A stretch of DNA of 64,000 nucleotides from Archangium primigenium (GCF_016904885.1 NZ_JADWYI010000001.1:7559224-7623223); one strand, 5' to 3'; positions 1 to 64,000 are shown, numbered from the stretch's first letter. Made by a program: numbers and translations. Notes: generated from the letters alone by a model not told the origin.

Positions 1-696
1 GATGAACTTGCCCTTGTCGGTGCCCTGCTTGCGCGGCTTGCGCGGCGCATCGTCGTCGTCGACGTCCTCCTCGACCACGGGCGCGCGACGCACGGGCGCG
101 CGCGGCGCGGCCTCGGCGGCGGGTGCCTTGGCCCGGGGCGTCTCGGCCTCCGCGCCCGGCGCGGGCGTGGCCGCCACGGGGGCGGGCGTCGGCGCGGGTG
201 CGGCGACCACGGGAGCGGGCGTCGGCGCGGGCGCCGCCACCACGGGGGCGGGCGTCGGAGCGGGCGCGGCGGCCTGGACACCGTGCTGCTTCATCACGGC
301 CAGCGTGTCCGGGTCGGCGGGGTCCGCCTCATACGCCTTGAGCAGATGGGTGCGGCCCGCATCGGCCTCACCCGTCTTGAGCTGCAGGGCGCCCACCATG
401 CGCAGCGTGGCGCGGTCGGACGGATAGGCCTGGAGGGCGCCGAGCGCCTCCTCCAGGGCTTTCTTGTCCTTGCCTTGCTCCTGGTACACGCGGGCGAGCA
501 GGAGGCGCGGGTCGGCGCGATTGGGGTGGGCTTTCACCCCTTTCTTGCAGACGACCATCGCCTCCATGAACCGCCCGGACGCCAAGTAGGCCTCGGCGAG
601 GGGTTTGTAGGCTTCAGAAGAAGGGTCGGACGCGAAGGCATGCTCCAGCTTCGCGAGCTCGGCCGGGCTCAACGTCTTCGAGGGGGAGTTGGACAT
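1..696 (-). CDS. TPR-repeat protein (C-terminal end beyond the window)
   Basis: The reading frame opens with ATG (MSNSPSKTLSPAELAKLEH) and runs off the left edge, leaving at least 232 residues. Residues about 20-130 show helical TPR patterning: A-Y-K-P-L-A-E-A-Y-L-A-S-G-R-F-M-E-A, then an L-L-L-A-R-V-Y-Q-E-Q-G-K repeat and a third with K-T-G-E-A-D-A-G. Residues about 142-175 are three copies of an APTPAPVVA-type linker, followed by a charged stretch with an E-E-D-V-D-D-D-D acidic run. TPR arrays are protein-protein scaffolds; in myxobacteria several serve motility or signalling, but nothing here identifies a partner. There is no signal peptide, so it is probably cytoplasmic. It is transcribed away from tRNA-Ala. 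The SD is weak (AAGG about 15 bases upstream). Confidence 0.8.
   Translation of the reverse strand, partial: MSNSPSKTLSPAELAKLEHAFASDPSSEAYKPLAEAYLASGRFMEAMVVCKKGVKAHPNRADPRLLLARVYQEQGKDKKALEEALGALQAYPSDRATLRMVGALQLKTGEADAGRTHLLKAYEADPADPDTLAVMKQHGVQAAAPAPTPAPVVAAPAPTPAPVVAAPAPTPAPVAATPAPGAEAETPRAKAPAAEAAPRAPVRRAPVVEEDVDDDDAPRKPRKQGTDKGKFI
174..272. repeat. Three tandem 33-bp repeats inside the TPR gene
   Basis: Three near-identical 33-base units (174-206, 207-239, 240-272) differ by a few substitutions. On the minus strand they encode an 11-residue Ala/Pro/Val linker (pattern A-P-A-P-T-P-A-P-V-V-A). Because the unit is a multiple of three, copy-number change would alter linker length without shifting the frame. 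Confidence 0.85.
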
Positions 697-779
697 TAAA
701 GGAGGTGCCTTGGAGGGGGTCTTATGACACCCCGAGTTGCCGCGCGTCAATCGCCCTGGAGGGTCCGAACATTCCCGCC

Positions 780-808
780 TTGACACCCAGGAATGGGTCC
801 TGTACATG
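780..808 (+). promoter_or_regulatory. Sigma-70-type promoter for tRNA-Ala
   Basis: A perfect -35 TTGACA (780-785) and a -10-like TACATG (803-808) are separated by 17 bases. The predicted start near 815 would give a leader of about 60 bases before the tRNA. Confidence 0.6.
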
Positions 809-874
809 CCCGTTCACCTTCTCGACGGCGGGAAACCGCAGCCGCCCAACGGCGTCGGGGAGCAGGAGTGTCAT

Positions 875-950
<76 letters not shown>

Positions 951-960
951 TGAAGTGAGA

Positions 961-991
961 GAGGCTCCACCGGAAACGGTGGGGCCTTTTT
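961..991 (+). terminator. Intrinsic terminator after tRNA-Ala
   Basis: A GC-rich stem (GGCTCCACCG / CGGTGGGGCC) closed by a GAAA loop is followed directly by TTTTT. It ends the tRNA transcript before the DUF2760 gene. Confidence 0.85.
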
Positions 992-1044
992 CATTTGCGC
1001 CATCCGTGAATTGAAAAGCGCACCGGGTCTGTTATCCGGGGCCG

Positions 1045-1656
1045 ATGACCGACCAGCCCTCGCTCTCGTTCTTCGCCCGTCTGTGGCTCGCCCTGGTGTG
1101 CTTCTGGCGGATCTGGCTCGACCGCTCGTTCGCCCAGGCGGTGCTGCCGGTGCGCCAGGCGGACATCGCGGGCCGCCTGCCGGCCGGGGCCCCCGTCGAG
1201 TCGGCGCCCGCGCCCGCCCCCGCTCCCGTGCCCGCCCCGGTCCCGCCGCCCGTGGTCGCCGTGCCGCCCGAGCGCGAGCACGCCTCGGCGCTGCAACTGC
1301 TGGCCATGCTCCAGCGCGAGGGCCGCCTCATCGACTTCCTCCAGGAGGACGTGGCGGCCTTCCCGGACGAGGACGTGGGCGCCGCGGCGCGCATCGTGCA
1401 CGAGGGGTGCCGCAAGCTCGTGCGGCAGTACTTCACCCTGGAGGCGGTGCTGCCCCAGGGCGAGGGGGAGCGGGTGCAGGTGCCCGCCGGGTTCGACGCC
1501 CAGCGCATCCGCCTGACGGGCAACGTGGCCGGCCAGCCTCCTTATAGTGGTGCCCTCAAGCACCACGGCTGGGTGGCCACCGCCCTCACCCTGCCCAGCC
1601 CCAGCCCGGCGATGGACCCCCGGGTGCTCGCGCCCGCCGAAGTCGAGCTGTCCTGA
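1045..1656 (+). CDS. DUF2760 domain protein, first gene of a chaperone cluster
   Basis: This 203-residue protein begins at ATG with an amphipathic or membrane-proximal N-terminus (F-F-A-R-L-W-L-A-L-V-C-F-W-R-I-W-L). A Pro/Ala linker covers about residues 50-75. The conserved DUF2760 region follows (about 80-195), with L-Q-L-L-A-M-L-Q-R-E-G-R-L-I-D-F-L, an E-D-V-A pattern and a terminal H-H-G-W segment. The family has no known biochemical role. The family assignment is from remembered motif patterns. It sits 36 bp upstream of two Hsp70-like genes on the same strand, with no terminator visible, so the three probably form one operon and this protein is a candidate co-factor or membrane tether for those chaperones. 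That function is inferred only from context. Confidence 0.8.
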   Translation: MTDQPSLSFFARLWLALVCFWRIWLDRSFAQAVLPVRQADIAGRLPAGAPVESAPAPAPAPVPAPVPPPVVAVPPEREHASALQLLAMLQREGRLIDFLQEDVAAFPDEDVGAAARIVHEGCRKLVRQYFTLEAVLPQGEGERVQVPAGFDAQRIRLTGNVAGQPPYSGALKHHGWVATALTLPSPSPAMDPRVLAPAEVELS

Positions 1657-1692
1657 CCGTTTTCCTTCCGACTCCTTCCTCACGGAGCCTCC

Positions 1693-3546
<1,854 letters not shown>

Positions 3547-3564
3547 AACCTCCCCCCAACGCCT

Positions 3565-6354
3565 ATGCACATCGTCGGCATCGACCTCGGAACCACCCAC
3601 TGCGCCGTCGCCTCGGTGGACCCCGCCCAGGGTCCCGGAGCCCCCTTGAGGGACTTCCCCGTGCCCCAATTGGTCCGGCAGGGCGAGGTGAGCGCGAGGC
3701 CCCTGCTGCCCTCGTGCATCTACGTGCCCGCCGGACATGAGCTCGCCGCCGGGGCCCTGACGCTGCCCTGGGGCGAGGGCGGCCCCCAGGTGGTGGGCGA
3801 GTTCGCCCGGTGGCAGGGCGCGCGGGTGCCCGGCCGGGTGGTGACGAGCGCCAAGAGCTGGCTGTGCCACCCGGGCGTGGATCGCTCGGCCCCCATCCTC
3901 CCCTGGGGCGCGCCCGCGGACGTGGCCAAGCTGTCCCCGGTGGAGGCCAGCGCCCTGTTGCTCGGGCACATCGCCCAGGCGTGGAACCATGCCCACCCGG
4001 CGCTGCCCCTGTCCCAGCAGGAGGTGGTCATCACCGTGCCCGCCTCCTTCGACGAGGCCGCGCGCGCCCTCACCGTGAGCGCCGCGCGCCGCGCCGGGCT
4101 GGAGAAGTTCACCCTCCTGGAGGAGCCCCAGGCCGCCTTCTACGACTACACCGCGCGCCACCGGGGCGCGCTGGCGCAGGCCCTGGAGTCCGTGCGCCTC
4201 GTGCTGGTGGTGGACGTGGGCGGCGGCACCACGGACTTCACGCTCGTGCACGCGGGCGTCACCCCCGAGGGCCCCATCCTGCGCCGGCTCGCGGTGGGCG
4301 AGCACCTCATGCTCGGCGGCGACAACATGGACGCCGCGCTCGCCCGGCGCCTGGAGGAGAAGCTCTTTCCCGAGGGCAACCGCCGCCTGTCCGCCACCCA
4401 GTGGACCCAGGCGCTCCAGGCCGCCCGCACCGCCAAGGAGGCCCTGCTCGGCACCACCCCGCCCGAGCGCCACGGCGTGTCGCTCGTGGCCGAGGGCAGC
4501 CGCCTGCTCGGGGGCTCCCTGTCCACGGAGCTCACGCGCGAGGAGGCCGAGGCGCTCGTGCTCGAGGGCTTCTTCCCCCTGGCCGGCGCCCAGGAGCGGC
4601 CCCGGCGCGCCTCACGCATGGCCCTGCAGGAATTGGGGCTGCCGTACGCGCAGGACGCCGCCATCACCCGGCACCTGGCCGCCTTCCTCGCCCAGCACGC
4701 CGCCGCGGGTTTCGCCGCCCTGGGGGAGCCCGCGCCGCGCGAGGGCGCCCTGCCCCGGCCGGATGCCCTCCTGCTCAACGGCGGCGTCTTCAACTCGCCC
4801 CGGCTCGCCGAGCGGCTGGTGGAGGCGGTGAGCGCCTGGTGGCCGGACGCCCCACGCATCGCGCTGCTCAAACACGAGTCCCTGGAGCTCGCCGTGGCCC
4901 GGGGCGCGGCCTACTACGGCCTGGTGCGGCGCGGCCATGGCCTGCGCATCGGGGGCGGCGCGGCCCGCGCGTACTACGTGGCCCTGCAGCGCGCGGCGGA
5001 CAGCACCGAGCAGCCCGTGCTGTGCCTCGTGCCCCGCGGCTTCGAGGAGGGCAACCACGCGGACATCGGCGAGCGCTCGTTCTCGCTCACGCTCGGGCGG
5101 CCCGTGCAGTTCACCCTCTACTCCACCACGAGCGATCGCATCGACAAGCCGGGCGACGTGGTGACGCTGACCGAAGCGCTCCAGGACGAGCTCAAGCCCC
5201 TGCCGCCCATCCACACGGTGCTCAAGGGCGCCACGGCGAAGACGGCCGAGGTGCCCGTGCACCTGCGCGCGGGGCTCACGGAGATCGGCACGCTGGAGCT
5301 GTTCGCCGTGTCCAACGTGGCCGACGAGCGCTGGCGCCTGGAGTTCGAGCTGCGCGGCACCGGCGGCGAGCGCGAGCTCACCGTCACCGAGTCCATGCCC
5401 GCGCGCTTCGCCGAGGCCAAGGACAACGTCGAGCGGCTCTACGGCAACAAGCCCCTGCCCATCGGGCCCAAGGACGTGAAGCAGCTCTCGCGCACGCTCG
5501 AGAAGGTGCTCGGCCCGCGCGACACCTGGCGCGTGCCCGTGCTGCGCGAGCTGTGGAGCTCCCTGTTCGCCGGCGCCTCCAAGCGCCGCCGCTCCGCGGA
5601 TCACGAGCGCGTCTTCTACAGCCTCGCGGGCTACACCCTGCGGCCCGGCTTCGGCTACCCGTTGGATCACTGGCGCGCCGAGCAGAGCTTCTCCCTCTTC
5701 GAGCCGCTCGTGCAGCACCACACGGAGAAGGCCGTGTGGGTGGAGTTCTGGGTGATGTGGCGGCGCGTGTCCGGCGGCCTGAGCGAGGCGCAGCAGCGCA
5801 AGCTCCACGACTACCTCAAGCCCCACCTGGCCCGGCGCATCCCGCTCACGCCCCCCGCCGCCGCGGGCAAGCTCAAGGGCATTCAACCCGAGGGCCTGGA
5901 CGAGATGGTGCGCACGGCGGCATCGCTTGAGCACCTGGAGGCCGCGGACAAGGCGGAGCTCGGCGAGTGGATGGCGGCGCGGCTGCGCGAGGAGAACAAG
6001 AGCGGCGGCCCCTGGCCGTGGGCGCTCGGACGGCTCGGCGCGCGCGTGCCCCTCTACGGCAGCGGCCACAAGGTCGTGGACGTGACCGTGGCGGAGGCGT
6101 GGCTCACCCTGCTCCTGGAGCTGGGGCTGTCGCGCATCGACGGGGCGCCGTTCGCGGCCGCCCAGCTCGCGCGGCTCACGGGCGACCGGATGCGCGATCT
6201 GAGCCCCGAGCTGCGCGAGCGCACGGCCCAGGCGCTGCGCGCGGCCAAGGCCGCGGACACCTGGGTGCGCATGGTGACGGAAGTGGTGGCGCTGGAGGCC
6301 GCGGACGAGGCGCGAGCCCTGGGCGATACGCTGCCCGCGGGCCTGCGCCTGTAG
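3565..6354 (+). CDS. Hsp70-family chaperone-like ATPase with long C-terminal extension
   Basis: This 929-residue protein is a tandem paralogue of the preceding gene. The ATPase half repeats the same signatures (I-D-L-G-T-T-H-C-A, V-V-D-V-G-G-G-T-T-D-F, L-N-G-G-V-F) and the same W-L-C-H-P-G-V-D-R / L-P-W-G-A-P insertion. After about residue 600 it continues with about 330 helix-rich residues (R-E-L-W-S-S-L-F, R-P-G-F-G-Y-P-L-D, E-F-W-V-M-W-R-R-V-S-G-G) that resemble the domain I recall as DUF3731, which replaces the usual lid. It is more than 280 residues longer than DnaK. Ordinary J-protein or GrpE partners are not encoded nearby. No terminator is visible before the convergent gene 12 bp away. 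Confidence 0.88.
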   Translation: MHIVGIDLGTTHCAVASVDPAQGPGAPLRDFPVPQLVRQGEVSARPLLPSCIYVPAGHELAAGALTLPWGEGGPQVVGEFARWQGARVPGRVVTSAKSWLCHPGVDRSAPILPWGAPADVAKLSPVEASALLLGHIAQAWNHAHPALPLSQQEVVITVPASFDEAARALTVSAARRAGLEKFTLLEEPQAAFYDYTARHRGALAQALESVRLVLVVDVGGGTTDFTLVHAGVTPEGPILRRLAVGEHLMLGGDNMDAALARRLEEKLFPEGNRRLSATQWTQALQAARTAKEALLGTTPPERHGVSLVAEGSRLLGGSLSTELTREEAEALVLEGFFPLAGAQERPRRASRMALQELGLPYAQDAAITRHLAAFLAQHAAAGFAALGEPAPREGALPRPDALLLNGGVFNSPRLAERLVEAVSAWWPDAPRIALLKHESLELAVARGAAYYGLVRRGHGLRIGGGAARAYYVALQRAADSTEQPVLCLVPRGFEEGNHADIGERSFSLTLGRPVQFTLYSTTSDRIDKPGDVVTLTEALQDELKPLPPIHTVLKGATAKTAEVPVHLRAGLTEIGTLELFAVSNVADERWRLEFELRGTGGERELTVTESMPARFAEAKDNVERLYGNKPLPIGPKDVKQLSRTLEKVLGPRDTWRVPVLRELWSSLFAGASKRRRSADHERVFYSLAGYTLRPGFGYPLDHWRAEQSFSLFEPLVQHHTEKAVWVEFWVMWRRVSGGLSEAQQRKLHDYLKPHLARRIPLTPPAAAGKLKGIQPEGLDEMVRTAASLEHLEAADKAELGEWMAARLREENKSGGPWPWALGRLGARVPLYGSGHKVVDVTVAEAWLTLLLELGLSRIDGAPFAAAQLARLTGDRMRDLSPELRERTAQALRAAKAADTWVRMVTEVVALEAADEARALGDTLPAGLRL

Positions 6355-6366
6355 TCGCGAGGGCGA

Positions 6367-6759
6367 TCAGCCCTGGGAGGCGCGGGCGAGGGGCGGCGCG
6401 CTCTCGTCCCGGGCGGCGGCGGCCGGGGCCGGCACCACCTGGAGGTTGGCCACGGAGGGCTGCGCCTCCACGCCCACCAGCGTGTTCTCCTCGGCCTTCT
6501 CCTTGGGCTTGCCCGCGCCCGAGCGGCACGTGCGGCACCAGGGCTGGTTGCGGATGGCCCCGTCCGCCATCTTGCGCAAGCCGAACTGCGCGAGCGGCTT
6601 GAGCGTGCGGCACTTGAGGCACATCAGCGAGATGAGGACCTCGTGCCCCTCGGCGTCGAAGATGGCGGACTTGCGACGCTTGCGCGGCTGCCCCGCCTCA
6701 CGCGCCTTGGATTCCTTGGCGGCCGGCGGCGGCATCATCGGGGTCACTTTGTAGAGCAT
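6367..6759 (-). CDS. Small zinc-ribbon-like protein, function unknown
   Basis: This 130-residue protein has an ATG start preceded by GGGAG. A Lys/Arg-rich N-terminus precedes two Cys pairs, M-C-L-K-C-R (about residues 47-51) and P-W-C-R-T-C-R (about 74-78), spaced about 23 residues apart, a pattern expected for one structural zinc. The last 50 residues are Ala/Pro-rich and probably disordered. The family is not one I recognise. The basic, zinc-ribbon composition would fit nucleic-acid or ribosome contact, but that is a guess. It is convergent with the Hsp70 pair and stands alone, with 230 bp of non-coding DNA upstream in which I see no clear promoter. Confidence 0.7.
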   Translation of the reverse strand: MLYKVTPMMPPPAAKESKAREAGQPRKRRKSAIFDAEGHEVLISLMCLKCRTLKPLAQFGLRKMADGAIRNQPWCRTCRSGAGKPKEKAEENTLVGVEAQPSVANLQVVPAPAAAARDESAPPLARASQG

Positions 6760-6989
6760 TTCGTTCTCCCAGCCCGGCGGACCTCGAGCGCTGCCTTGTG
6801 CAGGCAGTCCGGCTCACGTCGCGCCCTCACTAGACTAAGGAGGAAATGGGTCGTTGAAAACTGATCCCAAGCCGATTTTTCGGCCCGCGCGGCGATCCGT
6901 CGAGATCTCGGCCACTTGCGTGGGCTCGCTGGATGCGCGCCCTCCGCGAGGCCCAGGATGGGGCCCGCGGAGGGCGCGCGCCACTTCTC

Positions 6990-8813
6990 TCACGGCCGTT
7001 CGTTGCGATCACGCGCGGCACACGGGCCGCCCACGTCCACGTAGCTGATGCGGCCTGTAGCGGGCGCCGCCACGGGCTTGCCCTGGCGCTGCCACCAGGT
7101 GGCCACGGCGTCGCGCAGGGTCAACTCCCGGCCCACCCCCAGGTCGATCCGCTCGGCGGGCACCTGGGACAGCACCGTCCCCAGACCTCCCGCGCCCCGG
7201 GCGAGGAAGTCCGGCAGCACCACCCGGTACAGGCGCTTGGGCTCCAGGGGCCGGCCGTTGGGCAGCGTCACGTCCCGCAGCCGCTCGGGGCCCGTGCAGC
7301 GCGCCAGCTTCACCTTGAGGCCAGACACCTGGAAGACGCTGTTGCCTCCGCCGTAGGCGGCCCCGAGCAGACGCCGCAGCTCCTCGCCGGTGAGCGTGAC
7401 GATGGCCACGGTGTTGTCGAAGGGCAACACCTCGTAGACGTCGCCGTAGGTCAGCGGCCCCGCCCGGAGGTTGGCGCGCAGGCCGCCCGCGTTGAGCAGC
7501 GCCACGTCCGCCTTCTCCATCTCCCGGAGCGCGTCGGTGAGCACGTCGCCCAGGGCGCTCTCGCCCTCGTAGTCACGGCCCAGCGGCGCGGCCACGGTGA
7601 CGCCCAGGGGGCGGCGCTGCTCGGCGTCCACCCGCGCGAGCACGGGCGCCACGATCGCCTCCACCGCCGGGTCCGCCACCACCGGTCCGCCGAGGAAGGT
7701 GGGCGGCCCGAATTTCGCGTCCGCCCCCAGCCCCTTGAGCTTGCGCGCATCACACGTGCCGCTCGTCTCCTCCACCCGGGCGCACACGGGCACGGCGGCC
7801 TGGAGCCGGGTGCGCTCGGGCAGCAGCGCGTGGCTCACCGGATCCACGAAGAGCTCCACCACCCCGAAGGAGCGGCCCTGCCCCGAGGTGGACAGCACCG
7901 GCACGTCCCCGAAGAAGTGGCCCATGGGCTGGTGCGTGTGGCCCGCGAAGACGGCGGCGAGCGTGCCCGGCGGCAGGGCCTCGACCAGGGCGTAGATTTC
8001 CCCGTCCGCCCGATCGCAGCTCGAGGTGTCGCGGGGGTTGGACAGGTCCGCGCACTTGCCCCCGGCGTGCGCGACCCCCACCACCACCTCGGCCCCCTGC
8101 TCCCGCAGGCGCTTGACCGCATCCAGCGTGGCGGGCAGCAGCGGCTCGAAGCGCAGCGCGGACACGTGGGCGGGGTTGCCGATGCGCGCGGTGGACGGCG
8201 TGGTGAGCCCCACCAGCCCCACCTTCACCCCCTTCACCGTCACCAGCCGCGTGCCATCATTGCCGAGCCAGGCCGGCGGCTGGCCCGTGGCGGCGTCCCG
8301 CACGTTCGCGCTGAGCAGGGGGAAGCGCGCCTGCTGGATGCGCGCGGTGAGCGCGCCCACGGGATCCTCCCCCGGCCCGGGCACCGCCCGAGGGCCCACC
8401 GGGCCATAGTCGAACTCGTGGTTGCCGAGCGCCGCGGCGGTGTAGCCCAGGTGGTTGTAGACATCGACGACGACGGCGCCCTCGGTCATGTTGGAGGCGA
8501 GCGTGCCCTGGAAGAGGTCTCCCGCGTCCAGCAGCAGCACGCCGCCCGGGTTGTCCGCGCGCAGCCGGGCCACGTAGCCCGCGAACGCGGCCGCGCCCCC
8601 CTCCTCCACCGTGGCGCCGCCGGGCAGCACCGTGGTGTGGGGCATCAACCAGCCATGCAGATCATTCGTCCCCACCAGGGTGAGCCGCACGGGCTCGGCG
8701 GGAGGCGCGGCGGCCTGGGCGGCGCGAGGCGCGGGGACGGGAGCGGGGGGATGGGCACACCCGGCGGCCACGAGGGCCGCGCAGGCGAACAAGACACGAC
8801 GAGAGGAGCGCAT
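6990..8813 (-). CDS. Secreted lipoprotein 5'-nucleotidase / metallophosphatase
   Basis: From the ATG at 8813 this is a 607-residue protein with a lipoprotein signal (R-R-V-L-F-A-C-A-A-L-V-A-A-G-C, Cys about residue 19). A longer TTG start at 8852 would spoil the signal. The metallophosphatase domain shows the metal ligands in order: G-T-N-D-L-H-G, D-A-G-D-L-F-Q-G, L-G-N-H-E-F-D-Y-G, V-A-H-A-G-G and A-G-H-T-H. The C-terminal 5'-nucleotidase domain has N-A-G-G-L-R-A-N-L and P-F-D-N-T-V. The family hydrolyses nucleotides and UDP-sugars outside the cytoplasm. It lies 45 bp downstream of the phytase-like gene, suggesting a phosphate-scavenging operon. A second member of this family lies at 39885-41522. 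Confidence 0.9.
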   Translation of the reverse strand: MRSSRRVLFACAALVAAGCAHPPAPVPAPRAAQAAAPPAEPVRLTLVGTNDLHGWLMPHTTVLPGGATVEEGGAAAFAGYVARLRADNPGGVLLLDAGDLFQGTLASNMTEGAVVVDVYNHLGYTAAALGNHEFDYGPVGPRAVPGPGEDPVGALTARIQQARFPLLSANVRDAATGQPPAWLGNDGTRLVTVKGVKVGLVGLTTPSTARIGNPAHVSALRFEPLLPATLDAVKRLREQGAEVVVGVAHAGGKCADLSNPRDTSSCDRADGEIYALVEALPPGTLAAVFAGHTHQPMGHFFGDVPVLSTSGQGRSFGVVELFVDPVSHALLPERTRLQAAVPVCARVEETSGTCDARKLKGLGADAKFGPPTFLGGPVVADPAVEAIVAPVLARVDAEQRRPLGVTVAAPLGRDYEGESALGDVLTDALREMEKADVALLNAGGLRANLRAGPLTYGDVYEVLPFDNTVAIVTLTGEELRRLLGAAYGGGNSVFQVSGLKVKLARCTGPERLRDVTLPNGRPLEPKRLYRVVLPDFLARGAGGLGTVLSQVPAERIDLGVGRELTLRDAVATWWQRQGKPVAAPATGRISYVDVGGPCAARDRNERP

Positions 8814-8858
8814 GAGGGCGCGGAGTTGAGCCCAGGCCCTCCTCCCTGGCAACCCGGC

Positions 8859-10133
8859 TCAGTCCCGGGCGCGCCGACGCGAGAGCACCACCGCGCCCGC
8901 CAGCACGAGCAGGACGGTGCCGGGCAGGGACGTGGAGGAGCAGCCGCACCCGCCCTCACCCGGCACGGTGCCGATGCCGCCGCCCGGCGTGCCGCCCGTG
9001 CTGGGCCCCGGGCCCGCGTCCGTGCCGCCGTCCAGCGGGGTGCCTCCGTCCGTGGGAGACGGGCCGCCCGTGTCCACCACCAGTGAACCGCCAAAGCCCC
9101 GGGCGAGCGTGGACCAGTCCACGAGCTTGAAGTTCTCGCTGCCCCCGGTGTCCCGGCCGTCGTGCACCGCCACCATGCCCAGCGGGAAGAGCGAGCCCAG
9201 CGCGCGGTTGGACACGGCGACGTGGCGCGGGTTGTCCACCGCGTCGATGCCCGCGTCCGCGATGACATTGAAGCGGCCCCGGTAGGTGTTCTGGGTGGGG
9301 CTCGCGCCGTTCGCCCGGTCGTAGAGGCGCACCGTGTTGTCCCCACCGCTGACCGCCAGGAGGTAGCCCCGGTCATTGGACGCCATGTAGAGCGCCACGC
9401 CGCCCAGGGGCGCCGTGAGCCCCGAGTTGCCGGAGACATCCACCTGCACGCGCTCCGCGTTGGCCGTGGGGTCGGCGCGGTAGCGCCAGATGCCCACGTT
9501 CTGCTGGGCGACGTAGAGCGCGCCCAGGGCGTCGTCCACGGCCAGACCCACCACCGGGCCGCCCACCTCGAAGGAGCGCACCGGATCGGCGTTGGTGCCT
9601 CCGTCCGTCTGGGAGATCAGCTCGAACTGGGCCACCGTCCCCGTGTCGCTGCCGGCGAAGGCGAAGTAGCGCCCATCGGGGCTCGCGTACACGGCCACGG
9701 AGGTGGGCGTGAAGCCCGTGCCCACGACGGAGCCCCGGCGCACCAGCGTGAGGGCCGAGGGGTCCATCGCGAAGGCCTCGAGGCCCACGGACACGTTGGC
9801 CGCCACGATGAGGGACTCCCGCTGCCCGTCCTCCCGGGGGAAGTTGTCCTGCACGTCCACGCCCGCGTACGAGCCCGCCACGAGCACCGAGCGCGCCGCG
9901 CCGTTGAGCTCGTAGGGCAAGAGGCCCGCCTGCCGGTCCGCCACGAGCAGCAGGCTCCGAGCGGGCGTCGTGGGGTGGACCCAGAGCGCCGCGCCCTGGA
10001 TGGAGGAGCCCGAGCCGAGCGTCGACCGCGTCTCCACCAGCGGAACCACCTGCACGGGCGTGTCGGTCTGCTGCGCGAGCACCGGCCCACCGGAGAGAAG
10101 AACAGCCAGCGTCAGCAACGAGGGGGAACGCAT
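8859..10133 (-). CDS. Secreted phytase-like beta-propeller with MYXO-CTERM anchor
   Basis: The 424-residue protein starts at ATG 10133 behind a clear GGAGGT. A Sec signal peptide (M-R-S-P-S-L-L-T-L-A-V-L-L-S-G-G, A-Q-Q cleavage) is followed by a beta-propeller phytase-type region beginning G-A-A-L-W-V-H-P-T-T-P-A-R-S, close to the D-D-P-A-I-W-V-H-P signature of 3-phytases, and L-P-Y-E-L-N-G. Residues about 345-395 are a Thr/Asp/Gly-rich linker. The end is a MYXO-CTERM tail: G-G-C-G-C-S-S, a hydrophobic helix, then R-R-R-A-R-D. The tail marks delivery to the outer surface in myxobacteria. The expected reaction is release of phosphate from phytate, but the first Asp of the signature is changed, so activity is uncertain. 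Confidence 0.85.
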   Translation of the reverse strand: MRSPSLLTLAVLLSGGPVLAQQTDTPVQVVPLVETRSTLGSGSSIQGAALWVHPTTPARSLLLVADRQAGLLPYELNGAARSVLVAGSYAGVDVQDNFPREDGQRESLIVAANVSVGLEAFAMDPSALTLVRRGSVVGTGFTPTSVAVYASPDGRYFAFAGSDTGTVAQFELISQTDGGTNADPVRSFEVGGPVVGLAVDDALGALYVAQQNVGIWRYRADPTANAERVQVDVSGNSGLTAPLGGVALYMASNDRGYLLAVSGGDNTVRLYDRANGASPTQNTYRGRFNVIADAGIDAVDNPRHVAVSNRALGSLFPLGMVAVHDGRDTGGSENFKLVDWSTLARGFGGSLVVDTGGPSPTDGGTPLDGGTDAGPGPSTGGTPGGGIGTVPGEGGCGCSSTSLPGTVLLVLAGAVVLSRRRARD

Positions 10134-10238
10134 CCACACACCTCCAGGAAACACAGGGGGACAAACGAGATGACACAGGGTGATGAGGCAGATCCCGCGC
10201 CCGCGCAAGTGTTCAGCGCTCTCCGTTTCCGCTGGTCA

Positions 10239-11348
10239 TCACAGCGACGGGCGCAGGACGTGCGCGTAGGCCTCGAGCGTCGCCTCCGCGCACCGCGCCC
10301 AGGTGAAGCGGGCCGCGCGCGCCCGTCCCCGCTCCACCCACCGCCGCCGCTCGTCCTCCGAGCGCATCAGCGTGTCCAGGGCGTGCGCCAGACCCTCGGT
10401 GTCCTCCGGCCGCACCGCCCACGCGCCCTCGCCGCACACCTCGGGCGTAGCCCCCGTCGTGGACACGATGGCGGGCGTGCCCAGGCGCATCGCCTCCAGG
10501 GGCGGCAGGCCGAAGCCCTCGTAGCGCGAGGGAAAGGCGAACACCGTGGCCCGGCGCATCAGCGCGTAGAAGATGGACTCGGGCTGGTAGCCCAGCGTGC
10601 GGATGTCATGGCCCTGGGCCCGCAGGCGATCCACCCGCGACTCCACCTCGCCCGAGCCGAACCAGCGCTGGCCCACCATCACCAGGGGCAGCCGCTGGCC
10701 CCGCGCCGCGAGCCGCTCGAGGGCCTCCAGCACCTGGCGCACGTTCTTGCGCACGTCCAGGGAGCCCGCGTACAGCACGAAGCGCTCGGGCAGGCCCATC
10801 GCGTCCAGGAAGTCGCGCGCCGAGTCCTCCAGGCCATGGGCGTCCACGTGGTCCACCCCGTTGTAGGTGACGGCCACCTTGTCCGCGACCTCCGGGTGGC
10901 GCGCGAGCAGATCGTCCCGGGTGCACGCGCTCACGCACAGGATGCGATCGGCCACCCGCACGCTCCGGGCGAGCCACCCCTGGAACTGCCAGCGGTAGGC
11001 GCGCGACACCGTGTCCGGCATGAGCAGCGGAATCACGTCGTGCACGGTGAGCACGTAGGGCATGCCCGGGGTGCGCACGAGCGGCAGGTTGAAGTTGCCG
11101 AGCGCGTGGAAGAGCCGCGCCCGCGAGCCGCGCAGCGCCTGGGGCAGCCGGCCCACGGCATAGGCGGTGCGACCCAGGGTCCCGCGTGGATCCTCCCCCG
11201 ACACCCGGGCCCCCAGACGCTCCAGCGCCACCCCGCGCGCGCTCAGCGCCCCGGCCAGGCAGTGCGTGTACAGACCGATGCCCGTGATGGGCTCGTCCCA
11301 CAAACTCGCGTCGAAAGCGACAGGACCGATGGACACGGGGCGCCTCAT
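10239..11348 (-). CDS. GT4-family glycosyltransferase
   Basis: This 369-residue GT-B-fold enzyme has an N-terminal acceptor domain with D-E-P-I-T-G-I-G-L-Y (the glycine-rich acceptor/donor loop) and V-L-T-V-H-D-V-I-P. The C-terminal donor domain has L-Y-A-G-S-L-D-V-R-K-N and the E-x7-E retaining motif in S-R-Y-E-G-F-G-L-P-P-L-E-A-M. The family transfers a sugar from a nucleotide-sugar to a lipid-linked or polysaccharide acceptor in the cytoplasm; the sugar cannot be told from sequence. It is divergently transcribed from the double GT4 gene, with only 31 bp between the two start codons, so their promoters must overlap or lie inside the partner genes. Confidence 0.88.
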   Translation of the reverse strand: MRRPVSIGPVAFDASLWDEPITGIGLYTHCLAGALSARGVALERLGARVSGEDPRGTLGRTAYAVGRLPQALRGSRARLFHALGNFNLPLVRTPGMPYVLTVHDVIPLLMPDTVSRAYRWQFQGWLARSVRVADRILCVSACTRDDLLARHPEVADKVAVTYNGVDHVDAHGLEDSARDFLDAMGLPERFVLYAGSLDVRKNVRQVLEALERLAARGQRLPLVMVGQRWFGSGEVESRVDRLRAQGHDIRTLGYQPESIFYALMRRATVFAFPSRYEGFGLPPLEAMRLGTPAIVSTTGATPEVCGEGAWAVRPEDTEGLAHALDTLMRSEDERRRWVERGRARAARFTWARCAEATLEAYAHVLRPSL

Positions 11349-11379
11349 AACACGGCGCTGTGATAGGCAACGGGGCCCT

Positions 11380-13623
11380 ATGGCGGTCCATCAGCTCATT
11401 CCAAGCTTCGTGGCGGGAGACGCCACCGGCCAGGCGGCGCTGCACCTGCAAGGGCTCCTGCGCCAGTTGGGCCATGCGGGCGAGCTCCACGCGGCCGAGG
11501 TGGGCAAGGGACTGGATTCCCTGGCCCTGCCCGTGTCGGCGCTGCGCCCGGCGCCGGAGGACCTCGTCCTCTACCACCACGGCATCGCCTCGCCGTTGAG
11601 CGGTCGGCTGCTGCACCTGCCCTGCCGCCGCGGCCTCGTCTTCCACAACATCAGCCCCGCGAGCGCCTACGCGGGCACGCCCCTGGCCGAGGCGCTCGTG
11701 GCGGGCCGCGCCCAGCTCGCCGCGATGGCGCCCTTCGTGGACGTGGCGCTGGGGGTGTCGGACTACAACGGCGCCGAGCTGCGCGCGGCGGGCTACCGCG
11801 ACGTGCACACCGTGCCGCTCTTCGTGGAGCCGGCGCGCTTTTCCCGCGAGGCCGCGGACGCGGCGATGCTCGCGCGGCTGGCCGGCCCCGGCCCCGTGGT
11901 GCTGTCGGTGAGCCGGGTGGCGCCGCACAAGCGCTTCGAGGACCTGCTCGCGCTGCACGCCGAGGTGCTGAAGCTGCGTCCCCAGGCGCGCCTGCTCCTC
12001 GTGGGGGGCTACGAGCCGGGCAGCCGCTACTTCCAGTCCCTGCGGCGCACGGCGCGGGGCCTGTCCGGGGTGCACTTCCTCGGCCGGCTCGACCATGCCC
12101 AGCTCGTGGCGGCCTACCGCTCCGCCCAGGTCTTCGTCTCCATGAGCGAGCACGAGGGCTTCGGCGTGCCGCTCATCGAGGCCATGGCCGCCGAGGTGCC
12201 GGTGCTCGCCTATGGCGCGGCGGCCGTGCCCGAGACGCTCGGGGGCGCGGGCATCGCCTTCGACGAGAAGCGCTTCTCCCTGCTCGCGGAGCTGGTGGTG
12301 GAGGTATGCGAGGAGCGGGGCCTGCGCGAGGGCCTGCTCGCGGGCCAGACGCGGCGCCTGAAGGACTTCTCCCCCGAGGCCACCCGCACGGCGCTCGCGC
12401 GGGCCCTGGAGACGGTGCTGCCCCGGCCCGTGCCCCGGCGCCGGGCCCCGCAGGCCCGTCCCCGGGTGGCCTTCGTGGTGCAGCGCTACGGCGAGGTGAC
12501 GGGCGGCGCCGAGCGCCACGCCCAGCAGGTGGTGGAGCAGCTCTCACCGCACTGGGACGTCACCGTGCTCACCACGTGCGCGAAGAACCACCTCACCTGG
12601 GAGAACGCCTTCCCCATGGGCGAGCAGCACGACGCGGCGGGCGTGCGCGTGGTGCGCTTCCCGGTGACGCGCACGCGCCACATCCGTCCCTTCAACGCCC
12701 TGTCCCGGCAGGTGTTCGACCGGAAGCTGGAGCGGCTGCGCGAGGAGCACTGGGTGGCCGAGCAGGGCCCGGTGGTGCCCGGCCTGCTCACGCACCTGGA
12801 CACCCACGCCCGCGACTACGACGGCTTCGTCTTCTTCACCTACCTGTACGCGCCCACGGTGTGGGGTCTGCCCCTGGTGGCCGACCGCGCGCTGCTCATC
12901 CCCACCGCGCACGACGAGCCGCCCATCCGCTTCGGCGTGTACAAGGACGTCTTCGAGCGCCCCGCGGCCCTGCTGTGCAACACCCCCGAGGAGGTGGGGC
13001 TCATCGAGCGCTACTTCCCGCACCACGCTCCGGCGCGGGTGGTGGGCGTGGGCGTGGACGTGCCGGGCACACCCGATCCCCAGCGCTTCCGCGAGCGCCA
13101 CGGGCTGCGCGCCCCCTACCTGCTCTTCCTGGGGCGGCTGGAGGCGGGCAAGGGCATCCCCGAGCTGCTCGCGCACTACCGGCAGCTGCGCGCCCGCTAC
13201 CACGACGCGCCGGACCTGGTGCTCGCGGGCGAGGCGCACATGGAGCTGGGCGGCGAGGGCGTGCACGCCGTGGGCCGCTTGAGCGAGCAGGAGAAGTACG
13301 ACGCGCTCGCCGGCGCGATGATGGTGACGGTGCCCTCGCGCTACGAGAGCCTGTCGCTGCTCACGCTGGAGGCCTTCGCCGTGGGCACGCCGGTGCTCGT
13401 CAACGGGCACTCGGAGGTGCTCGTGGGCCAGGTGGAGCGCAGCGGCGCGGGGCGCGTCTACACGGACCTCGAGTCGTTCATCACCGGCCTGCGCGAGGTG
13501 GGCGAGCAGCGCACGGCGCTGGGCCGCAATGCCCGCGCCTACGCCACGCGCCACACGTGGCCCCGCGTGGTGGACGCCTACCGCGAGGAAATGGACCGCA
13601 TCATCCGGGAGAAGAGCCGATGA
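11380..13623 (+). CDS. Tandem-domain GT4 glycosyltransferase
   Basis: From ATG 11380 this is a 747-residue protein made of two complete GT-B enzymes. Domain 1 (about 1-350) has F-V-A-G-D-A-T-G-Q-A, V-S-R-V-A-P-H-K-R-F-E-D and S-E-H-E-G-F-G-V-P-L-I-E-A-M. Domain 2 (about 365-747) restarts with V-A-F-V-V-Q-R-Y-G-E-V-T-G-G-A-E-R-H and has F-L-G-R-L-E-A-G-K-G and S-R-Y-E-S-L-S-L-L-T-L-E-A-F. Both retain the E-x7-E donor motif, so it may add two sugars in succession to a cell-surface polysaccharide. Its stop codon overlaps the next start by ATGA, indicating translational coupling. Longer upstream starts would run into the divergent gene and are not supported. Confidence 0.88.
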   Translation: MAVHQLIPSFVAGDATGQAALHLQGLLRQLGHAGELHAAEVGKGLDSLALPVSALRPAPEDLVLYHHGIASPLSGRLLHLPCRRGLVFHNISPASAYAGTPLAEALVAGRAQLAAMAPFVDVALGVSDYNGAELRAAGYRDVHTVPLFVEPARFSREAADAAMLARLAGPGPVVLSVSRVAPHKRFEDLLALHAEVLKLRPQARLLLVGGYEPGSRYFQSLRRTARGLSGVHFLGRLDHAQLVAAYRSAQVFVSMSEHEGFGVPLIEAMAAEVPVLAYGAAAVPETLGGAGIAFDEKRFSLLAELVVEVCEERGLREGLLAGQTRRLKDFSPEATRTALARALETVLPRPVPRRRAPQARPRVAFVVQRYGEVTGGAERHAQQVVEQLSPHWDVTVLTTCAKNHLTWENAFPMGEQHDAAGVRVVRFPVTRTRHIRPFNALSRQVFDRKLERLREEHWVAEQGPVVPGLLTHLDTHARDYDGFVFFTYLYAPTVWGLPLVADRALLIPTAHDEPPIRFGVYKDVFERPAALLCNTPEEVGLIERYFPHHAPARVVGVGVDVPGTPDPQRFRERHGLRAPYLLFLGRLEAGKGIPELLAHYRQLRARYHDAPDLVLAGEAHMELGGEGVHAVGRLSEQEKYDALAGAMMVTVPSRYESLSLLTLEAFAVGTPVLVNGHSEVLVGQVERSGAGRVYTDLESFITGLREVGEQRTALGRNARAYATRHTWPRVVDAYREEMDRIIREKSR

Positions 13624-14066
13624 AGTTGATGGGACGTGACATCCCCGCGCGCGAGCTGCTCGCGCGCCTCGAGGAGCGGCTGCGCACACGGGGCCTCGCC
13701 TCGTCGGAGCCGGTGGAGCCCCCGGCGTCGGGCGTGGAGCCCCGGGTGGACCCGCTCGCCTTCAACCTGCGCGCCCTGGAGGAGCACACGGACGCCACGC
13801 GGGCCCTGCCGCTGCACACCCACCGGGGGGGCGCGGGCCAGCTCGTCCTGGTGGCCAAGTGGGCCTTCCGCCAGACGTGCCAGGTCTTCATCAACGAGAC
13901 CCTCGGCCGCCAGCGCGCCTTCAACGGCCACGTGCGGGACTCCTACGCCCAACTGTCCGCCGAGGTCGTGCGGCTGCGCGCCGAGGTGGAGTCACTGCGC
14001 GCCGCCCAGCCCCCCGCCGAGCCGGCCCCGGCGCCCCGCGCCCCGCGCAAGCGCAAGAAGCCGTAG
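13620..14066 (+). CDS. Small coiled-coil protein coupled to the double glycosyltransferase
   Basis: This 148-residue protein starts in an ATGA overlap with the preceding stop. The N-terminus is helical and charged (D-I-P-A-R-E-L-L-A-R-L-E-E-R-L). The middle contains F-N-L-R-A-L-E-E-H and W-A-F-R-Q-T-C-Q-V-F-I-N-E-T-L, and a coiled coil (V-V-R-L-R-A-E-V-E-S-L-R) precedes a basic Pro/Lys tail. It resembles the helical N-terminal module often seen in front of SAM methyltransferases of polysaccharide clusters, here without the catalytic domain. That suggests a scaffold or chain-length partner for the glycosyltransferase, by context only. Confidence 0.75.
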   Translation: MKLMGRDIPARELLARLEERLRTRGLASSEPVEPPASGVEPRVDPLAFNLRALEEHTDATRALPLHTHRGGAGQLVLVAKWAFRQTCQVFINETLGRQRAFNGHVRDSYAQLSAEVVRLRAEVESLRAAQPPAEPAPAPRAPRKRKKP

Positions 14067-14219
14067 CGGCCAGACGAGGGCTCGCCACCTGGGGAAAAGG
14101 GGGACAAACACCCCTGGGCCGGGCGTTCAAGTCCGCTTGCTTTCCAGTGGGCAACTCGCGAAATAGGCGATCGAGAACGTCGTTTTGCCCGGTTGCCTTC
14201 GACCCAAGGCCCCAGAGAC

Positions 14220-17200
14220 ATGCGCTCCTTGAACGCCCTTTCCTCCCCCGATGGCCCCACGCTGACCCTCGGCCTGCCCGACTTCAGCTTCGAGGACCTG
14301 TACCGCCCCCGCGGCTTGCGCCGGCTGTCCGAGCGCTTCGACGCCCAACTCGCCGCGGACGAGCCCGCGCTTTTCCAGCTCTTCGACGCCTACCGCAAGT
14401 CTGGCGGCCAGAGCACCAAGGGGCCCGCCGAGTCCGAGCTGCTCATCCGCGTGGCCCGCCACATCTCGGCCTTCATCTCCCGGCTGTTCGGCCTGGAGGC
14501 GGACGCGGACCGGCTCGCCCGGGCGCTCAAGAGCGAGCTGCCCCTGTTCGACTTCAAGCGCGAGTTCATCACCCGCCGCGTCTTCAAGAAGAACGCCCCG
14601 GACCGCCCCACCCTGGCGGAGTACCCCTCGCTCGACGCGCGCATGCGGCTCATGCTGTCGCTCGCCTTCCCCGAGGCGCTCGCCAGTGACGACGTGGAGC
14701 GCGCCCTGGCCGAGTCGCTGCTCACGCTCATGGACCTGGAGCGGCTGTTCTCCGGCAGCATGGGCAACCTGCCGCCGCTCACCCCCGAGCAGTCGGAGCT
14801 CTTGCGCGTGAAGTGGACGGGCGTGCGCGCCGCGCTCCTGTCCTCGCCCGAGGGCAAGGAGGCGTTCGGCTCCAGCCTCGTCACCCAGGGCGAGGACACG
14901 GCCGAGCTGCAGTCGGTGCGCAACCTCCTGGCGCTCGCGGACCGCTGGACGTACGCGCGCGCCCTGCACCCGGAGATGAAGGAGCTGTTCCACAAGTGGC
15001 CCACGCACCGCGTGCCCAAGCCGCTGGTGTTCGATCAGCTCGTCACCCTGGAGCGCCCGGACACGAACATCCCGGAGATCACCCAGGGCTCGGACCACCA
15101 CCTGCGCTACCGCGACGGCTTCAAGCTGACGGACCCGCGCGGCACCCAGCGCGAGGTGATGGGGGAAGTGGACTACTGCGTCATCTGCCACGAGCGGCAG
15201 AAGGACTCGTGCTCCACGGGCTTCGTGGCCAAGGATCCGGTGGCCGAGGGCCACACGTTCAAGAAGAACCCGCTGGGCATCCCGCTCACGGGCTGTCCGC
15301 TGGACGAGCGCATCTCCGAGGCGCACGCCCTCAAGCGCGAGGGCAACTCCATCGGCTCGCTGGCGATGGTCATCCTGGACAACCCCATGTGCCCGGGCAC
15401 CGGCCACCGCATCTGCAACGACTGCATGAAGGCGTGCGTCTTCCAGAAGCAGGAGCCGGTCAACATCCCCATGGTGGAGACGGCGGCCCTCACGGACGTG
15501 CTGGCGCTGCCCTGGGGCTTCGAGATCTACGGCCTGCTCACGCGCTGGAACCCGCTCAACGTGCGCCAGCCGTACGCGCGGCCGTACGTGGGCCGCAACA
15601 TGCTCGTGGTGGGCATGGGCCCGGCCGGCTACACGCTCGCGCACTACCTGCTCAACGAGGGCTTCGGCGTGGTGGGCGTGGACGGCTTGAAGATCGAGCC
15701 CTTCCCGGACGAGCTGGTGGGCCGCAAGGGCCACGCGCTCAAGCCCATCCATGACTGGCGCGCGCTCACGCGCCAGCTCGACGAGCGCATCCAGGAGGGC
15801 TTTGGCGGCGTGTCCGAGTACGGCATCACCGTGCGCTGGGACAAGAACTTCCTCACGCTCATGCACCTGACGCTCGAGCGGCGCGAGAACCTGCGCATCT
15901 ACGGCGGCGTGCGCTTCGGTGGCACGCTCACCATCGACGACGCGTGGAAGATGGGCTTCGACCACATCGCGATCGCGGCGGGCGCGGGCAAGCCCACCAT
16001 CATCGGGATGAAGAACAACCTCATCCGGGGCATCCGCAAGGCGAGCGACTTCCTCATGGCGCTGCAGCTCACGGGCGCCTTCAAGCGTGACTCGCTGACC
16101 AACCTCCAGGTGCGCCTGCCGGCGATCGTCATCGGCGGCGGCCTCACCGGCATCGACACCGCCACGGAGCTCCTGGCGTACTACCCGGTGCAGGTGGAGA
16201 AGACGCTCGAGCGGCACGACAAGCTCGTGGCGGACCTGGGCGAGGAGGCGGTGCTCGCGCGGCTGGACGCCGAGGAGAAGAGCACCTACCAGACCTTCCT
16301 GGAGCATGGCCGGGCGGTGCGCGCCGAGCGCGAGGCGGCCCAGAAGGAGGGCCGGGCGCCGGACTTCATCCGCCTGGTGCGCGCGTGGGGCGGCGTGAGC
16401 CTCGTGTACCGCCGGGGGCTCACCGAGTCGCCCGCCTACCGCCTCAACCACGAGGAGGTGGCCAAGGCGTTGGAGGAAGGCATCCGCTTCATCGAGCGCA
16501 TGAGCCCGGTGGAGGCGCTGGCGGACGAGAAGGGCGCGGTGCGGGCCATCCGCTTCGAGCGCATGGTGACCAAGGAGGGCAAGCTGCGCGGCAGCGGCGA
16601 GTTCTTCGAGCTGGCGGCGCGCACGGTGTGCGTGGCGGCCGGCACGGCGCCCAACGTCACCTACGAGAAGGAGTACCCGGGCACGTTCGCGCTGGACGAG
16701 AACCGCGAGTACTTCAAGAGCCACGCGCTCACCGAGACGCCCGAGGGCTTCGGGCTCGCGCAGGTGGAGCCGGTGGAGGACATCGCGGTCAAGACGGGCT
16801 TCTTCACCTCGTACCAGAAGGACGGCCGCTTCATCTCGTACTTCGGCGACAACCACCCCACCTACGCGGGCAACGTGGTGAAGGCCATGGCGAGCGCCAA
16901 GGACGGCTACCCGGAGCTCTCGCGGCTGTTCGCGCGCGAGGTGGCGGCGCTGGACTTCCAGGACGAGCTGGCCCAGGCGCGGCGGGACGAGAAGCTCGCG
17001 GCGCACTTCGGCGCCCTGGACGAGGCCCTGCTCGCGCACGTGGTGACGGTCAACCGGCTCACCCCCACCATCGTGGAGGTGGTGGTCAAGGCGCCCTTCG
17101 CCGCCCAGCACTTCGAGCCCGGCCAGTTCTACCGCCTGCAGAACTTCGAGCGGCTGGCGCCCGTGGTGGACGGCGTGCCGCTCACCATGGAGGGCCTGGC

Positions 17201-18008
17201 GCTCACGGGCGCGTGGGTGGACAAGGAGAAGGGGCTCATGGGCACCATCGTGCTGGAGATGGGCTCCTCGTCCCGGCTGTGCGCGGCGCTCAAGCCCGGC
17301 GAGCCCGTGGCGCTCATGGGCCCCACGGGCGCGCCCACGGAGATCGCCCACAACGAGACGGTGCTCCTGGTGGGCGGAGGCCTCGGCAACGCGGTGCTCT
17401 TCTCCATCGCGCGCTCGCTCAAGCAGGCCGGCTGCAAGGTGGTCTACTTCGCCGGCTTCCGGCAGCGCGCGGACGTCTTCAAGCGCGAGGAGATCGAGGC
17501 CGCCACGGATCAGGTGGTGTGGTCGGTGGACGCGGGCGACATCATCGAGGCGCGGCGTGACCAGGACTCGGCCTTCCGCGGCAACGTGGTGCAGGCGATG
17601 CTCGCCTACGCCAAGGGCGAGCTGAGCGCGGCCCCCGTGGTCTCCTTCAGCCAGGTGGATCGCATCATCGCCATCGGCTCGGACCGGATGATGCGCGCGG
17701 TGCAGGAGGCGCGGCACAACGTGCTCAAGCCCTACCTCAAGCCGGACCACGAGGCGCTGGGCTCCATCAACTCGCCCATGCAGTGCATGATGAAGGAGAT
17801 CTGCGCCCAGTGCCTGCAGCGGCACGTGGATCCGAAGACGGGCAAGGAGACGTGGGTGTTCTCCTGCTTCAACCAGGATCAGCGCCTGGACGACGTGGAC
17901 TTCGCCAACCTCAACCAGCGCCTGCGCGGCAACACGGTCCTGGAGAAGATGTCGGACCTGTTCCTGGCGCAGCTGCTCAAGAAGGCGCCCCAGTTGCGGC
18001 GCGTGTAG
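14220..18008 (+). CDS. Single-chain NfnAB-like iron-sulfur flavoprotein (GltD-like plus PyrK/FNR-like)
   Basis: The ATG at 14220 gives 1262 residues; an upstream TTG at 14193 is less likely. About 310 N-terminal residues are helical and unassigned. From C320 a GltD/NfnB-like half follows: C-V-I-C-H-E-R-Q-K-D-S-C, G-C-P-L-D-E-R and M-C-P-G-T-G-H-R-I-C-N-D-C-M-K-A-C for iron-sulfur clusters, V-V-G-M-G-P-A-G-Y at about 463 for FAD, and V-I-G-G-G-L-T-G-I-D at about 636 for NAD(P). From about 940 a ferredoxin-reductase half appears (F-E-P-G-Q-F-Y-R-L, L-V-G-G-G-L-G-N-A). A PyrK-type [2Fe-2S] cysteine set (C-M-M-K-E-I-C-A-Q-C and a later C-F-N) ends the chain. In Nfn these halves are separate subunits that exchange electrons between NADH, NADPH and ferredoxin. 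The true reaction here is unknown. Confidence 0.82.
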   Translation: MRSLNALSSPDGPTLTLGLPDFSFEDLYRPRGLRRLSERFDAQLAADEPALFQLFDAYRKSGGQSTKGPAESELLIRVARHISAFISRLFGLEADADRLARALKSELPLFDFKREFITRRVFKKNAPDRPTLAEYPSLDARMRLMLSLAFPEALASDDVERALAESLLTLMDLERLFSGSMGNLPPLTPEQSELLRVKWTGVRAALLSSPEGKEAFGSSLVTQGEDTAELQSVRNLLALADRWTYARALHPEMKELFHKWPTHRVPKPLVFDQLVTLERPDTNIPEITQGSDHHLRYRDGFKLTDPRGTQREVMGEVDYCVICHERQKDSCSTGFVAKDPVAEGHTFKKNPLGIPLTGCPLDERISEAHALKREGNSIGSLAMVILDNPMCPGTGHRICNDCMKACVFQKQEPVNIPMVETAALTDVLALPWGFEIYGLLTRWNPLNVRQPYARPYVGRNMLVVGMGPAGYTLAHYLLNEGFGVVGVDGLKIEPFPDELVGRKGHALKPIHDWRALTRQLDERIQEGFGGVSEYGITVRWDKNFLTLMHLTLERRENLRIYGGVRFGGTLTIDDAWKMGFDHIAIAAGAGKPTIIGMKNNLIRGIRKASDFLMALQLTGAFKRDSLTNLQVRLPAIVIGGGLTGIDTATELLAYYPVQVEKTLERHDKLVADLGEEAVLARLDAEEKSTYQTFLEHGRAVRAEREAAQKEGRAPDFIRLVRAWGGVSLVYRRGLTESPAYRLNHEEVAKALEEGIRFIERMSPVEALADEKGAVRAIRFERMVTKEGKLRGSGEFFELAARTVCVAAGTAPNVTYEKEYPGTFALDENREYFKSHALTETPEGFGLAQVEPVEDIAVKTGFFTSYQKDGRFISYFGDNHPTYAGNVVKAMASAKDGYPELSRLFAREVAALDFQDELAQARRDEKLAAHFGALDEALLAHVVTVNRLTPTIVEVVVKAPFAAQHFEPGQFYRLQNFERLAPVVDGVPLTMEGLALTGAWVDKEKGLMGTIVLEMGSSSRLCAALKPGEPVALMGPTGAPTEIAHNETVLLVGGGLGNAVLFSIARSLKQAGCKVVYFAGFRQRADVFKREEIEAATDQVVWSVDAGDIIEARRDQDSAFRGNVVQAMLAYAKGELSAAPVVSFSQVDRIIAIGSDRMMRAVQEARHNVLKPYLKPDHEALGSINSPMQCMMKEICAQCLQRHVDPKTGKETWVFSCFNQDQRLDDVDFANLNQRLRGNTVLEKMSDLFLAQLLKKAPQLRRV

Positions 18009-18015
18009 CCCCTCG

Positions 18016-18039
18016 GGGCGGGGCCCCCGCGCCCCGCCC
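18016..18039. terminator. GC hairpin between convergent genes
   Basis: GGGCGGGG (18016-18023) pairs with CCCCGCCC (18032-18039) around an 8-base loop, between the flavoprotein stop and the stop of the minus-strand lipoprotein. There is no T-tract, so it may need Rho or may only pause polymerase. Confidence 0.45.
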
Positions 18040-18059
18040 TTCCCGGCTCCTTGCCCCTC

Positions 18060-18749
18060 CTACTGGGCCTTGCCGCCGAAGGAGCGGAGCATGTCCTGGT
18101 AGTTGGCCATCAGGTCCTTCTCGCGGGTGAGGACCAGGTCCACGTTGGCGTCGCCGTGCAGCTTGCGCACGGAGACGAGCTGCTCGGTCTCCTGGACGCG
18201 CTGGCGCAGGATGTCGATCTGCGGCGCCAGCTCGGCGGCCTGCTCGGGCTTGAGCCGGGCCTGCATCTCCTGCAGCTTCTTGAGCTCCGAGGACAGGTCC
18301 AGCATCGTCCCCATGTGCCGCTGGGTGATGACGTCCGTGACGATGACGCCGATGCGGTTGACGTCCTCCCAGCTCAGGCCCGCGTCCTGGCGCGCCTGGG
18401 TCTCCAGCTCCGCCTTGCTCTCGATGGACTTCAGGGACTCGCCGGCCCCCGGGCTCTTGTCCTCCGGCGGGGCCGTCCCCTGCCGCCGGGCGCGCGCCGC
18501 CTGGAGCGACTGGGCCATGGCCGCGTAGGAGGACTGCACCGTCCGCTGGTAGACGACATAGGCGTCCAGCTTCACCGGAGTGAGGACGTAGGGGGTGGTG
18601 TCATCGAAGACATCGGGCGCCCCGGCCGCCCGCGGCGCATCCCCGGCCACGGGCTCCCGGGCGGCACCGCCAGGGGCCACGGGCTCGTCCTTCTTGCATC
18701 CCGCCCACACACCAGCGGTCACCACCACCACGAACAGCCACGAGCGCAT
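18060..18749 (-). CDS. Lipoprotein with coiled-coil region, function unknown
   Basis: The ATG at 18749 behind GGGAGG gives 229 residues. The lipoprotein signal R-S-W-L-F-V-V-V-V-T-A-G-V-W-A-G-C-K-K-D ends at a Cys near residue 18; the K-K-D following suggests it is not a simple inner-membrane-retained type. A Pro/Ala linker leads into helical segments (Y-Q-R-T-V-Q-S-S-Y-A-A-M, L-S-S-E-L-K-K-L-Q-E-M-Q-A-R-L, L-R-Q-R-V-Q-E-T-E-Q-L) that look like coiled coils. I do not recognise the family. It is divergent from sixA across 234 bp and convergent with the large flavoprotein. Confidence 0.78.
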   Translation of the reverse strand: MRSWLFVVVVTAGVWAGCKKDEPVAPGGAAREPVAGDAPRAAGAPDVFDDTTPYVLTPVKLDAYVVYQRTVQSSYAAMAQSLQAARARRQGTAPPEDKSPGAGESLKSIESKAELETQARQDAGLSWEDVNRIGVIVTDVITQRHMGTMLDLSSELKKLQEMQARLKPEQAAELAPQIDILRQRVQETEQLVSVRKLHGDANVDLVLTREKDLMANYQDMLRSFGGKAQ

Positions 18750-18921
18750 CCACGGGCCTCCCAGGGGCCGCCAAGGCCCCCCGCCGTGAAAAGGCCGGAC
18801 TATAGGCCGGGGCGGCGCCCGGGAGCAGCCTCTCCGGCCCCCACCCCACCCCGAAACGCCCCTGGTCGCCTGCTCCCCGACGGACGGGACCTCCCACCAG
18901 CCAACAATCGCCGCATTACCT

Positions 18922-18951
18922 TTGACCAACCCATTCGCGGTCGTGTACGAA
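18922..18951 (+). promoter_or_regulatory. Possible promoter for sixA-cyaY
   Basis: TTGACC (18922-18927) and TACGAA (18946-18951) are separated by 18 bases, about 33 bp before the sixA start. Both hexamers are imperfect. Confidence 0.4.
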
Positions 18952-18983
18952 CCGCGGTCCGTTCAGGCAGCAGTGGAGGCACC

Positions 18984-19505
18984 TTGAGGATCTTCCTGGT
19001 AAGGCACGGCGAGGCGGACGCGGAGGCCCCCGAGGGACTCGGCGACGAAGCGCGCGCGCTCACTGCCAAGGCTCGCGCCAATACGGCCGCCCACTTCGCC
19101 TCGCTGGCGGAGCGGATCGGCAAGGTCGCGCTCGTGTTCACGAGCCCGCTGGTGCGCACGGTCCAGACGGCGCAGCTGCTCTCCACCAAGCTCGAGCACG
19201 AGGGCCCCCTGCGGGTGCATCGCTGCCTGCTGCCGGACATGCCGGTGGGCTCGGTGATGTCGATGCTCGACGAGCACGCGGGTCAGGATCTCGTGCTGGT
19301 GGGACATCAGCCGTCCATGGGCGCGCTGGCCACCCACCTGCTGGGGATGCAGTCCTTTCCCAAGCAGGTGAGCCCCGGCACCGTCATCGCCATCGAGCGC
19401 TCGGACGCGCTCGAGCAGGGCGTCGCGCCCGGCGCCGCGCCCACCCCGGCCAAGCTCCTGTTCTTCGCCTCCCCGGGTCAGCAGCTGCTCGAGCAGCTGC
19501 AGTAG
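18984..19505 (+). CDS. sixA: SixA-type phosphohistidine phosphatase
   Basis: The start is TTG at 18984, set by GGAGG six bases upstream and by the family's usual beginning M-R-I-F-L-V-R-H-G-E. This gives 173 residues, normal for SixA. The R-H-G-E catalytic histidine motif, F-T-S-P-L-V-R-T-V-Q-T-A and V-G-H-Q-P-S-M with the second histidine identify the histidine-phosphatase fold. SixA-type enzymes remove phosphate from histidine, for example on Hpt or phosphotransfer proteins. The gene is followed after 12 bp by a frataxin gene and is probably cotranscribed with it. Confidence 0.85.
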   Translation: MRIFLVRHGEADAEAPEGLGDEARALTAKARANTAAHFASLAERIGKVALVFTSPLVRTVQTAQLLSTKLEHEGPLRVHRCLLPDMPVGSVMSMLDEHAGQDLVLVGHQPSMGALATHLLGMQSFPKQVSPGTVIAIERSDALEQGVAPGAAPTPAKLLFFASPGQQLLEQLQ

Positions 19506-19517
19506 CTCCGTACCGTC

Positions 19518-19856
19518 ATGATGGATGAGGCCACGTACAGCGGGCTCGTCGCCGCGGTGTTCAAGCGCATCCTCGCCGCGGCGGACGGGTTCGATCCGGA
19601 CGTGATGGAGGCGGACAGCACCGGGGACATGCTCACCCTGACGTCGGCCTCGCGCGAGAAGTGCATCATCAACACCCAGCGCGCCGTGCGGCAGATCTGG
19701 GTCGCCGGGGGCGGCCAGGGCATCCACTTCTCCCATGACGCGGCCCGGGGTCTCTGGCTGGACGACAAGGGCAAGGGGCTGGAGCTCTTCCACTTCGTGT
19801 CGGACGTGGTGCGGGGCATGACCGGCGAGCCCCTGCCGCTGCCCGCCCACCCCTGA
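19518..19856 (+). CDS. cyaY: Frataxin-like iron-sulfur assembly protein
   Basis: This 112-residue protein matches CyaY in length and pattern: an N-terminal helix (A-T-Y-S-G-L-V-A-A-V-F-K-R-I) with acidic F-D-P-D-V-M-E-A-D, the sheet strand with L-T-L-T-S, I-N-T-Q-R-A-V-R-Q-I-W-V-A, and the terminal G-L-E-L-F-H-F-V-S-D. CyaY binds iron through acidic residues and regulates the IscS/IscU cluster-building machine. Neighbouring sixA is unrelated in function. A second ATG three bases later is equally usable. Confidence 0.85.
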   Translation: MMDEATYSGLVAAVFKRILAAADGFDPDVMEADSTGDMLTLTSASREKCIINTQRAVRQIWVAGGGQGIHFSHDAARGLWLDDKGKGLELFHFVSDVVRGMTGEPLPLPAHP

Positions 19857-19860
19857 ACCG

Positions 19861-19891
19861 CCCTCTCCCTCCCCGGAGGGAAGGGAGAGGG
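19861..19891. terminator. Bidirectional terminator hairpin
   Basis: CCCTCTCCCT (19861-19870) pairs with AGGGAGAGGG (19882-19891), with further C/G pairing inside. It lies between the cyaY stop and the stop of the minus-strand receiver/GGDEF gene. No T-tract is present. Confidence 0.6.
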
Positions 19892-19898
19892 TTGCGCG

Positions 19899-20852
19899 CT
19901 ACTCCACGGGCACCAGGCGGCCGCCTTCGATGCGGTCTCCGCCCGCGGCTTGCGAGCGGCGCAGGGCCTCACCGGCCTCCTTCATGAGGCTGCCGAAGCT
20001 CACCTGGGCCTGACCCTTGGCGGCGGAGGGCTCGAACACCGACAGGCCCATGGACGCCGTCAGACCCGGCACGGCCTCCACTTCCTTCACCCGCTGGCGC
20101 AGGCGCTCGGCCACCACCAGCGCGCCCTCGTAGGGCGTGTAGGGCAGGAAGACGATGAAGCGCCCCTCGGCGAAGGGCACCGCCACGTCGATGTCCCGGA
20201 GGGCCTCGGTGAGCCGCCGGAGGACCTCCGCCAGGGCGGACGTGCGCTGGGCGGCCGGCAGCGGCGCGAGCACCTCCGCGTAGCGGTCCGGCTCCAGCAA
20301 CAGGTAGGAGATGGGGTAGCGGTAGCGGCGGCTGCGCTTGACCTCCATGAACAGCAGGCGCTTGAGGAACTCGAGGTCCGCCGCGGACGAGCCGGCCGCC
20401 GCGGGCCGGGGCCCGGTGCCCTGCTGCTGCCCCTGCAACTGGTGCTGCATGAGCTGCATCTCGGTGCGCACCACGGACACGGCCTCGCGCGCCTTGGACA
20501 GCTGCATGAGCAGGCTCACGCACGACACCACCGTGGCGCGCTTGAGCGGCCCCACGAGGCACGCCTCGGCGCCCGCGGAGGCCGAGCGCGCCTCGGGGTT
20601 CTCTTCCTCGGGCAGGTAGAGCAGGAGGACCGGGATGGCCGGCGCCTCCTCCTTCACCTGGCGGCAGAGGGCCTCGCCATCGAAGCCCTCGTTGACCGAG
20701 GCCAGGACGAGCGCGGGCGCCAGCTCGCGCACCCGCTCCAGCGCCTCCTGGACGCCGCTGGCCACCGTCACCTCGTGGCCCGCGTTCTCCAGGAAGCGGC
20801 GCAGCGCGCCGGCGACCACGGCGGATGGCTCCGCGACGAGAGTGAAGGCCAT
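19899..20852 (-). CDS. Degenerate receiver / degenerate GGDEF protein
   Basis: The 317-residue protein begins with a receiver-like fold (F-T-L-V-A-E-P-S-A-V-V-A-G-A-L) but the usual phosphoacceptor strand reads A-L-V-L-A-S-V-N-E-G, with no Asp at the expected place. After a Gln-rich linker (about residues 130-155) comes a GGDEF-fold domain (F-L-K-R-L-L-F-M-E-V-K-R-S-R-R-Y-R-Y-P-I-S). Its catalytic loop is F-A-E-G-R-F-I-V-F-L-P instead of GGDEF/GGEEF. Both domains therefore look inactive, and the protein may be a binding or scaffold protein. Its ATG lies one base past the frr stop, making it the distal gene of the translation operon. Confidence 0.8.
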   Translation of the reverse strand: MAFTLVAEPSAVVAGALRRFLENAGHEVTVASGVQEALERVRELAPALVLASVNEGFDGEALCRQVKEEAPAIPVLLLYLPEEENPEARSASAGAEACLVGPLKRATVVSCVSLLMQLSKAREAVSVVRTEMQLMQHQLQGQQQGTGPRPAAAGSSAADLEFLKRLLFMEVKRSRRYRYPISYLLLEPDRYAEVLAPLPAAQRTSALAEVLRRLTEALRDIDVAVPFAEGRFIVFLPYTPYEGALVVAERLRQRVKEVEAVPGLTASMGLSVFEPSAAKGQAQVSFGSLMKEAGEALRRSQAAGGDRIEGGRLVPVE

Positions 20853-20853
20853 C

Positions 20854-21408
20854 TCAGACCGCCATCACTTCCTTCTCCTTCTTGGAGATGATCTCGTCGA
20901 TCTTCTTCACGCCCTCGTCCGTCATCTTCTGGACCTTCTCCGTCAGACGCTTCTGCTCGTCCTCGGTGATGGTCTTGTCCTTGAGCTGCGCCTTGACGGC
21001 CTCGTTGGCGTCGCGGCGGATGTTGCGGATGGCGACCTTGTGCTCCTCGCCCTTGGTCTTCACCTGCTTGGCGATCTCCTTGCGGCGCTCCTCGGTGAGC
21101 GGCGGGAAGGGCAGGCGGATGACCTCGCCGTCGTTCATCGGGTTGATGCCGAGGTTGGCCTCGCGGATGGCCTTCTCGATGTCCTTGAGGACGCTCTTGT
21201 CCCAGGGCTTGATGATGATGAGGCGGGGCTCGGGCGTGGTGATGTTGGCCACGCCGTTGAGCGGCGTGGGCGTGCCGTACTGGTTGACCTTGATGCCATC
21301 CAGCAGGTTGGGGCTGGCGCGACCCGTGCGCACCTTGGTGAGTTCCCGGCTGAGATCCTCGAGCGACTTGTCGATACGGCCCTTCAGTTCGGACACGACG
21401 TCTGCCAT
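20854..21408 (-). CDS. frr: Ribosome recycling factor
   Basis: The 184-residue protein is standard RRF length. Recognisable segments are L-T-K-V-R-T-G-R-A-S-P-N-L-L-D, Y-G-T-P-T-P-L-N-G-V-A-N-I, P-W-D-K-S-V-L-K-D-I-E-K-A-I and L-P-F-P-P-L-T-E-E-R-R-K. RRF with EF-G splits post-termination ribosomes. It stands 47 bp downstream of pyrH in the common rpsB-tsf-pyrH-frr order and is almost fused at its stop to the degenerate GGDEF gene. Confidence 0.97.
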   Translation of the reverse strand: MADVVSELKGRIDKSLEDLSRELTKVRTGRASPNLLDGIKVNQYGTPTPLNGVANITTPEPRLIIIKPWDKSVLKDIEKAIREANLGINPMNDGEVIRLPFPPLTEERRKEIAKQVKTKGEEHKVAIRNIRRDANEAVKAQLKDKTITEDEQKRLTEKVQKMTDEGVKKIDEIISKKEKEVMAV

Positions 21409-21455
21409 GTGCGGAGCTCCTTACGCGTGAAGTGAATGCTGGGGACAGCGGGCCC

Positions 21456-22208
21456 TCAGGCCCACGCGGTCTCGCCCACGCCCACCAGGGTGCCGATCTC
21501 CCCCGCGTCACCCAGGATGGCCTTGCCGATGTTCCCGCGATGGGTGAGATCGAAGACGATGATGGGCAGCTTGTTGTCCATGCACAGCGAGATGGCGGTG
21601 GAGTCCATCACGTTGAGGTTCTGCTTGAGCACGTCCATGTACGCGAGCGTGCGGTAGCGGCGCGCGGTGGGATCCTTCTTGGGGTCCGCGTTGTACACCC
21701 CGTCCACCTTGGTCGCCTTGAGGATGACCTGGGCGTTGATCTCCATGGCGCGCAGGGAGGCGGCCGTGTCGGTGGTGAAGTAGGGGTTGCCGGTGCCCGC
21801 GGCGAAGATGACGATGCGGCCCTTCTCCAGGTGGCGCACCGCGCGCCGGCGGATGTAGGGCTCGGCGATCTGCTCCATCTTGATGGCCGAGAGCACGCGC
21901 GTGTGGCAGCCCTGCTTCTCCAGGGCGTCCTGCAGGGCCATGGAGTTGATGCAGGTGGCGAGCATGCCCATGTAGTCGGCGCTCGCGCGATCCATGCCCT
22001 CGGTGGAGCCGGCCACGCCGCGGAAGATGTTGCCGCCGCCGATGACCACGGCGAGCTCCACGCCCGCCTGGGCGATCTCATTGAGCTCCTCGGCGATGCG
22101 CGTGAGCGTGGGCGGATGGATGCCGTACTTTCCATCACCCATCAGGGCTTCGCCCGACAGCTTGAGGAGGATGCGCTTGTAACGAGACGGGGTGGCGGGA
22201 GCGGACAT
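21456..22208 (-). CDS. pyrH: UMP kinase
   Basis: The ATG at 22208 gives 250 residues ([21 protein letters not shown]). Amino-acid-kinase family features include K-L-S-G-E-A-L at the phosphate site, [22 protein letters not shown] and [16 protein letters not shown]. It converts UMP to UDP for pyrimidine nucleotides and is normally hexameric and controlled by GTP and UTP. A longer in-frame start at 22364 is not supported by the family's N-terminus. A 204-bp gap with a hairpin separates it from tsf. Confidence 0.96.
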
Positions 22209-22245
22209 TGGCCCCGCTTCTATCCCCTCGCCCCGTCGGCTCGCA

Positions 22246-22266
22246 ACGCCCGAGTGCCTCGGGCGT
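22246..22266 (-). promoter_or_regulatory. Hairpin in the tsf-pyrH intergenic region
   Basis: ACGCCCGAG and CTCGGGCGT pair perfectly around a 3-base loop, 38 bp before the pyrH start. There is no T-tract. It may be an RNA-stabilising or processing element between tsf and pyrH. Confidence 0.45.
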
Positions 22267-22412
22267 CCGCCAGCCATCCCTTCGCCGGGGGCCTGGACGG
22301 CCCCGGACAGCACAAGGGCCGCGCCCGGGCCCCGGTTTCCCGGGAGACCCTCGCGCGGCCCCATGAGGTACGGCAGAAGAGCCGCGAAGACACGGCGGAC
22401 GGCGGGAGGCGA

Positions 22413-23066
22413 CTAAGCCTGGCCCAGCGTCTTGGCCACTTCGGCGGCCAGGTCTTCCTTCTTCTTCTCGATGCCCTCACCCACCTCGAAGCGGGCGAAG
22501 CGGCGCACGGAGACCTTCTCGCCGATCTTGCCCGCGCGGTCGGTGATCATCTCGCTGACCTTCTTCTTGTCGTCCTTCACCCAGAGCTGGTCCACGAGGC
22601 ATACGGTCTCGTAGTACTTCTCCACCTTGCCCACGAGGATCTTGTCCCACATGGCCTCGGGCTTGCCCTGCTCCTTGAGCTGGCCCCGGAGAACGTCCTT
22701 CTCCTTCTCCAGCGCCTCGGCGGGCACTTCCTCGCGCGACACGTAGCGGGGGTTGGCGGCGGCGATGTGCATGGCCACCTCCTTCACCAGGTCCTGGAAG
22801 TCCTCGTTGCGAGCGACGAAGTCGGTCTCGCAGTTGACCTCCACGAGCACGCCGATGCGGCCGCCGTGCACGTAGGTGCCCACCAGACCCTCGGCGGCCA
22901 CGCGACCGGACTTGCCGGCCAGCTTGGAGCCGAGCTTCTTGCGCAGCCACTCCTCGGCCTTGACGAAGTCCCCGGCCGACTCGGCCAGCGCCTTCTTGCA
23001 GTCCATCAAACCCGCGCCGGTCTTCTCGCGGAGCTCCTTCACCATCGTGGCGCTGACCTCGGCCAT
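22413..23066 (-). CDS. tsf: Translation elongation factor Ts
   Basis: This 217-residue short-form EF-Ts has the N-terminal UBA-like domain (V-K-E-L-R-E-K-T-G-A-G-L-M-D-C-K-K-A-L) and the core signature V-E-V-N-C-E-T-D-F-V-A-R-N-E-D-F. EF-Ts recycles GDP from EF-Tu. The C-terminal core ends K-T-L-G-Q-A. It follows rpsB on the same strand, but an intrinsic-terminator-like structure sits between the two. Confidence 0.97.
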   Translation of the reverse strand: MAEVSATMVKELREKTGAGLMDCKKALAESAGDFVKAEEWLRKKLGSKLAGKSGRVAAEGLVGTYVHGGRIGVLVEVNCETDFVARNEDFQDLVKEVAMHIAAANPRYVSREEVPAEALEKEKDVLRGQLKEQGKPEAMWDKILVGKVEKYYETVCLVDQLWVKDDKKKVSEMITDRAGKIGEKVSVRRFARFEVGEGIEKKKEDLAAEVAKTLGQA

Positions 23067-23146
23067 GTTCGTCTCCTAGTTCGGGGGCCCGCTCCGCGCC
23101 CGAGGCGCCAGGAGGGGCATGTGAGGGGGGGTTACGGCGACGGCTG

Positions 23147-23186
23147 GAAAACAGAAAGGCCGGACGGCGACACGCGCCGCCCGGCC
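23147..23186 (-). terminator. Intrinsic terminator or attenuator between rpsB and tsf
   Basis: On the minus strand GGCCGGGCGGCG pairs with CGCCGTCCGGCC around a 5-base loop (23158-23186), followed by TTTCTGTTTTC (23157-23147). A smaller hairpin of GCGCCTCC / GGAGGCGC lies just after the rpsB stop. It is positioned to reduce read-through from rpsB into tsf-pyrH-frr. Confidence 0.7.
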
Positions 23187-23223
23187 CACGTCTCGCGCCT
23201 CCCCGGAAGGAGGCGCGGCGGCA

Positions 23224-24192
<969 letters not shown>

Positions 24193-24300
24193 CTCGGTTT
24201 CTTCCTCCACGGGCGAGGTGAATCCGGCGGTTGGCTCCCGGGGGGAGCACCGAGCGCCGGCACGCGCGTGTGTGTAGTGGGTGTGGACTTCAACGACCTG

Positions 24301-24329
24301 CCCGCCACCGCCCAGGGGCTGGCGGCGGG
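24301..24329 (-). promoter_or_regulatory. Hairpin in the rpsB leader
   Basis: In the predicted 5' untranslated region of rpsB, CCCGCCGCC pairs with GGTGGCGGG (nine pairs, one G-U) around an 11-base loop that can pair further. In many bacteria S2 represses its own operon through a leader structure; whether this one does so is inference. Confidence 0.4.
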
Positions 24330-24337
24330 CGCGGCTT

Positions 24338-24366
24338 CTCTAACAAAACCCTTCCCGACGGCGCAA
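24338..24366 (-). promoter_or_regulatory. Promoter for rpsB-tsf-pyrH-frr
   Basis: On the minus strand TTGCGC (24366-24361) and TTAGAG (24343-24338) are separated by 17 bases, giving a leader of about 140 bases before the rpsB ATG. Confidence 0.5.
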
Positions 24367-24397
24367 GCTTCACGACATCTGGGAACGGGGTATGCAT

Positions 24398-24436
24398 GGA
24401 GGGCCCCACACCGGAATTCCGGGGTTGGGGCCCTCC
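24398..24436. repeat. 39-base near-perfect palindrome after secA
   Basis: The outer arms GGAGGGCCCCA (24398-24408) and TGGGGCCCTCC (24426-24436) are exact inverses. The pairing continues inward through CCGGAA/TTCCGG, centred on GAATTC, with only one mismatch and one unpaired base. It lies 14 bp past the secA stop and upstream of the rpsB promoter. It has no T-tract, so it could be a Rho-dependent terminator stem, an mRNA 3' end protector or a protein site. Confidence 0.6.
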
Positions 24437-24449
24437 GGGGCGCACGGAC

Positions 24450-27275
<2,826 letters not shown>

Positions 27276-27449
27276 GCGATTGTGGCTCTCTCGCCGGAGG
27301 ATCCGCGATGGGACGTGGCGAGTGGAAAGGAAATCCCTGGAGTGTAGGTGGGATGCAGGAAGGAAACCATGCGTTTCTCCCGCGTCATTCCACCTGATTG
27401 GCCGCCGCGCGAGCGGCACGACACAGTAAATCGGAACCGAGACCACGCA

Positions 27450-28631
27450 ATGCCCTCTCGCCGAAAAGACGACCGCCGCCCTCCCCGACGTCCCCCCTCC
27501 CGGCCCCAGAAGGGCTCGCCCCCGGGCCGGGGCCCCAAGAGCGCCCCGGCCCCGGCCGCGCCGCCCAAGGCCCCCGCCACTCCCGCCCGCGTCAAGGCCC
27601 CCACGCCGCCCCCGGCGATGCTCCCCGCCCAACCCGGCCGGTGGCTGTGGACCTGCCGGGCGGGCTTCGAGGCCCATCTCTTCGAGGAACTGGCGTGGGC
27701 GGGAGCCTCCCCCCGGATGCTGGGCGAGGTGCTCGTGGAGAGCGCCGAGCGCCCCGAGGAGCCGCCCGTCTTCGCGCGGACCGGCATCCGCGTGCTCGCC
27801 ACCCTGCCCTCCTCGACGCAGACCCTGGAGCAGAGCGCCGAGGCCATCACGGCCCGCGTCCTCTCGGCCCTTCCCAAGGGGACGCTCGTCCTCCAGTCGT
27901 TCACCCCGGACAGCCCCGCGGGCAACCGGCTCGCCGACGACGCGGACGCGCTGCTCGAGGCGGTGCGCGCCCGCCTGCCCGCGGAGCGGCTCCTCGAGGA
28001 GACCTGGCGCGCGCGGGAGGCCGGGGCCACGCTCGTGGAGCTGTGCGTGGCGCCCGGAGGCATCATCGTGGGCGAGGTGCACGCGCGCGAGGCGCTGTCC
28101 CTGTCCCCGGGCGGCCGGCAGCGCATGCGTCGGCCCACCGACTCGCCCTCGCGCGCGGCCATGAAGCTGGAGGAGGCGCTCGTCAACCTGCCCTACGAGC
28201 CCGGCCGCGGCGAGGTGTGCGTGGACCTGGGCGCCGCCCCCGGCGGGTGGACGCAGCGGCTGGTGGCCCGAGGCGCCCGGGTCATCGCCGTGGACCCCGC
28301 CAAGCTGATGCCCGAGCTGCTCCAGCAGCCCCGCGTGGAGCATGTCCAGGAGAGCGCCTTCGCCTATACCCCCGAGGAGCCCGTGGACTGGCTGTGCTGT
28401 GACATGGCGTGGCGGCCCCTCGAGGTCGCGCAGCTGCTCGCCAAGTGGGGCCGCCGGGGCTGGGCCAGCCACCTGGTGGCCAACATCAAGCTGCCCATGA
28501 AGGACAAGAACCCCATGCTCCTGCGCGTGCGCCACGTCCTCATCGAGGACGGGGGCTGGCAGGGGCTCACCATGCGCCAGCTCTACCACGACCGGGACGA
28601 GGTCACCGTCACCGCCCACCGCACCCTGTGA
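27450..28631 (+). CDS. RlmM-like 23S rRNA 2'-O-methyltransferase
   Basis: From ATG 27450 the protein has 393 residues: a basic, Pro-rich N-tail ([11 protein letters not shown]), a THUMP-like middle beginning [17 protein letters not shown], and a Rossmann methyltransferase core with [13 protein letters not shown]. The catalytic-type residues are a D in L-C-C-D-M-A and K in N-I-K-L-P-M-K-D. RlmM modifies C2498 of 23S rRNA in E. coli. An earlier ATG at 27369 has a good AGGAAGGA site, but the 81 bases after it use codons rare in this genome (GTA, AAT, ACA, ATT), so I prefer 27450. It is divergent from secA. Confidence 0.8.
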
Positions 28632-28655
28632 GCCGCGCCCCGGAAGGAAACGCCC

Positions 28656-29345
28656 ATGCCCTACGCCCTCGATGAAGCCCTCGCCTCCGCGCTGGTGGCG
28701 CTCGACCCGCGCGCCGTGCGCCACGCGGCGGACCCCGTCCGCGACGCCGTCCAACGCCTGCTCCTCGAGGAGCACGCCCGCCGGGGCGTGCCGGATGCCA
28801 CCGGCGCCCTGTCCTTCCGCGCCCTCACCCAGGGCGCGCTGCTTCAGGCGGAGTTCGACCTGTCCACCCACGCCCACCACGAGGGGTGGAGCGTGGGCGC
28901 GCTCGTCGTGGACGTGAAGGGGATGATCCACGTCAATGCCCGGCACGGCTTCCCCGTGGGCGACGCCTTCCTGCGCGCCGTGGTGGCCTCGCTCCAGGCC
29001 CAGGGGCCGGGCGCCCCGGTGGTGCGCCTGCAGGGGGACAACTTCGCGCTGCTCCTGGTGCCCTCCACGGGCCTGCGCATCGAGGACGTCGCGGAGGACA
29101 CCGTGCGCGCCCGGCTCGCCCAGGACGTCCGCGCGAGCCTGCCCGAGGGCGCCGAGGTGCCCGGCTTCACGCTCGCGCGGCTGGCGCTCACCCTCGAGCA
29201 GCCCACCCACTGGCAGGTGCTCGGGCCCCTCGTCTGGGGCGAGCTCATGCGCGCCTATACCCTCGCCGAGCGCGGACAGGCCCCGGGGCTCCAGGAGCGA
29301 CGGCTGCCGCTCGGCGGCTTCGTGCCCGAGCGCGACGCGTCCTGA
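28656..29345 (+). CDS. Degenerate GGDEF-fold protein
   Basis: This 229-residue protein starts 24 bp after the rRNA methyltransferase. The central region [27 protein letters not shown] keeps the diguanylate-cyclase pattern of Asp, Asn and G-x3-G-D. The signature loop reads [11 protein letters not shown], that is Q-G-D-N-F in place of G-G-D/E-E-F. The metal and nucleotide residues are partly missing, so it is unlikely to make c-di-GMP and may bind a nucleotide or a partner. There is no sensor domain or signal peptide. The assignment rests on pattern recognition only. Confidence 0.65.
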
Positions 29346-29356
29346 GAAACGACGAA

Positions 29357-29385
29357 GGGGGCGAGACCTCTCGGTCCGCCCCCTC
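29357..29385. terminator. Bidirectional hairpin between convergent genes
   Basis: AGGGGGCG (29357-29364) pairs with CGCCCCCT (29378-29385), with an inner GAC/GTC pairing, between the stops of the GGDEF-like gene and the M23 peptidase gene. No T-tract. Confidence 0.6.
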
Positions 29386-29408
29386 GTACGACGGCCCGGC
29401 GCGCGGGC

Positions 29409-30332
29409 CTACTCCTCGAGGATGAACTTGCGCGGGTTCTGCGGGATGCCGTTGACGCGCACTTCGTAGTGCAGGTGCGGACCCGTGGAGCGGCCCGTGT
29501 TGCCCACGTTGGCGATGAGCGCGCCGCGCTTCACCCGGTCGCCCGCCTTCACCAGCAGCTTGGACAGGTGGCCAAAGCGCGTCTTGATGCCGTAGCCGTG
29601 GTCGATGACGATCACGTTGCCGTAGCCGCCCTCGAGCCCCGAGAACACCACCGTGCCATCCGACGGCGCGCTGACTTCCTTGCCGTGCGGCGCCGCGATG
29701 TCCATGCCCGAGTGCCCCACCCGCTCCGCGGTGTAGGGGTCGAGCCGCTGGCCGAAGTCACTCGTCACCCAGCCACGCGTGGGCCACACGGACGGCGTGG
29801 AGGCCAGGAGCGACTTCTGATCCTGGAAGTAGGCCTGCAGCTCCTGCAGGCTCTGCTCCTGGCGCGTGGCCTCGGCGCTCAGCCGGTCCAGCTTGCCCGG
29901 CAGCGCCTTGGGCGACTCGAGCGTGCTCAGCTCGGTGAACTGCGTCTCCGCCACCGGCGCGCCCACCCCGGGCTCGCGCTCCACCGGGCCCATGGCCAGG
30001 TTGCGCTGTGGGTCGGACAAGAGGGTGATGGCGCGCAGCTTCTGGTCGAAGCGCTCCACGCGATCCAACGTGGAGCCGATGTGCTCGATGCGCTCGCGCA
30101 CGGACTTGAGCTGCGTGCGCAGCGTCAGGTTCTCCTCGCGCAGGATGCGGTTTTCCGCCGCGTCCCGGGCCACCTGGAAGTAATGCAGGGAAGCACCCAG
30201 CGCCAGACCGGCCAGCAGGAACACCCCCGCGCCCACCTGCAGCATGAGCATCTTCGAGATGTTGAAGCGCCGGACCGGTGCGTTGTGGTCCGCGATCACC
30301 ATCAGGGTGTAGGACTTTTTCGCCTTCGCCAA
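29409..30332 (-). CDS. Membrane-anchored M23 (LytM-type) peptidase
   Basis: I place the start at TTG 30332, where AGGAG lies six bases upstream, giving 307 residues. One transmembrane helix (about residues 25-47, V-G-A-G-V-F-L-L-A-G-L-A-L-G-A) is followed by a periplasmic coiled coil (about 55-200). The C-terminal LytM domain contains G-H-S-G-M-D-I-A, V-I-D-H-G-Y-G and G-P-H-L-H-Y-E-V-R. The H-x-x-x-D and H-x-H zinc ligands are present, so it may cleave peptidoglycan cross-links. The coiled coil plus LytM layout resembles EnvC/NlpD-type cell-division activators, but those often lack ligands. A promoter with a perfect -35 lies about 140 bp upstream. Confidence 0.85.
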   Translation of the reverse strand: MAKAKKSYTLMVIADHNAPVRRFNISKMLMLQVGAGVFLLAGLALGASLHYFQVARDAAENRILREENLTLRTQLKSVRERIEHIGSTLDRVERFDQKLRAITLLSDPQRNLAMGPVEREPGVGAPVAETQFTELSTLESPKALPGKLDRLSAEATRQEQSLQELQAYFQDQKSLLASTPSVWPTRGWVTSDFGQRLDPYTAERVGHSGMDIAAPHGKEVSAPSDGTVVFSGLEGGYGNVIVIDHGYGIKTRFGHLSKLLVKAGDRVKRGALIANVGNTGRSTGPHLHYEVRVNGIPQNPRKFILEE

Positions 30333-30474
30333 TGCCTGCTCCTGTGTGCGACCCGCCACTCGGCGGGCGGACCAAGGGGGGGCCATCGCCACCCGCTCCT
30401 CCACCACCCACCCGCGCCGCCACCCGGTCCATCCTCGGCCATGCCCCCCGAAGGGCGCATGGGAATGCTTGGGG

Positions 30475-30504
30475 CAGCTAGCACCCCCCTTCTCGGGGTG
30501 TCAA
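30475..30504 (-). promoter_or_regulatory. Promoter for the M23 peptidase gene
   Basis: On the minus strand TTGACA (30504-30499) is followed after 18 bases by TAGCTG (30480-30475). The -35 is perfect and the -10 is weak. Confidence 0.55.
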
Positions 30505-30580
30505 GCCAGGAGACACACTGGAGCCGTTCCACTTACAGCCTCGTGAAACGATTCCAGTCGTCCGCCCGGAAGGGCCGCCC

Positions 30581-31378
30581 TCAAGTCGACATCTGCACGA
30601 CGATGGCGGTGATGTTGTCATCACCGCCCCGCTCGTTGGCCAGGTCGATGAGGCGCTGGGGCACCTCCGCCAGCGAGGGGGCGCCCTGCACGACCTCGTG
30701 CAGTTCGCGATCCTCCACCATGTTGGCCAGGCCGTCCGAGCACAGCAGGAAGACATCCCCCGGCTCGGCCACCACGCCCATCACGTCGACCTGGACTTCC
30801 TCCTCGAAGCCCACCGAGCGCGTGATGATGTTCTTGTAGCGCGAGTGCTTGGCCTCCTCGGGGGTGATCATCCCGGCCTTGATCTGCTCGTTGACCAGGG
30901 AGTGGTCCTCGGAGACCTGCTGGATGAGGGGCCCGCGCACCAGATAGGCCCGGCTGTCACCCACGTGCGCGAAGAACGCGTGGTTGTCTCGCACGACGAG
31001 CGAGATGACCGTGGTGCCCATGCCGGACAGGCGCGGGTCCTCCTGCGCGGTGGTGAAGATGGCGAGGCACGCCCGCTCCACCGCCATGCGCAAGGCGTCT
31101 GGCAGGAGCGAGTCCTGCAGGTTGGGGCACGTGACGAACGGGTTGTCCCGGCCCTCACGCGCCCGACGGAGCTCCTTGTCGATGGTCTCGACGGCGATGC
31201 GCGAGGCGGTACCGCCCCCGGCATGACCACCCATACCATCCGCCACGACGTAGAGCTGGAGCTCGTCGTCGATGAGGAAGCTGTCTTCGTTATGGTTGCG
31301 CTTACGCCCCACATCCGTGAGGCCGGCCGAGACGACCTTCATGCGGGGTGCCGAGGTCTGCCCTGCGGTTCTGGACAC
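30581..31378 (-). CDS. PP2C-family protein serine/threonine phosphatase
   Basis: The 265-residue protein (GTG start at 31378, with an in-frame ATG at 31342 as alternative) carries the PP2C metal motifs: R-N-H-N-E-D-S-F near residue 27, V-A-D-G-M-G-G-H-A-G-G-G, M-G-T-T-V-I-S-L-V, H-V-G-D-S-R-A-Y, L-L-C-S-D-G-L and G-G-D-D-N-I-T-A-I-V-V. It dephosphorylates Ser/Thr on proteins. Such enzymes in myxobacteria oppose Hanks-type kinases during development, though no kinase is encoded in this window. It is soluble and lies between recN and the M23 gene on the same strand. Confidence 0.93.
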   Translation of the reverse strand: MSRTAGQTSAPRMKVVSAGLTDVGRKRNHNEDSFLIDDELQLYVVADGMGGHAGGGTASRIAVETIDKELRRAREGRDNPFVTCPNLQDSLLPDALRMAVERACLAIFTTAQEDPRLSGMGTTVISLVVRDNHAFFAHVGDSRAYLVRGPLIQQVSEDHSLVNEQIKAGMITPEEAKHSRYKNIITRSVGFEEEVQVDVMGVVAEPGDVFLLCSDGLANMVEDRELHEVVQGAPSLAEVPQRLIDLANERGGDDNITAIVVQMST

Positions 31379-31436
31379 GGGCCGAATGCTATGTGAGCGC
31401 TCGTGGCGGAAGCAAGGAGCCGTTGCATGCTGTTCG

Positions 31437-33176
31437 CTACGCGCTGCGGCGCAAACGGCCCCGGGCCCCCCCCTCCGGGGTGGGTTCCCGCCGTGTCCGG
31501 GGGTTGGTCGAGGCCCGCGAGGCCGAACGGACCAGGGCCTCGGCCGCGCTGAGCGCCTCGCGGGACACCTCCACGCCCGACATCATCCGCGCCAGTTCCT
31601 GGGTGCGCTCGGCCCCTGCCTCCAGGGCCACCACCTCGGACACCGTGCGCTCGCCCTTGAGCCCCTTGCGGATGAGCAGGTGCGCGTCCGAGTAGGCCGC
31701 CACCTGGGGCAGGTGGGTGATGCACAGCACCTGACGGTGGGTGCTCACGTCCTTGATCATCCGGCCCACCACGTCCGCGATGGCCCCGCTGACGCCCGCG
31801 TCCGCCTCGTCCAGGATGTAGCAGCCACACCCGTCACTGTCCGCCAGCGCACGTTTGAGGGCCAGCAGCAGGCGCGAGGCCTCTCCGCCCGAGGCCACCT
31901 TGGCCAGCGAGCGCGCGGGCTCGCCGGGGTTGGCGCTGAAGAAGAACTCCACCTCGTCCAGGCCCTCGGCCTTGAGCGCGGTGCCCGGCGTCACCTTCAC
32001 CTCGAAGGCCGCCTTGCCCAGGGCCAGCATCCCCAGGCCCTCCCGCACCTGGGTGCCGAACGTGCCCGCGCAGGCCTGGCGCGCCCGGGACAGGGCCTCG
32101 CCACTGCGGCGCGCCTTGTCCTCCACCGCCTTGCGCTCGCGCGCCAGCTCCTCCAACACCTCCTGGCGGTTGTCCAGGGTGGACAGCTCCGTCTCCAGGG
32201 CGTCGCGCTTCTGCAGCACGCCGTCCAGGGAGCAGACGTGCTTGCGGCACAGGCGCTTGAGCGCGTCCAGCCGGTCCTCCACCTCCCCCAGCCGGGCGGG
32301 GTCCGACTCCAGCCCCTCCACGTACCGGTTGAGCCGCCGCTGCGCCTCTTCCAGTTCCGACAGGGCCGCGCCCAGGGACTGGGCCACCGGCGCCAGCGTG
32401 GCGTCCGTCCGGGCCGCGTCGTTCACCAGCCCCAGCGCCCGGCCCACCGTCTCCACGGCGCTCGACTCCTCGCCCCCGAGCAGCAGTTCCGCCTCGGCGC
32501 CTTGCCGCTTGAGCTTCTCCGAGCCCGCCAGCCGCTTGCGCTCGGCATCCAGCCGCGTGTCCTCCCCGGGCTGGGGGTCCAGCTTGGTGATCTCCTCCAG
32601 TTGGAAGCGCAGGAACTCGGCCCGCTCGCGCAGCCGGTTCTCGTCCCCGCCCAGCGCCTCCATGCGCTCGATCACGTCGGCCACGGCCGCGTAGTCACAC
32701 ATATAGGTGGACAGCTGCGACTCCAGCTGGCCGTACCGGTCGAGCAGCACGCGGTGCAGCCCGGCGTCGAAGAGGCTCACGTGCTCGTGCTGGCCCGCGA
32801 TGTCCACCGCGCCGCGCATGAAGCGCGCCAGCACCCCCACCGTCACCATGGAGCCGTTGATGTAGGCCTTGGCCCGGCCACTGCGCCCCACCACCCGGCG
32901 CACCAGCACCTCGTCACCCAGGTCCGGCAGGCCCAGCTCCTCCAGGCGCGCGCCCAGGACGGGGGTGCGCTCGAACACGCCCTCCACCGAGGCCTCGTCG
33001 CACCCCGCCCGGATGGCGTCCGCGTCGGCGCGACCCCCGAGCAGCAGCCCCAGCGAATCCACCAGGATGGACTTGCCCGCGCCGGTCTCGCCCGTGAGCA
33101 CGGTGAGCCCCGGCCCGAACGCCACCTCCACCTCCTCGATCACCGCCACATTCGAAATGCGCAAGCCCAGCAGCAC
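31437..33176 (-). CDS. recN: DNA repair protein RecN
   Basis: GTG at 33176, eight bases past GGGAGA, gives 579 residues starting M-L-L-G-L-R-I-S-N-V-A-V-I. SMC-like features are Walker A G-E-T-G-A-G-K-S-I-L, a long central coiled coil (about 150-370), the signature V-A-S-G-G-E-A-S-R-L-L-L-A-L and Walker B Y-I-L-D-E-A-D-A-G. RecN acts in double-strand break repair and is usually SOS-induced. A LexA-like site overlapping the promoter fits this. The frame is open to 33284, but that region holds the promoter and is not coding. Confidence 0.93.
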   Translation of the reverse strand: MLLGLRISNVAVIEEVEVAFGPGLTVLTGETGAGKSILVDSLGLLLGGRADADAIRAGCDEASVEGVFERTPVLGARLEELGLPDLGDEVLVRRVVGRSGRAKAYINGSMVTVGVLARFMRGAVDIAGQHEHVSLFDAGLHRVLLDRYGQLESQLSTYMCDYAAVADVIERMEALGGDENRLRERAEFLRFQLEEITKLDPQPGEDTRLDAERKRLAGSEKLKRQGAEAELLLGGEESSAVETVGRALGLVNDAARTDATLAPVAQSLGAALSELEEAQRRLNRYVEGLESDPARLGEVEDRLDALKRLCRKHVCSLDGVLQKRDALETELSTLDNRQEVLEELARERKAVEDKARRSGEALSRARQACAGTFGTQVREGLGMLALGKAAFEVKVTPGTALKAEGLDEVEFFFSANPGEPARSLAKVASGGEASRLLLALKRALADSDGCGCYILDEADAGVSGAIADVVGRMIKDVSTHRQVLCITHLPQVAAYSDAHLLIRKGLKGERTVSEVVALEAGAERTQELARMMSGVEVSREALSAAEALVRSASRASTNPRTRREPTPEGGARGRLRRSA

Positions 33177-33196
33177 GGAGCTCTCCCTCGCCAGTC

Positions 33197-33216
33197 CAGC
33201 TACAGCCCTGTAGCTG
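33197..33216. promoter_or_regulatory. Perfect palindrome in the recN leader
   Basis: CAGCTACAG and CTGTAGCTG are exact inverted arms around CC. The site starts 21 bp upstream of the recN start, downstream of the predicted -10. It could be an operator or an mRNA hairpin before the ribosome-binding site. Confidence 0.5.
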
Positions 33217-33229
33217 AACAACCTAGCAG
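33213..33229 (-). promoter_or_regulatory. LexA-box-like operator of recN
   Basis: On the minus strand CTGCTAGGTTGTTCAGC matches 15 of 17 positions of the box I recall for Myxococcus LexA (CTRHAMRYBYGTTCAGS), including the GTTCAG half exactly. It overlaps the predicted -10. Confidence 0.55.
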
Positions 33230-33249
33230 TGGGCTCTGACACTGCACAA
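33220..33249 (-). promoter_or_regulatory. recN promoter
   Basis: On the minus strand TTGTGC (33249-33244) and TAGGTT (33225-33220) are 18 bases apart. The -10 lies within the LexA-like site, so repressor binding would block polymerase. Confidence 0.45.
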
Positions 33250-33348
33250 GCGTTCCGGCCCGAAGCCCGAGCGCTCGCTCGCACCCACGCGGGGTGAGGA
33301 AGAGCCCCGACACTTGGGGCTCCAGGGGGTTGGGGAGGGGACGGCGCG

Positions 33349-36300
33349 CTACTCGGGGTGGAAGAGGTCCACGAGGTCCTGCTCGGTCAGCATCTTACCG
33401 AAGTCGCTGTCGGCGCCCAGCACGCCCGCGGCCAGTTCCTTCTTGCGCTTCTGCAGGCTGAGGATCTTCTCCTCCACCGTGCCGCGGGTGATGAGCTTGT
33501 AGCTGATGACGGCGCGGGTCTGGCCGATGCGGTGCGTACGGTCCGTGGCCTGGTCCTCCACGGCGGGGTTCCACCACGGATCGTAGTGGATGACGTAGTC
33601 GGCCGCGGTGAGGTTGAGGCCGGTGCCACCCGCCTTGAGGCTGATGAAGAAGAGCGGCGGCCCGTCCGGACGGTTGAACTCGTCCACCTTGCCCATGCGG
33701 TCCTTGGTGCGGCCGTCCAGGTAGAGGTAGCCCATGCCCCGGCGATCCGCCTCGCCCTTGAGCAGCTCCAGCATCTCGGTGAACTGGCTGAAGACGAGCG
33801 CGCGGTGGCCCTCGGCGACCAGGTCCTCCACGAGCTGGCCGAAGCGCTCGAGCTTGGCGCTGGAGGGCAGGAGCGTGCCGGGCGGCATCTTGAGCAGGCG
33901 CGGATCGCAGCACACCTGACGCAGGCGCATGAGCGCGGCGAGGATGGACACGCGGCTCCTCTTGAAGCCCATCTTCTCGATGGACTCGTTCACCTTGCGG
34001 CGGCTCTCCTCCAGCACCTCGCGGTAGAGCGCCGCCTGACCGGGCTCCATCTCGCACCACGCCACGCTCTCCGTCTTGGGCGGCAGGTCCTTGGCCACCT
34101 CGGTCTTGAGCCGACGCAAGATGAAGGGCTGGATGCGGCGGCGCAGCCGGTCACGCACCGAGGTGTCGTTGGCCACCTGGATGGGCTGCTCGAAGCGGTC
34201 GCTGAAGCCCTCGGCGCTGCCGAGGAAGCCCGGCATGAGGAAGTCGAAGAGGCTCCACAGCTCGCTGAGCCGGTTCTCCAGCGGCGTGCCCGTGAGCGCC
34301 AGCCGCGTGTCGCTCGGCAGCGACTTGCAGGCCTGCGCCGTGGCGCTGTCCGCGTTCTTGATGTTCTGCGCCTCGTCCAGAATGATGTAGCGGAAGCCCA
34401 CCTGGCTGAGCGCCTCCAGGTCGCGCCGCACGAGCGCGTAGGAGGTCAGCACCAGGTCCGAGCCCTTCAGGTCCTCCACCCGGTCCTTGCGGTCCTGGCC
34501 GTGCCACACCACGACCTTGAGGTCCGGCGTGAAGCGCTCGGCCTCGCGCTCCCAGTTGGCGAGCACGCTGGTGGGCGCCACCACGAGCGAGGGCTTGCGG
34601 CCCTCCTCGTTGGCCACCTTGCGCAACAGGCTCAAGGACTGGATCGTCTTGCCCAGACCCATGTCGTCCGCGAGGATGCCGGACAGGCCGTGGCGGTGCA
34701 GGAACCACAGCCACGCGAGGCCCGACTCCTGGTAGTGGCGCAGGGTGGCGTTGAGCCCCTCGGGCAGGGCCACCTTGGGCACGCCGTTGGTGTCGCGCAG
34801 CTCCGACATGGCCTTGCGCGCCTTGGTCTCCACCTCGGTGTAGTCGCCCAGCTCCGCGAGCAGGTCCAACGCCACGGCCTGGTGCAGGGGCAGGCGCGTG
34901 CGGGTGCGGCCCGGCAGGGCGCCCGCCTCCTCCAGGAGGTCCGCGGCGCGCTTGAGCTCGGCCAGGTCCGCCTCGGCGTAGGTGCCGTCCTTGAGCGGCA
35001 CGAAGCGTCGGCCCGAGTCGAGCCACATGCGCACCGCGCCCAGGTCCACCGCCTGATCATCGGTGACGAACTCGGCGTCCAGCTCGAACCAACTCACCCC
35101 GCTCATGCCCACGCGGATGCGCGGCCGGAGCTTGGGGCGCAGGCGCACCTTGGGCGCCTGCACGCCAAAGCGCTCCCACGCGTCCGGCAGCGAGCCGAGC
35201 CCGCGGGCCCAGAACTCGATGGCCGCGTCCCCGCTCGCGTCGTAGGCGTGGGTGTGCGGATCGTAGCGCAGCCCCAGGTCCTGCAGGCGCTTGCCCGCGC
35301 CGCGCTCCTCCTCCTCGCGGCGCCGGTAGAGCTTGCGCCCCTCGCTGCCCACGCCGCTCGCGTAGCCCAGGTGCGAGGCCGTGGGGGACACCGCCACCGT
35401 GGTCTGCCCGTAGCGCGCGGCCAGCTGCACCTTCACGCGCTCGCTGGAGCCCTCCAGGGTGAGCAGGAAGCGCGGCTCGACGGACTCGTCCACGTCGATG
35501 TCGTCCGCCTTGAGCTGCATCTGGAAGCGCGGCAGGTGCGCGGCGAAGAACGTGAGCACCCGGTCGAGCTGGCCCGCGGGGAAGGCCATGGTGGGCTCGA
35601 GCAGCCACTTGCGCACGAGCCGAGGCGACAGGTCCGGCTCCACCGGCAGCAGGTTCTGGCCGGAGATGACATAGGTGCGCAGGCCCGCGAGCAGGATGGC
35701 GTCCTTGAGCGGCAGGCTCGTGCCATCCGGCATGAGCAGCTCCAGGCGCGCCGTGGCCCCGTCCTGACGCGACTCCAGGTGGATTTGAGGGCGCACGGGC
35801 TCGGTGGAGAACAAGAGCGGCGTGCCCCGGTAGATGACGCGGCGTGGGCGCAGGAACTCGAGCACCTCGCACAGGTCCTCGTCGGACAGCACGATGCGCG
35901 AGTCGTAGCGCTGCTCGTGCTTGGCCATGAGGCCGAAGATGCGCTCGTCCACCGCCGCCAAGCGCATGCCCGCCTGGAGCATGCGCTTGATGTGCACCGG
36001 GCCCTTCATCTGCGCGTCCTGGCGCCGCACGTCCACGAGCCAGTGCCGACCCCCGGGGCCCGCGTTGGACGGGGTGAGGCGGTAGAGGAACTCGTAGTCC
36101 GGCTGGGCGGACATGCCCAGCCAGCTCTCCACCTTGGCGAGCGCGGGCAGGCTCACCGCGTCCCCGAGCGGAGCCTCGTCGGCCATCGGGCCCTCGTCGG
36201 CCGGGGCGTCCGCCTCGTCCTCGGGGAAGGTGGGCGCGGGCGAGGCGGCGGTCATGGGGGCGGCGGCCACCGGAGCGGCCGCGGCGGCGGCGTTCATCGA

Positions 36301-36630
36301 GGCGCGCAGCCGGGCGGCGAAGATGAGCGCCGCGGCCACCACGTGCTCGCAGTGCGGACCCTGCACGTTCCACGCGCGGCAGGTGCACTTGGAGATGGGC
36401 TTGCCATCCCCCACGTCGAGGGTGACCTCGTAGCGCACCTCGGGGGAGGCGCCGCTGGCCACCTGGGCGCGGATGCGGTCTCCGTCCCGGTTGAGGCCGA
36501 AGACGCGGCGGGATTCCGCGACCTCACGGCCCTTCTTGAAGGTGGCGGGCTGGACCTCCGTCTTGAGGGCCCTCAGCCACTGGCCATCAATCGGGGGGGA
36601 AGCGTCTCGGGTGTCGGCGATGGAAGGCAC
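33349..36630 (-). CDS. SWIM zinc-finger SNF2-family helicase
   Basis: This 1093-residue protein starts at GTG with AAGGA upstream. A SWIM motif (C-T-C-R-A-W-N-V-Q-G-P-H-C-E-H) lies near residue 81, then an Ala/Pro linker (110-150). A central SNF2-associated region is followed by the motor: D-D-M-G-L-G-K-T-I-Q-S-L (Walker A), I-L-D-E-A-Q-N-I-K-N, L-T-G-T-P-L-E-N-R-L-S-E-L, and the second lobe with V-F-S-Q-F-T-E-M-L and D-P-W-W-N-P-A-V-E-D-Q-A-T-D-R-T-H-R-I-G-Q-T. SNF2 motors translocate on double-stranded DNA; the bacterial SWIM-SNF2 type has no fixed role. It is encoded 172 bp upstream of recN on the same strand, so a DNA repair link is possible. Confidence 0.93.
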   Translation of the reverse strand: MPSIADTRDASPPIDGQWLRALKTEVQPATFKKGREVAESRRVFGLNRDGDRIRAQVASGASPEVRYEVTLDVGDGKPISKCTCRAWNVQGPHCEHVVAAALIFAARLRASMNAAAAAAPVAAAPMTAASPAPTFPEDEADAPADEGPMADEAPLGDAVSLPALAKVESWLGMSAQPDYEFLYRLTPSNAGPGGRHWLVDVRRQDAQMKGPVHIKRMLQAGMRLAAVDERIFGLMAKHEQRYDSRIVLSDEDLCEVLEFLRPRRVIYRGTPLLFSTEPVRPQIHLESRQDGATARLELLMPDGTSLPLKDAILLAGLRTYVISGQNLLPVEPDLSPRLVRKWLLEPTMAFPAGQLDRVLTFFAAHLPRFQMQLKADDIDVDESVEPRFLLTLEGSSERVKVQLAARYGQTTVAVSPTASHLGYASGVGSEGRKLYRRREEEERGAGKRLQDLGLRYDPHTHAYDASGDAAIEFWARGLGSLPDAWERFGVQAPKVRLRPKLRPRIRVGMSGVSWFELDAEFVTDDQAVDLGAVRMWLDSGRRFVPLKDGTYAEADLAELKRAADLLEEAGALPGRTRTRLPLHQAVALDLLAELGDYTEVETKARKAMSELRDTNGVPKVALPEGLNATLRHYQESGLAWLWFLHRHGLSGILADDMGLGKTIQSLSLLRKVANEEGRKPSLVVAPTSVLANWEREAERFTPDLKVVVWHGQDRKDRVEDLKGSDLVLTSYALVRRDLEALSQVGFRYIILDEAQNIKNADSATAQACKSLPSDTRLALTGTPLENRLSELWSLFDFLMPGFLGSAEGFSDRFEQPIQVANDTSVRDRLRRRIQPFILRRLKTEVAKDLPPKTESVAWCEMEPGQAALYREVLEESRRKVNESIEKMGFKRSRVSILAALMRLRQVCCDPRLLKMPPGTLLPSSAKLERFGQLVEDLVAEGHRALVFSQFTEMLELLKGEADRRGMGYLYLDGRTKDRMGKVDEFNRPDGPPLFFISLKAGGTGLNLTAADYVIHYDPWWNPAVEDQATDRTHRIGQTRAVISYKLITRGTVEEKILSLQKRKKELAAGVLGADSDFGKMLTEQDLVDLFHPE

Positions 36631-36785
36631 GTTCGATCAGTCCTTCCCCCCGGGGCCAGGGGGAATCCATTCGATTAACACAGTCGGGGCCGCTTGCCTC
36701 GCGGGAAATGCGCGAAGCGCTGGCCCCCGGATGATTCGGGGACTTCCCCCCGCCCACGCGGGTTGTGCGAGCATGGGGGGTCGAG

Positions 36786-37772
36786 ATGGAACGCACCCGA
36801 CCCCCCCGTGTCTTCGTCACCCGACGACTTCCTGGCGAGGCCCTCGAGCGCCTGGCCGCCCGGGTCACACTGCGTGTATGGCCGGATCCCCTGCCCCCGC
36901 CCCGGGACGTGCTGCTCGCCGAGGCGCGTGAGGCCCATGGGCTCATCACCCTGCTGACCGACCGGGTGGACGAGGAGTTGCTCGCCCAGGCGCCCCACCT
37001 GCGGGTCGTGAGCAACGTGGCGGTGGGACACGACAACATCGACGTGGCGGCCTGCAACGCCCGGCGCATCCCCGTGGGCAACACGCCCGGCGTGCTCACG
37101 GAGACGACGGCGGACTTCGCCTTCGCGCTGCTCATGGGGCTGGCGCGGCGCGTGGCCGAGGCGGACGCGTACGTGCGCGCCGGCCACTGGCGCACCTGGG
37201 AGCCCGGACTCCTGCTGGGCACGGATCTGCACGGCGCCACCCTGGGGCTCGTGGGGCTGGGGGCCATTGGCGCCGCGGTGGCCCGGCGCGCGCGGGGCTT
37301 CGGCATGCGGGTGTTGTACGTGAGCCGCCACGCCCGGCCGGACCTGGAGGCGGCGCTGGGCGTGGTGCGCGTGGACAAGGGGCGGCTGCTCACCGAGTCG
37401 GACTTCATCTCCCTGCACGTGCCGCTCAACGCGGGCACGCGCCACTGGCTGGGCCGCGCGGAGTTCGCCGCCATGAAGCCCGGCGCCCTGCTGGTGAACA
37501 CCGCCCGCGGCCCGGTGGTGGACCAGGCCGCGCTCGTGGAGTCCCTGGAGCGCGGCCACCTGGGCGGCGCCGCCCTGGACGTGACCGACCCGGAGCCCCT
37601 GCCCCCGGACAGCCCCCTCTTGCGCCTGCCGCGCGTGCTGCTCGCCCCCCACATCGCCAGCGCCAGCCACACCACCCGCGGCCGCATGGCCTCCATGGCC
37701 GTGGACAACCTCATGGCCGCCCTGCAGGGCCGCCGCCTCCCGCACTGCGTCAACCGGGAGTTCTTCCCCTGA
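36786..37772 (+). CDS. D-isomer 2-hydroxyacid dehydrogenase (glyoxylate reductase-like)
   Basis: ATG 36786 gives 328 residues; a GTG at 36765 is an alternative. The family features are V-S-N-V-A-V-G-H-D-N-I-D, the NAD(P)-binding L-G-L-V-G-L-G-A-I-G-A-A-V-A-R-R-A with Arg-rich second strand (S-R-H-A-R), the catalytic Arg in N-T-A-R-G-P-V-V-D, Glu in D-P-E-P-L and His in L-A-P-H-I-A-S-A-S. These enzymes reduce glyoxylate or hydroxypyruvate, or similar 2-oxo acids, with NAD(P)H. The S-R after the second strand would fit NADPH. It is divergent from the SNF2 gene and ends just before the tetR promoter region. Confidence 0.88.
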   Translation: MERTRPPRVFVTRRLPGEALERLAARVTLRVWPDPLPPPRDVLLAEAREAHGLITLLTDRVDEELLAQAPHLRVVSNVAVGHDNIDVAACNARRIPVGNTPGVLTETTADFAFALLMGLARRVAEADAYVRAGHWRTWEPGLLLGTDLHGATLGLVGLGAIGAAVARRARGFGMRVLYVSRHARPDLEAALGVVRVDKGRLLTESDFISLHVPLNAGTRHWLGRAEFAAMKPGALLVNTARGPVVDQAALVESLERGHLGGAALDVTDPEPLPPDSPLLRLPRVLLAPHIASASHTTRGRMASMAVDNLMAALQGRRLPHCVNREFFP

Positions 37773-37810
37773 GCGCCCCCGCTGGTTGACGGCGCCCGGG
37801 TCCGGGTTTA

Positions 37811-37830
37811 TAGGTTGTTTGACCAACCTA
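37811..37830. promoter_or_regulatory. Palindromic operator upstream of tetR-coaD
   Basis: TAGGTTG (37811-37817) and CAACCTA (37824-37830) are exact inverted arms around a 6-base centre, 13 bp before the tetR ATG. The size and position are typical for a TetR-family autoregulatory site. Confidence 0.7.
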
Positions 37831-37843
37831 CCCAGGAGCCCGG

Positions 37844-38452
37844 ATGGCCCGGCCATCGAACACGGAGGAGCGGCGGCGGCAGATCGTCCAGGGCCTGCTG
37901 CGGGTCATGGCCGAGCGCGGCTACGAGCGGGCCTCCATCGCGGAGATCGCCCGCGCCGCGGGGCTCAGTCCGGGGCTGGTGCACTACCACTTCACCCAGA
38001 AGCAGGAGGTGCTGCTGGCGCTGGTGGAGCAGTTGGCGGCGAGGAGCGTGGAGCGGCTGCGCACGCGGCTGGAGCGCACGCGCGCGGGGCCCCGGGCCCG
38101 GGTGGAGGCGTTCATCGACGCCTTCCTCGCCACGGGCGAGGACGCGGACCCGGACGCGGTGGCCGCCTGGGTGACCATCAGCGCCGAGGCGGTGCGCCAG
38201 CCCGAGGTGCGCGCGCTCTACCAGCAGGTGGTGCGCGCGGACCTGGGCCAGTTGGAGGAGCTCGTCGGCGCGGTCATCGGCCGGCGGCGGGCCCGGGCGG
38301 TCGCCGCGGGCCTCTTCGCCACCATCCAGGGCTACTTCGTGCTCGCCGCGGCGTCCCCGGAGCTGATTCCCGCCGGCAGCGCGGCGGACCTCGTCAAACG
38401 CATGGCCGCGGGGCTGTTCGACGCGGCGGGAGAATCGGAGGCAGTCCCATGA
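37844..38452 (+). CDS. TetR-family transcriptional regulator
   Basis: The 202-residue protein has CCAGGAG before the ATG. The N-terminal helix-turn-helix is clear (R-R-R-Q-I-V-Q-G-L-L-R-V-M-A-E-R-G-Y, then S-I-A-E-I-A-R-A-A-G-L-S-P-G-L-V-H-Y-H-F). The C-terminal ligand-binding region (about 60-200) has the BetI-like pattern A-A-W-V-T-I-S-A-E-A and F-A-T-I-Q-G-Y-F-V-L. It probably binds the palindrome immediately upstream and represses its own operon. The ligand is unknown. Its stop overlaps the coaD start by ATGA, and coaD overlaps the next gene likewise, so the three proteins are made together. Confidence 0.9.
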   Translation: MARPSNTEERRRQIVQGLLRVMAERGYERASIAEIARAAGLSPGLVHYHFTQKQEVLLALVEQLAARSVERLRTRLERTRAGPRARVEAFIDAFLATGEDADPDAVAAWVTISAEAVRQPEVRALYQQVVRADLGQLEELVGAVIGRRRARAVAAGLFATIQGYFVLAAASPELIPAGSAADLVKRMAAGLFDAAGESEAVP

Positions 38453-38967
38453 CCATCGCCGTCTACGCCGGCAGCTTCGATCCGGTGACCGCCGGACACC
38501 TGTCCATCCTGTGCCAGGCCACGCGCCTGTTCGGCCACGTGGTGATGGTGGTGGCGCACAACCCCGACAAGCGCACGCTGCTCACCGCGCCCGAGCGCGT
38601 GGAGCTGCTGCGCGAGGTGGTGGCGCACCACCCCAACGTCACCGTGGCCAGCACGGACGGGCTCATCGTGGAGTACGCGCGCCGCATCGGCGCGAGCGTG
38701 CTCCTGCGCGGGGTGCGCGGGGCCACGGATGCCCAGTTCGAGACGACCCTCGCCCAGGCCAACCGGGCGCTCGCCCCCGAGCTGTCCACGCTCTTCCTGC
38801 CCGCCGAGTCGCACCTGGCCGAGGTGAGCAGCAGCCGCCTCAAGGAGAAGCTGGCGCGCGGCGAGGACGTGTCCGACTTCTGTCCGCCCGCGGTGGTGGC
38901 CCGGCTGCGCCAGCACCTCGCGTCTCCCCTGCCCTCCTCGACTCCCACCTCCCCGAGCGCCCCATGA
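38449..38967 (+). CDS. coaD: Phosphopantetheine adenylyltransferase
   Basis: The 172-residue protein starts in the ATGA overlap with tetR. It has the nucleotidyltransferase motif G-S-F-D-P-V-T-A-G-H, R-G-V-R-G-A-T-D-A-Q-F-E, and the A-E-V-S-S-S-R-L-K-E signature, with a short Ser/Pro tail. It makes dephospho-CoA from 4'-phosphopantetheine and ATP, an essential step of CoA synthesis. It is normally constitutive; sitting behind a repressor gene and an operator is unusual. Confidence 0.94.
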   Translation: MTIAVYAGSFDPVTAGHLSILCQATRLFGHVVMVVAHNPDKRTLLTAPERVELLREVVAHHPNVTVASTDGLIVEYARRIGASVLLRGVRGATDAQFETTLAQANRALAPELSTLFLPAESHLAEVSSSRLKEKLARGEDVSDFCPPAVVARLRQHLASPLPSSTPTSPSAP

Positions 38968-39710
38968 GCCTGTCCTTCGTCACCCTCGGCGTGGGCGATG
39001 CCTTCTCCGCCCTCTACTACTCCACGTGCCTGGCGCTCGAGGCCGAGGGGCAGGTGCTGCTCGTGGACTGCCCCCACCCCATCCGCAAGATGATGCGCGA
39101 GGCCAGCCTCACCTCCGGCGTGCCGCTGGACGTGGACCGCGTGGCGGGGCTCGTGCTCACCCACCTGCACGCCGACCACAGCTCGGGCGTGGAGGGGCTC
39201 GGCTACTTCTCCTTCTTCGTGCTCAAGCGGAAGCTCAAGCTGCTCGCCCACCCCCTGGTGACCGCGCGGCTGTGGGAGGGCCACTTGGCCGCGGGCATGG
39301 AAGATCTCATCCGCACCCCGGGTGGCGAGCCCGAGCGCCACGGCTTCGACGACTACTTCGAGCCCCTGGCGCTCTCCACCGAGACGGCCGTGCGCTTCGG
39401 CCCGTTCTCCATCGAGTGCCGCCGCACCTACCACCACGTGCCCACCATGGCCCTGCGCATCCGCGCTGGCGGGCGCTGCCTCGGCCACAGCGCGGACACC
39501 GCCTACGACGAGGGCCTCATCGACTGGCTGTCCGAGGCGGACCTGGTGGTGCACGAGACGAACTACGGCGTGCACACGCCCTACGAGAAGCTCGCCGCCC
39601 TGCCCGCGGCCACCCGGGCGAAGATGCGGCTCATCCACTACCCGGACGCGTTCGACCTCGGGGCGAGCAACATCGAGCCGCTCGTCCAGGGCCGACGTTA
39701 CGAAGTCTGA
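38964..39710 (+). CDS. Metallo-beta-lactamase-fold hydrolase
   Basis: The 248-residue protein overlaps coaD by ATGA. It has the metal-binding motif T-H-L-H-A-D-H-S-S-G near residue 65, a further histidine in the R-T-Y-H-H-V-P segment, G-H-S-A-D-T-A-Y-D and V-H-E-T-N-Y-G. The fold covers RNases, thioesterase-like hydrolases and lactonases, and the layout looks closest to RNase Z or ElaC-type beta-lactamase-fold enzymes, but I cannot fix the substrate. Coupling to coaD hints at CoA or pantetheine-linked chemistry; this is inference only. Confidence 0.85.
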   Translation: MSLSFVTLGVGDAFSALYYSTCLALEAEGQVLLVDCPHPIRKMMREASLTSGVPLDVDRVAGLVLTHLHADHSSGVEGLGYFSFFVLKRKLKLLAHPLVTARLWEGHLAAGMEDLIRTPGGEPERHGFDDYFEPLALSTETAVRFGPFSIECRRTYHHVPTMALRIRAGGRCLGHSADTAYDEGLIDWLSEADLVVHETNYGVHTPYEKLAALPAATRAKMRLIHYPDAFDLGASNIEPLVQGRRYEV

Positions 39711-39884
39711 ACGCGGCGCGGCAGCACGCGCGGTGCGGGCGGGCCGCCGGGGGGCCACGGGTCCGTCGCCACCCCGGGGGGCGAGAGGGGAAGCCGGGGG
39801 CGCCCACCCCGTCCGCGAAAGCGCACGAGGAGGAGTGCACGGGCGCGCGGGACGTGAAAGATTCGTGACCTCGACGAATCGCCC

Positions 39885-41522
39885 ATGTCCTTTCCGCGCC
39901 GCCCCCTGAGCCCCCTCGCCCCGCTGCTCGCCACCCTGTTGTTGGGCGGGTGTGCCCTCTTCACGGGACGCACGTCCCCGTCCGATGAGGCCGGAGACGT
40001 CACGCAGGAGGACGAGCCCACCGTCACGGTCACGCTCCTGCACGTCAACGACGTGTACCAGTTCATGCCGGTGGACTTCGGCGCCCGGGGCGGGCTCGCG
40101 CGGCTGTCCACGCTGCGCAAGCGCATGCTCGCCGAGTCCCCGAACACGCTGTTCCTCATGGCCGGCGACACGCTGGGGCCCTCGGTGGAGTCCACCGTCT
40201 ACAAGGGCAAGCAGATGATCGACGCGTGGAACGCGCTGGGCGTGGACTACGCGGTGCTCGGCAACCACGAGTTCGACTTCGGGCCGGACGTGCTGCGCCA
40301 GCGCATCCGCGAGTCGCGCTTCACGTGGCTGGGCGCCAACGTCATGGACAAGGAGACGCGCCGGCCCTTCGGCGACACGCCCCCCTTCGTCATCCGCGAC
40401 GTGGGCGGCGTGAAGGTGGGCCTGTTCGGCGTGCTCCTGGGCAAGACGAAGTACAGCTCCAAGCCCGGCCCGGACGTGTACTTCACCGACACCTGCCAGA
40501 AGGCGCGCGAGCTCGTGCCGCAGATGAAGGCCCAGGGCGCCCAGGTCATCATCGGGCTGACCCACCTGTTCGTCGCCGAGGACAAGGTGCTCGCGCGCTG
40601 CGCGCCCATCGATCTCATCATCGGCGGCCACGAGCACGTGATGATGCAGGCGGTGAGCAACGGCACGCCCATCGTGAAGATGTCCTCCGAGGCGCGCGAG
40701 CTCGGCCGGGTCACCCTGCACGTGGGCACCCGCAGCGGCAAGCTCAAGAGCATGGACTTCGACATGACGCCGGTCACGCCCGACATCCCCGAGGACGCGG
40801 CTTTCGCCGCCGCCATGCGCCCCTACGACACGATGATGGCCGAGCTGTCCGAGCCCGTGGGCCGCACCAACGTGCCGCTCGACGCCGTCGAGGACAACAA
40901 CCGCACCCAGGAGACCAACCTCGGCTCGTTCATCGCGGACGCCTACCGCCAGGCGGCCGGCGCCGAGGTGGCCCTCATCAACGGCGGCGCCATCCGCTCG
41001 GACTCGGTGCTCCGCCCCGGCCCCCTCACCCGCCGGGACGTGCTCGCCATCCACCCCTTCCCCGACTCGGTGGTGAGCATCGAGGTGACGGGCGCCACCC
41101 TCCACCAGGCGCTGGAGAACGGCGTGAGCCGCAGCGCCGAGGAGGCCGGCCCGGGACGCTTCCCCCAGGTGTCCGGCATCGCCTACGCCTTCGACGTGTG
41201 CCGCCCCCCGGGCGAGCGCGTGCTCAACGTGCGCGTGAACGGCGAGCCGCTGGATCCCCGGCGCACCTACACGCTCGCCACCAACTCGTTCCTCTCGGGC
41301 GGCGGCGACGGCTACACCATGTTCAAGGGGGCCCACTACCGCCTGCAGCCCAAGCAGGGGCCCACCACGCAGGAAGTGCTGCGCTCGGCCTTCGCCGCGC
41401 GGCCCATCGACGCCACGAAGGATGGCCGCATCGAGCGGCTGCACGCGGGCACGCCGGACCTCACCACGAGCAACGACGGCATCCTCGACTGCCCCACGCT
41501 GCCCGCCCGGGCCTCGCACTGA
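39885..41522 (+). CDS. Lipoprotein 5'-nucleotidase / metallophosphatase (second copy)
   Basis: The 545-residue protein has a lipoprotein signal (L-A-P-L-L-A-T-L-L-L-G-G-C). Metallophosphatase ligands follow as L-H-V-N-D-V-Y-Q-F, M-A-G-D-T-L-G-P, L-G-N-H-E-F-D-F-G, G-L-T-H-L-F and G-G-H-E-H. The C-terminal domain has N-G-G-A-I-R-S-D and F-P-D-S-V-V-S-I. Note V-N-D-V-Y replacing the usual N-D-x-H-G in the first motif. It is a distant paralogue of the gene at 6990-8813 and probably acts on nucleotides in the periplasm or outer surface. A short hairpin lies directly before its start and no SD is visible. Confidence 0.9.
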   Translation: MSFPRRPLSPLAPLLATLLLGGCALFTGRTSPSDEAGDVTQEDEPTVTVTLLHVNDVYQFMPVDFGARGGLARLSTLRKRMLAESPNTLFLMAGDTLGPSVESTVYKGKQMIDAWNALGVDYAVLGNHEFDFGPDVLRQRIRESRFTWLGANVMDKETRRPFGDTPPFVIRDVGGVKVGLFGVLLGKTKYSSKPGPDVYFTDTCQKARELVPQMKAQGAQVIIGLTHLFVAEDKVLARCAPIDLIIGGHEHVMMQAVSNGTPIVKMSSEARELGRVTLHVGTRSGKLKSMDFDMTPVTPDIPEDAAFAAAMRPYDTMMAELSEPVGRTNVPLDAVEDNNRTQETNLGSFIADAYRQAAGAEVALINGGAIRSDSVLRPGPLTRRDVLAIHPFPDSVVSIEVTGATLHQALENGVSRSAEEAGPGRFPQVSGIAYAFDVCRPPGERVLNVRVNGEPLDPRRTYTLATNSFLSGGGDGYTMFKGAHYRLQPKQGPTTQEVLRSAFAARPIDATKDGRIERLHAGTPDLTTSNDGILDCPTLPARASH

Positions 41523-41532
41523 GCGGCCGGGG

Positions 41533-42303
41533 CTACGCCCACCCACGCAGCCGGTAGACGAAGCGGCCGAACAGCTCGCGCAGCGCGTCCGAGCCCGCCG
41601 ACAGGTTGGACGCCCGGGGCTGCCACCAGCCCGTGTGCGGGTAGAAGCCGTGCGCGCGCACGTCCACGGCGAGCGTGTCCGGGTGCAGGCCCACCGCCTC
41701 GAAGGTGCCCCGGGCCCGCGGCAGGTGCGCCGCGCTCGTCACCAACAAGAGCCGCGTCCAGCCCCGCTCGCGGATGAGCCGCTCGGACTCCAGCGCGTTC
41801 TCCCGGGTGTTGCGGCTGCGCGTCTCGCGAACGATCCGCTCGGGGGCGATGCCCCACAGCTCCAACTGCCGCCCGAGGATGTCCGCCTCCACCAGGGCCC
41901 CGGGCCGCGTGTCCAACGTGCCGCCGGACAAGAGCACCGACCCCGCCCGCCCGCTCCGGAGCAGCTCGAAGCCCCGGAGCACGCGCTCCACCGCGGGCGT
42001 GTACTCGGGCAGCCCCGAGCGCTCCGAGGCATCCGCGTCCACCATGCCCCCGAGCACGATGACCGCGTCGTACACGCGGCCCTCCTGGTAGGTGGACACC
42101 GCGTCCGCCTCCACCCAGCGCTGCAGCAGGTTGGCCACCGGCTCGGTGGAGAACAGGTAGAGCACCAGGCCCCCGAGCACCTGCAGCCCCGTGGCCAGCC
42201 GCGCCCGCCCGCGGCGCACGAGCCCGCCCGCGGCCAAGAGCAGCAGGCCCCAGGACAGCGGCGCGAGCAGGAGATCCAGCAGCTTGGAGAGGAAGAGGAA
42301 CAT
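41533..42303 (-). CDS. YdcF/SanA-type (DUF218) membrane protein
   Basis: The 256-residue protein has two predicted N-terminal membrane segments (F-L-S-K-L-L-D-L-L-L-A-P-L-S-W and L-Q-V-L-G-G-L-V-L-Y-L-F). The DUF218 domain follows: Y-D-A-V-I-V-L-G-G-M-V, V-L-L-S-G-G-T, R-N-T-R-E-N-A and L-V-T-S-A-A-H-L-P-R-A. In other bacteria this family (SanA, ElyC, YdcF) influences envelope barrier and cell-wall precursor use. It is 10 bp downstream of nadK on the same strand and probably cotranscribed. Confidence 0.88.
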   Translation of the reverse strand: MFLFLSKLLDLLLAPLSWGLLLLAAGGLVRRGRARLATGLQVLGGLVLYLFSTEPVANLLQRWVEADAVSTYQEGRVYDAVIVLGGMVDADASERSGLPEYTPAVERVLRGFELLRSGRAGSVLLSGGTLDTRPGALVEADILGRQLELWGIAPERIVRETRSRNTRENALESERLIRERGWTRLLLVTSAAHLPRARGTFEAVGLHPDTLAVDVRAHGFYPHTGWWQPRASNLSAGSDALRELFGRFVYRLRGWA

Positions 42304-42313
42304 GGGCGCGGGC

Positions 42314-43159
42314 CTAGCGCTCGCCCCAGTGCAGCTTCTTGCGCAGGATGGAGAAGTAGCCCACGCCCGGATCGCGCACGAGTTGCACCCGGTGGGGCGA
42401 GCGCACCACCTCGATGCTGTCGCCGCACTGCAGGCCGTGGCCCGTCTGCCCGTCCAGGGTGAGGAAGGTGTCCGCCGTCTCGCTGCACAGGGTGACGCGG
42501 ATGGTGCGGTCCGCTGGGACGAGGGTGGAGCGGTGCGTGAGCGCGTGCGAGCAGATGGGGGTGAGCACGGTGCAGTCCACCGAGGGGTGCACGATGGGCC
42601 CGCCCGCCGACAGCGAATAGGCCGTGGAGCCCGTGGGCGTGGCGAGGATGACGCCGTCCGCCTTGTACGTGGCCACGGGGACGCCGTCGATGGACACCTC
42701 GTGGTCCGCCACGCGCGCGAGCGCCCCCTTGTTGATGACCACGTCGTTGAGCACCTCGTCGTGCATCAGCACCTTGTCGCCCCGGATGAGGCGGCAGGTG
42801 AGCTTCATGCGCGACTCGGACTTGAAGCGCCCGGCGAGCACCTCCTCCAGCGCCGGGAAGAGCCCGTCCGCCGGAATCTCCGTCAGGAAGCCCAGCGAGC
42901 CCAGGTTCACCCCGAGGATGGGCACGGGGTGGCCCCCGAGCAGCCGCGCCGCGTGGATGAGGGTGCCGTCCCCTCCGAGCACCACCACCAGGTCCGCCCG
43001 GGTGGCCAGGTCCCGGTCCTCCACCCGCGGCCAGCCGAGGGTGTGGGCCAGCAAGCGGTCGCCCATCACCTCCAGGGCCGGGTAGCGCTCGCGGATGCGG
43101 GCGGCCAGCTCCGTGGCCTCGGGCTTGTCCTTCTTGGCGACGAGTAGCAGGGTCTGCAC
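42314..43159 (-). CDS. nadK: NAD(+)/NADH kinase
   Basis: The GTG start gives 281 residues. NAD-kinase motifs are V-V-L-G-G-D-G-T-L-I-H-A-A-R, N-L-G-S-L-G-F-L-T-E, L-N-D-V-V-I-N-K and the nucleotide loop A-T-P-T-G-S-T-A-Y-S-L-S-A-G-G-P-I-V-H-P. It makes NADP from NAD and ATP and is generally essential. The usual L-N-E of the NE motif reads L-N-D here. It shares a 109-bp divergent region with rarA. Confidence 0.95.
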   Translation of the reverse strand: MQTLLLVAKKDKPEATELAARIRERYPALEVMGDRLLAHTLGWPRVEDRDLATRADLVVVLGGDGTLIHAARLLGGHPVPILGVNLGSLGFLTEIPADGLFPALEEVLAGRFKSESRMKLTCRLIRGDKVLMHDEVLNDVVINKGALARVADHEVSIDGVPVATYKADGVILATPTGSTAYSLSAGGPIVHPSVDCTVLTPICSHALTHRSTLVPADRTIRVTLCSETADTFLTLDGQTGHGLQCGDSIEVVRSPHRVQLVRDPGVGYFSILRKKLHWGER

Positions 43160-43268
43160 GATAGGCTGGGGTTGTAGATCACCCGGCCCGGCGCGCGCTG
43201 GAGGAAATGGTCACTTCGACGCCCGCTGGACACGAGCGCCCCCTTCCGGGAGCGCCCCAAGGAGCTCC

Positions 43269-44600
43269 ATGGACCTCTTCGACCATGCCGGCCGCCAGGA
43301 CGCGGCCACCCTGGCCCCGCTCGCCGAGCGCCTGCGCCCCACCCGGCTGGAGGACTTCGTCGGCCAGGAGCACCTCACCGGCGAGGGCCGCTTCCTGCGC
43401 CGCGCCATCCAGCACGACCAGGTGCCCTCGCTCATCCTCTGGGGCCCCCCGGGCACGGGCAAGACGACGCTCGCCCACCTCATCGCCCACTCCACGGGCG
43501 CCGCCTTCGAGTCCCTGTCCGCGGTGCTCTCCGGGGTGAAGGAAATCCGCGAGACGGTGGCGCGCGCCCAGGAGCGCTGGAAGATGCGCCGCCAGCGCAC
43601 CCTGCTCTTCGTGGATGAAATCCACCGCTTCAACAAGGGCCAGCAGGACGCGCTCCTGCCCCACGTGGAGAAGGGCACGCTCACGCTCATCGGCGCCACC
43701 ACGGAGAACCCCTCCTTCGAGCTCAACGCGGCGCTCCTGTCGCGCACGCGGGTCATCACCCTGCGCGGGCTGGAGGAGGAGGAGCTGGTGGCGCTCCTGC
43801 GCCGGGCGGTGGCGGACCCCAAGGGGCTCGCGGGCAAGGTGGCGGTGGACGACGCGGCGCTCGCCTTCATCGTCCAGGCCTCGGGGGGCGACGCGCGCAA
43901 GGCCCTCACGGCGCTGGAGGCGGCGGCGGCGCACGGCGGCACCCGGGTGGACAAGGCCACGGCCGAGGAGGCCCTGCAGCACAAGGCGCTGCTCTACGAC
44001 AAGGCGGGCGAGGAGCACTACACCGTCGTGAGCGCCTTCATCAAATCCATGCGCGGCTCGGACGTGGACGCGGCGCTCTACTGGATGACCCGCATGCTGG
44101 AGGCGGGAGAGGATCCGGTCTTCATCTTCCGGCGCATGGTGATCTTCGCCTCGGAGGACGTGGGCAACGCGGACCCGCGGGCGCTGGGCGTGGCGGTGGA
44201 CGCGCTGCGGGCCTTCGAGCTGATGGGCCTGCCCGAGGGCACCCTGCCCCTCACCCAGGCGGTGACGTACCTGGCGCTCGCGCCCAAGTCCAACGCCGTG
44301 CTCACCGCCTACGCCGCGGCGCGCGCGGCCGTCACCGAGCGCGGCGCCCTGCCCGTGCCGCCCCACCTGCGCAACGCCCATACGAAGTTGACCAAGTCCC
44401 TCGGCTACGGCGCGGGCTACAAGTACCCGCACAACTTCGAGGGCAACTACGTGCCCGAGCAGTACCTGCCCGAGCCGCTCCAGGGCAGCCGCTTCTACAC
44501 CCCCACGCGCAACGGCTTCGAGCGGGAGATGGCCGAGCGCTACGAGGAGATCCGCCGTCAGGTGGAGGGCCGCCCACGCGAGCCCGGTGAAGAGGGCTAG
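43269..44600 (+). CDS. rarA: AAA+ recombination factor A (RarA/MgsA)
   Basis: The ATG is preceded by AAGGAG and gives 443 residues. It has R-P-T-R-L-E-D-F-V-G-Q-E-H-L, Walker A W-G-P-P-G-T-G-K-T-T, Walker B L-F-V-D-E-I-H-R-F-N-K-G-Q-Q-D, sensor 1 G-A-T-T-E-N-P-S-F, and the C-terminal tetramerisation region with A-L-Y-W-M-T-R-M-L-E-A-G-E-D-P. RarA acts on stalled replication forks with single-strand binding protein. The reading frame extends upstream to 43095 but overlaps nadK and is not needed. Confidence 0.95.
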   Translation: MDLFDHAGRQDAATLAPLAERLRPTRLEDFVGQEHLTGEGRFLRRAIQHDQVPSLILWGPPGTGKTTLAHLIAHSTGAAFESLSAVLSGVKEIRETVARAQERWKMRRQRTLLFVDEIHRFNKGQQDALLPHVEKGTLTLIGATTENPSFELNAALLSRTRVITLRGLEEEELVALLRRAVADPKGLAGKVAVDDAALAFIVQASGGDARKALTALEAAAAHGGTRVDKATAEEALQHKALLYDKAGEEHYTVVSAFIKSMRGSDVDAALYWMTRMLEAGEDPVFIFRRMVIFASEDVGNADPRALGVAVDALRAFELMGLPEGTLPLTQAVTYLALAPKSNAVLTAYAAARAAVTERGALPVPPHLRNAHTKLTKSLGYGAGYKYPHNFEGNYVPEQYLPEPLQGSRFYTPTRNGFEREMAERYEEIRRQVEGRPREPGEEG

Positions 44601-44616
44601 GGACGCGGGCTAGGGA

Positions 44617-46085
<1,469 letters not shown>

Positions 46086-46089
<4 letters not shown>

Positions 46090-47636
46090 GGCAACCTCTC
46101 GAGCTGCAGGGGAATGGGGATGTACACGGTGAAGCGGGAGCCCTCACCCATCTGGGTGTCCACCTTGAAGATGCCCCCGTGGTCCTCGACGATCCGGTAG
46201 GCGATCGCCAGGCCCAGGCCCGTGCCCTGGCCCGGGGGCTTGGTGGTGAACGAGGGTTCGAAGATGCGCGTGAGGTAGCGCTCCTCGATGCCACTGCCCG
46301 TATCGGCGACGCGGAAGAAGCATCGGTCCTCTTCCCTCCCCGTCTCCAAGGTCAGCATTCCTCCCGAGGGCGGAAGGGCGTGCAGACCGTTCTGCAAGAG
46401 GTTGAGCATCACCTGCGACAATTGTCCGGGGTCTCCGAACAGCTCCGGCAGATGGGGCTCGAGCCGCAGCTCCATGCGCACCTTGGGGTACGACTTGAGC
46501 TGCGCGCCGAAGAGCACCGCCGAGTCCTCCGCGCACTTGGTGAGCTGGAAGGGCCGGCGATCCTCGGTCCGACTGTGACGGCTGAACTTGAGCAGGCTCT
46601 CCACGATGCGCTTGCAGCGCAGCGCGCTCTCCTCGATGAGCCCCAAGGACTCCAGGTCCGCGGGGTCTCGGCCCTCGTCGCGCTTCATCAACTGCGCGAA
46701 GGCGAGGATGCCGCCCAGCGGGTTGTTGATCTCGTGCGCCACGCCGCCGGCGAGCTGACCCACCGCCGCCATCTTCTCCGTCTCGATGAACCGGCGGGTC
46801 ATCTCCCGCTCGTCCGTGATGTCCCGGTACGCGCACACCGCGCGGCCCTCGCCCGTGAGCGGGTAGGCGGACATGGCGTACACCCGGCCCCGGCCGTGGA
46901 TCTCCGCGCGGCTGCCCCGGGCGTGCTCCACCGCCGCGGGCAGCGGGCAGTTGGGGCAGGGCTGATCCCGGTCGAAGAGCAGCTTGTGACACAGCTGCTC
47001 GGAGCCCTCCTCGCTCAGGGGCTCCTTGAGCCGGTCCCCCGCGAGCTCCAGGTAGGCCCGGTTGGCGCGGCGCACCCCGTAGTCCTGGCGCACCACCGCC
47101 AGGGGCGTGTCCATGGAGTCGAACGACAGCTCCCACTCACGCTTGGCCTGGCTCAAGAGGTGCGTGCGCAGCGCCACGCGCGTCTCCAGCTCCGCGTTGA
47201 GCCGGCGCAACTCGTCGTTCTGCTGCTGGGTGACCCGCAGCAGCCGCTCGTTCTCCGCCTGCAGGGCGTACTGCTCGAAGGCGCTCTTGACCGTGAGCAC
47301 CAGATGGCTGTCGTTCCACGGCTTGGAGATGAAGCGGAAGATCTCCGAGCGGTTGATGGCCTCCTCGATGGCCTGTTGGTCCGCCTGTCCCGTGAGCATG
47401 ATGCGCTGGGCGCGGGGTACCTGCGCCTTCACGCGGCTGAGGAACTCCACGCCGTTCATGCCCGGCATGCGGAAGTCCGAGATGACCACCTCGGGCGTGA
47501 AACGCTCCAGGGCCTTGAGGCCCTCCTCCGCATCGGAGGCCGTCTCGATCTGCCAATCACCACGACGGAGCACCCGACGGATCGACTTCAGGATGTACTC
47601 CTCGTCGTCCACCAGCAGCAGCCGCCCGCGTGGCAC
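46086..47636 (-). CDS. Hybrid response regulator / histidine kinase
   Basis: The GTG start preceded by GGGAG gives 516 residues. An N-terminal receiver (L-L-V-D-D-E-E, V-V-I-S-D-F-R-M-P) is followed by a coiled coil and a PAS domain with C-P-N-C-P, a possible metal or redox site. The dimerisation box is G-G-V-A-H-E-I-N-N-P-L and the ATPase boxes are N-L-L-Q-N-G, D-T-G-S-G-I and G-Q-G-T-G-L-G-L. No membrane segment is visible, so it is cytoplasmic and receives an upstream phosphorelay or a cytoplasmic cue. It is translationally coupled to the NtrC-type regulator, which is its likely target. Confidence 0.94.
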
Positions 47637-47675
47637 CGCTCCCTGTGTCTGCGCCAGTTCCAGTGGATACCTCGT

Positions 47676-47695
47676 CCTGGGTCCGAAGACCCCAG
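47676..47695 (-). promoter_or_regulatory. UUCG hairpin in the kinase-operon leader
   Basis: On the minus strand a stem of CCTGGGGTC / GACCCAGG with one bulged base closes a TTCG loop, an extra-stable tetraloop. It lies 40 bp before the kinase GTG. Confidence 0.5.
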
Positions 47696-47788
47696 GGTTT
47701 GCAATGACGCTGCCAACGTGCAGCGACTCGCAAACCGCCCTGATACCGGGTGGTTCCGTACCCGGGGACCGGTCCCACCCTGGGTCGA

Positions 47789-47817
47789 GCTATACCCCGA
47801 CCCCCAAATCGGGTCAA
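47789..47817 (-). promoter_or_regulatory. Promoter of the kinase / NtrC operon
   Basis: On the minus strand TTGACC (47817-47812) and TATAGC (47794-47789) are 17 bases apart. This gives a leader of about 145 bases and places the start just downstream of the diguanylate cyclase stop. Confidence 0.65.
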
Positions 47818-47849
47818 TAGTGACCCACCGCGCACCGCCCGGAAGGGAG

Positions 47850-48797
47850 CTAGCGAGGAACGGGCCGCTCGGTGGACGAGAGGGCCGTGTGCACACACAC
47901 GCGATTACGGCCCTCGTGCTTGGCCCGGTAGAGCGACTCGTCCGCGGAGCGCACGAGCTGGTCGGCGCTGCCCACCGCGTGGTGGGGGAACGAGGAGACG
48001 CCCACGGAGGCCGTGACGCGCAGGGTGCGCTCGGGGCCGGTGCGCAGCGTGGCCATCTCGCGCCAGACGCGCTCGGCCACGGTGAGCGCGCCGGCCAGGG
48101 GCGTGCGCGGCAGCAGGATGGCGAACTCCTCGCCGCCGTAGCGCGCGAGCAGGTCCGTCTCGCGCACGCCGCGCTGCAGTTGGGCCGCCACGTCGCGCAG
48201 CACGATGTCTCCCACCTGGTGGCCGTGCGTGTCGTTGAAGCTCTTGAAGTGATCCAGGTCGATGAGGATGAGCGACAGCGGATCGTCGTAGCGCTGGGCG
48301 CGCCGGAACTCCTCGCGCAGCCGGTCCTGGAAGTAGCGGTGGTTGTGCACCTGCGTGAGTCCATCCGTGATGGACAAACGTTCCAGCGCGTTCACGCGGG
48401 TCATCAGCGCATCCAGCCGCGCGCGGTCCTGGATGCAGCGGACCATGCGTGCTTGGAGCTCCTCGGGATCCACCGGCGTGCGCACCACCTCCGCGCCCAA
48501 GCGCAGCGCGGCGAGCATCGCGGCGCGCTCCTCGGCGGGCACCAGCGCGATGAGCGAGGGGCCACTGCCCTCGTCATCTCGCGCCATCAGGTGTTGAAGC
48601 AACGCGCGCGAAGGACTTCCCGGTGGCCCCAACACGAGCAACACCAGATGTGCTTCGGGCAGCAACCGTTGGGCCTCCGCGCCCGCGGACACCAACCGGA
48701 TGGCGAAGCCGTCCTGTTCCAACATGCCCACGAGTTCCGCCTGCCGAGCGGGAAACTCGTCCACCAGCAGAATGAGGCGCCTGTCTCCCACATCCAC
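47850..48797 (-). CDS. Diguanylate cyclase with unphosphorylatable receiver
   Basis: The 315-residue protein has a receiver-like N-domain (L-I-L-L-V-D-E-F) whose phosphoacceptor strand reads V-L-L-V-L-G-P-P without an Asp. The linker is helical. The GGDEF domain is intact: L-S-I-T-D-G-L-T-Q-V-H-N-H-R-Y-F, L-I-D-L-D-H-F-K-S-F-N-D and A-R-Y-G-G-E-E-F-A-I-L-L-P. The inhibitory I-site R-E-T-D sits five residues before it. It should synthesise c-di-GMP and be product-inhibited. It is upstream of, and on the same strand as, the kinase operon, but that has its own promoter. Confidence 0.92.
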   Translation of the reverse strand: MDVGDRRLILLVDEFPARQAELVGMLEQDGFAIRLVSAGAEAQRLLPEAHLVLLVLGPPGSPSRALLQHLMARDDEGSGPSLIALVPAEERAAMLAALRLGAEVVRTPVDPEELQARMVRCIQDRARLDALMTRVNALERLSITDGLTQVHNHRYFQDRLREEFRRAQRYDDPLSLILIDLDHFKSFNDTHGHQVGDIVLRDVAAQLQRGVRETDLLARYGGEEFAILLPRTPLAGALTVAERVWREMATLRTGPERTLRVTASVGVSSFPHHAVGSADQLVRSADESLYRAKHEGRNRVCVHTALSSTERPVPR

Positions 48798-48875
48798 CCT
48801 CGGAACGAACGTAAGCCAGCGACGCTATCACGCCGGGGCGAGGCTCCGCGACCGTTGGATTGCACTCGCCCCGCG

Positions 48876-49730
48876 ATGTTTGATACCTGCCGCCTGCCCG
48901 CGTCCCCCAACGCGGACCTTTCGTCGAGGTTTTTCGTGGGCACTGCACCCAGCATCAGTCTTTTCTTCCCCGCCTGGAACGAGGAGGACTACGTCGAGCG
49001 CTCGGTGATGCGCGCCCTCGAGGTCCTCCCCCGCCTGACGGACGATTTCGAGATCATCGTCGTCAACGATGCGTCCACCGACCGCACCCAGGCCATCTGC
49101 GAGGAGCTCGCGGCGCGCATCCCCCAGTTTCGTTTCGTCACCCACCCGGTGAACCTCAAGCTCGGTGGCGCCATGCGCACCGGCCTGTCCGCGTCCACCA
49201 AGGACGTGGTCGTGTACTCGGACATCGACCTGCCCTTCGATCTCAAGGAGCTGGAGCGGGCGCTGCACCTGATGAAGTACCTGGAAGCGGACATGATCTG
49301 CGCCTTCCGCTTCGACCGCACGAGCGAGGGGCCCAAGCGCATCGCCTACTCGTTCGCCTACAACCTGCTCATCCGCACGCTGTTCGGTGTCCACATGAAG
49401 GACATCAACTTCAGCTTCAAGGTGATGCACCGCCGGGTGCTGGAGTCGGTGGAGCTCAACAGCCAGGGCTCGTTCATCGACGCGGAGCTGGTGGTGAAGG
49501 CCATCCACCAGGGCTTCAAGGTCTTCCAGATGGGCGTGGACTACTTCCCGCGCACGCGCGGCGTCTCCACGCTGTCCTCGCCCGCCGTCATCCTCAAGAT
49601 GGTGCGCGAGCTGAGCAAGCTCTACCCGGAGACGCGCTGGCCGCAGGCGACCCAGCGGCCCGTGCGCCTGCCCCCCTCCGTGGCCCCGCTGCACGGCGTG
49701 GCGCGCGAGAAGACGTCCACCTCCGGGTGA
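48876..49730 (+). CDS. GT2-family glycosyltransferase
   Basis: The ATG at 48876 gives 284 residues. The GT-A fold shows S-L-F-F-P-A-W-N-E-E-D-Y-V, V-N-D-A-S-T-D-R-T, G-G-A-M-R-T-G-L and the D-x-D-like V-Y-S-D-I-D-L-P-F. A dolichol-phosphate-sugar-synthase-like pattern (I-N-F-S-F-K-V-M-H-R-R) follows. Such enzymes often put a sugar on a lipid carrier. It has no membrane helix. Its stop overlaps the deacetylase start by GTGA, so the two are coupled. The frame is open far upstream (to 46077), but that is antisense to other genes. Confidence 0.9.
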   Translation: MFDTCRLPASPNADLSSRFFVGTAPSISLFFPAWNEEDYVERSVMRALEVLPRLTDDFEIIVVNDASTDRTQAICEELAARIPQFRFVTHPVNLKLGGAMRTGLSASTKDVVVYSDIDLPFDLKELERALHLMKYLEADMICAFRFDRTSEGPKRIAYSFAYNLLIRTLFGVHMKDINFSFKVMHRRVLESVELNSQGSFIDAELVVKAIHQGFKVFQMGVDYFPRTRGVSTLSSPAVILKMVRELSKLYPETRWPQATQRPVRLPPSVAPLHGVAREKTSTSG

Positions 49731-50575
49731 GGCCGGTGACGCGCACGCGCCTCATCGTCAACGCGGACGACCTCGGGCTGCACCCCGCGCTGGACACGGG
49801 CATCCTCCGGGCCCATCGCGAGGGCATCGTCACCAGCGCCACCCTGCTCGTCATGGGGCCCGGCGCGCCCGAGGCCGTGGCGCGCGCCCGGGAGCAGGGG
49901 CTCGCCCTGGGCGTGCACCTGGCCTTGTCCACCCGGCTGGCCCCCGCGGCCGACCCCGCGCACGTGCCCACCGTGGCCCCCGGCGGACGGCTGCGCGCGA
50001 GCTGGGCCGACTTCGCCCGGGCGTGGCTCACGGGCCAGGTGCGCGGCGAGGAGCTGGAGCGGGAGCTCGCCGCGCAGCTCGCCCGCGCGCGGGCCCTGGG
50101 CGCCCCCGTGGACCACCTGGATGCCCACCAGCACCTGCACCTGCTGCCCGGCGTGCGGCCCCGCGTGGAGGCCCTCGCCCGGCGCGAGGGACTGCCCGTG
50201 CGCTGGCCGGATCGCCTGCCCCGACCGTCGTGGTGGCGCACGCCCGGCCCCGCGGTGAAGACGACCCTGCTCACGCTGCTCGCCCGGAGCGCGCCGCGCG
50301 CCGCCTCGGGCGTGCGGCGCGTGAGCGCGGGCGGCGTGTTCGAGGCGGGCCAGCTCTCCGAGTCCACCCTGCTCGCCCTGCTCGAGCGCCTGCCCGCGGG
50401 GGACTTCGAGCTGGGGTGTCACCCCGGCGAGGGCCATCCCCACGTGCCCGAGGATCCGGCGTGGACGTACGGCTGGCAGTCGGAGTTGGACGCGCTCACC
50501 AGCCCCCGCGTCCGCGCCCGACTGAAGGACGTCGGCGTGGAGCTGACCACCTACGGCGCGTTGTCCGCCACGTAG
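49727..50575 (+). CDS. ChbG/HpnK-type carbohydrate deacetylase
   Basis: The GTG start in a GTGA overlap with the GT2 gene gives 282 residues. The YdjC/ChbG motifs are L-I-V-N-A-D-D-L-G-L-H, L-G-V-H-L-A-L-S, D-H-L-D-A-H-Q-H-L-H-L-L-P-G and the C-terminal E-L-G-C-H-P-G-E. The aspartate and histidine metal ligands are in place. The family removes N-acetyl groups from sugars. Placed behind a GT2, it probably processes a lipid-linked or glycolipid sugar. Its 3' end overlaps the convergent methyltransferase by 25 bp. Confidence 0.9.
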   Translation: MRPVTRTRLIVNADDLGLHPALDTGILRAHREGIVTSATLLVMGPGAPEAVARAREQGLALGVHLALSTRLAPAADPAHVPTVAPGGRLRASWADFARAWLTGQVRGEELERELAAQLARARALGAPVDHLDAHQHLHLLPGVRPRVEALARREGLPVRWPDRLPRPSWWRTPGPAVKTTLLTLLARSAPRAASGVRRVSAGGVFEAGQLSESTLLALLERLPAGDFELGCHPGEGHPHVPEDPAWTYGWQSELDALTSPRVRARLKDVGVELTTYGALSAT

Positions 50576-51216
50576 AGGATGTGGGGCGTGGTGTAGCCCA
50601 CGCCCAGCGCCACCGTCTCGCGGGGGATGAAGCCCGTGTCCCGCAGCACGCCGAGCACCGTCTCGCGCGGCTGCAGCACCAGGTCACCCCCCGCCTGGGT
50701 GCGGCCGAGCGCCTTCACCATCACCCACTCCTGCGCGAGGCACTTGCGGTGCTTCCAGGAGCCATCCCCCTCGGCCTCCTTCAAGAGCAGCCGTCCGCCG
50801 GGCCGCAGCAGGCGGCGCGCCGCGCCGAGGAAGTCGCCCCAGCGCTCCACGGGCAGCAGGTACAGCACGTCACACACCACCACGGTGTCGAACTGGCCGG
50901 CCAGCTGCTCGGCGAGCGAGTCCACGCCCCCCTCCTCCACCGTCACATGGGACAGCCGACCCGGGCCCTGGCGCGCCCAGGCCACCTTGCGGGGGTCAGG
51001 ATCGACCCCATGCACCCGCCGACGAGAATCCCCGAGGGCGAGCAGCGCGGTGAGCAGGCCATGGCCGCAGCCCACATCGGCCACGGCGCCCCCGGGCGGC
51101 ACACGGGCGGCCACGGCTTCCAGGGGCGCGGAGAAGGCGCGGGCCTGGACGTGGAAGCGCTCGGCGGGGGGCAGGCGGGAGAAGAGGGCCAGGGCGGCGG
51201 AGAGGGGTGCGTTCAC
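50551..51216 (-). CDS. Class I SAM-dependent methyltransferase
   Basis: The GTG start (51216, in a GTGA overlap with the upstream membrane gene) gives 221 residues. The SAM motif is V-A-D-V-G-C-G-H-G-L-L-T-A-L, followed by an acidic V-D-P-D-P and L-R-P-G-G-R-L-L-L-K-E-A. The substrate is unknown. It forms a translationally coupled pair with a membrane glycosyltransferase, suggesting methylation of the lipid-linked glycan or a related lipid. It converges with the ChbG-type gene and overlaps it by 25 bp, an unusually tight layout. Confidence 0.85.
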   Translation of the reverse strand: MNAPLSAALALFSRLPPAERFHVQARAFSAPLEAVAARVPPGGAVADVGCGHGLLTALLALGDSRRRVHGVDPDPRKVAWARQGPGRLSHVTVEEGGVDSLAEQLAGQFDTVVVCDVLYLLPVERWGDFLGAARRLLRPGGRLLLKEAEGDGSWKHRKCLAQEWVMVKALGRTQAGGDLVLQPRETVLGVLRDTGFIPRETVALGVGYTTPHILYVADNAP

Positions 51217-52343
51217 GAGAGGTAGTAGTCCAGCCCGAAGGCGGCGGAGAGGAGGACGAGGCAGAGCGAGCTCGCGGCGAGGATGCCGTGGCGCCACCGG
51301 GGGCGCTCGCGCAGCAGCATCGCGAGGGTGAGGAAGAGTGGGAAGGCGGACAGGAGGTAGCGCCCCATGCCCATGAAGTCCTTCGTGGACACGGTGGGCA
51401 GGCCGACCATGACGGCGCAGAACGCGCCATAGCCCCAGCCCAGGCGCTTGAGCGTGGGCCACAGCAGGGCGAGCGCCCCCACGCTCAGCGCCGCGTGCAG
51501 GCAGATGAACACGACGTAGTCCGTCGTGGACTGGGGCGACATCAGGGTCTTGAAGAAGGACACCTTGAGCCACGAGCGCCAGCCGGGCACCTGGCCCCAG
51601 GCCGACTGCACCTTCACGAAGGCGAGCGGCTCGTGGAAGCTCCACTGCAGGTAGGCCATGTAGGCCACGAAGCCGAGCGCGGACAGGACGGGCAGCGCGT
51701 CCAGGGCCGTCCAGCGCTCGCCCCGCTCGCGCTTCCACTCGAGCCGACGCACCAGCAGGCCCACCACCACCGCGGGCGCCACGGGCCGCGCCGCCGTGGC
51801 CAGCGCCCCCAGGAGCACCGCCGTGCCCAGGTGCCCCTTCTCCAACAGGCAGAACGCCCCCACCACCATCAGGATGAAGAGCGCATCGGAGTACATGACC
51901 CCGTAGAGGAAGAAGGTGAACGGGTAGAGCGCGAAGAGCAGCGCCGCCTGGAAGGCGGTGTCCGCGTCCGTGCGCATGCGGGCCCAGGACAAGAAGAGCA
52001 TCACGGACAGCGGCCCACACACCAGCGTCACCAGGATGCCGGCATGCCGCACGTCGGGCACCAGCGCGTGCAGGCCCCGGACGGCGAGCGGATAGAGCGG
52101 GAAGAAGGCCACCGCGCTCTGCTCGCCCGGACGGTAGAAGTAGCCGTTCTCGACGATGTACTGGTACCAGCCCGAGTCATAGGCATACCACCCCCCCAGC
52201 ACGTAGCCGAGCACGCCCTGTTCGGGGCCCGGCGGCGTCTTGTGGTGTTGGTAGTACCACTCGCCCACGCCCGCGGCCGCGGCGCAGACGACGAGCGCGG
52301 CCAGGATGACGAGGGCGAGGACCCGGTAGGGAGCGCGGTGCAT
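51213..52343 (-). CDS. Multi-pass membrane glycosyltransferase (PIG-V/GT39-like)
   Basis: ATG 52343 gives 376 residues and about nine hydrophobic helices. The first periplasmic loop contains G-G-W-Y-A-Y-D-S-G-W-Y-Q-Y-I, an Asp-rich loop in the position of the catalytic D-x-D or W-D-x-x-W-Y region of GT-C mannosyltransferases. P-L-Y-P-L-A, Y-P-F-T-F-F-L-Y-G-V-M-Y-S-D and the terminal M-G-R-Y-L-L-S-A-F-P-L-F are also typical. It would use a polyprenyl-phosphate sugar on the outer face of the inner membrane. It lies 62 bp downstream of the hybrid kinase gene. Confidence 0.78.
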   Translation of the reverse strand: MHRAPYRVLALVILAALVVCAAAAGVGEWYYQHHKTPPGPEQGVLGYVLGGWYAYDSGWYQYIVENGYFYRPGEQSAVAFFPLYPLAVRGLHALVPDVRHAGILVTLVCGPLSVMLFLSWARMRTDADTAFQAALLFALYPFTFFLYGVMYSDALFILMVVGAFCLLEKGHLGTAVLLGALATAARPVAPAVVVGLLVRRLEWKRERGERWTALDALPVLSALGFVAYMAYLQWSFHEPLAFVKVQSAWGQVPGWRSWLKVSFFKTLMSPQSTTDYVVFICLHAALSVGALALLWPTLKRLGWGYGAFCAVMVGLPTVSTKDFMGMGRYLLSAFPLFLTLAMLLRERPRWRHGILAASSLCLVLLSAAFGLDYYLS

Positions 52344-52405
52344 GGCGCAGGCTTCATCGAGAAGCGTCCGGGGGTCAAGGAGGACCGCGCCGCGCAACGA
52401 CCCTG

Positions 52406-54790
52406 TCACTCGCCGGAGATCAACGTCCGGATGCGCGTGGCCAGGGCCTCCATGGGGAAGGGTTTGGTCATCACGTGCATGCCGGGCTCCAGGTGGCCAT
52501 GGCCCACCACGGCCGCCTCGGCGTAGCCCGTGATGAACAGCACCTTGAGCCCGGGCCGATGCACCCGGCCCGCGTCGGCCATCTGCCGGCCGTTCATCCC
52601 GCCCGGCAGGCCCACGTCCGTCACCAGCAGATCGATCCGGGCCTCGGACCGCAACACCTTGAGGCCAGACGCGCCGTCGGCGGCCTCGATGGCGCGGTAG
52701 CCCAGCTCCTCCAGCACGTCCGTCACCAGCATCCGGATGGCGGCCTCGTCGTCCACCACCAGCACCGTCTCGCCCACCTCGGCGCGCGGCGCCTCGGACA
52801 GCTGGGGCGCGGCATCCTCGGCCTTGGCCTCACCCAGGTGGCGCGGCAGGAAGAGGCACACCGTCGTGCCATTGCCGACCTCGGAGTAGATGCTCACGTG
52901 GCCGCCGGACTGCCGCGTGAAGCCGTAGATCATCGACAGGCCCAGGCCCGTGCCCGCGCCGAGCGGCTTGGTCGTGAAGAACGGATCGAACGCCTTGGCG
53001 ATGACGTCGGGCGGCATGCCCGTGCCCGTGTCCGACACGCACAGCACGATGTAGCTGCCCGGCTGCATGTCGTTGATCCGCGCCACGCGCGCATCGAGCA
53101 CCCGGTTGTTCGTCTCGATCGTCAACCGGCCCCCGCCGGGCATCGCGTCCCGGGCGTTGATGCACAGGTTGAGCAGCGCGTTCTCCAACTGGTGTGGATC
53201 GACCTCGGTGGACCAGAGCCCGTCCGCCGTGGAGACCGTGACCAGCACCTCGGGCCCCACCGTGCGACGGATGAGGTCCGCCATGCCCTCGACCAGGCGG
53301 TTGGCATCCACCGGCTTGGGGTCGAGCGTCTGGCGGCGCGAGAACGCGAGCAGCCGGTGCGTCAGGGCCGCCGCGCGCGAGGCCGCGCCCTGGGCGGCCG
53401 CGGTGTAGCGATCCAGCTCCTTGAGGCGGCCCTGCGCGATGCGGATGGACAGCAGCTCCAGGCTGCCGGTGATGCCCGTGAGCAGGTTGTTGAAGTCGTG
53501 CGCCAGACCGCCCGTCAACTGCCCCACCGCCTCCATCTTCTGGGCCTGCCGCAGCTGCTCCTCGGTCTTGGCGAGCGTCTCCTCCCGCGCCTTCTCCGCG
53601 GTGATGTCCCGCCCGACCGCCACCATGAACCCGTCGCCCGGGCCCGCCGTCCAGGAGATCCACCGGTAGCTCCCGTCCTTGTGACGGTAGCGATTCTCGA
53701 AGCGCCACAGCGCGCGGCCCTCGGAGATGTCGTTCGCCCCGCCCGCGGTCCGGGTCTGATCGTCGGGGTGGACCAACTCGAACAGGCTGCGCCCCACGAG
53801 CTCGGCCTCGCTCCAACCCAGCATCTCCGTCCAGGCGGGATTCACCGCGGTGATGGCGCCATCGAACCGCGCCACCAACATCAAGTCAGAGGACAGCCGC
53901 CAGAGCCGGTCGCGGTCGCGCGTGCGCTCCTCCACCTGCTGCGCGAGGTTGGCGTTCAACTCCCGGAGCGTGTCCTCCATGCGCTTGCGCTGGGAGACGT
54001 CGTTGAACAGGACGGCGACCCGGTTCTCGCCCGCCGCGCCCAGGCGCAGGGCATGGACCTCGTACCAGCGGCCCGCCAGGCTCTCGGCGCGATTCTCGAA
54101 GCGCACGGGAACCCCCGTGCGCGCGACCTGCCCGTAGACGTCGTACCAGTGCTGCTCGTGCTCGGGCGCGAACTCCCGCATGCGCCGGCCCACGACATCG
54201 CTCAGGCCCGTCTGCCGCTCGAACGCGAGGTTCTTGTCGAGGAAGACATAGTCCACCGGCTTGCCATCCGGCGCGAAGAGCACCTCGATGATGCAGAAGC
54301 CGACCTCCAGGGAGTCGAGCACGGTCCGGTAGCGGTCCTCCCGCACCTCCGAGCGGCGCAGCGCCTCGCCGGCCAGGTGTTCGGGCGTCCGGTCGCGCAG
54401 GATCTTCACGTAGCCCCGGTGCGTGCCGTCCTCGTCGCGCAGGGGCATCATCTCGCCCGCGGCCCACAAGCGGACCTCGCCCTTGCGCAGGTGCCAGCGC
54501 TCGTCGGCGGCGCGGCCCTTCTCGACCGACTGGCGCATCTCCTTTTCCGGCTGCTTGAGCGCGAGATCCTCGGGCGTGAAGAAACGGTCCACCTTCTCAC
54601 CGAGCATCTCCTCGGCCGTCCAGCCCAGGATCTGCTCGGCGCCCCGGTTCCAGTCGGTGACCCGGGCCTCGAGGTCCGTCACGACGATGGCGAAGTCGAC
54701 ACTGCTCCGCAGGATGGCCCGCTGCCGCGACACCTCGGCTTCGAGGGTCCGGATGCGCTCATGGAGTGGTTCGTTCGTCGGGTCGGTCAT
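52406..54790 (-). CDS. Three-PAS hybrid histidine kinase
   Basis: ATG 54790 gives 794 residues; the frame remains open to 54910. Three PAS-type domains lie at about 20-150, 150-280 and 295-420 ([29 protein letters not shown]). H-box [12 protein letters not shown]-box N-L-C-I-N-A-R-D, G1 D-T-G-T-G-M and G2 G-A-G-T-G-L-G-L follow, then a C-terminal receiver ([15 protein letters not shown]). With no membrane segment, the signal is cytoplasmic. No response regulator is adjacent, so it probably feeds a phosphorelay or an unlinked regulator. Confidence 0.94.
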
Positions 54791-54980
54791 GGCGCGGTGG
54801 GGTGTGGGGATAAAGCGCATCCTCGGGGAATTCGGCAACACACAGGACGACAGGCCCGAGGCCCCGCCGCTCCTATCAGAATTTGCCATCCAGGGAGCGA
54901 CACCGGCCACGGGTCCACGCGGCGCTTCCCGCGTCCCGTGCGTTCACCGACAATGCCGCCCGTTCCCTCCAGGAGAGAGC

Positions 54981-56903
54981 ATGTTCCCCATCCGCCACCT
55001 CATGGTGCTCGGGCTCGTCGCGCTCGCCGCGCCCGCGCGTGCCCAGCCCCCCCGGCCTCCCGAGCCCCCCGTGAACGAGCGCGCCAGCTATCTGCGCGCG
55101 CACTACACCAAGTTCGAGTACCGCATCCCCATGCGCGACGGCGTGAAGCTCTTCACCGCCGTCTACATCCCCAACGACGCGAGCCCCACCAGGCGCTATC
55201 CCTTCTTGCTCGTGCGCACGCCCTACACGGTCGCGCCCTACGGCACGGACCGCTACTCCGAGCGGCTCGGGCCCACCGAGGCGTACGAGAAGGACGGCTT
55301 CATCTTCGTCAACCAGGACGTGCGCGGCCGCAACATGTCCGAGGGCGAGTTCGTCAACGTGCGCCCGCACCTGGACGTGAAGAAGGGCCCCCAGGACATC
55401 GACGAGAGCAGCGACACGTACGACACCCTCGCCTGGCTGCTCAAGAACGTGGCGCACAACAATGGCCGCGCGGGCCAGTGGGGCATCTCCTACCCCGGCT
55501 TCTACACGTCCGCGGGTGTCATCGACTCGCACCCCGCGCTCAAGGCCGTGTCCCCCCAGGCGCCCATCGCGGACTGGTTCTGGGACGACATGCACCGCCA
55601 CGGCGCCTTCAACCTGGTGCTCGCCTTCGACTTCTTCTCCACCTTCGGCCGGCCCCGGCCGCAGCCCACCGCCGAGCAGGGCTGGAAGCCCTTCGAGCAC
55701 GGCACGCCGGACGGCTACCAGTTCTTCCTGGACCTCGGCCCCCTGGGCAACGCCGACACGCGCCACTTCAAGGGCGACGTGGCCTTCTGGAAGGAGCTCG
55801 CCGCGCACCCCAACTACGACGCGTTCTGGCGCGCGCGCAACCTGCTGCCGCACCTCAAGAACATCAAGGCCGCCGTGCTGACGGTGGGCGGCTGGTACGA
55901 CACCGAGGACCTGTACGGCCCGCTGCGCACCTACGCCGCCATCGAGAAGCAGAACCCCGGCATCTCCAACACCCTGATGATGGGGCCCTGGTCGCACGGC
56001 GGGTGGCTCGGCAGCGAGGGCCGCGCCCTGGGCGACGCCGACTTCGGCTTCCCCACGGCGCGCACCTACCAGGAGCTGGGCTTCACCTTCTTCAAGCACC
56101 ACCTCAAGGGCGGCGAGGCGCCGGACCTGCCCGAGGCCCTGGTGTTCGAGACGGGCGCCAACCGCTGGCGCCGCTTCGACACCTGGCCGCCCAAGGGCGT
56201 GCGCGAGCAGCGGCTCTACTTCCAGCCCCGGCAGGGCCTGTCGTTCCAGGCCCCCACCCAGGCCGCGCCCTCCTTCGCCGAGTACGTGAGCGATCCGGCC
56301 AAGCCCGTGCCCTACACGACGGAGATCACCCCGCGCTGGGCGAAGAACTACATGACCGAGGATCAGCGCTTCGCGGCGCGCCGGCCCGACGTGCTCGTCT
56401 TCCAGACGGAGCCCTTGGAGAAGGATCTCACGCTCGCGGGCCCGCTGGAGGCGGAGCTGTGGGTGTCCACCACGGGCAGCGACGCGGACTGGGTGGTGAA
56501 GCTCATCGACGTCAACCCCGGCAAGCTGCCCGGCACCTCGCGGCAGTCCGAGCAGGAGGGTGTGGAGAACCGGGGCCACCAGCAGACGCTGGTGCGCGGC
56601 GAGCCCTTCCGGGGCCGCTTCCGTGAGAGCTACGGCGAGCCCAAGGCCTTCACGCCGGGCGAGGTGACCAAGGTGCGCTTCGTCATCAACGACGTGCTGC
56701 ACACCTTCCAGCGCGGGCACCGGCTGATGATCCAGGTGCAGTCGAGCTGGTTTCCCTTCATCGACCGCAACCCGCAGACCTTCGTGCCCAACATCTTCGA
56801 GGCGAAGGAGGAGGACTTCGTGCGCGCCACGCACCGCGTGTACCACGAGGCCTCGCACCCGAGCGCCCTCAAGGTGAACGTGCTGCCGGCGCTGGCGGAG
56901 TGA
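54981..56903 (+). CDS. CocE/NonD-family (X-Pro dipeptidyl-peptidase-like) exported hydrolase
   Basis: ATG 54981 with AGGAGAGAG just upstream gives 640 residues. A Sec signal peptide ends in P-A-R-A-Q. The alpha/beta-hydrolase domain has G-I-S-Y-P-G (nucleophile Ser near residue 176), G-G-W-Y-D-T-E and P-W-S-H-G-G for the acid and His. The C-terminal jelly-roll domain begins around 480 (G-P-L-E-A-E-L-W-V-S-T). Members hydrolyse acyl, ester or X-Pro peptide bonds, including cocaine esterase and cephalosporin hydrolases. As a secreted enzyme it may take part in prey or polymer digestion. The substrate cannot be told from sequence. Confidence 0.9.
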   Translation: MFPIRHLMVLGLVALAAPARAQPPRPPEPPVNERASYLRAHYTKFEYRIPMRDGVKLFTAVYIPNDASPTRRYPFLLVRTPYTVAPYGTDRYSERLGPTEAYEKDGFIFVNQDVRGRNMSEGEFVNVRPHLDVKKGPQDIDESSDTYDTLAWLLKNVAHNNGRAGQWGISYPGFYTSAGVIDSHPALKAVSPQAPIADWFWDDMHRHGAFNLVLAFDFFSTFGRPRPQPTAEQGWKPFEHGTPDGYQFFLDLGPLGNADTRHFKGDVAFWKELAAHPNYDAFWRARNLLPHLKNIKAAVLTVGGWYDTEDLYGPLRTYAAIEKQNPGISNTLMMGPWSHGGWLGSEGRALGDADFGFPTARTYQELGFTFFKHHLKGGEAPDLPEALVFETGANRWRRFDTWPPKGVREQRLYFQPRQGLSFQAPTQAAPSFAEYVSDPAKPVPYTTEITPRWAKNYMTEDQRFAARRPDVLVFQTEPLEKDLTLAGPLEAELWVSTTGSDADWVVKLIDVNPGKLPGTSRQSEQEGVENRGHQQTLVRGEPFRGRFRESYGEPKAFTPGEVTKVRFVINDVLHTFQRGHRLMIQVQSSWFPFIDRNPQTFVPNIFEAKEEDFVRATHRVYHEASHPSALKVNVLPALAE

Positions 56904-56911
56904 CACACGCG

Positions 56912-56942
56912 GCGGAGGCGCCCGGGGCTCGGGCGCCTCCGC
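56912..56942. terminator. Perfect 13-bp hairpin between convergent genes
   Basis: GCGGAGGCGCCCG (56912-56924) pairs exactly with CGGGCGCCTCCGC (56930-56942) around a 5-base loop, eight bases after the CocE stop and 10 bp before the fadJ stop. It could end both transcripts; there is no T-tract. Confidence 0.65.
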
Positions 56943-56952
56943 GCGCGGGGAC

Positions 56953-59196
56953 TCAGGCGCCGCGCGGGTAGAACGTCTCGCCCGCCTTCACCTTCTCGAA
57001 GAGCAGGGGCGCGGGGGCGAAGCGCTCGCCGTACTTGTCGTGGTAGTGCTCCAGCCGCCGCAGCAGCTCGCCCAGGCCCAGGCTCTCCGCGTAGCGGAAG
57101 GGCCCGCCGAGGAACGGCGGGAAGCCGAGGCCGAAGATGGCCCCCACGTCCCCGTCGCGCGGGCTGCGCAGGATGCCCTCGCCCAGGCAGCGGATGGCCT
57201 CGTTGACCATCTGCAGGGCGCAGCGCTCGGCCATCTCGCGCGCGTCCAGACTCTTGCGGTTCTTGCCGTGGGGCAGCAGCTCGTAGATGGAGGTGTCCAC
57301 CTCCTTCTTCTTGCCGTCGTAGGTGTAGAAGCCCTTCTGGTTCTTGCGGCCGAGCCGACCGTCGGCCACGACCTTCTCGAACGCCTTGGGCGCCACCATG
57401 CGCTTGCCGAAGGCGGCCTCCATGATGGGGCCCACCTTCTGGGCCACGTCGATGCCCACCTCGTCCAGCAGGGTGATGGGCCCCACGGGGAAGCCGAAGT
57501 CCACCACCGCCTTGTCCAGTTCGGCGATGTCCGCGCCCTCGGCCAGGAGGTACGCCGCCTCGTTCATGTACGGCGCGAGGATGCGCGAGGTGTAGAAGCC
57601 CGGCCCGTCGTTGACGACGATGACCGTCTTGCCCTGCTTCTTGCCGATCTCCACGCACGTGGCCGTCACCCAGTCGGCCGTGCCCTTGTGGGTGATGATC
57701 TCCAGCAGGGGCATCTTGTGCACCGGACTGAAGTAATGCATGCCGATGATCTGCTCGGGCCGGCGGGCGCCCTCGGCCAGCTGGGTGATGGGGATGCTGG
57801 AGGTGTTGGAGGCGAAGATGGTGTCGTCGCGCGTGACGGCTTCCACCTCGCCGAGGATGCGGCGCTTGAGGGCCAGGTCCTCGAACACGGCCTCGATGAC
57901 CACGTCCACGCTCTTGAAGCCCGCGTAGTCGGTGCCACCCGTGACGAGCGATTGCTTCTGGGCCGCCTCGCGCCAGGTGAGCGAGCGGCGCTTCACGCGC
58001 TCATCCAGGATGCCCTGCACCTGCTTGAGCGCGCGGCCCACGCCCGCGTCGTCCTTGTCCTTCACGCGCACCGGCACGCCCTGGAGCACCGCGCTCACGT
58101 AGGCGATGCCGCCGCCCATGAGCCCGCCGCCGAGCACGCCCACCTTCTTCACCGGGCGCGCCTTCACGTCCGGCTTCGCCGTGCCGTTCTCCTTCTTGAG
58201 CGCGGTGGTGGCGAAGAAGATCTCCACCAGGCGCTTGGAGACGTCGGACACCACCAGCTCGCCGAACAGCCGGGCCTCGGCCTCCAGCCCCGCCGCGCGG
58301 CCGGACTCCAGGCCCACGCGGATGGCCTCGAGCGCCTTCTCGGGCGCGGGGAACTTGCCGCGCGTCTTCTTGCGCAGCTGCTTGCGCGCCTGGTCGAAGA
58401 GGATCTTCCGGCCGAGCGGGTTGTCCTCCAGCGCCACCTCGGCCCACATCTCCCGGTTGGCGAGCCCCTGCAGGAGGCCCCCCAGGCCCTTCTTGCCCTG
58501 CTGCGCCACCGCCTTGAGCCCCTGGCCCCGGGAGCGCTTCACCTTGAGCGTGCCCGCCGCCAGCTCCAGGGCGCGCCGCAGCGCCACCTCACGCAACAGC
58601 GGCACCGGCACCACCTCGTCCACCATGCCGAGCTTCTTGGCCTTGGCGGCCTTCACGCTCTTGCCCGCGAGGATGATGTCCAGCGCGGCCTGCGCGCCGA
58701 TGAGCGCCGGCAGCCGCTGGGTGCCGCCCGCGCCGGGCAACAGGCCCAGTTGCACCTCGGGCAGGCCGATGGACGTCTTCGGGCTGTCGGTGGCGATGCG
58801 GTAGGTACACGCGAGCGCCCACTCCAGGCCTCCGCCCAGACACGCGCCGTGGATGGCCGCCACCACGGGCTTGGGGAACGCCTCGAGCCGGTCGAACTCC
58901 CGCTGCCCGGCGCGCGAGGCGGCCGTGGCCTCCTCCGCCGTGCGCATCGTCTGCAGGAAGTCGATCTTCGCCCCCGCGATGAAGCTGTCCTTCTTGCCAG
59001 AGAGGAACACCACCGCCTTGACGGTCGGGTCCTTCTCCGCGCGCGCCATCAGCGCCGTGAACGCCTCACCCGTGGCGGGCGAGAGCGTGTTGACCGGCTC
59101 GCCCTCCTGGTCGATGACGATGAGCGCGACGCCCTCGCTCACCTGATAGCCAAAGCCGTTCTTCACCTCGACCTCGTGCGCAACCGTGGCAGCCAT
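56953..59196 (-). CDS. fadJ: Fatty acid oxidation complex alpha subunit
   Basis: The ATG at 59196 overlaps the fadI stop (TGATG; an in-frame GTG three bases earlier is also possible) and gives 747 residues. The enoyl-CoA hydratase half has I-H-G-A-C-L-G-G-G-L-E and L-P-E-V-Q-L-G-L-L-P-G-A-G-G. The hydroxyacyl-CoA dehydrogenase half (about 345 onward) has G-V-L-G-G-G-L-M-G-G-G-I-A-Y with V-I-E-A-V-F-E-D and H-Y-F-S-P-V-H-K-M. It runs hydration and NAD-dependent oxidation of beta-oxidation. The partner thiolase is the coupled fadI. Whether it is the FadB or FadJ branch is my choice from the fadI-fadJ gene order. Confidence 0.93.
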   Translation of the reverse strand: MAATVAHEVEVKNGFGYQVSEGVALIVIDQEGEPVNTLSPATGEAFTALMARAEKDPTVKAVVFLSGKKDSFIAGAKIDFLQTMRTAEEATAASRAGQREFDRLEAFPKPVVAAIHGACLGGGLEWALACTYRIATDSPKTSIGLPEVQLGLLPGAGGTQRLPALIGAQAALDIILAGKSVKAAKAKKLGMVDEVVPVPLLREVALRRALELAAGTLKVKRSRGQGLKAVAQQGKKGLGGLLQGLANREMWAEVALEDNPLGRKILFDQARKQLRKKTRGKFPAPEKALEAIRVGLESGRAAGLEAEARLFGELVVSDVSKRLVEIFFATTALKKENGTAKPDVKARPVKKVGVLGGGLMGGGIAYVSAVLQGVPVRVKDKDDAGVGRALKQVQGILDERVKRRSLTWREAAQKQSLVTGGTDYAGFKSVDVVIEAVFEDLALKRRILGEVEAVTRDDTIFASNTSSIPITQLAEGARRPEQIIGMHYFSPVHKMPLLEIITHKGTADWVTATCVEIGKKQGKTVIVVNDGPGFYTSRILAPYMNEAAYLLAEGADIAELDKAVVDFGFPVGPITLLDEVGIDVAQKVGPIMEAAFGKRMVAPKAFEKVVADGRLGRKNQKGFYTYDGKKKEVDTSIYELLPHGKNRKSLDAREMAERCALQMVNEAIRCLGEGILRSPRDGDVGAIFGLGFPPFLGGPFRYAESLGLGELLRRLEHYHDKYGERFAPAPLLFEKVKAGETFYPRGA

Positions 59197-60500
59197 CACT
59201 CACGCTCCAGGACCACCGCGGCTCCGAGGCCACCGGCGGCGCAGACGGTGCACAGCACCGTGTTCTTGTTCTGACGCTTCAGCTCATGCAGGGCCTGGGT
59301 GACGATGCGCGCCCCCGTGGCCCCGAAGGGGTGACCCAACGACAGCGAGCCGCCGGACAGGTTCAGCCGCGTGCGGTCCACCTCGCCCACCGGCGCGCTC
59401 CAGCCCGCCTTCTTGGCGAAGTCCTTGGAGGCCAGGGCCTGGAGGTTGCTCGCCACCTGGGCGGCGAACGCCTCGTGCATCTCCACCAGATCGATGTCCG
59501 CGAGCGTCATCCCCGCGCGCTTGAGCGCGATGGGCGCCGCGTAGGCGGGCCCCTGCAACAGCTGGTCGCCCGGATCCGTGGCGGCGTACGCGTGCGAGCG
59601 CAGGTAGCCGAGCGGCGTGTACCCCAGCGCCTTGGCCTTCTCCTCGCTCATCAGCAGCAGCACGCCGGCGCCGTCGGTCAGCGGCGAGGAGTTGCCCGCG
59701 GTGATGGTGCCGTACTTGCGGTCGAACACGGGCTTGAGCTGGGAGAGCGACTCCAGGCTCGTGTCCGCGCGCACGATGTTGTCCTTCTCGGCCACCTTTT
59801 CGTACTTGGGCGGCACCACCACGTGCATCACCTGGGGATCGAAGAAGCCGTCCTTCCAGGCGCGCGCGGCGTTCTGGTGCGAGGCGAGCGCGATCTCGTC
59901 CTGCTCGCGGCGGGAGATGCCGTTCTCCTTGGCCATCTTCTCCGCGCTCTCGCCCATGGTCTGGCCGGTGGAGTACTCGGCGATGGCCGGGGGCACGGGG
60001 GCGAGGTCCCTCGGCTTGAGCGTCTGGAAGGCCTTGAGCTTGTCACCGAGGGAGCGCGCCTTGGAGGCCGCCACGAGCGACTGGGCCAGGGGGCGGCTGG
60101 TGAAGATGGGCGCGTCCGACATGGACTCGGTGCCACCGGCGAGCACCACGTCCGCCTCGCCCAGGGCGATGGCGTTGGCCGCCGCCGTCATGGCCTGGAT
60201 GGACGTGGCACAGGCGCGCGCCACGGTGAAGGCGTCGATCTTCCGGGGCAGCCCCGCGGCCAGCACCACCTCGCGCGCGATGGACGGCGCGGTGAGCGTG
60301 GGGATGACCTGGCCGAACACCACCTGGTCGATCTCGTTCGCGTCCAGGTCCGCGCGCTGGACGAGCTCCTGGACCACCATGCGGCCCAGGTCCAGGGCGG
60401 TGAGCTTCGCGAAGTCCGTGCCCGCCTTCGCGAAGGGCGTCCGCAATCCACGGACGATGGCCACCCTGCGGTGACCGTTGCGCTGCTGCTCGCGTGCCAT
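59196..60500 (-). CDS. fadI: Acetyl-CoA acyltransferase (beta-oxidation thiolase)
   Basis: ATG 60500, six bases after GTGAGG, gives 434 residues; a GTG at 60512 is an alternative. Thiolase motifs are A-R-A-C-A-T-S-I-Q-A-M with the nucleophilic Cys, E-M-H-E-A-F-A-A-Q-V, G-H-P-F-G-A-T-G-A-R and the C-terminal V-C-A-A-G-G-L-G-A. The 434-residue length fits FadI. It cleaves 3-ketoacyl-CoA to acetyl-CoA. It is the first gene of the fadI-fadJ operon; a promoter and a palindromic site lie just upstream. Confidence 0.94.
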   Translation of the reverse strand: MAREQQRNGHRRVAIVRGLRTPFAKAGTDFAKLTALDLGRMVVQELVQRADLDANEIDQVVFGQVIPTLTAPSIAREVVLAAGLPRKIDAFTVARACATSIQAMTAAANAIALGEADVVLAGGTESMSDAPIFTSRPLAQSLVAASKARSLGDKLKAFQTLKPRDLAPVPPAIAEYSTGQTMGESAEKMAKENGISRREQDEIALASHQNAARAWKDGFFDPQVMHVVVPPKYEKVAEKDNIVRADTSLESLSQLKPVFDRKYGTITAGNSSPLTDGAGVLLLMSEEKAKALGYTPLGYLRSHAYAATDPGDQLLQGPAYAAPIALKRAGMTLADIDLVEMHEAFAAQVASNLQALASKDFAKKAGWSAPVGEVDRTRLNLSGGSLSLGHPFGATGARIVTQALHELKRQNKNTVLCTVCAAGGLGAAVVLERE

Positions 60501-60534
60501 TGTGTGCCTCACCGGGTGCTTCGGGATGAGGCGC

Positions 60535-60563
60535 TTCTAATGACCCGTGGAGCGGCGCGTCAA
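60535..60563 (-). promoter_or_regulatory. Promoter of fadI-fadJ
   Basis: On the minus strand TTGACG (60563-60558) and TTAGAA (60540-60535) are 17 bases apart. The predicted start near 60528 gives a leader of about 28 bases. Confidence 0.6.
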
Positions 60564-60570
60564 CGGAAGA

Positions 60571-60586
60571 TTGATTCTGGAATCAA
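60571..60586. promoter_or_regulatory. Palindromic operator upstream of fadI-fadJ
   Basis: TTGATTC and GAATCAA are exact inverted arms around TG, seven bases upstream of the -35 hexamer. The position suggests an activator or a repressor of fatty-acid use. I do not recognise the exact family. Confidence 0.55.
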
Positions 60587-60664
60587 CACCCCACCCCACC
60601 CCGCCTCCCCGCTCGGTGGGAGGCCGGGACGGGCTGTCGGCCAGCGCACACTTCCGCGGGGGCG

Positions 60665-61702
60665 TCAGGTGCCCTGGCGCAGGGCGAAGCCGTGCTTGTG
60701 CACGGCCTCCACGAAGAACTTCGCGGCCTCGGGGTCCGTGGGCGGGAGGATGCCGTGGCCCAGGTTGCAGATGTGGCCCACGGGGCCGGCGCGCTGGAGG
60801 ATGTCCACCACGCGGGCCTCCAGCTCCTCGCGGGGCAGGAAGAGGTGGAGCGGGTCCAGGTTGCCCTGCACGGCCACGTCCGGGCCGAGCACGCGCCGGG
60901 CCTCGTCGATGGGGGTGCGCCAGTCCTGGCCGATGACGTCCGCGCCCGTGCGCTTGAGCAGGGGCAGGTGGTTGGACATGCCGGTGCCGAAGACGATGAC
61001 GGGCACGCCGCGCGCCTGCACCTCCTTCACCATGCGCGTGAGGTACGGCAGGCAGAAGCGCTCGTAGTCCCAGGGGGACAGCTCCCCGCCCCACGAGTCG
61101 AAGATTTGAACGATGCTCGCGCCGGCCTCCACCTGCATCAGCAGGTAGGGCACGAGCGTGCGCGTGAGCTTCTCGAAGAGCGTGTGCACGAGCTGGGGCT
61201 GTTCGAAGAGCAGGCGCTTGATGTGGATGTAGCTCTTGGAGCCGCCGCCCTCGACCATGTACGCGGCCAGGGTGAAGGGCGCGCCGCAGAAGCCGATGAC
61301 GGGCACCGAGTCATTGAGGGCGCGGCGGGTGCGGCGGATGGCCTCGGCCACGAAGCCCGTGCCCTCCACGGGGTCGGGGATGCCCAGCTTCTCGATGTCC
61401 GCGGCGGAGCGCAGGGGATTGGGGAAGTGCGGCCCCTTGTCCCCGAGCTCCAGCTCGATGCCCATGGCCTCCACGGGGATGAGGATGTCCGAGAAGATGA
61501 TGGCGGCATCCACGCCCAGGCGGGTGATGGGCTGGACGGTGACCTCGGCCGCCAGGTCCGGGTGCTTGCACAGGTCCAGGAAGGCGATGTTGCCGCGAAT
61601 GGCGCGGTACTCGGGCAGGTAGCGGCCCGCCTGACGCATGAGCCAGACGGGAGTGGTGTCGGTGGGCTGGCGGCGCGCGGCGCGGAGAAGACGGTCGTTC
61701 AA
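60665..61702 (-). CDS. hemE: Uroporphyrinogen decarboxylase
   Basis: I choose TTG 61702 as start: GGAG lies nine bases upstream and the protein then begins M-N-D-R-L-L-R-A-A-R-R-Q-P like other HemE, giving 345 residues. An ATG at 61738 is also in frame. Signature segments are W-L-M-R-Q-A-G-R-Y-L-P-E-Y-R, F-S-D-I-L-I-P-V-E, G-F-C-G-A-P-F-T-L-A and G-N-L-D-P near the end. It makes coproporphyrinogen III from uroporphyrinogen III in haem synthesis. It is monocistronic, with 164 bp before fadI. Confidence 0.96.
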   Translation of the reverse strand: MNDRLLRAARRQPTDTTPVWLMRQAGRYLPEYRAIRGNIAFLDLCKHPDLAAEVTVQPITRLGVDAAIIFSDILIPVEAMGIELELGDKGPHFPNPLRSAADIEKLGIPDPVEGTGFVAEAIRRTRRALNDSVPVIGFCGAPFTLAAYMVEGGGSKSYIHIKRLLFEQPQLVHTLFEKLTRTLVPYLLMQVEAGASIVQIFDSWGGELSPWDYERFCLPYLTRMVKEVQARGVPVIVFGTGMSNHLPLLKRTGADVIGQDWRTPIDEARRVLGPDVAVQGNLDPLHLFLPREELEARVVDILQRAGPVGHICNLGHGILPPTDPEAAKFFVEAVHKHGFALRQGT

Positions 61703-61837
61703 GGCGGAGGGCTCCAGGTGGCGGCCCGCCCTCCTCATCGGGGGCCGGGCGGACGACGAGGGTTGGCAGGAGGAAGGGCCGGGGTCAACGCCCGAGTCGG
61801 GGGCGCGGGGAATGATTTGGCCGTGGAAAACGTAGGC

Positions 61838-61866
61838 TTGACAGGGGCGGAGCCGGTCGATAAAAG
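61838..61866 (+). promoter_or_regulatory. Promoter of tRNA-Val / tRNA-Asp
   Basis: A perfect TTGACA (61838-61843) and TAAAAG (61861-61866) are 17 bases apart, about 30 bp before the first tRNA. Confidence 0.7.
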
Positions 61867-61896
61867 CCGCCCCATCGCAGCGCGGTGACGGGCGGA

Positions 61897-61968
61897 GGGC
61901 GGATAGCTCAGCGGTAGAGCGGCGCCCTTACAAGGCGATGGTCACAGGTTCAATCCCTGTTCCGCCCA
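61897..61968 (+). tRNA. tRNA-Val (anticodon UAC)
   Basis: A 72-base cloverleaf. Acceptor GGGCGGA pairs with TCCGCCC, discriminator A; D arm GCTC/GAGC; anticodon loop CTTACAA (TAC); T arm ACAGG/CCTGT with TTCAATC. One end pair of the anticodon stem is a mismatch (G-A). The 3' CCA is not encoded (the next bases are TGC), unlike the neighbouring tRNA-Asp. Confidence 0.94.
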
Positions 61969-61982
61969 TGCGGTCTCGTTGT

Positions 61983-62059
<77 letters not shown>

Positions 62060-62065
62060 AAAGAG

Positions 62066-62105
62066 AAGCCCAGCAATCCGAAAGGGTTGCTGGGCTTTTT
62101 CTTTT
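62066..62105 (+). terminator. Intrinsic terminator of the tRNA operon
   Basis: AAGCCCAGCAA pairs with TTGCTGGGCTT around a short loop containing GAAA and is followed by a TTTTTCTTTT tract. Strong canonical terminator. Confidence 0.9.
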
Positions 62106-62127
62106 CCCGCAGGTGGCACGGCCCACG

Positions 62128-62949
62128 TCAACGGCTCACCGGGGCAGACGCCCGCGGGGTGCGGGGCAGCCCCACCAGGGTGAGCATCGTCGCGGGGGCA
62201 CCGGGCGCCCGCGGGTGGGCGATGTCCCACTGGTAGTCCGGCGCCGCCAGCCCCACCAGGAGTTCCCGCAGATCCTCCTCGGTGTACGTGCGCGCGTTCG
62301 ACACCGCCCCGTCCCAGGCGATGATCAGCGGGAGCACGGGGAGCGCATAGGTGAACAGCACCTGCCGCAACCGCAGGGGGCGGACGAAAGGCGTCAGCAG
62401 GAGCACCATCAGGATGCTGGCGGGGATGGCCGTCCACCACAGCCAGCGCGGATGGGCGTTGTCGCTCATCTCGAGCACGCAGAGCGCCTGCCGCTTCTCG
62501 AAGGCGTCCTGGAGGATGCGACGCGCGACCGGCGGGGGCATGTGGTGGAAGCCGCAGATCACGGTCCGCACGCCCTGGAGCGTATCGGGGACCCGACCCG
62601 CGTCGACGGGGCTCGGGAAGTAGCGGACCCGCGCCGAATCCCCCGCCGCGTTGATGCGCGTGGCGGCGTCCGTGTTCGGATAGAGGTCGGTGAGGGTCAC
62701 GCTCGGCCGCAGACCGTGGTCGGCCGCGAGCCGTGCGGTGGTCGGCAGCAGGGGTCCGCCGCCCCCGGAGCAGAGGTCCACGATCCGGTCGGTGGCCGCT
62801 GCATTCAGGGCCCGCGCCAGCAGGGGCGCCAGGATCCGTTCGGTGCCGAGCACGCGGTGCAGCGCGGCGATGTAGAGCGTCAGGCATTCCCGGAGGCCGC
62901 CCGGGAACCAGCGGAAGTCCTCGAACTCGAACAGCGACATGCGCTTCAT
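62128..62949 (-). CDS. SAM-dependent methyltransferase with membrane segments
   Basis: The 273-residue protein has a Rossmann core with R-I-V-D-L-C-S-G-G-G-G-P and L-T-D-L-Y-P-N and an I-C-G-F-H-H-M-P-P segment. Unusually, about residues 170-205 form one or two hydrophobic segments (A-I-P-A-S-I-L-M-V-L-L-L-T-P-F and F-T-Y-A-L-P-V-L-P-L-I-I-A-W), so the enzyme should be membrane-bound, possibly acting on a lipid or quinone. Its N-terminus (F-E-F-E-D-F-R-W-F-P) is family-like. The substrate is unknown. It stands alone between the tRNA terminator and the DUF1349 gene. Confidence 0.75.
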   Translation of the reverse strand: MKRMSLFEFEDFRWFPGGLRECLTLYIAALHRVLGTERILAPLLARALNAAATDRIVDLCSGGGGPLLPTTARLAADHGLRPSVTLTDLYPNTDAATRINAAGDSARVRYFPSPVDAGRVPDTLQGVRTVICGFHHMPPPVARRILQDAFEKRQALCVLEMSDNAHPRWLWWTAIPASILMVLLLTPFVRPLRLRQVLFTYALPVLPLIIAWDGAVSNARTYTEEDLRELLVGLAAPDYQWDIAHPRAPGAPATMLTLVGLPRTPRASAPVSR

Positions 62950-63135
62950 CGTGTGTCCTCCCCTCTCGCCCGCACTCTAGGCCAGGGAACGAAGGGTCGG
63001 GGCGCGCCGGCATTGGCTGGGCCAAGAGCGCCGACGAGGGCCCGAGAACCGCCGCGCCGCGCGTGAGCTGGTCGGCGTGTGCGGGCCGCGATTCCTCGGT
63101 ATCGAAGGGTATCGCCAGACAGGGGCGCATCCTCC

Positions 63136-63708
63136 CTAGGTCAGATCGTGCAGATCCTTGCCGAGCGCGGGCGTGAGGCGGAACTCCGAGAAGCGCACGC
63201 GCAGCCCGGCCCGCTCCGGCGTACAGCACATCGGGCCCACCTGGTAGGACGGGGCCTCCGGGAACGGGGCGAGCCGGACCAACGGCCACGTCTCACCATC
63301 GGCCGACACCTGCACCCGCAGCACCCCCTGGGCCACCGTCGCGCGCATCCAGAACGAGCGGGAGTCATGTTCATAGGGCCCCGTCGCCCAATCCGACGTG
63401 CCGCTCGTCAACACGCTGCTCAGCATCGCCCGTCCATCGGACAGCTCGATGCCCGCCTTGACCCAGTTGCGCTCGTCGACGCGCACCATGATGCCGGCCT
63501 GGTCGTACAACCGCTCGTAGGCCGCCTCGACGCGCAGCTGCGCCGTGAAGCTGGAGCCGGTGCGCACCCCCAGGAAATGGCCGGAGTCGCGCGTGAAGCC
63601 ATAGTGGGTCTCGCGCCAGAAGTCGGTCGACGGGTCCGTCGTCACCTCCAGGACCCCATCGGCTCGCGTCCACACCTTCGGCTCGTTCCACCAGATTCCG
63701 TCTTCCAT
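63136..63708 (-). CDS. DUF1349 (concanavalin-like) protein
   Basis: The 190-residue protein carries the pattern I link to DUF1349: W-W-N-E-P-K-V-W, T-D-F-W-R-E-T-H-Y-G-F, D-Q-A-G-I-M-V-R-V-D-E-R-N-W-V-K-A-G-I-E and W-M-R-A-T-V-A. These are single-domain beta-sandwiches related to carbohydrate-binding folds and have no fixed biochemical role. There is no signal peptide, so it is probably cytoplasmic. It has no obvious partner gene. The flanking gaps (186 and 176 bp) show no clear signals. Confidence 0.82.
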   Translation of the reverse strand: MEDGIWWNEPKVWTRADGVLEVTTDPSTDFWRETHYGFTRDSGHFLGVRTGSSFTAQLRVEAAYERLYDQAGIMVRVDERNWVKAGIELSDGRAMLSSVLTSGTSDWATGPYEHDSRSFWMRATVAQGVLRVQVSADGETWPLVRLAPFPEAPSYQVGPMCCTPERAGLRVRFSEFRLTPALGKDLHDLT

Positions 63709-63884
63709 CGTCTTTCCCGCTCCTCCGCCCGCTGATGGCGCGGCTCCGGCCTTCCCGTTCCTGGCGCGGGAAGATGTCTCGATGGAGACGCGCGTTGCAA
63801 CCCGTCGCCGCGGGCAACGCGCTCGGGTTGAGCCGAGCCGGGCCCACGCACCACGCGGTCGAGCAGTGCGGGGCCCCGCCCGGG

Positions 63885-64000
63885 TTACTGCCGCCGCAGC
63901 GAGAAGCGCGAGTGGACCGTCATGCCCGTGCCCCCCATGGACTGCTCCATGTCCGAGGTGCCCTCCACGTGGAGGAGACGGCCGGCCGCCACGTCGAAGC
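63885..64000 (-). CDS. C-terminal end of a gene cut by the window
   Basis: Only the last 37 codons and a TAA stop are visible: F-D-V-A-A-G-R-L-L-H-V-E-G-T-S-D-M-E, then G-G-T-G-M-T-V-H-S-R-F-S-L-R-R-Q. It reads as alternating beta strands. Nothing can be said about function, though the pattern recalls the ends of secreted or lipoprotein-type hypothetical proteins. Confidence 0.6.
   Translation of the reverse strand, partial: FDVAAGRLLHVEGTSDMEQSMGGTGMTVHSRFSLRRQ

What the first reader, a model, noticed from the sequence alone, without database searches (positions are those of the whole stretch)
1045..6354. DUF2760 - Hsp70 - Hsp70 cluster: a possible dedicated chaperone system
Three same-strand genes with small gaps (36 and 18 bp) encode an unknown-function membrane-proximal protein and two divergent Hsp70 ATPases. 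The Hsp70s share a non-DnaK insertion (W-L-x-H-P-G-V-D-R / L-P-W-x-A-P). One lacks an obvious lid and the other has about 330 extra residues in place of it. No J-protein or nucleotide exchange factor is encoded alongside, so DUF2760 could be the missing co-chaperone or tether. The direct observations are gene order, motifs and lengths; the shared function is inference.
Basis: partly seen in the sequence, partly recalled or inferred. Interest (0 to 1): 0.62.

Follow-up and report, generated by a model that had tools for sequence, protein, structure and literature searches.

The report
Conserved DUF2760 and twin-Hsp70 operon
Three adjacent genes that travel together through several bacterial phyla encode two unusual Hsp70-type ATPases and a small protein with a membrane anchor; this is probably a dedicated chaperone-like machine that works without the usual J-protein helper, and it appears not to have been studied as a unit.

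Summary
Window 1045-6354 (+) carries DUF2760 (PF10816), a lidless Hsp70 (HspA), and an Hsp70 whose lid is replaced by a helical DUF3731 domain (HspB). One correction: the shared W-L-x-H-P-G-V-D-R stretch is a divergent NBD segment, not an insertion.

DUF2760 and DUF3731 occur in the same genomes: 122 shared of 123 and 129 (193 Myxococcota), 10 of 10 and 11 (274 genomes, Vibrio's class), 8 of 8 and 8 (141 genomes, a Verrucomicrobiota class). In 80 of 80 retrieved loci an Hsp70 follows DUF2760 on the same strand. When the cassette splits, DUF2760 normally stays with HspA. No fourth gene recurs.

Both Hsp70s keep every ATPase residue tested but lost J-protein contacts (N170E and V218R in 82/82; linker replaced). 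DUF2760's N-terminus is an amphipathic hairpin in most lineages and a true transmembrane helix in others. I infer a membrane-tethered, J-independent Hsp70 pair with DUF2760 as adaptor or co-factor; binding and activity are untested. A probable M. xanthus HspB orthologue (MXAN_5323) is dispensable, but its loss lowers sporulation and peroxide survival.

The parts
1045..1656 (+). DUF2760 protein, 203 aa
   Evidence: PF10816 E 1.8e-50; single copy in the genome; model pLDDT 87.6
1069..1167 (+). N-terminal helical hairpin of DUF2760 (residues 9-41), probable membrane-binding element
   Evidence: Helices 9-25 and 27-41 in the model; hydrophobic and amphipathic; replaced by true TM helices in other lineages
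1279..1647 (+). Conserved DUF2760 domain (residues 79-201)
1627..1650 (+). C-terminal tail L-A-P-A-E-V-E-L (residues 195-202)
   Evidence: Within 3 residues of the C-terminus in 71 of 76 relatives
1693..3546 (+). HspA: Hsp70 with NBD and SBDbeta-like domain, no lid, 617 aa
3565..6354 (+). HspB: Hsp70 with NBD, SBDbeta and C-terminal DUF3731, 929 aa
5407..6351 (+). All-helical C-terminal region of HspB (residues 615-929) that holds DUF3731 (677-929)
   Evidence: PF12531 E 1.3e-88; helices in the model

Best explanation
The three genes form one dedicated Hsp70-type machine. SHOWN: the three proteins are co-inherited as a cassette in several phyla with overlapping or near-overlapping genes; both Hsp70s keep all ATPase residues tested and a substrate-binding beta domain; both have lost most J-protein contact residues and the canonical interdomain linker; HspA has no lid and HspB has a helical DUF3731 in its place; DUF2760 has a conserved C-terminal domain with a fixed C-terminal tail, behind an N-terminus that looks membrane-binding. 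INFERRED: DUF2760 sits on the cytosolic face of the inner membrane and docks mainly onto HspA through its conserved domain and tail, recruiting the Hsp70 pair and standing in for the J-protein and/or exchange factor. HspA and HspB work as a pair, DUF3731 serving as lid or partner-binding arm, on damaged or maturing proteins near the membrane under stress and during development.
For: Co-occurrence of DUF2760 and DUF3731: 122 shared of 123/129 in 193 Myxococcota (Fisher p 1e-41), 10 of 10/11 in 274 genomes of Vibrio's class (p 2e-17), 8 of 8/8 in 141 of a Verrucomicrobiota class (p-values ignore phylogeny). 103 of 105 single-contig cases have DUF3731 3-6 kb downstream on the same strand. 80 of 80 loci have an Hsp70 directly after DUF2760 and 69 the full order. 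DUF2760-HspA gap: median overlap of 4 nt. Split cassettes keep DUF2760 with HspA. Catalytic residues invariant in 82/82; N170E and V218R in 82/82, T173Q in 78/82, linker replaced, at positions linked to DnaJ action in PMC4022485. No recurring fourth gene. Varied membrane anchors. Probable orthologue MXAN_5323: deletion lowers sporulation and H2O2 survival, no complementation of E. coli dnaK (PMC8265645).
Against: No direct evidence of binding, ATPase stimulation or chaperone activity. DUF2760 lies apart from an intact HspA-HspB pair in G589 and survives in altered form without them in G130; G010 has HspB without the other two nearby. HspB keeps R167 in 23 of 42. The M. xanthus phenotype resembles that of other hsp70 deletions, and the orthology to MXAN_5323 rests on length (925 aa) and uniqueness, not on sequence. 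The window's own N-terminal helix is only borderline for a TM (Kyte-Doolittle 1.56).
Confidence: 0.5

Rival explanations
1. HspA and HspB form an Hsp70:Hsp110-like pair: HspB, with its large C-terminal extension, acts as nucleotide exchange factor for HspA, and DUF2760 only positions the pair.
For: Two ancient, always co-inherited Hsp70 paralogues, one with an extended C-terminus; Sse1/Hsp110 and the Hsp110:Hsc70 complex are among the Foldseek matches of HspB.
Against: HspB keeps every catalytic residue tested; DnaK structures match better than Hsp110; this does not explain why DUF2760 stays with HspA when HspB moves away.
Confidence: 0.2
2. The Hsp70s are ordinary clients of host J-proteins and GrpE encoded elsewhere; DUF2760 is the client or cargo of the pair, not its co-factor.
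For: The genomes searched have J-proteins elsewhere, 13 matches in this one; HspB keeps R167 in 23/42; one locus has a J-domain gene beside the cassette.
Against: N170E and V218R in 82/82 and loss of the VLLLD linker, whereas E. coli HscA, which has its own J-protein, keeps R167, N170, T173, V218 and an LLLD linker.
Confidence: 0.15
3. Not a protein-folding machine: the Hsp70-fold pair is an ATP-driven scaffold or switch (as with other actin-fold ATPases) for some membrane process, with DUF2760 as membrane receptor.
For: Linker replaced and no canonical lid, so classical clamp-and-lid substrate trapping may not operate; weak MreB-type hits; membrane anchor.
Against: The SBDbeta-like domain is retained; a probable orthologue has stress phenotypes; weak MreB hits are expected from the shared actin fold.
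Confidence: 0.12
4. The three genes are merely old neighbours kept together by descent, without a shared function.
For: Trees of the three proteins follow the same relations, as plain vertical descent would give.
Against: Sporadic presence in two classes (10 of 274 and 8 of 141) with near-perfect sharing, while the flanking genes do not persist.
Confidence: 0.03

Closest known systems
DnaK-DnaJ-GrpE (E. coli)
   Same: Hsp70 NBD and SBDbeta fold, intact ATPase residues
   Different: J-contact residues and linker changed, no alpha lid of DnaK type, no J-protein or GrpE in the operon, extra DUF2760 partner, two Hsp70s
HscA-HscB (Fe-S assembly)
   Same: Dedicated Hsp70 with its partner gene in the same operon; HscA is the best NCBIfam match
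   Different: HscB is a J-protein and HscA keeps the J interface; no Fe-S genes recur beside this cassette; match scores are far below the HscA cut-off (about 90 against 708 bits)
HscC-DjlC of E. coli
   Same: Divergent specialised Hsp70 with a neighbouring partner gene
   Different: DjlC is annotated as a J-type co-chaperone; HscC keeps R167, N170, T173 and V218
Hsp110/Sse1 with Hsp70
   Same: Two Hsp70-fold proteins together, one with an enlarged C-terminus
   Different: Bacterial, DUF3731 instead of the Hsp110 C-terminus, full catalytic set, extra DUF2760
CoCoNuT CnuD / CnuCD Hsp70-HEAT proteins (PMC11090510)
   Same: Hsp70 NBD/SBD with a helical repeat domain
   Different: No McrB/McrC neighbours recur here; ATPase residues intact
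MXAN_5323 of Myxococcus xanthus (PMC8265645)
   Same: 925-aa Hsp70, the same length as HspB in Myxococcus species; very probably the HspB orthologue
   Different: Studied there as a lone Hsp70; that paper's text does not mention MXAN_5322 or MXAN_5324, and the library holds no paper with DUF2760 or DUF3731

Membership tests
Hsp70 superfamily (HspA, HspB) | Hsp70/actin-fold NBD with conserved phosphate and catalytic residues | tested here: met
   D8, T11, K70, E171, D194, T199, D201 equivalents invariant in 82/82; PF00012 above cut-off
Hsp70 superfamily (HspA, HspB) | Substrate-binding beta domain | tested here: met
   HspB 1-597 aligns with DnaK/BiP NBD + SBDbeta, Z 32-38; HspA is homologous over the same span but was not folded itself
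DnaK (canonical bacterial Hsp70) | Equivalog-level match (TIGR02350, PRK00290) | tested here: not met
   About 58-68 bits against cut-offs of 822.55 and 648
DnaK (canonical bacterial Hsp70) | J-protein contact residues and VLLLD linker | tested here: not met
   N170E and V218R in 82/82, linker replaced
DnaK (canonical bacterial Hsp70) | Alpha-helical lid | tested here: not met
   Absent in HspA by length and homology; in HspB the C-terminus is DUF3731
HscA | Equivalog-level match TIGR01991 | tested here: not met
   87-91 bits against a cut-off of 708.55
J-domain protein (DUF2760) | J domain with HPD | tested here: not met
   Only DUF2760 matches in Pfam at E up to 10; HPD string in 1 of 76
GrpE-type exchange factor (DUF2760) | GrpE sequence or fold | tested here: inconclusive
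   No Pfam match; one GrpE chain at Z 3.0 over 56 residues among many unrelated helical chains
Hsp110/Sse (HspB) | Exchange-factor activity on a partner Hsp70 | not testable with these tools
   Biochemical property
PF10816 DUF2760 | Above the curated cut-off | tested here: met
   170 bits against 25
PF12531 DUF3731 | Above the curated cut-off | tested here: met
   297.5 bits against 25
Anti-phage defence system (PADLOC) | Convincing PADLOC match and a defence context | tested here: not met
   Only weak partial hits of the Hsp70 NBD to PDC-M61B; no recurring defence neighbours

The most novel reading that the evidence does not exclude
A new class of Hsp70 system: a membrane-tethered pair of lidless/extended Hsp70s whose ATP cycle is driven by a non-J, non-GrpE co-chaperone (DUF2760), possibly through its nearly invariant C-terminal APAEVEL tail.
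Probability: 0.33. Interest if true: 0.82.

Novelty: new variant of a known kind. Interest (0 to 1): 0.58.

Why it matters
Hsp70 cycles are generally taken to depend on J-proteins and exchange factors. A widespread, co-inherited Hsp70 pair that has shed most J-protein contacts and has its own membrane-linked partner would show another way to run the machine, and would give functions to two Pfam domains of unknown function that no paper in the held library names. M. xanthus offers a ready test: the probable HspB gene can be deleted and has a measurable peroxide and sporulation phenotype.

Tried and rejected
HspA-HspB gene fusion: long open frames (about 1,500-1,850 aa) in some genomes looked like fusions, but the genes lie in different frames with stops between; the frames are due to high GC. 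J-protein or GrpE nearby: phmmer with E. coli sequences was insensitive (it missed HscB and DjlC in its own control), so PF00226 was searched in 13 whole genomes: only G198 has a J-domain right beside the cassette; GrpE was screened only with the insensitive method. Recurrent fourth gene: flanking families recur within close groups only; no Pfam family in more than 3 of 139 neighbours. Genes between HspA and HspB, where present, look unrelated by eye (a zinc-finger-like ORF; porin-like and antiporter-like ORFs). Fold of DUF2760: Foldseek has no match at E 0.001 and the best second-look Z is 4.0; this does not show a new fold. DUF3731 was not folded alone, so its fold is untested. Defence system: only weak PADLOC hits. 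Viral contigs: no relative found with the single window sequence. Mirror-tree correlations (0.92-0.96) are not corrected for the species tree and are not used as proof. Tree (quick method): HspA is one clade (support 100), HspB is one group but for one locus that falls beside the outgroup.

Full report
OBSERVATION. The window lies in a 9.5-Mb Myxococcota genome (the phylum follows from named relatives such as Corallococcus, up to 83% identical). The three ORFs, their strand, lengths and the 36- and 18-bp gaps are as stated. Pfam gives DUF2760 for the first, Hsp70 for the second, and Hsp70 plus DUF3731 for the third. DUF2760 and DUF3731 are each single-copy in the genome. Of 13 Hsp70-like matches in the genome, HspA and HspB stand apart as a pair: HspB matches HspA at E 2e-152, the next at about 1e-12.

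CORRECTION. The motif W-L-x-H-P-G-V-D-R / L-P-W is shared and absent from DnaK, but it is not an insertion. From K70 to E171 (DnaK numbering) HspA and HspB are about 10 residues shorter than DnaK; the extra ~30 residues lie upstream, between the phosphate-1 motif and K70.

In 193 Myxococcota genomes DUF2760 is in 123 and DUF3731 in 129, shared by 122. Of the 105 with both on one contig, all have the same strand and 103 have DUF3731 3-6 kb downstream. In 274 genomes of the class of Vibrio mediterranei the counts are 10 and 11, shared 10; the eleventh has HspA running into a contig end. In 141 genomes of a Verrucomicrobiota class they are 8 and 8, the same eight. The 14 control genomes have neither. 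A scan of genome contigs returned 80 loci from Myxococcota, Burkholderiales (Massilia, Duganella, Trinickia), gammaproteobacteria (Vibrio, Competibacteraceae, Methylothermaceae) and Verrucomicrobiota/Lentisphaerota bins. All 80 have an Hsp70 directly downstream of DUF2760 on the same strand and 69 show the full cassette; the others are cut by contig ends or lack HspB next door, and for the three of these whose genomes were searched (L067, L103, L125) DUF3731 is present in the genome. That scan kept the best 80 of more than 500 relatives, so it is not an even sample; the class-wide family searches are.

EXCEPTIONS. HspB is away from DUF2760-HspA in several lineages (e.g. L043, L044, L047, L048, L049, L176, L178). 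In G589 DUF2760 lies apart from a complete HspA-HspB pair, and in G130 a DUF2760 with a deletion in its domain remains with no HspA or HspB orthologue in the genome. G010 keeps HspB without HspA or DUF2760 beside it. So the tightest bond is DUF2760-HspA, whose genes overlap by 4 nt in the median case, which suggests translational coupling.

STAND-ALONE UNIT. Flanking genes recur only among close relatives, and among 139 nearest-neighbour ORFs no Pfam family occurs more than three times. In 13 whole genomes searched with PF00226, J-domain genes are scattered and only one genome has one beside the cassette.

THE HSP70S. HspB was folded from 42 orthologues (pLDDT 87.0, pTM 0.82): residues 1-597 match DnaK NBD + SBDbeta (Z 32-38) and residues 615-929 are all-helical. 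HspA is homologous to HspB 1-600 and ends there. Seven catalytic residues are invariant in 82 of 82 sequences. Positions tied to DnaJ binding or stimulation in DnaK (listed in PMC4022485) are changed: N170 to E and V218 to R in all 82, T173 to Q in 78, R167 to T in most HspA (R kept in 23 of 42 HspB), and the linker VLLLD to I-R-G-G-T (HspA) or I-G-G-G-S/A (HspB). E. coli HscA, which has its own J-protein, keeps R167, N170, T173, V218 and an LLLD linker; HscC keeps the four residues with a modified linker. I read this as loss of the canonical J-protein interface; whether another contact replaces it is not known.

DUF2760. The model (pLDDT 87.6, pTM 0.58, so the placement of its parts is unsure) has an N-terminal helical hairpin, a Pro/Ala linker, helices 75-129, a small beta part and the tail A-P-A-E-V-E-L. 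That tail lies within three residues of the C-terminus in 71 of 76 proteins. No solved structure resembles the protein convincingly by sequence or by Foldseek. The N-terminus is an F-F-A-R-L-x-L-A hairpin in most lineages but a true hydrophobic helix in Vibrio, Methylothermaceae, other gammaproteobacteria and some Verrucomicrobiota. Basic residues follow the helix in several (L134, L189, L178), which by the positive-inside rule puts the domain in the cytosol with the Hsp70s (inference). Different anchors on one conserved domain argue that membrane attachment is functional. Start codons were chosen by rule, so individual N-termini may be off.

LITERATURE. No paper in the held library contains DUF2760 or DUF3731. 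In M. xanthus, MXAN_5323 is a 925-aa Hsp70 (PMC8265645); HspB of three of the four Myxococcus species checked is 925 aa and the fourth 924, so it is very probably the orthologue, by length and uniqueness, not by sequence comparison. Its deletion is viable, lowers sporulation and H2O2 survival, leaves motility and predation normal, and the gene does not replace E. coli dnaK. In RNA-seq it was one of two exceptions to unchanged or decreased hsp70 expression on heat shock; qPCR showed no obvious rise. Other non-DnaK hsp70 deletions gave similar defects, so this is weak evidence for a specific pathway.

VERDICT. The cassette is real, conserved and probably a functional unit; the tether idea is favoured, the co-chaperone idea is plausible, and neither is demonstrated. 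The domains are catalogued in Pfam; the unit as described, with its missing J interface and variable membrane anchors, appears undescribed in the sources available here.

Noticed in passing
window 875-950 (+): tRNA-Ala (anticodon CGC) directly upstream of the cassette.
   Followed up: no
L061, L064, L072, L076, L080, L117: Cassettes in Verrucomicrobiota/Lentisphaerota metagenome bins are closer to those of Myxococcaceae (HspA about 70-75%) than many Myxococcota cassettes are; transfer of the whole cassette between phyla or mis-binned contigs.
   Followed up: partly
HspA residue 504, HspB residue 487, DUF2760 residue 122 (window proteins): Near-invariant cysteines: 40/40 in HspA, 41/42 in HspB, over 90% in DUF2760. 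A redox role would fit the peroxide phenotype of MXAN_5323, but this is speculation.
   Followed up: no
L098 about 2835-3455 (+): The one locus (Competibacteraceae) with a J-domain gene just upstream of DUF2760, same strand.
   Followed up: no
L073, HspB gene: HspB is interrupted by about 2.4 kb between residues 375 and 400, perhaps a mobile element.
   Followed up: no
PMC7085900 (Burkholderia proteome study): A 65-kDa 'Hsp70 family protein' (WP_004524146) seen on 2-D gels has a primer site that translates to GEHILL, like the HspA motif G-[DE]-H-I-L-L-G-G-D-N; possibly an expressed HspA relative.
   Followed up: no
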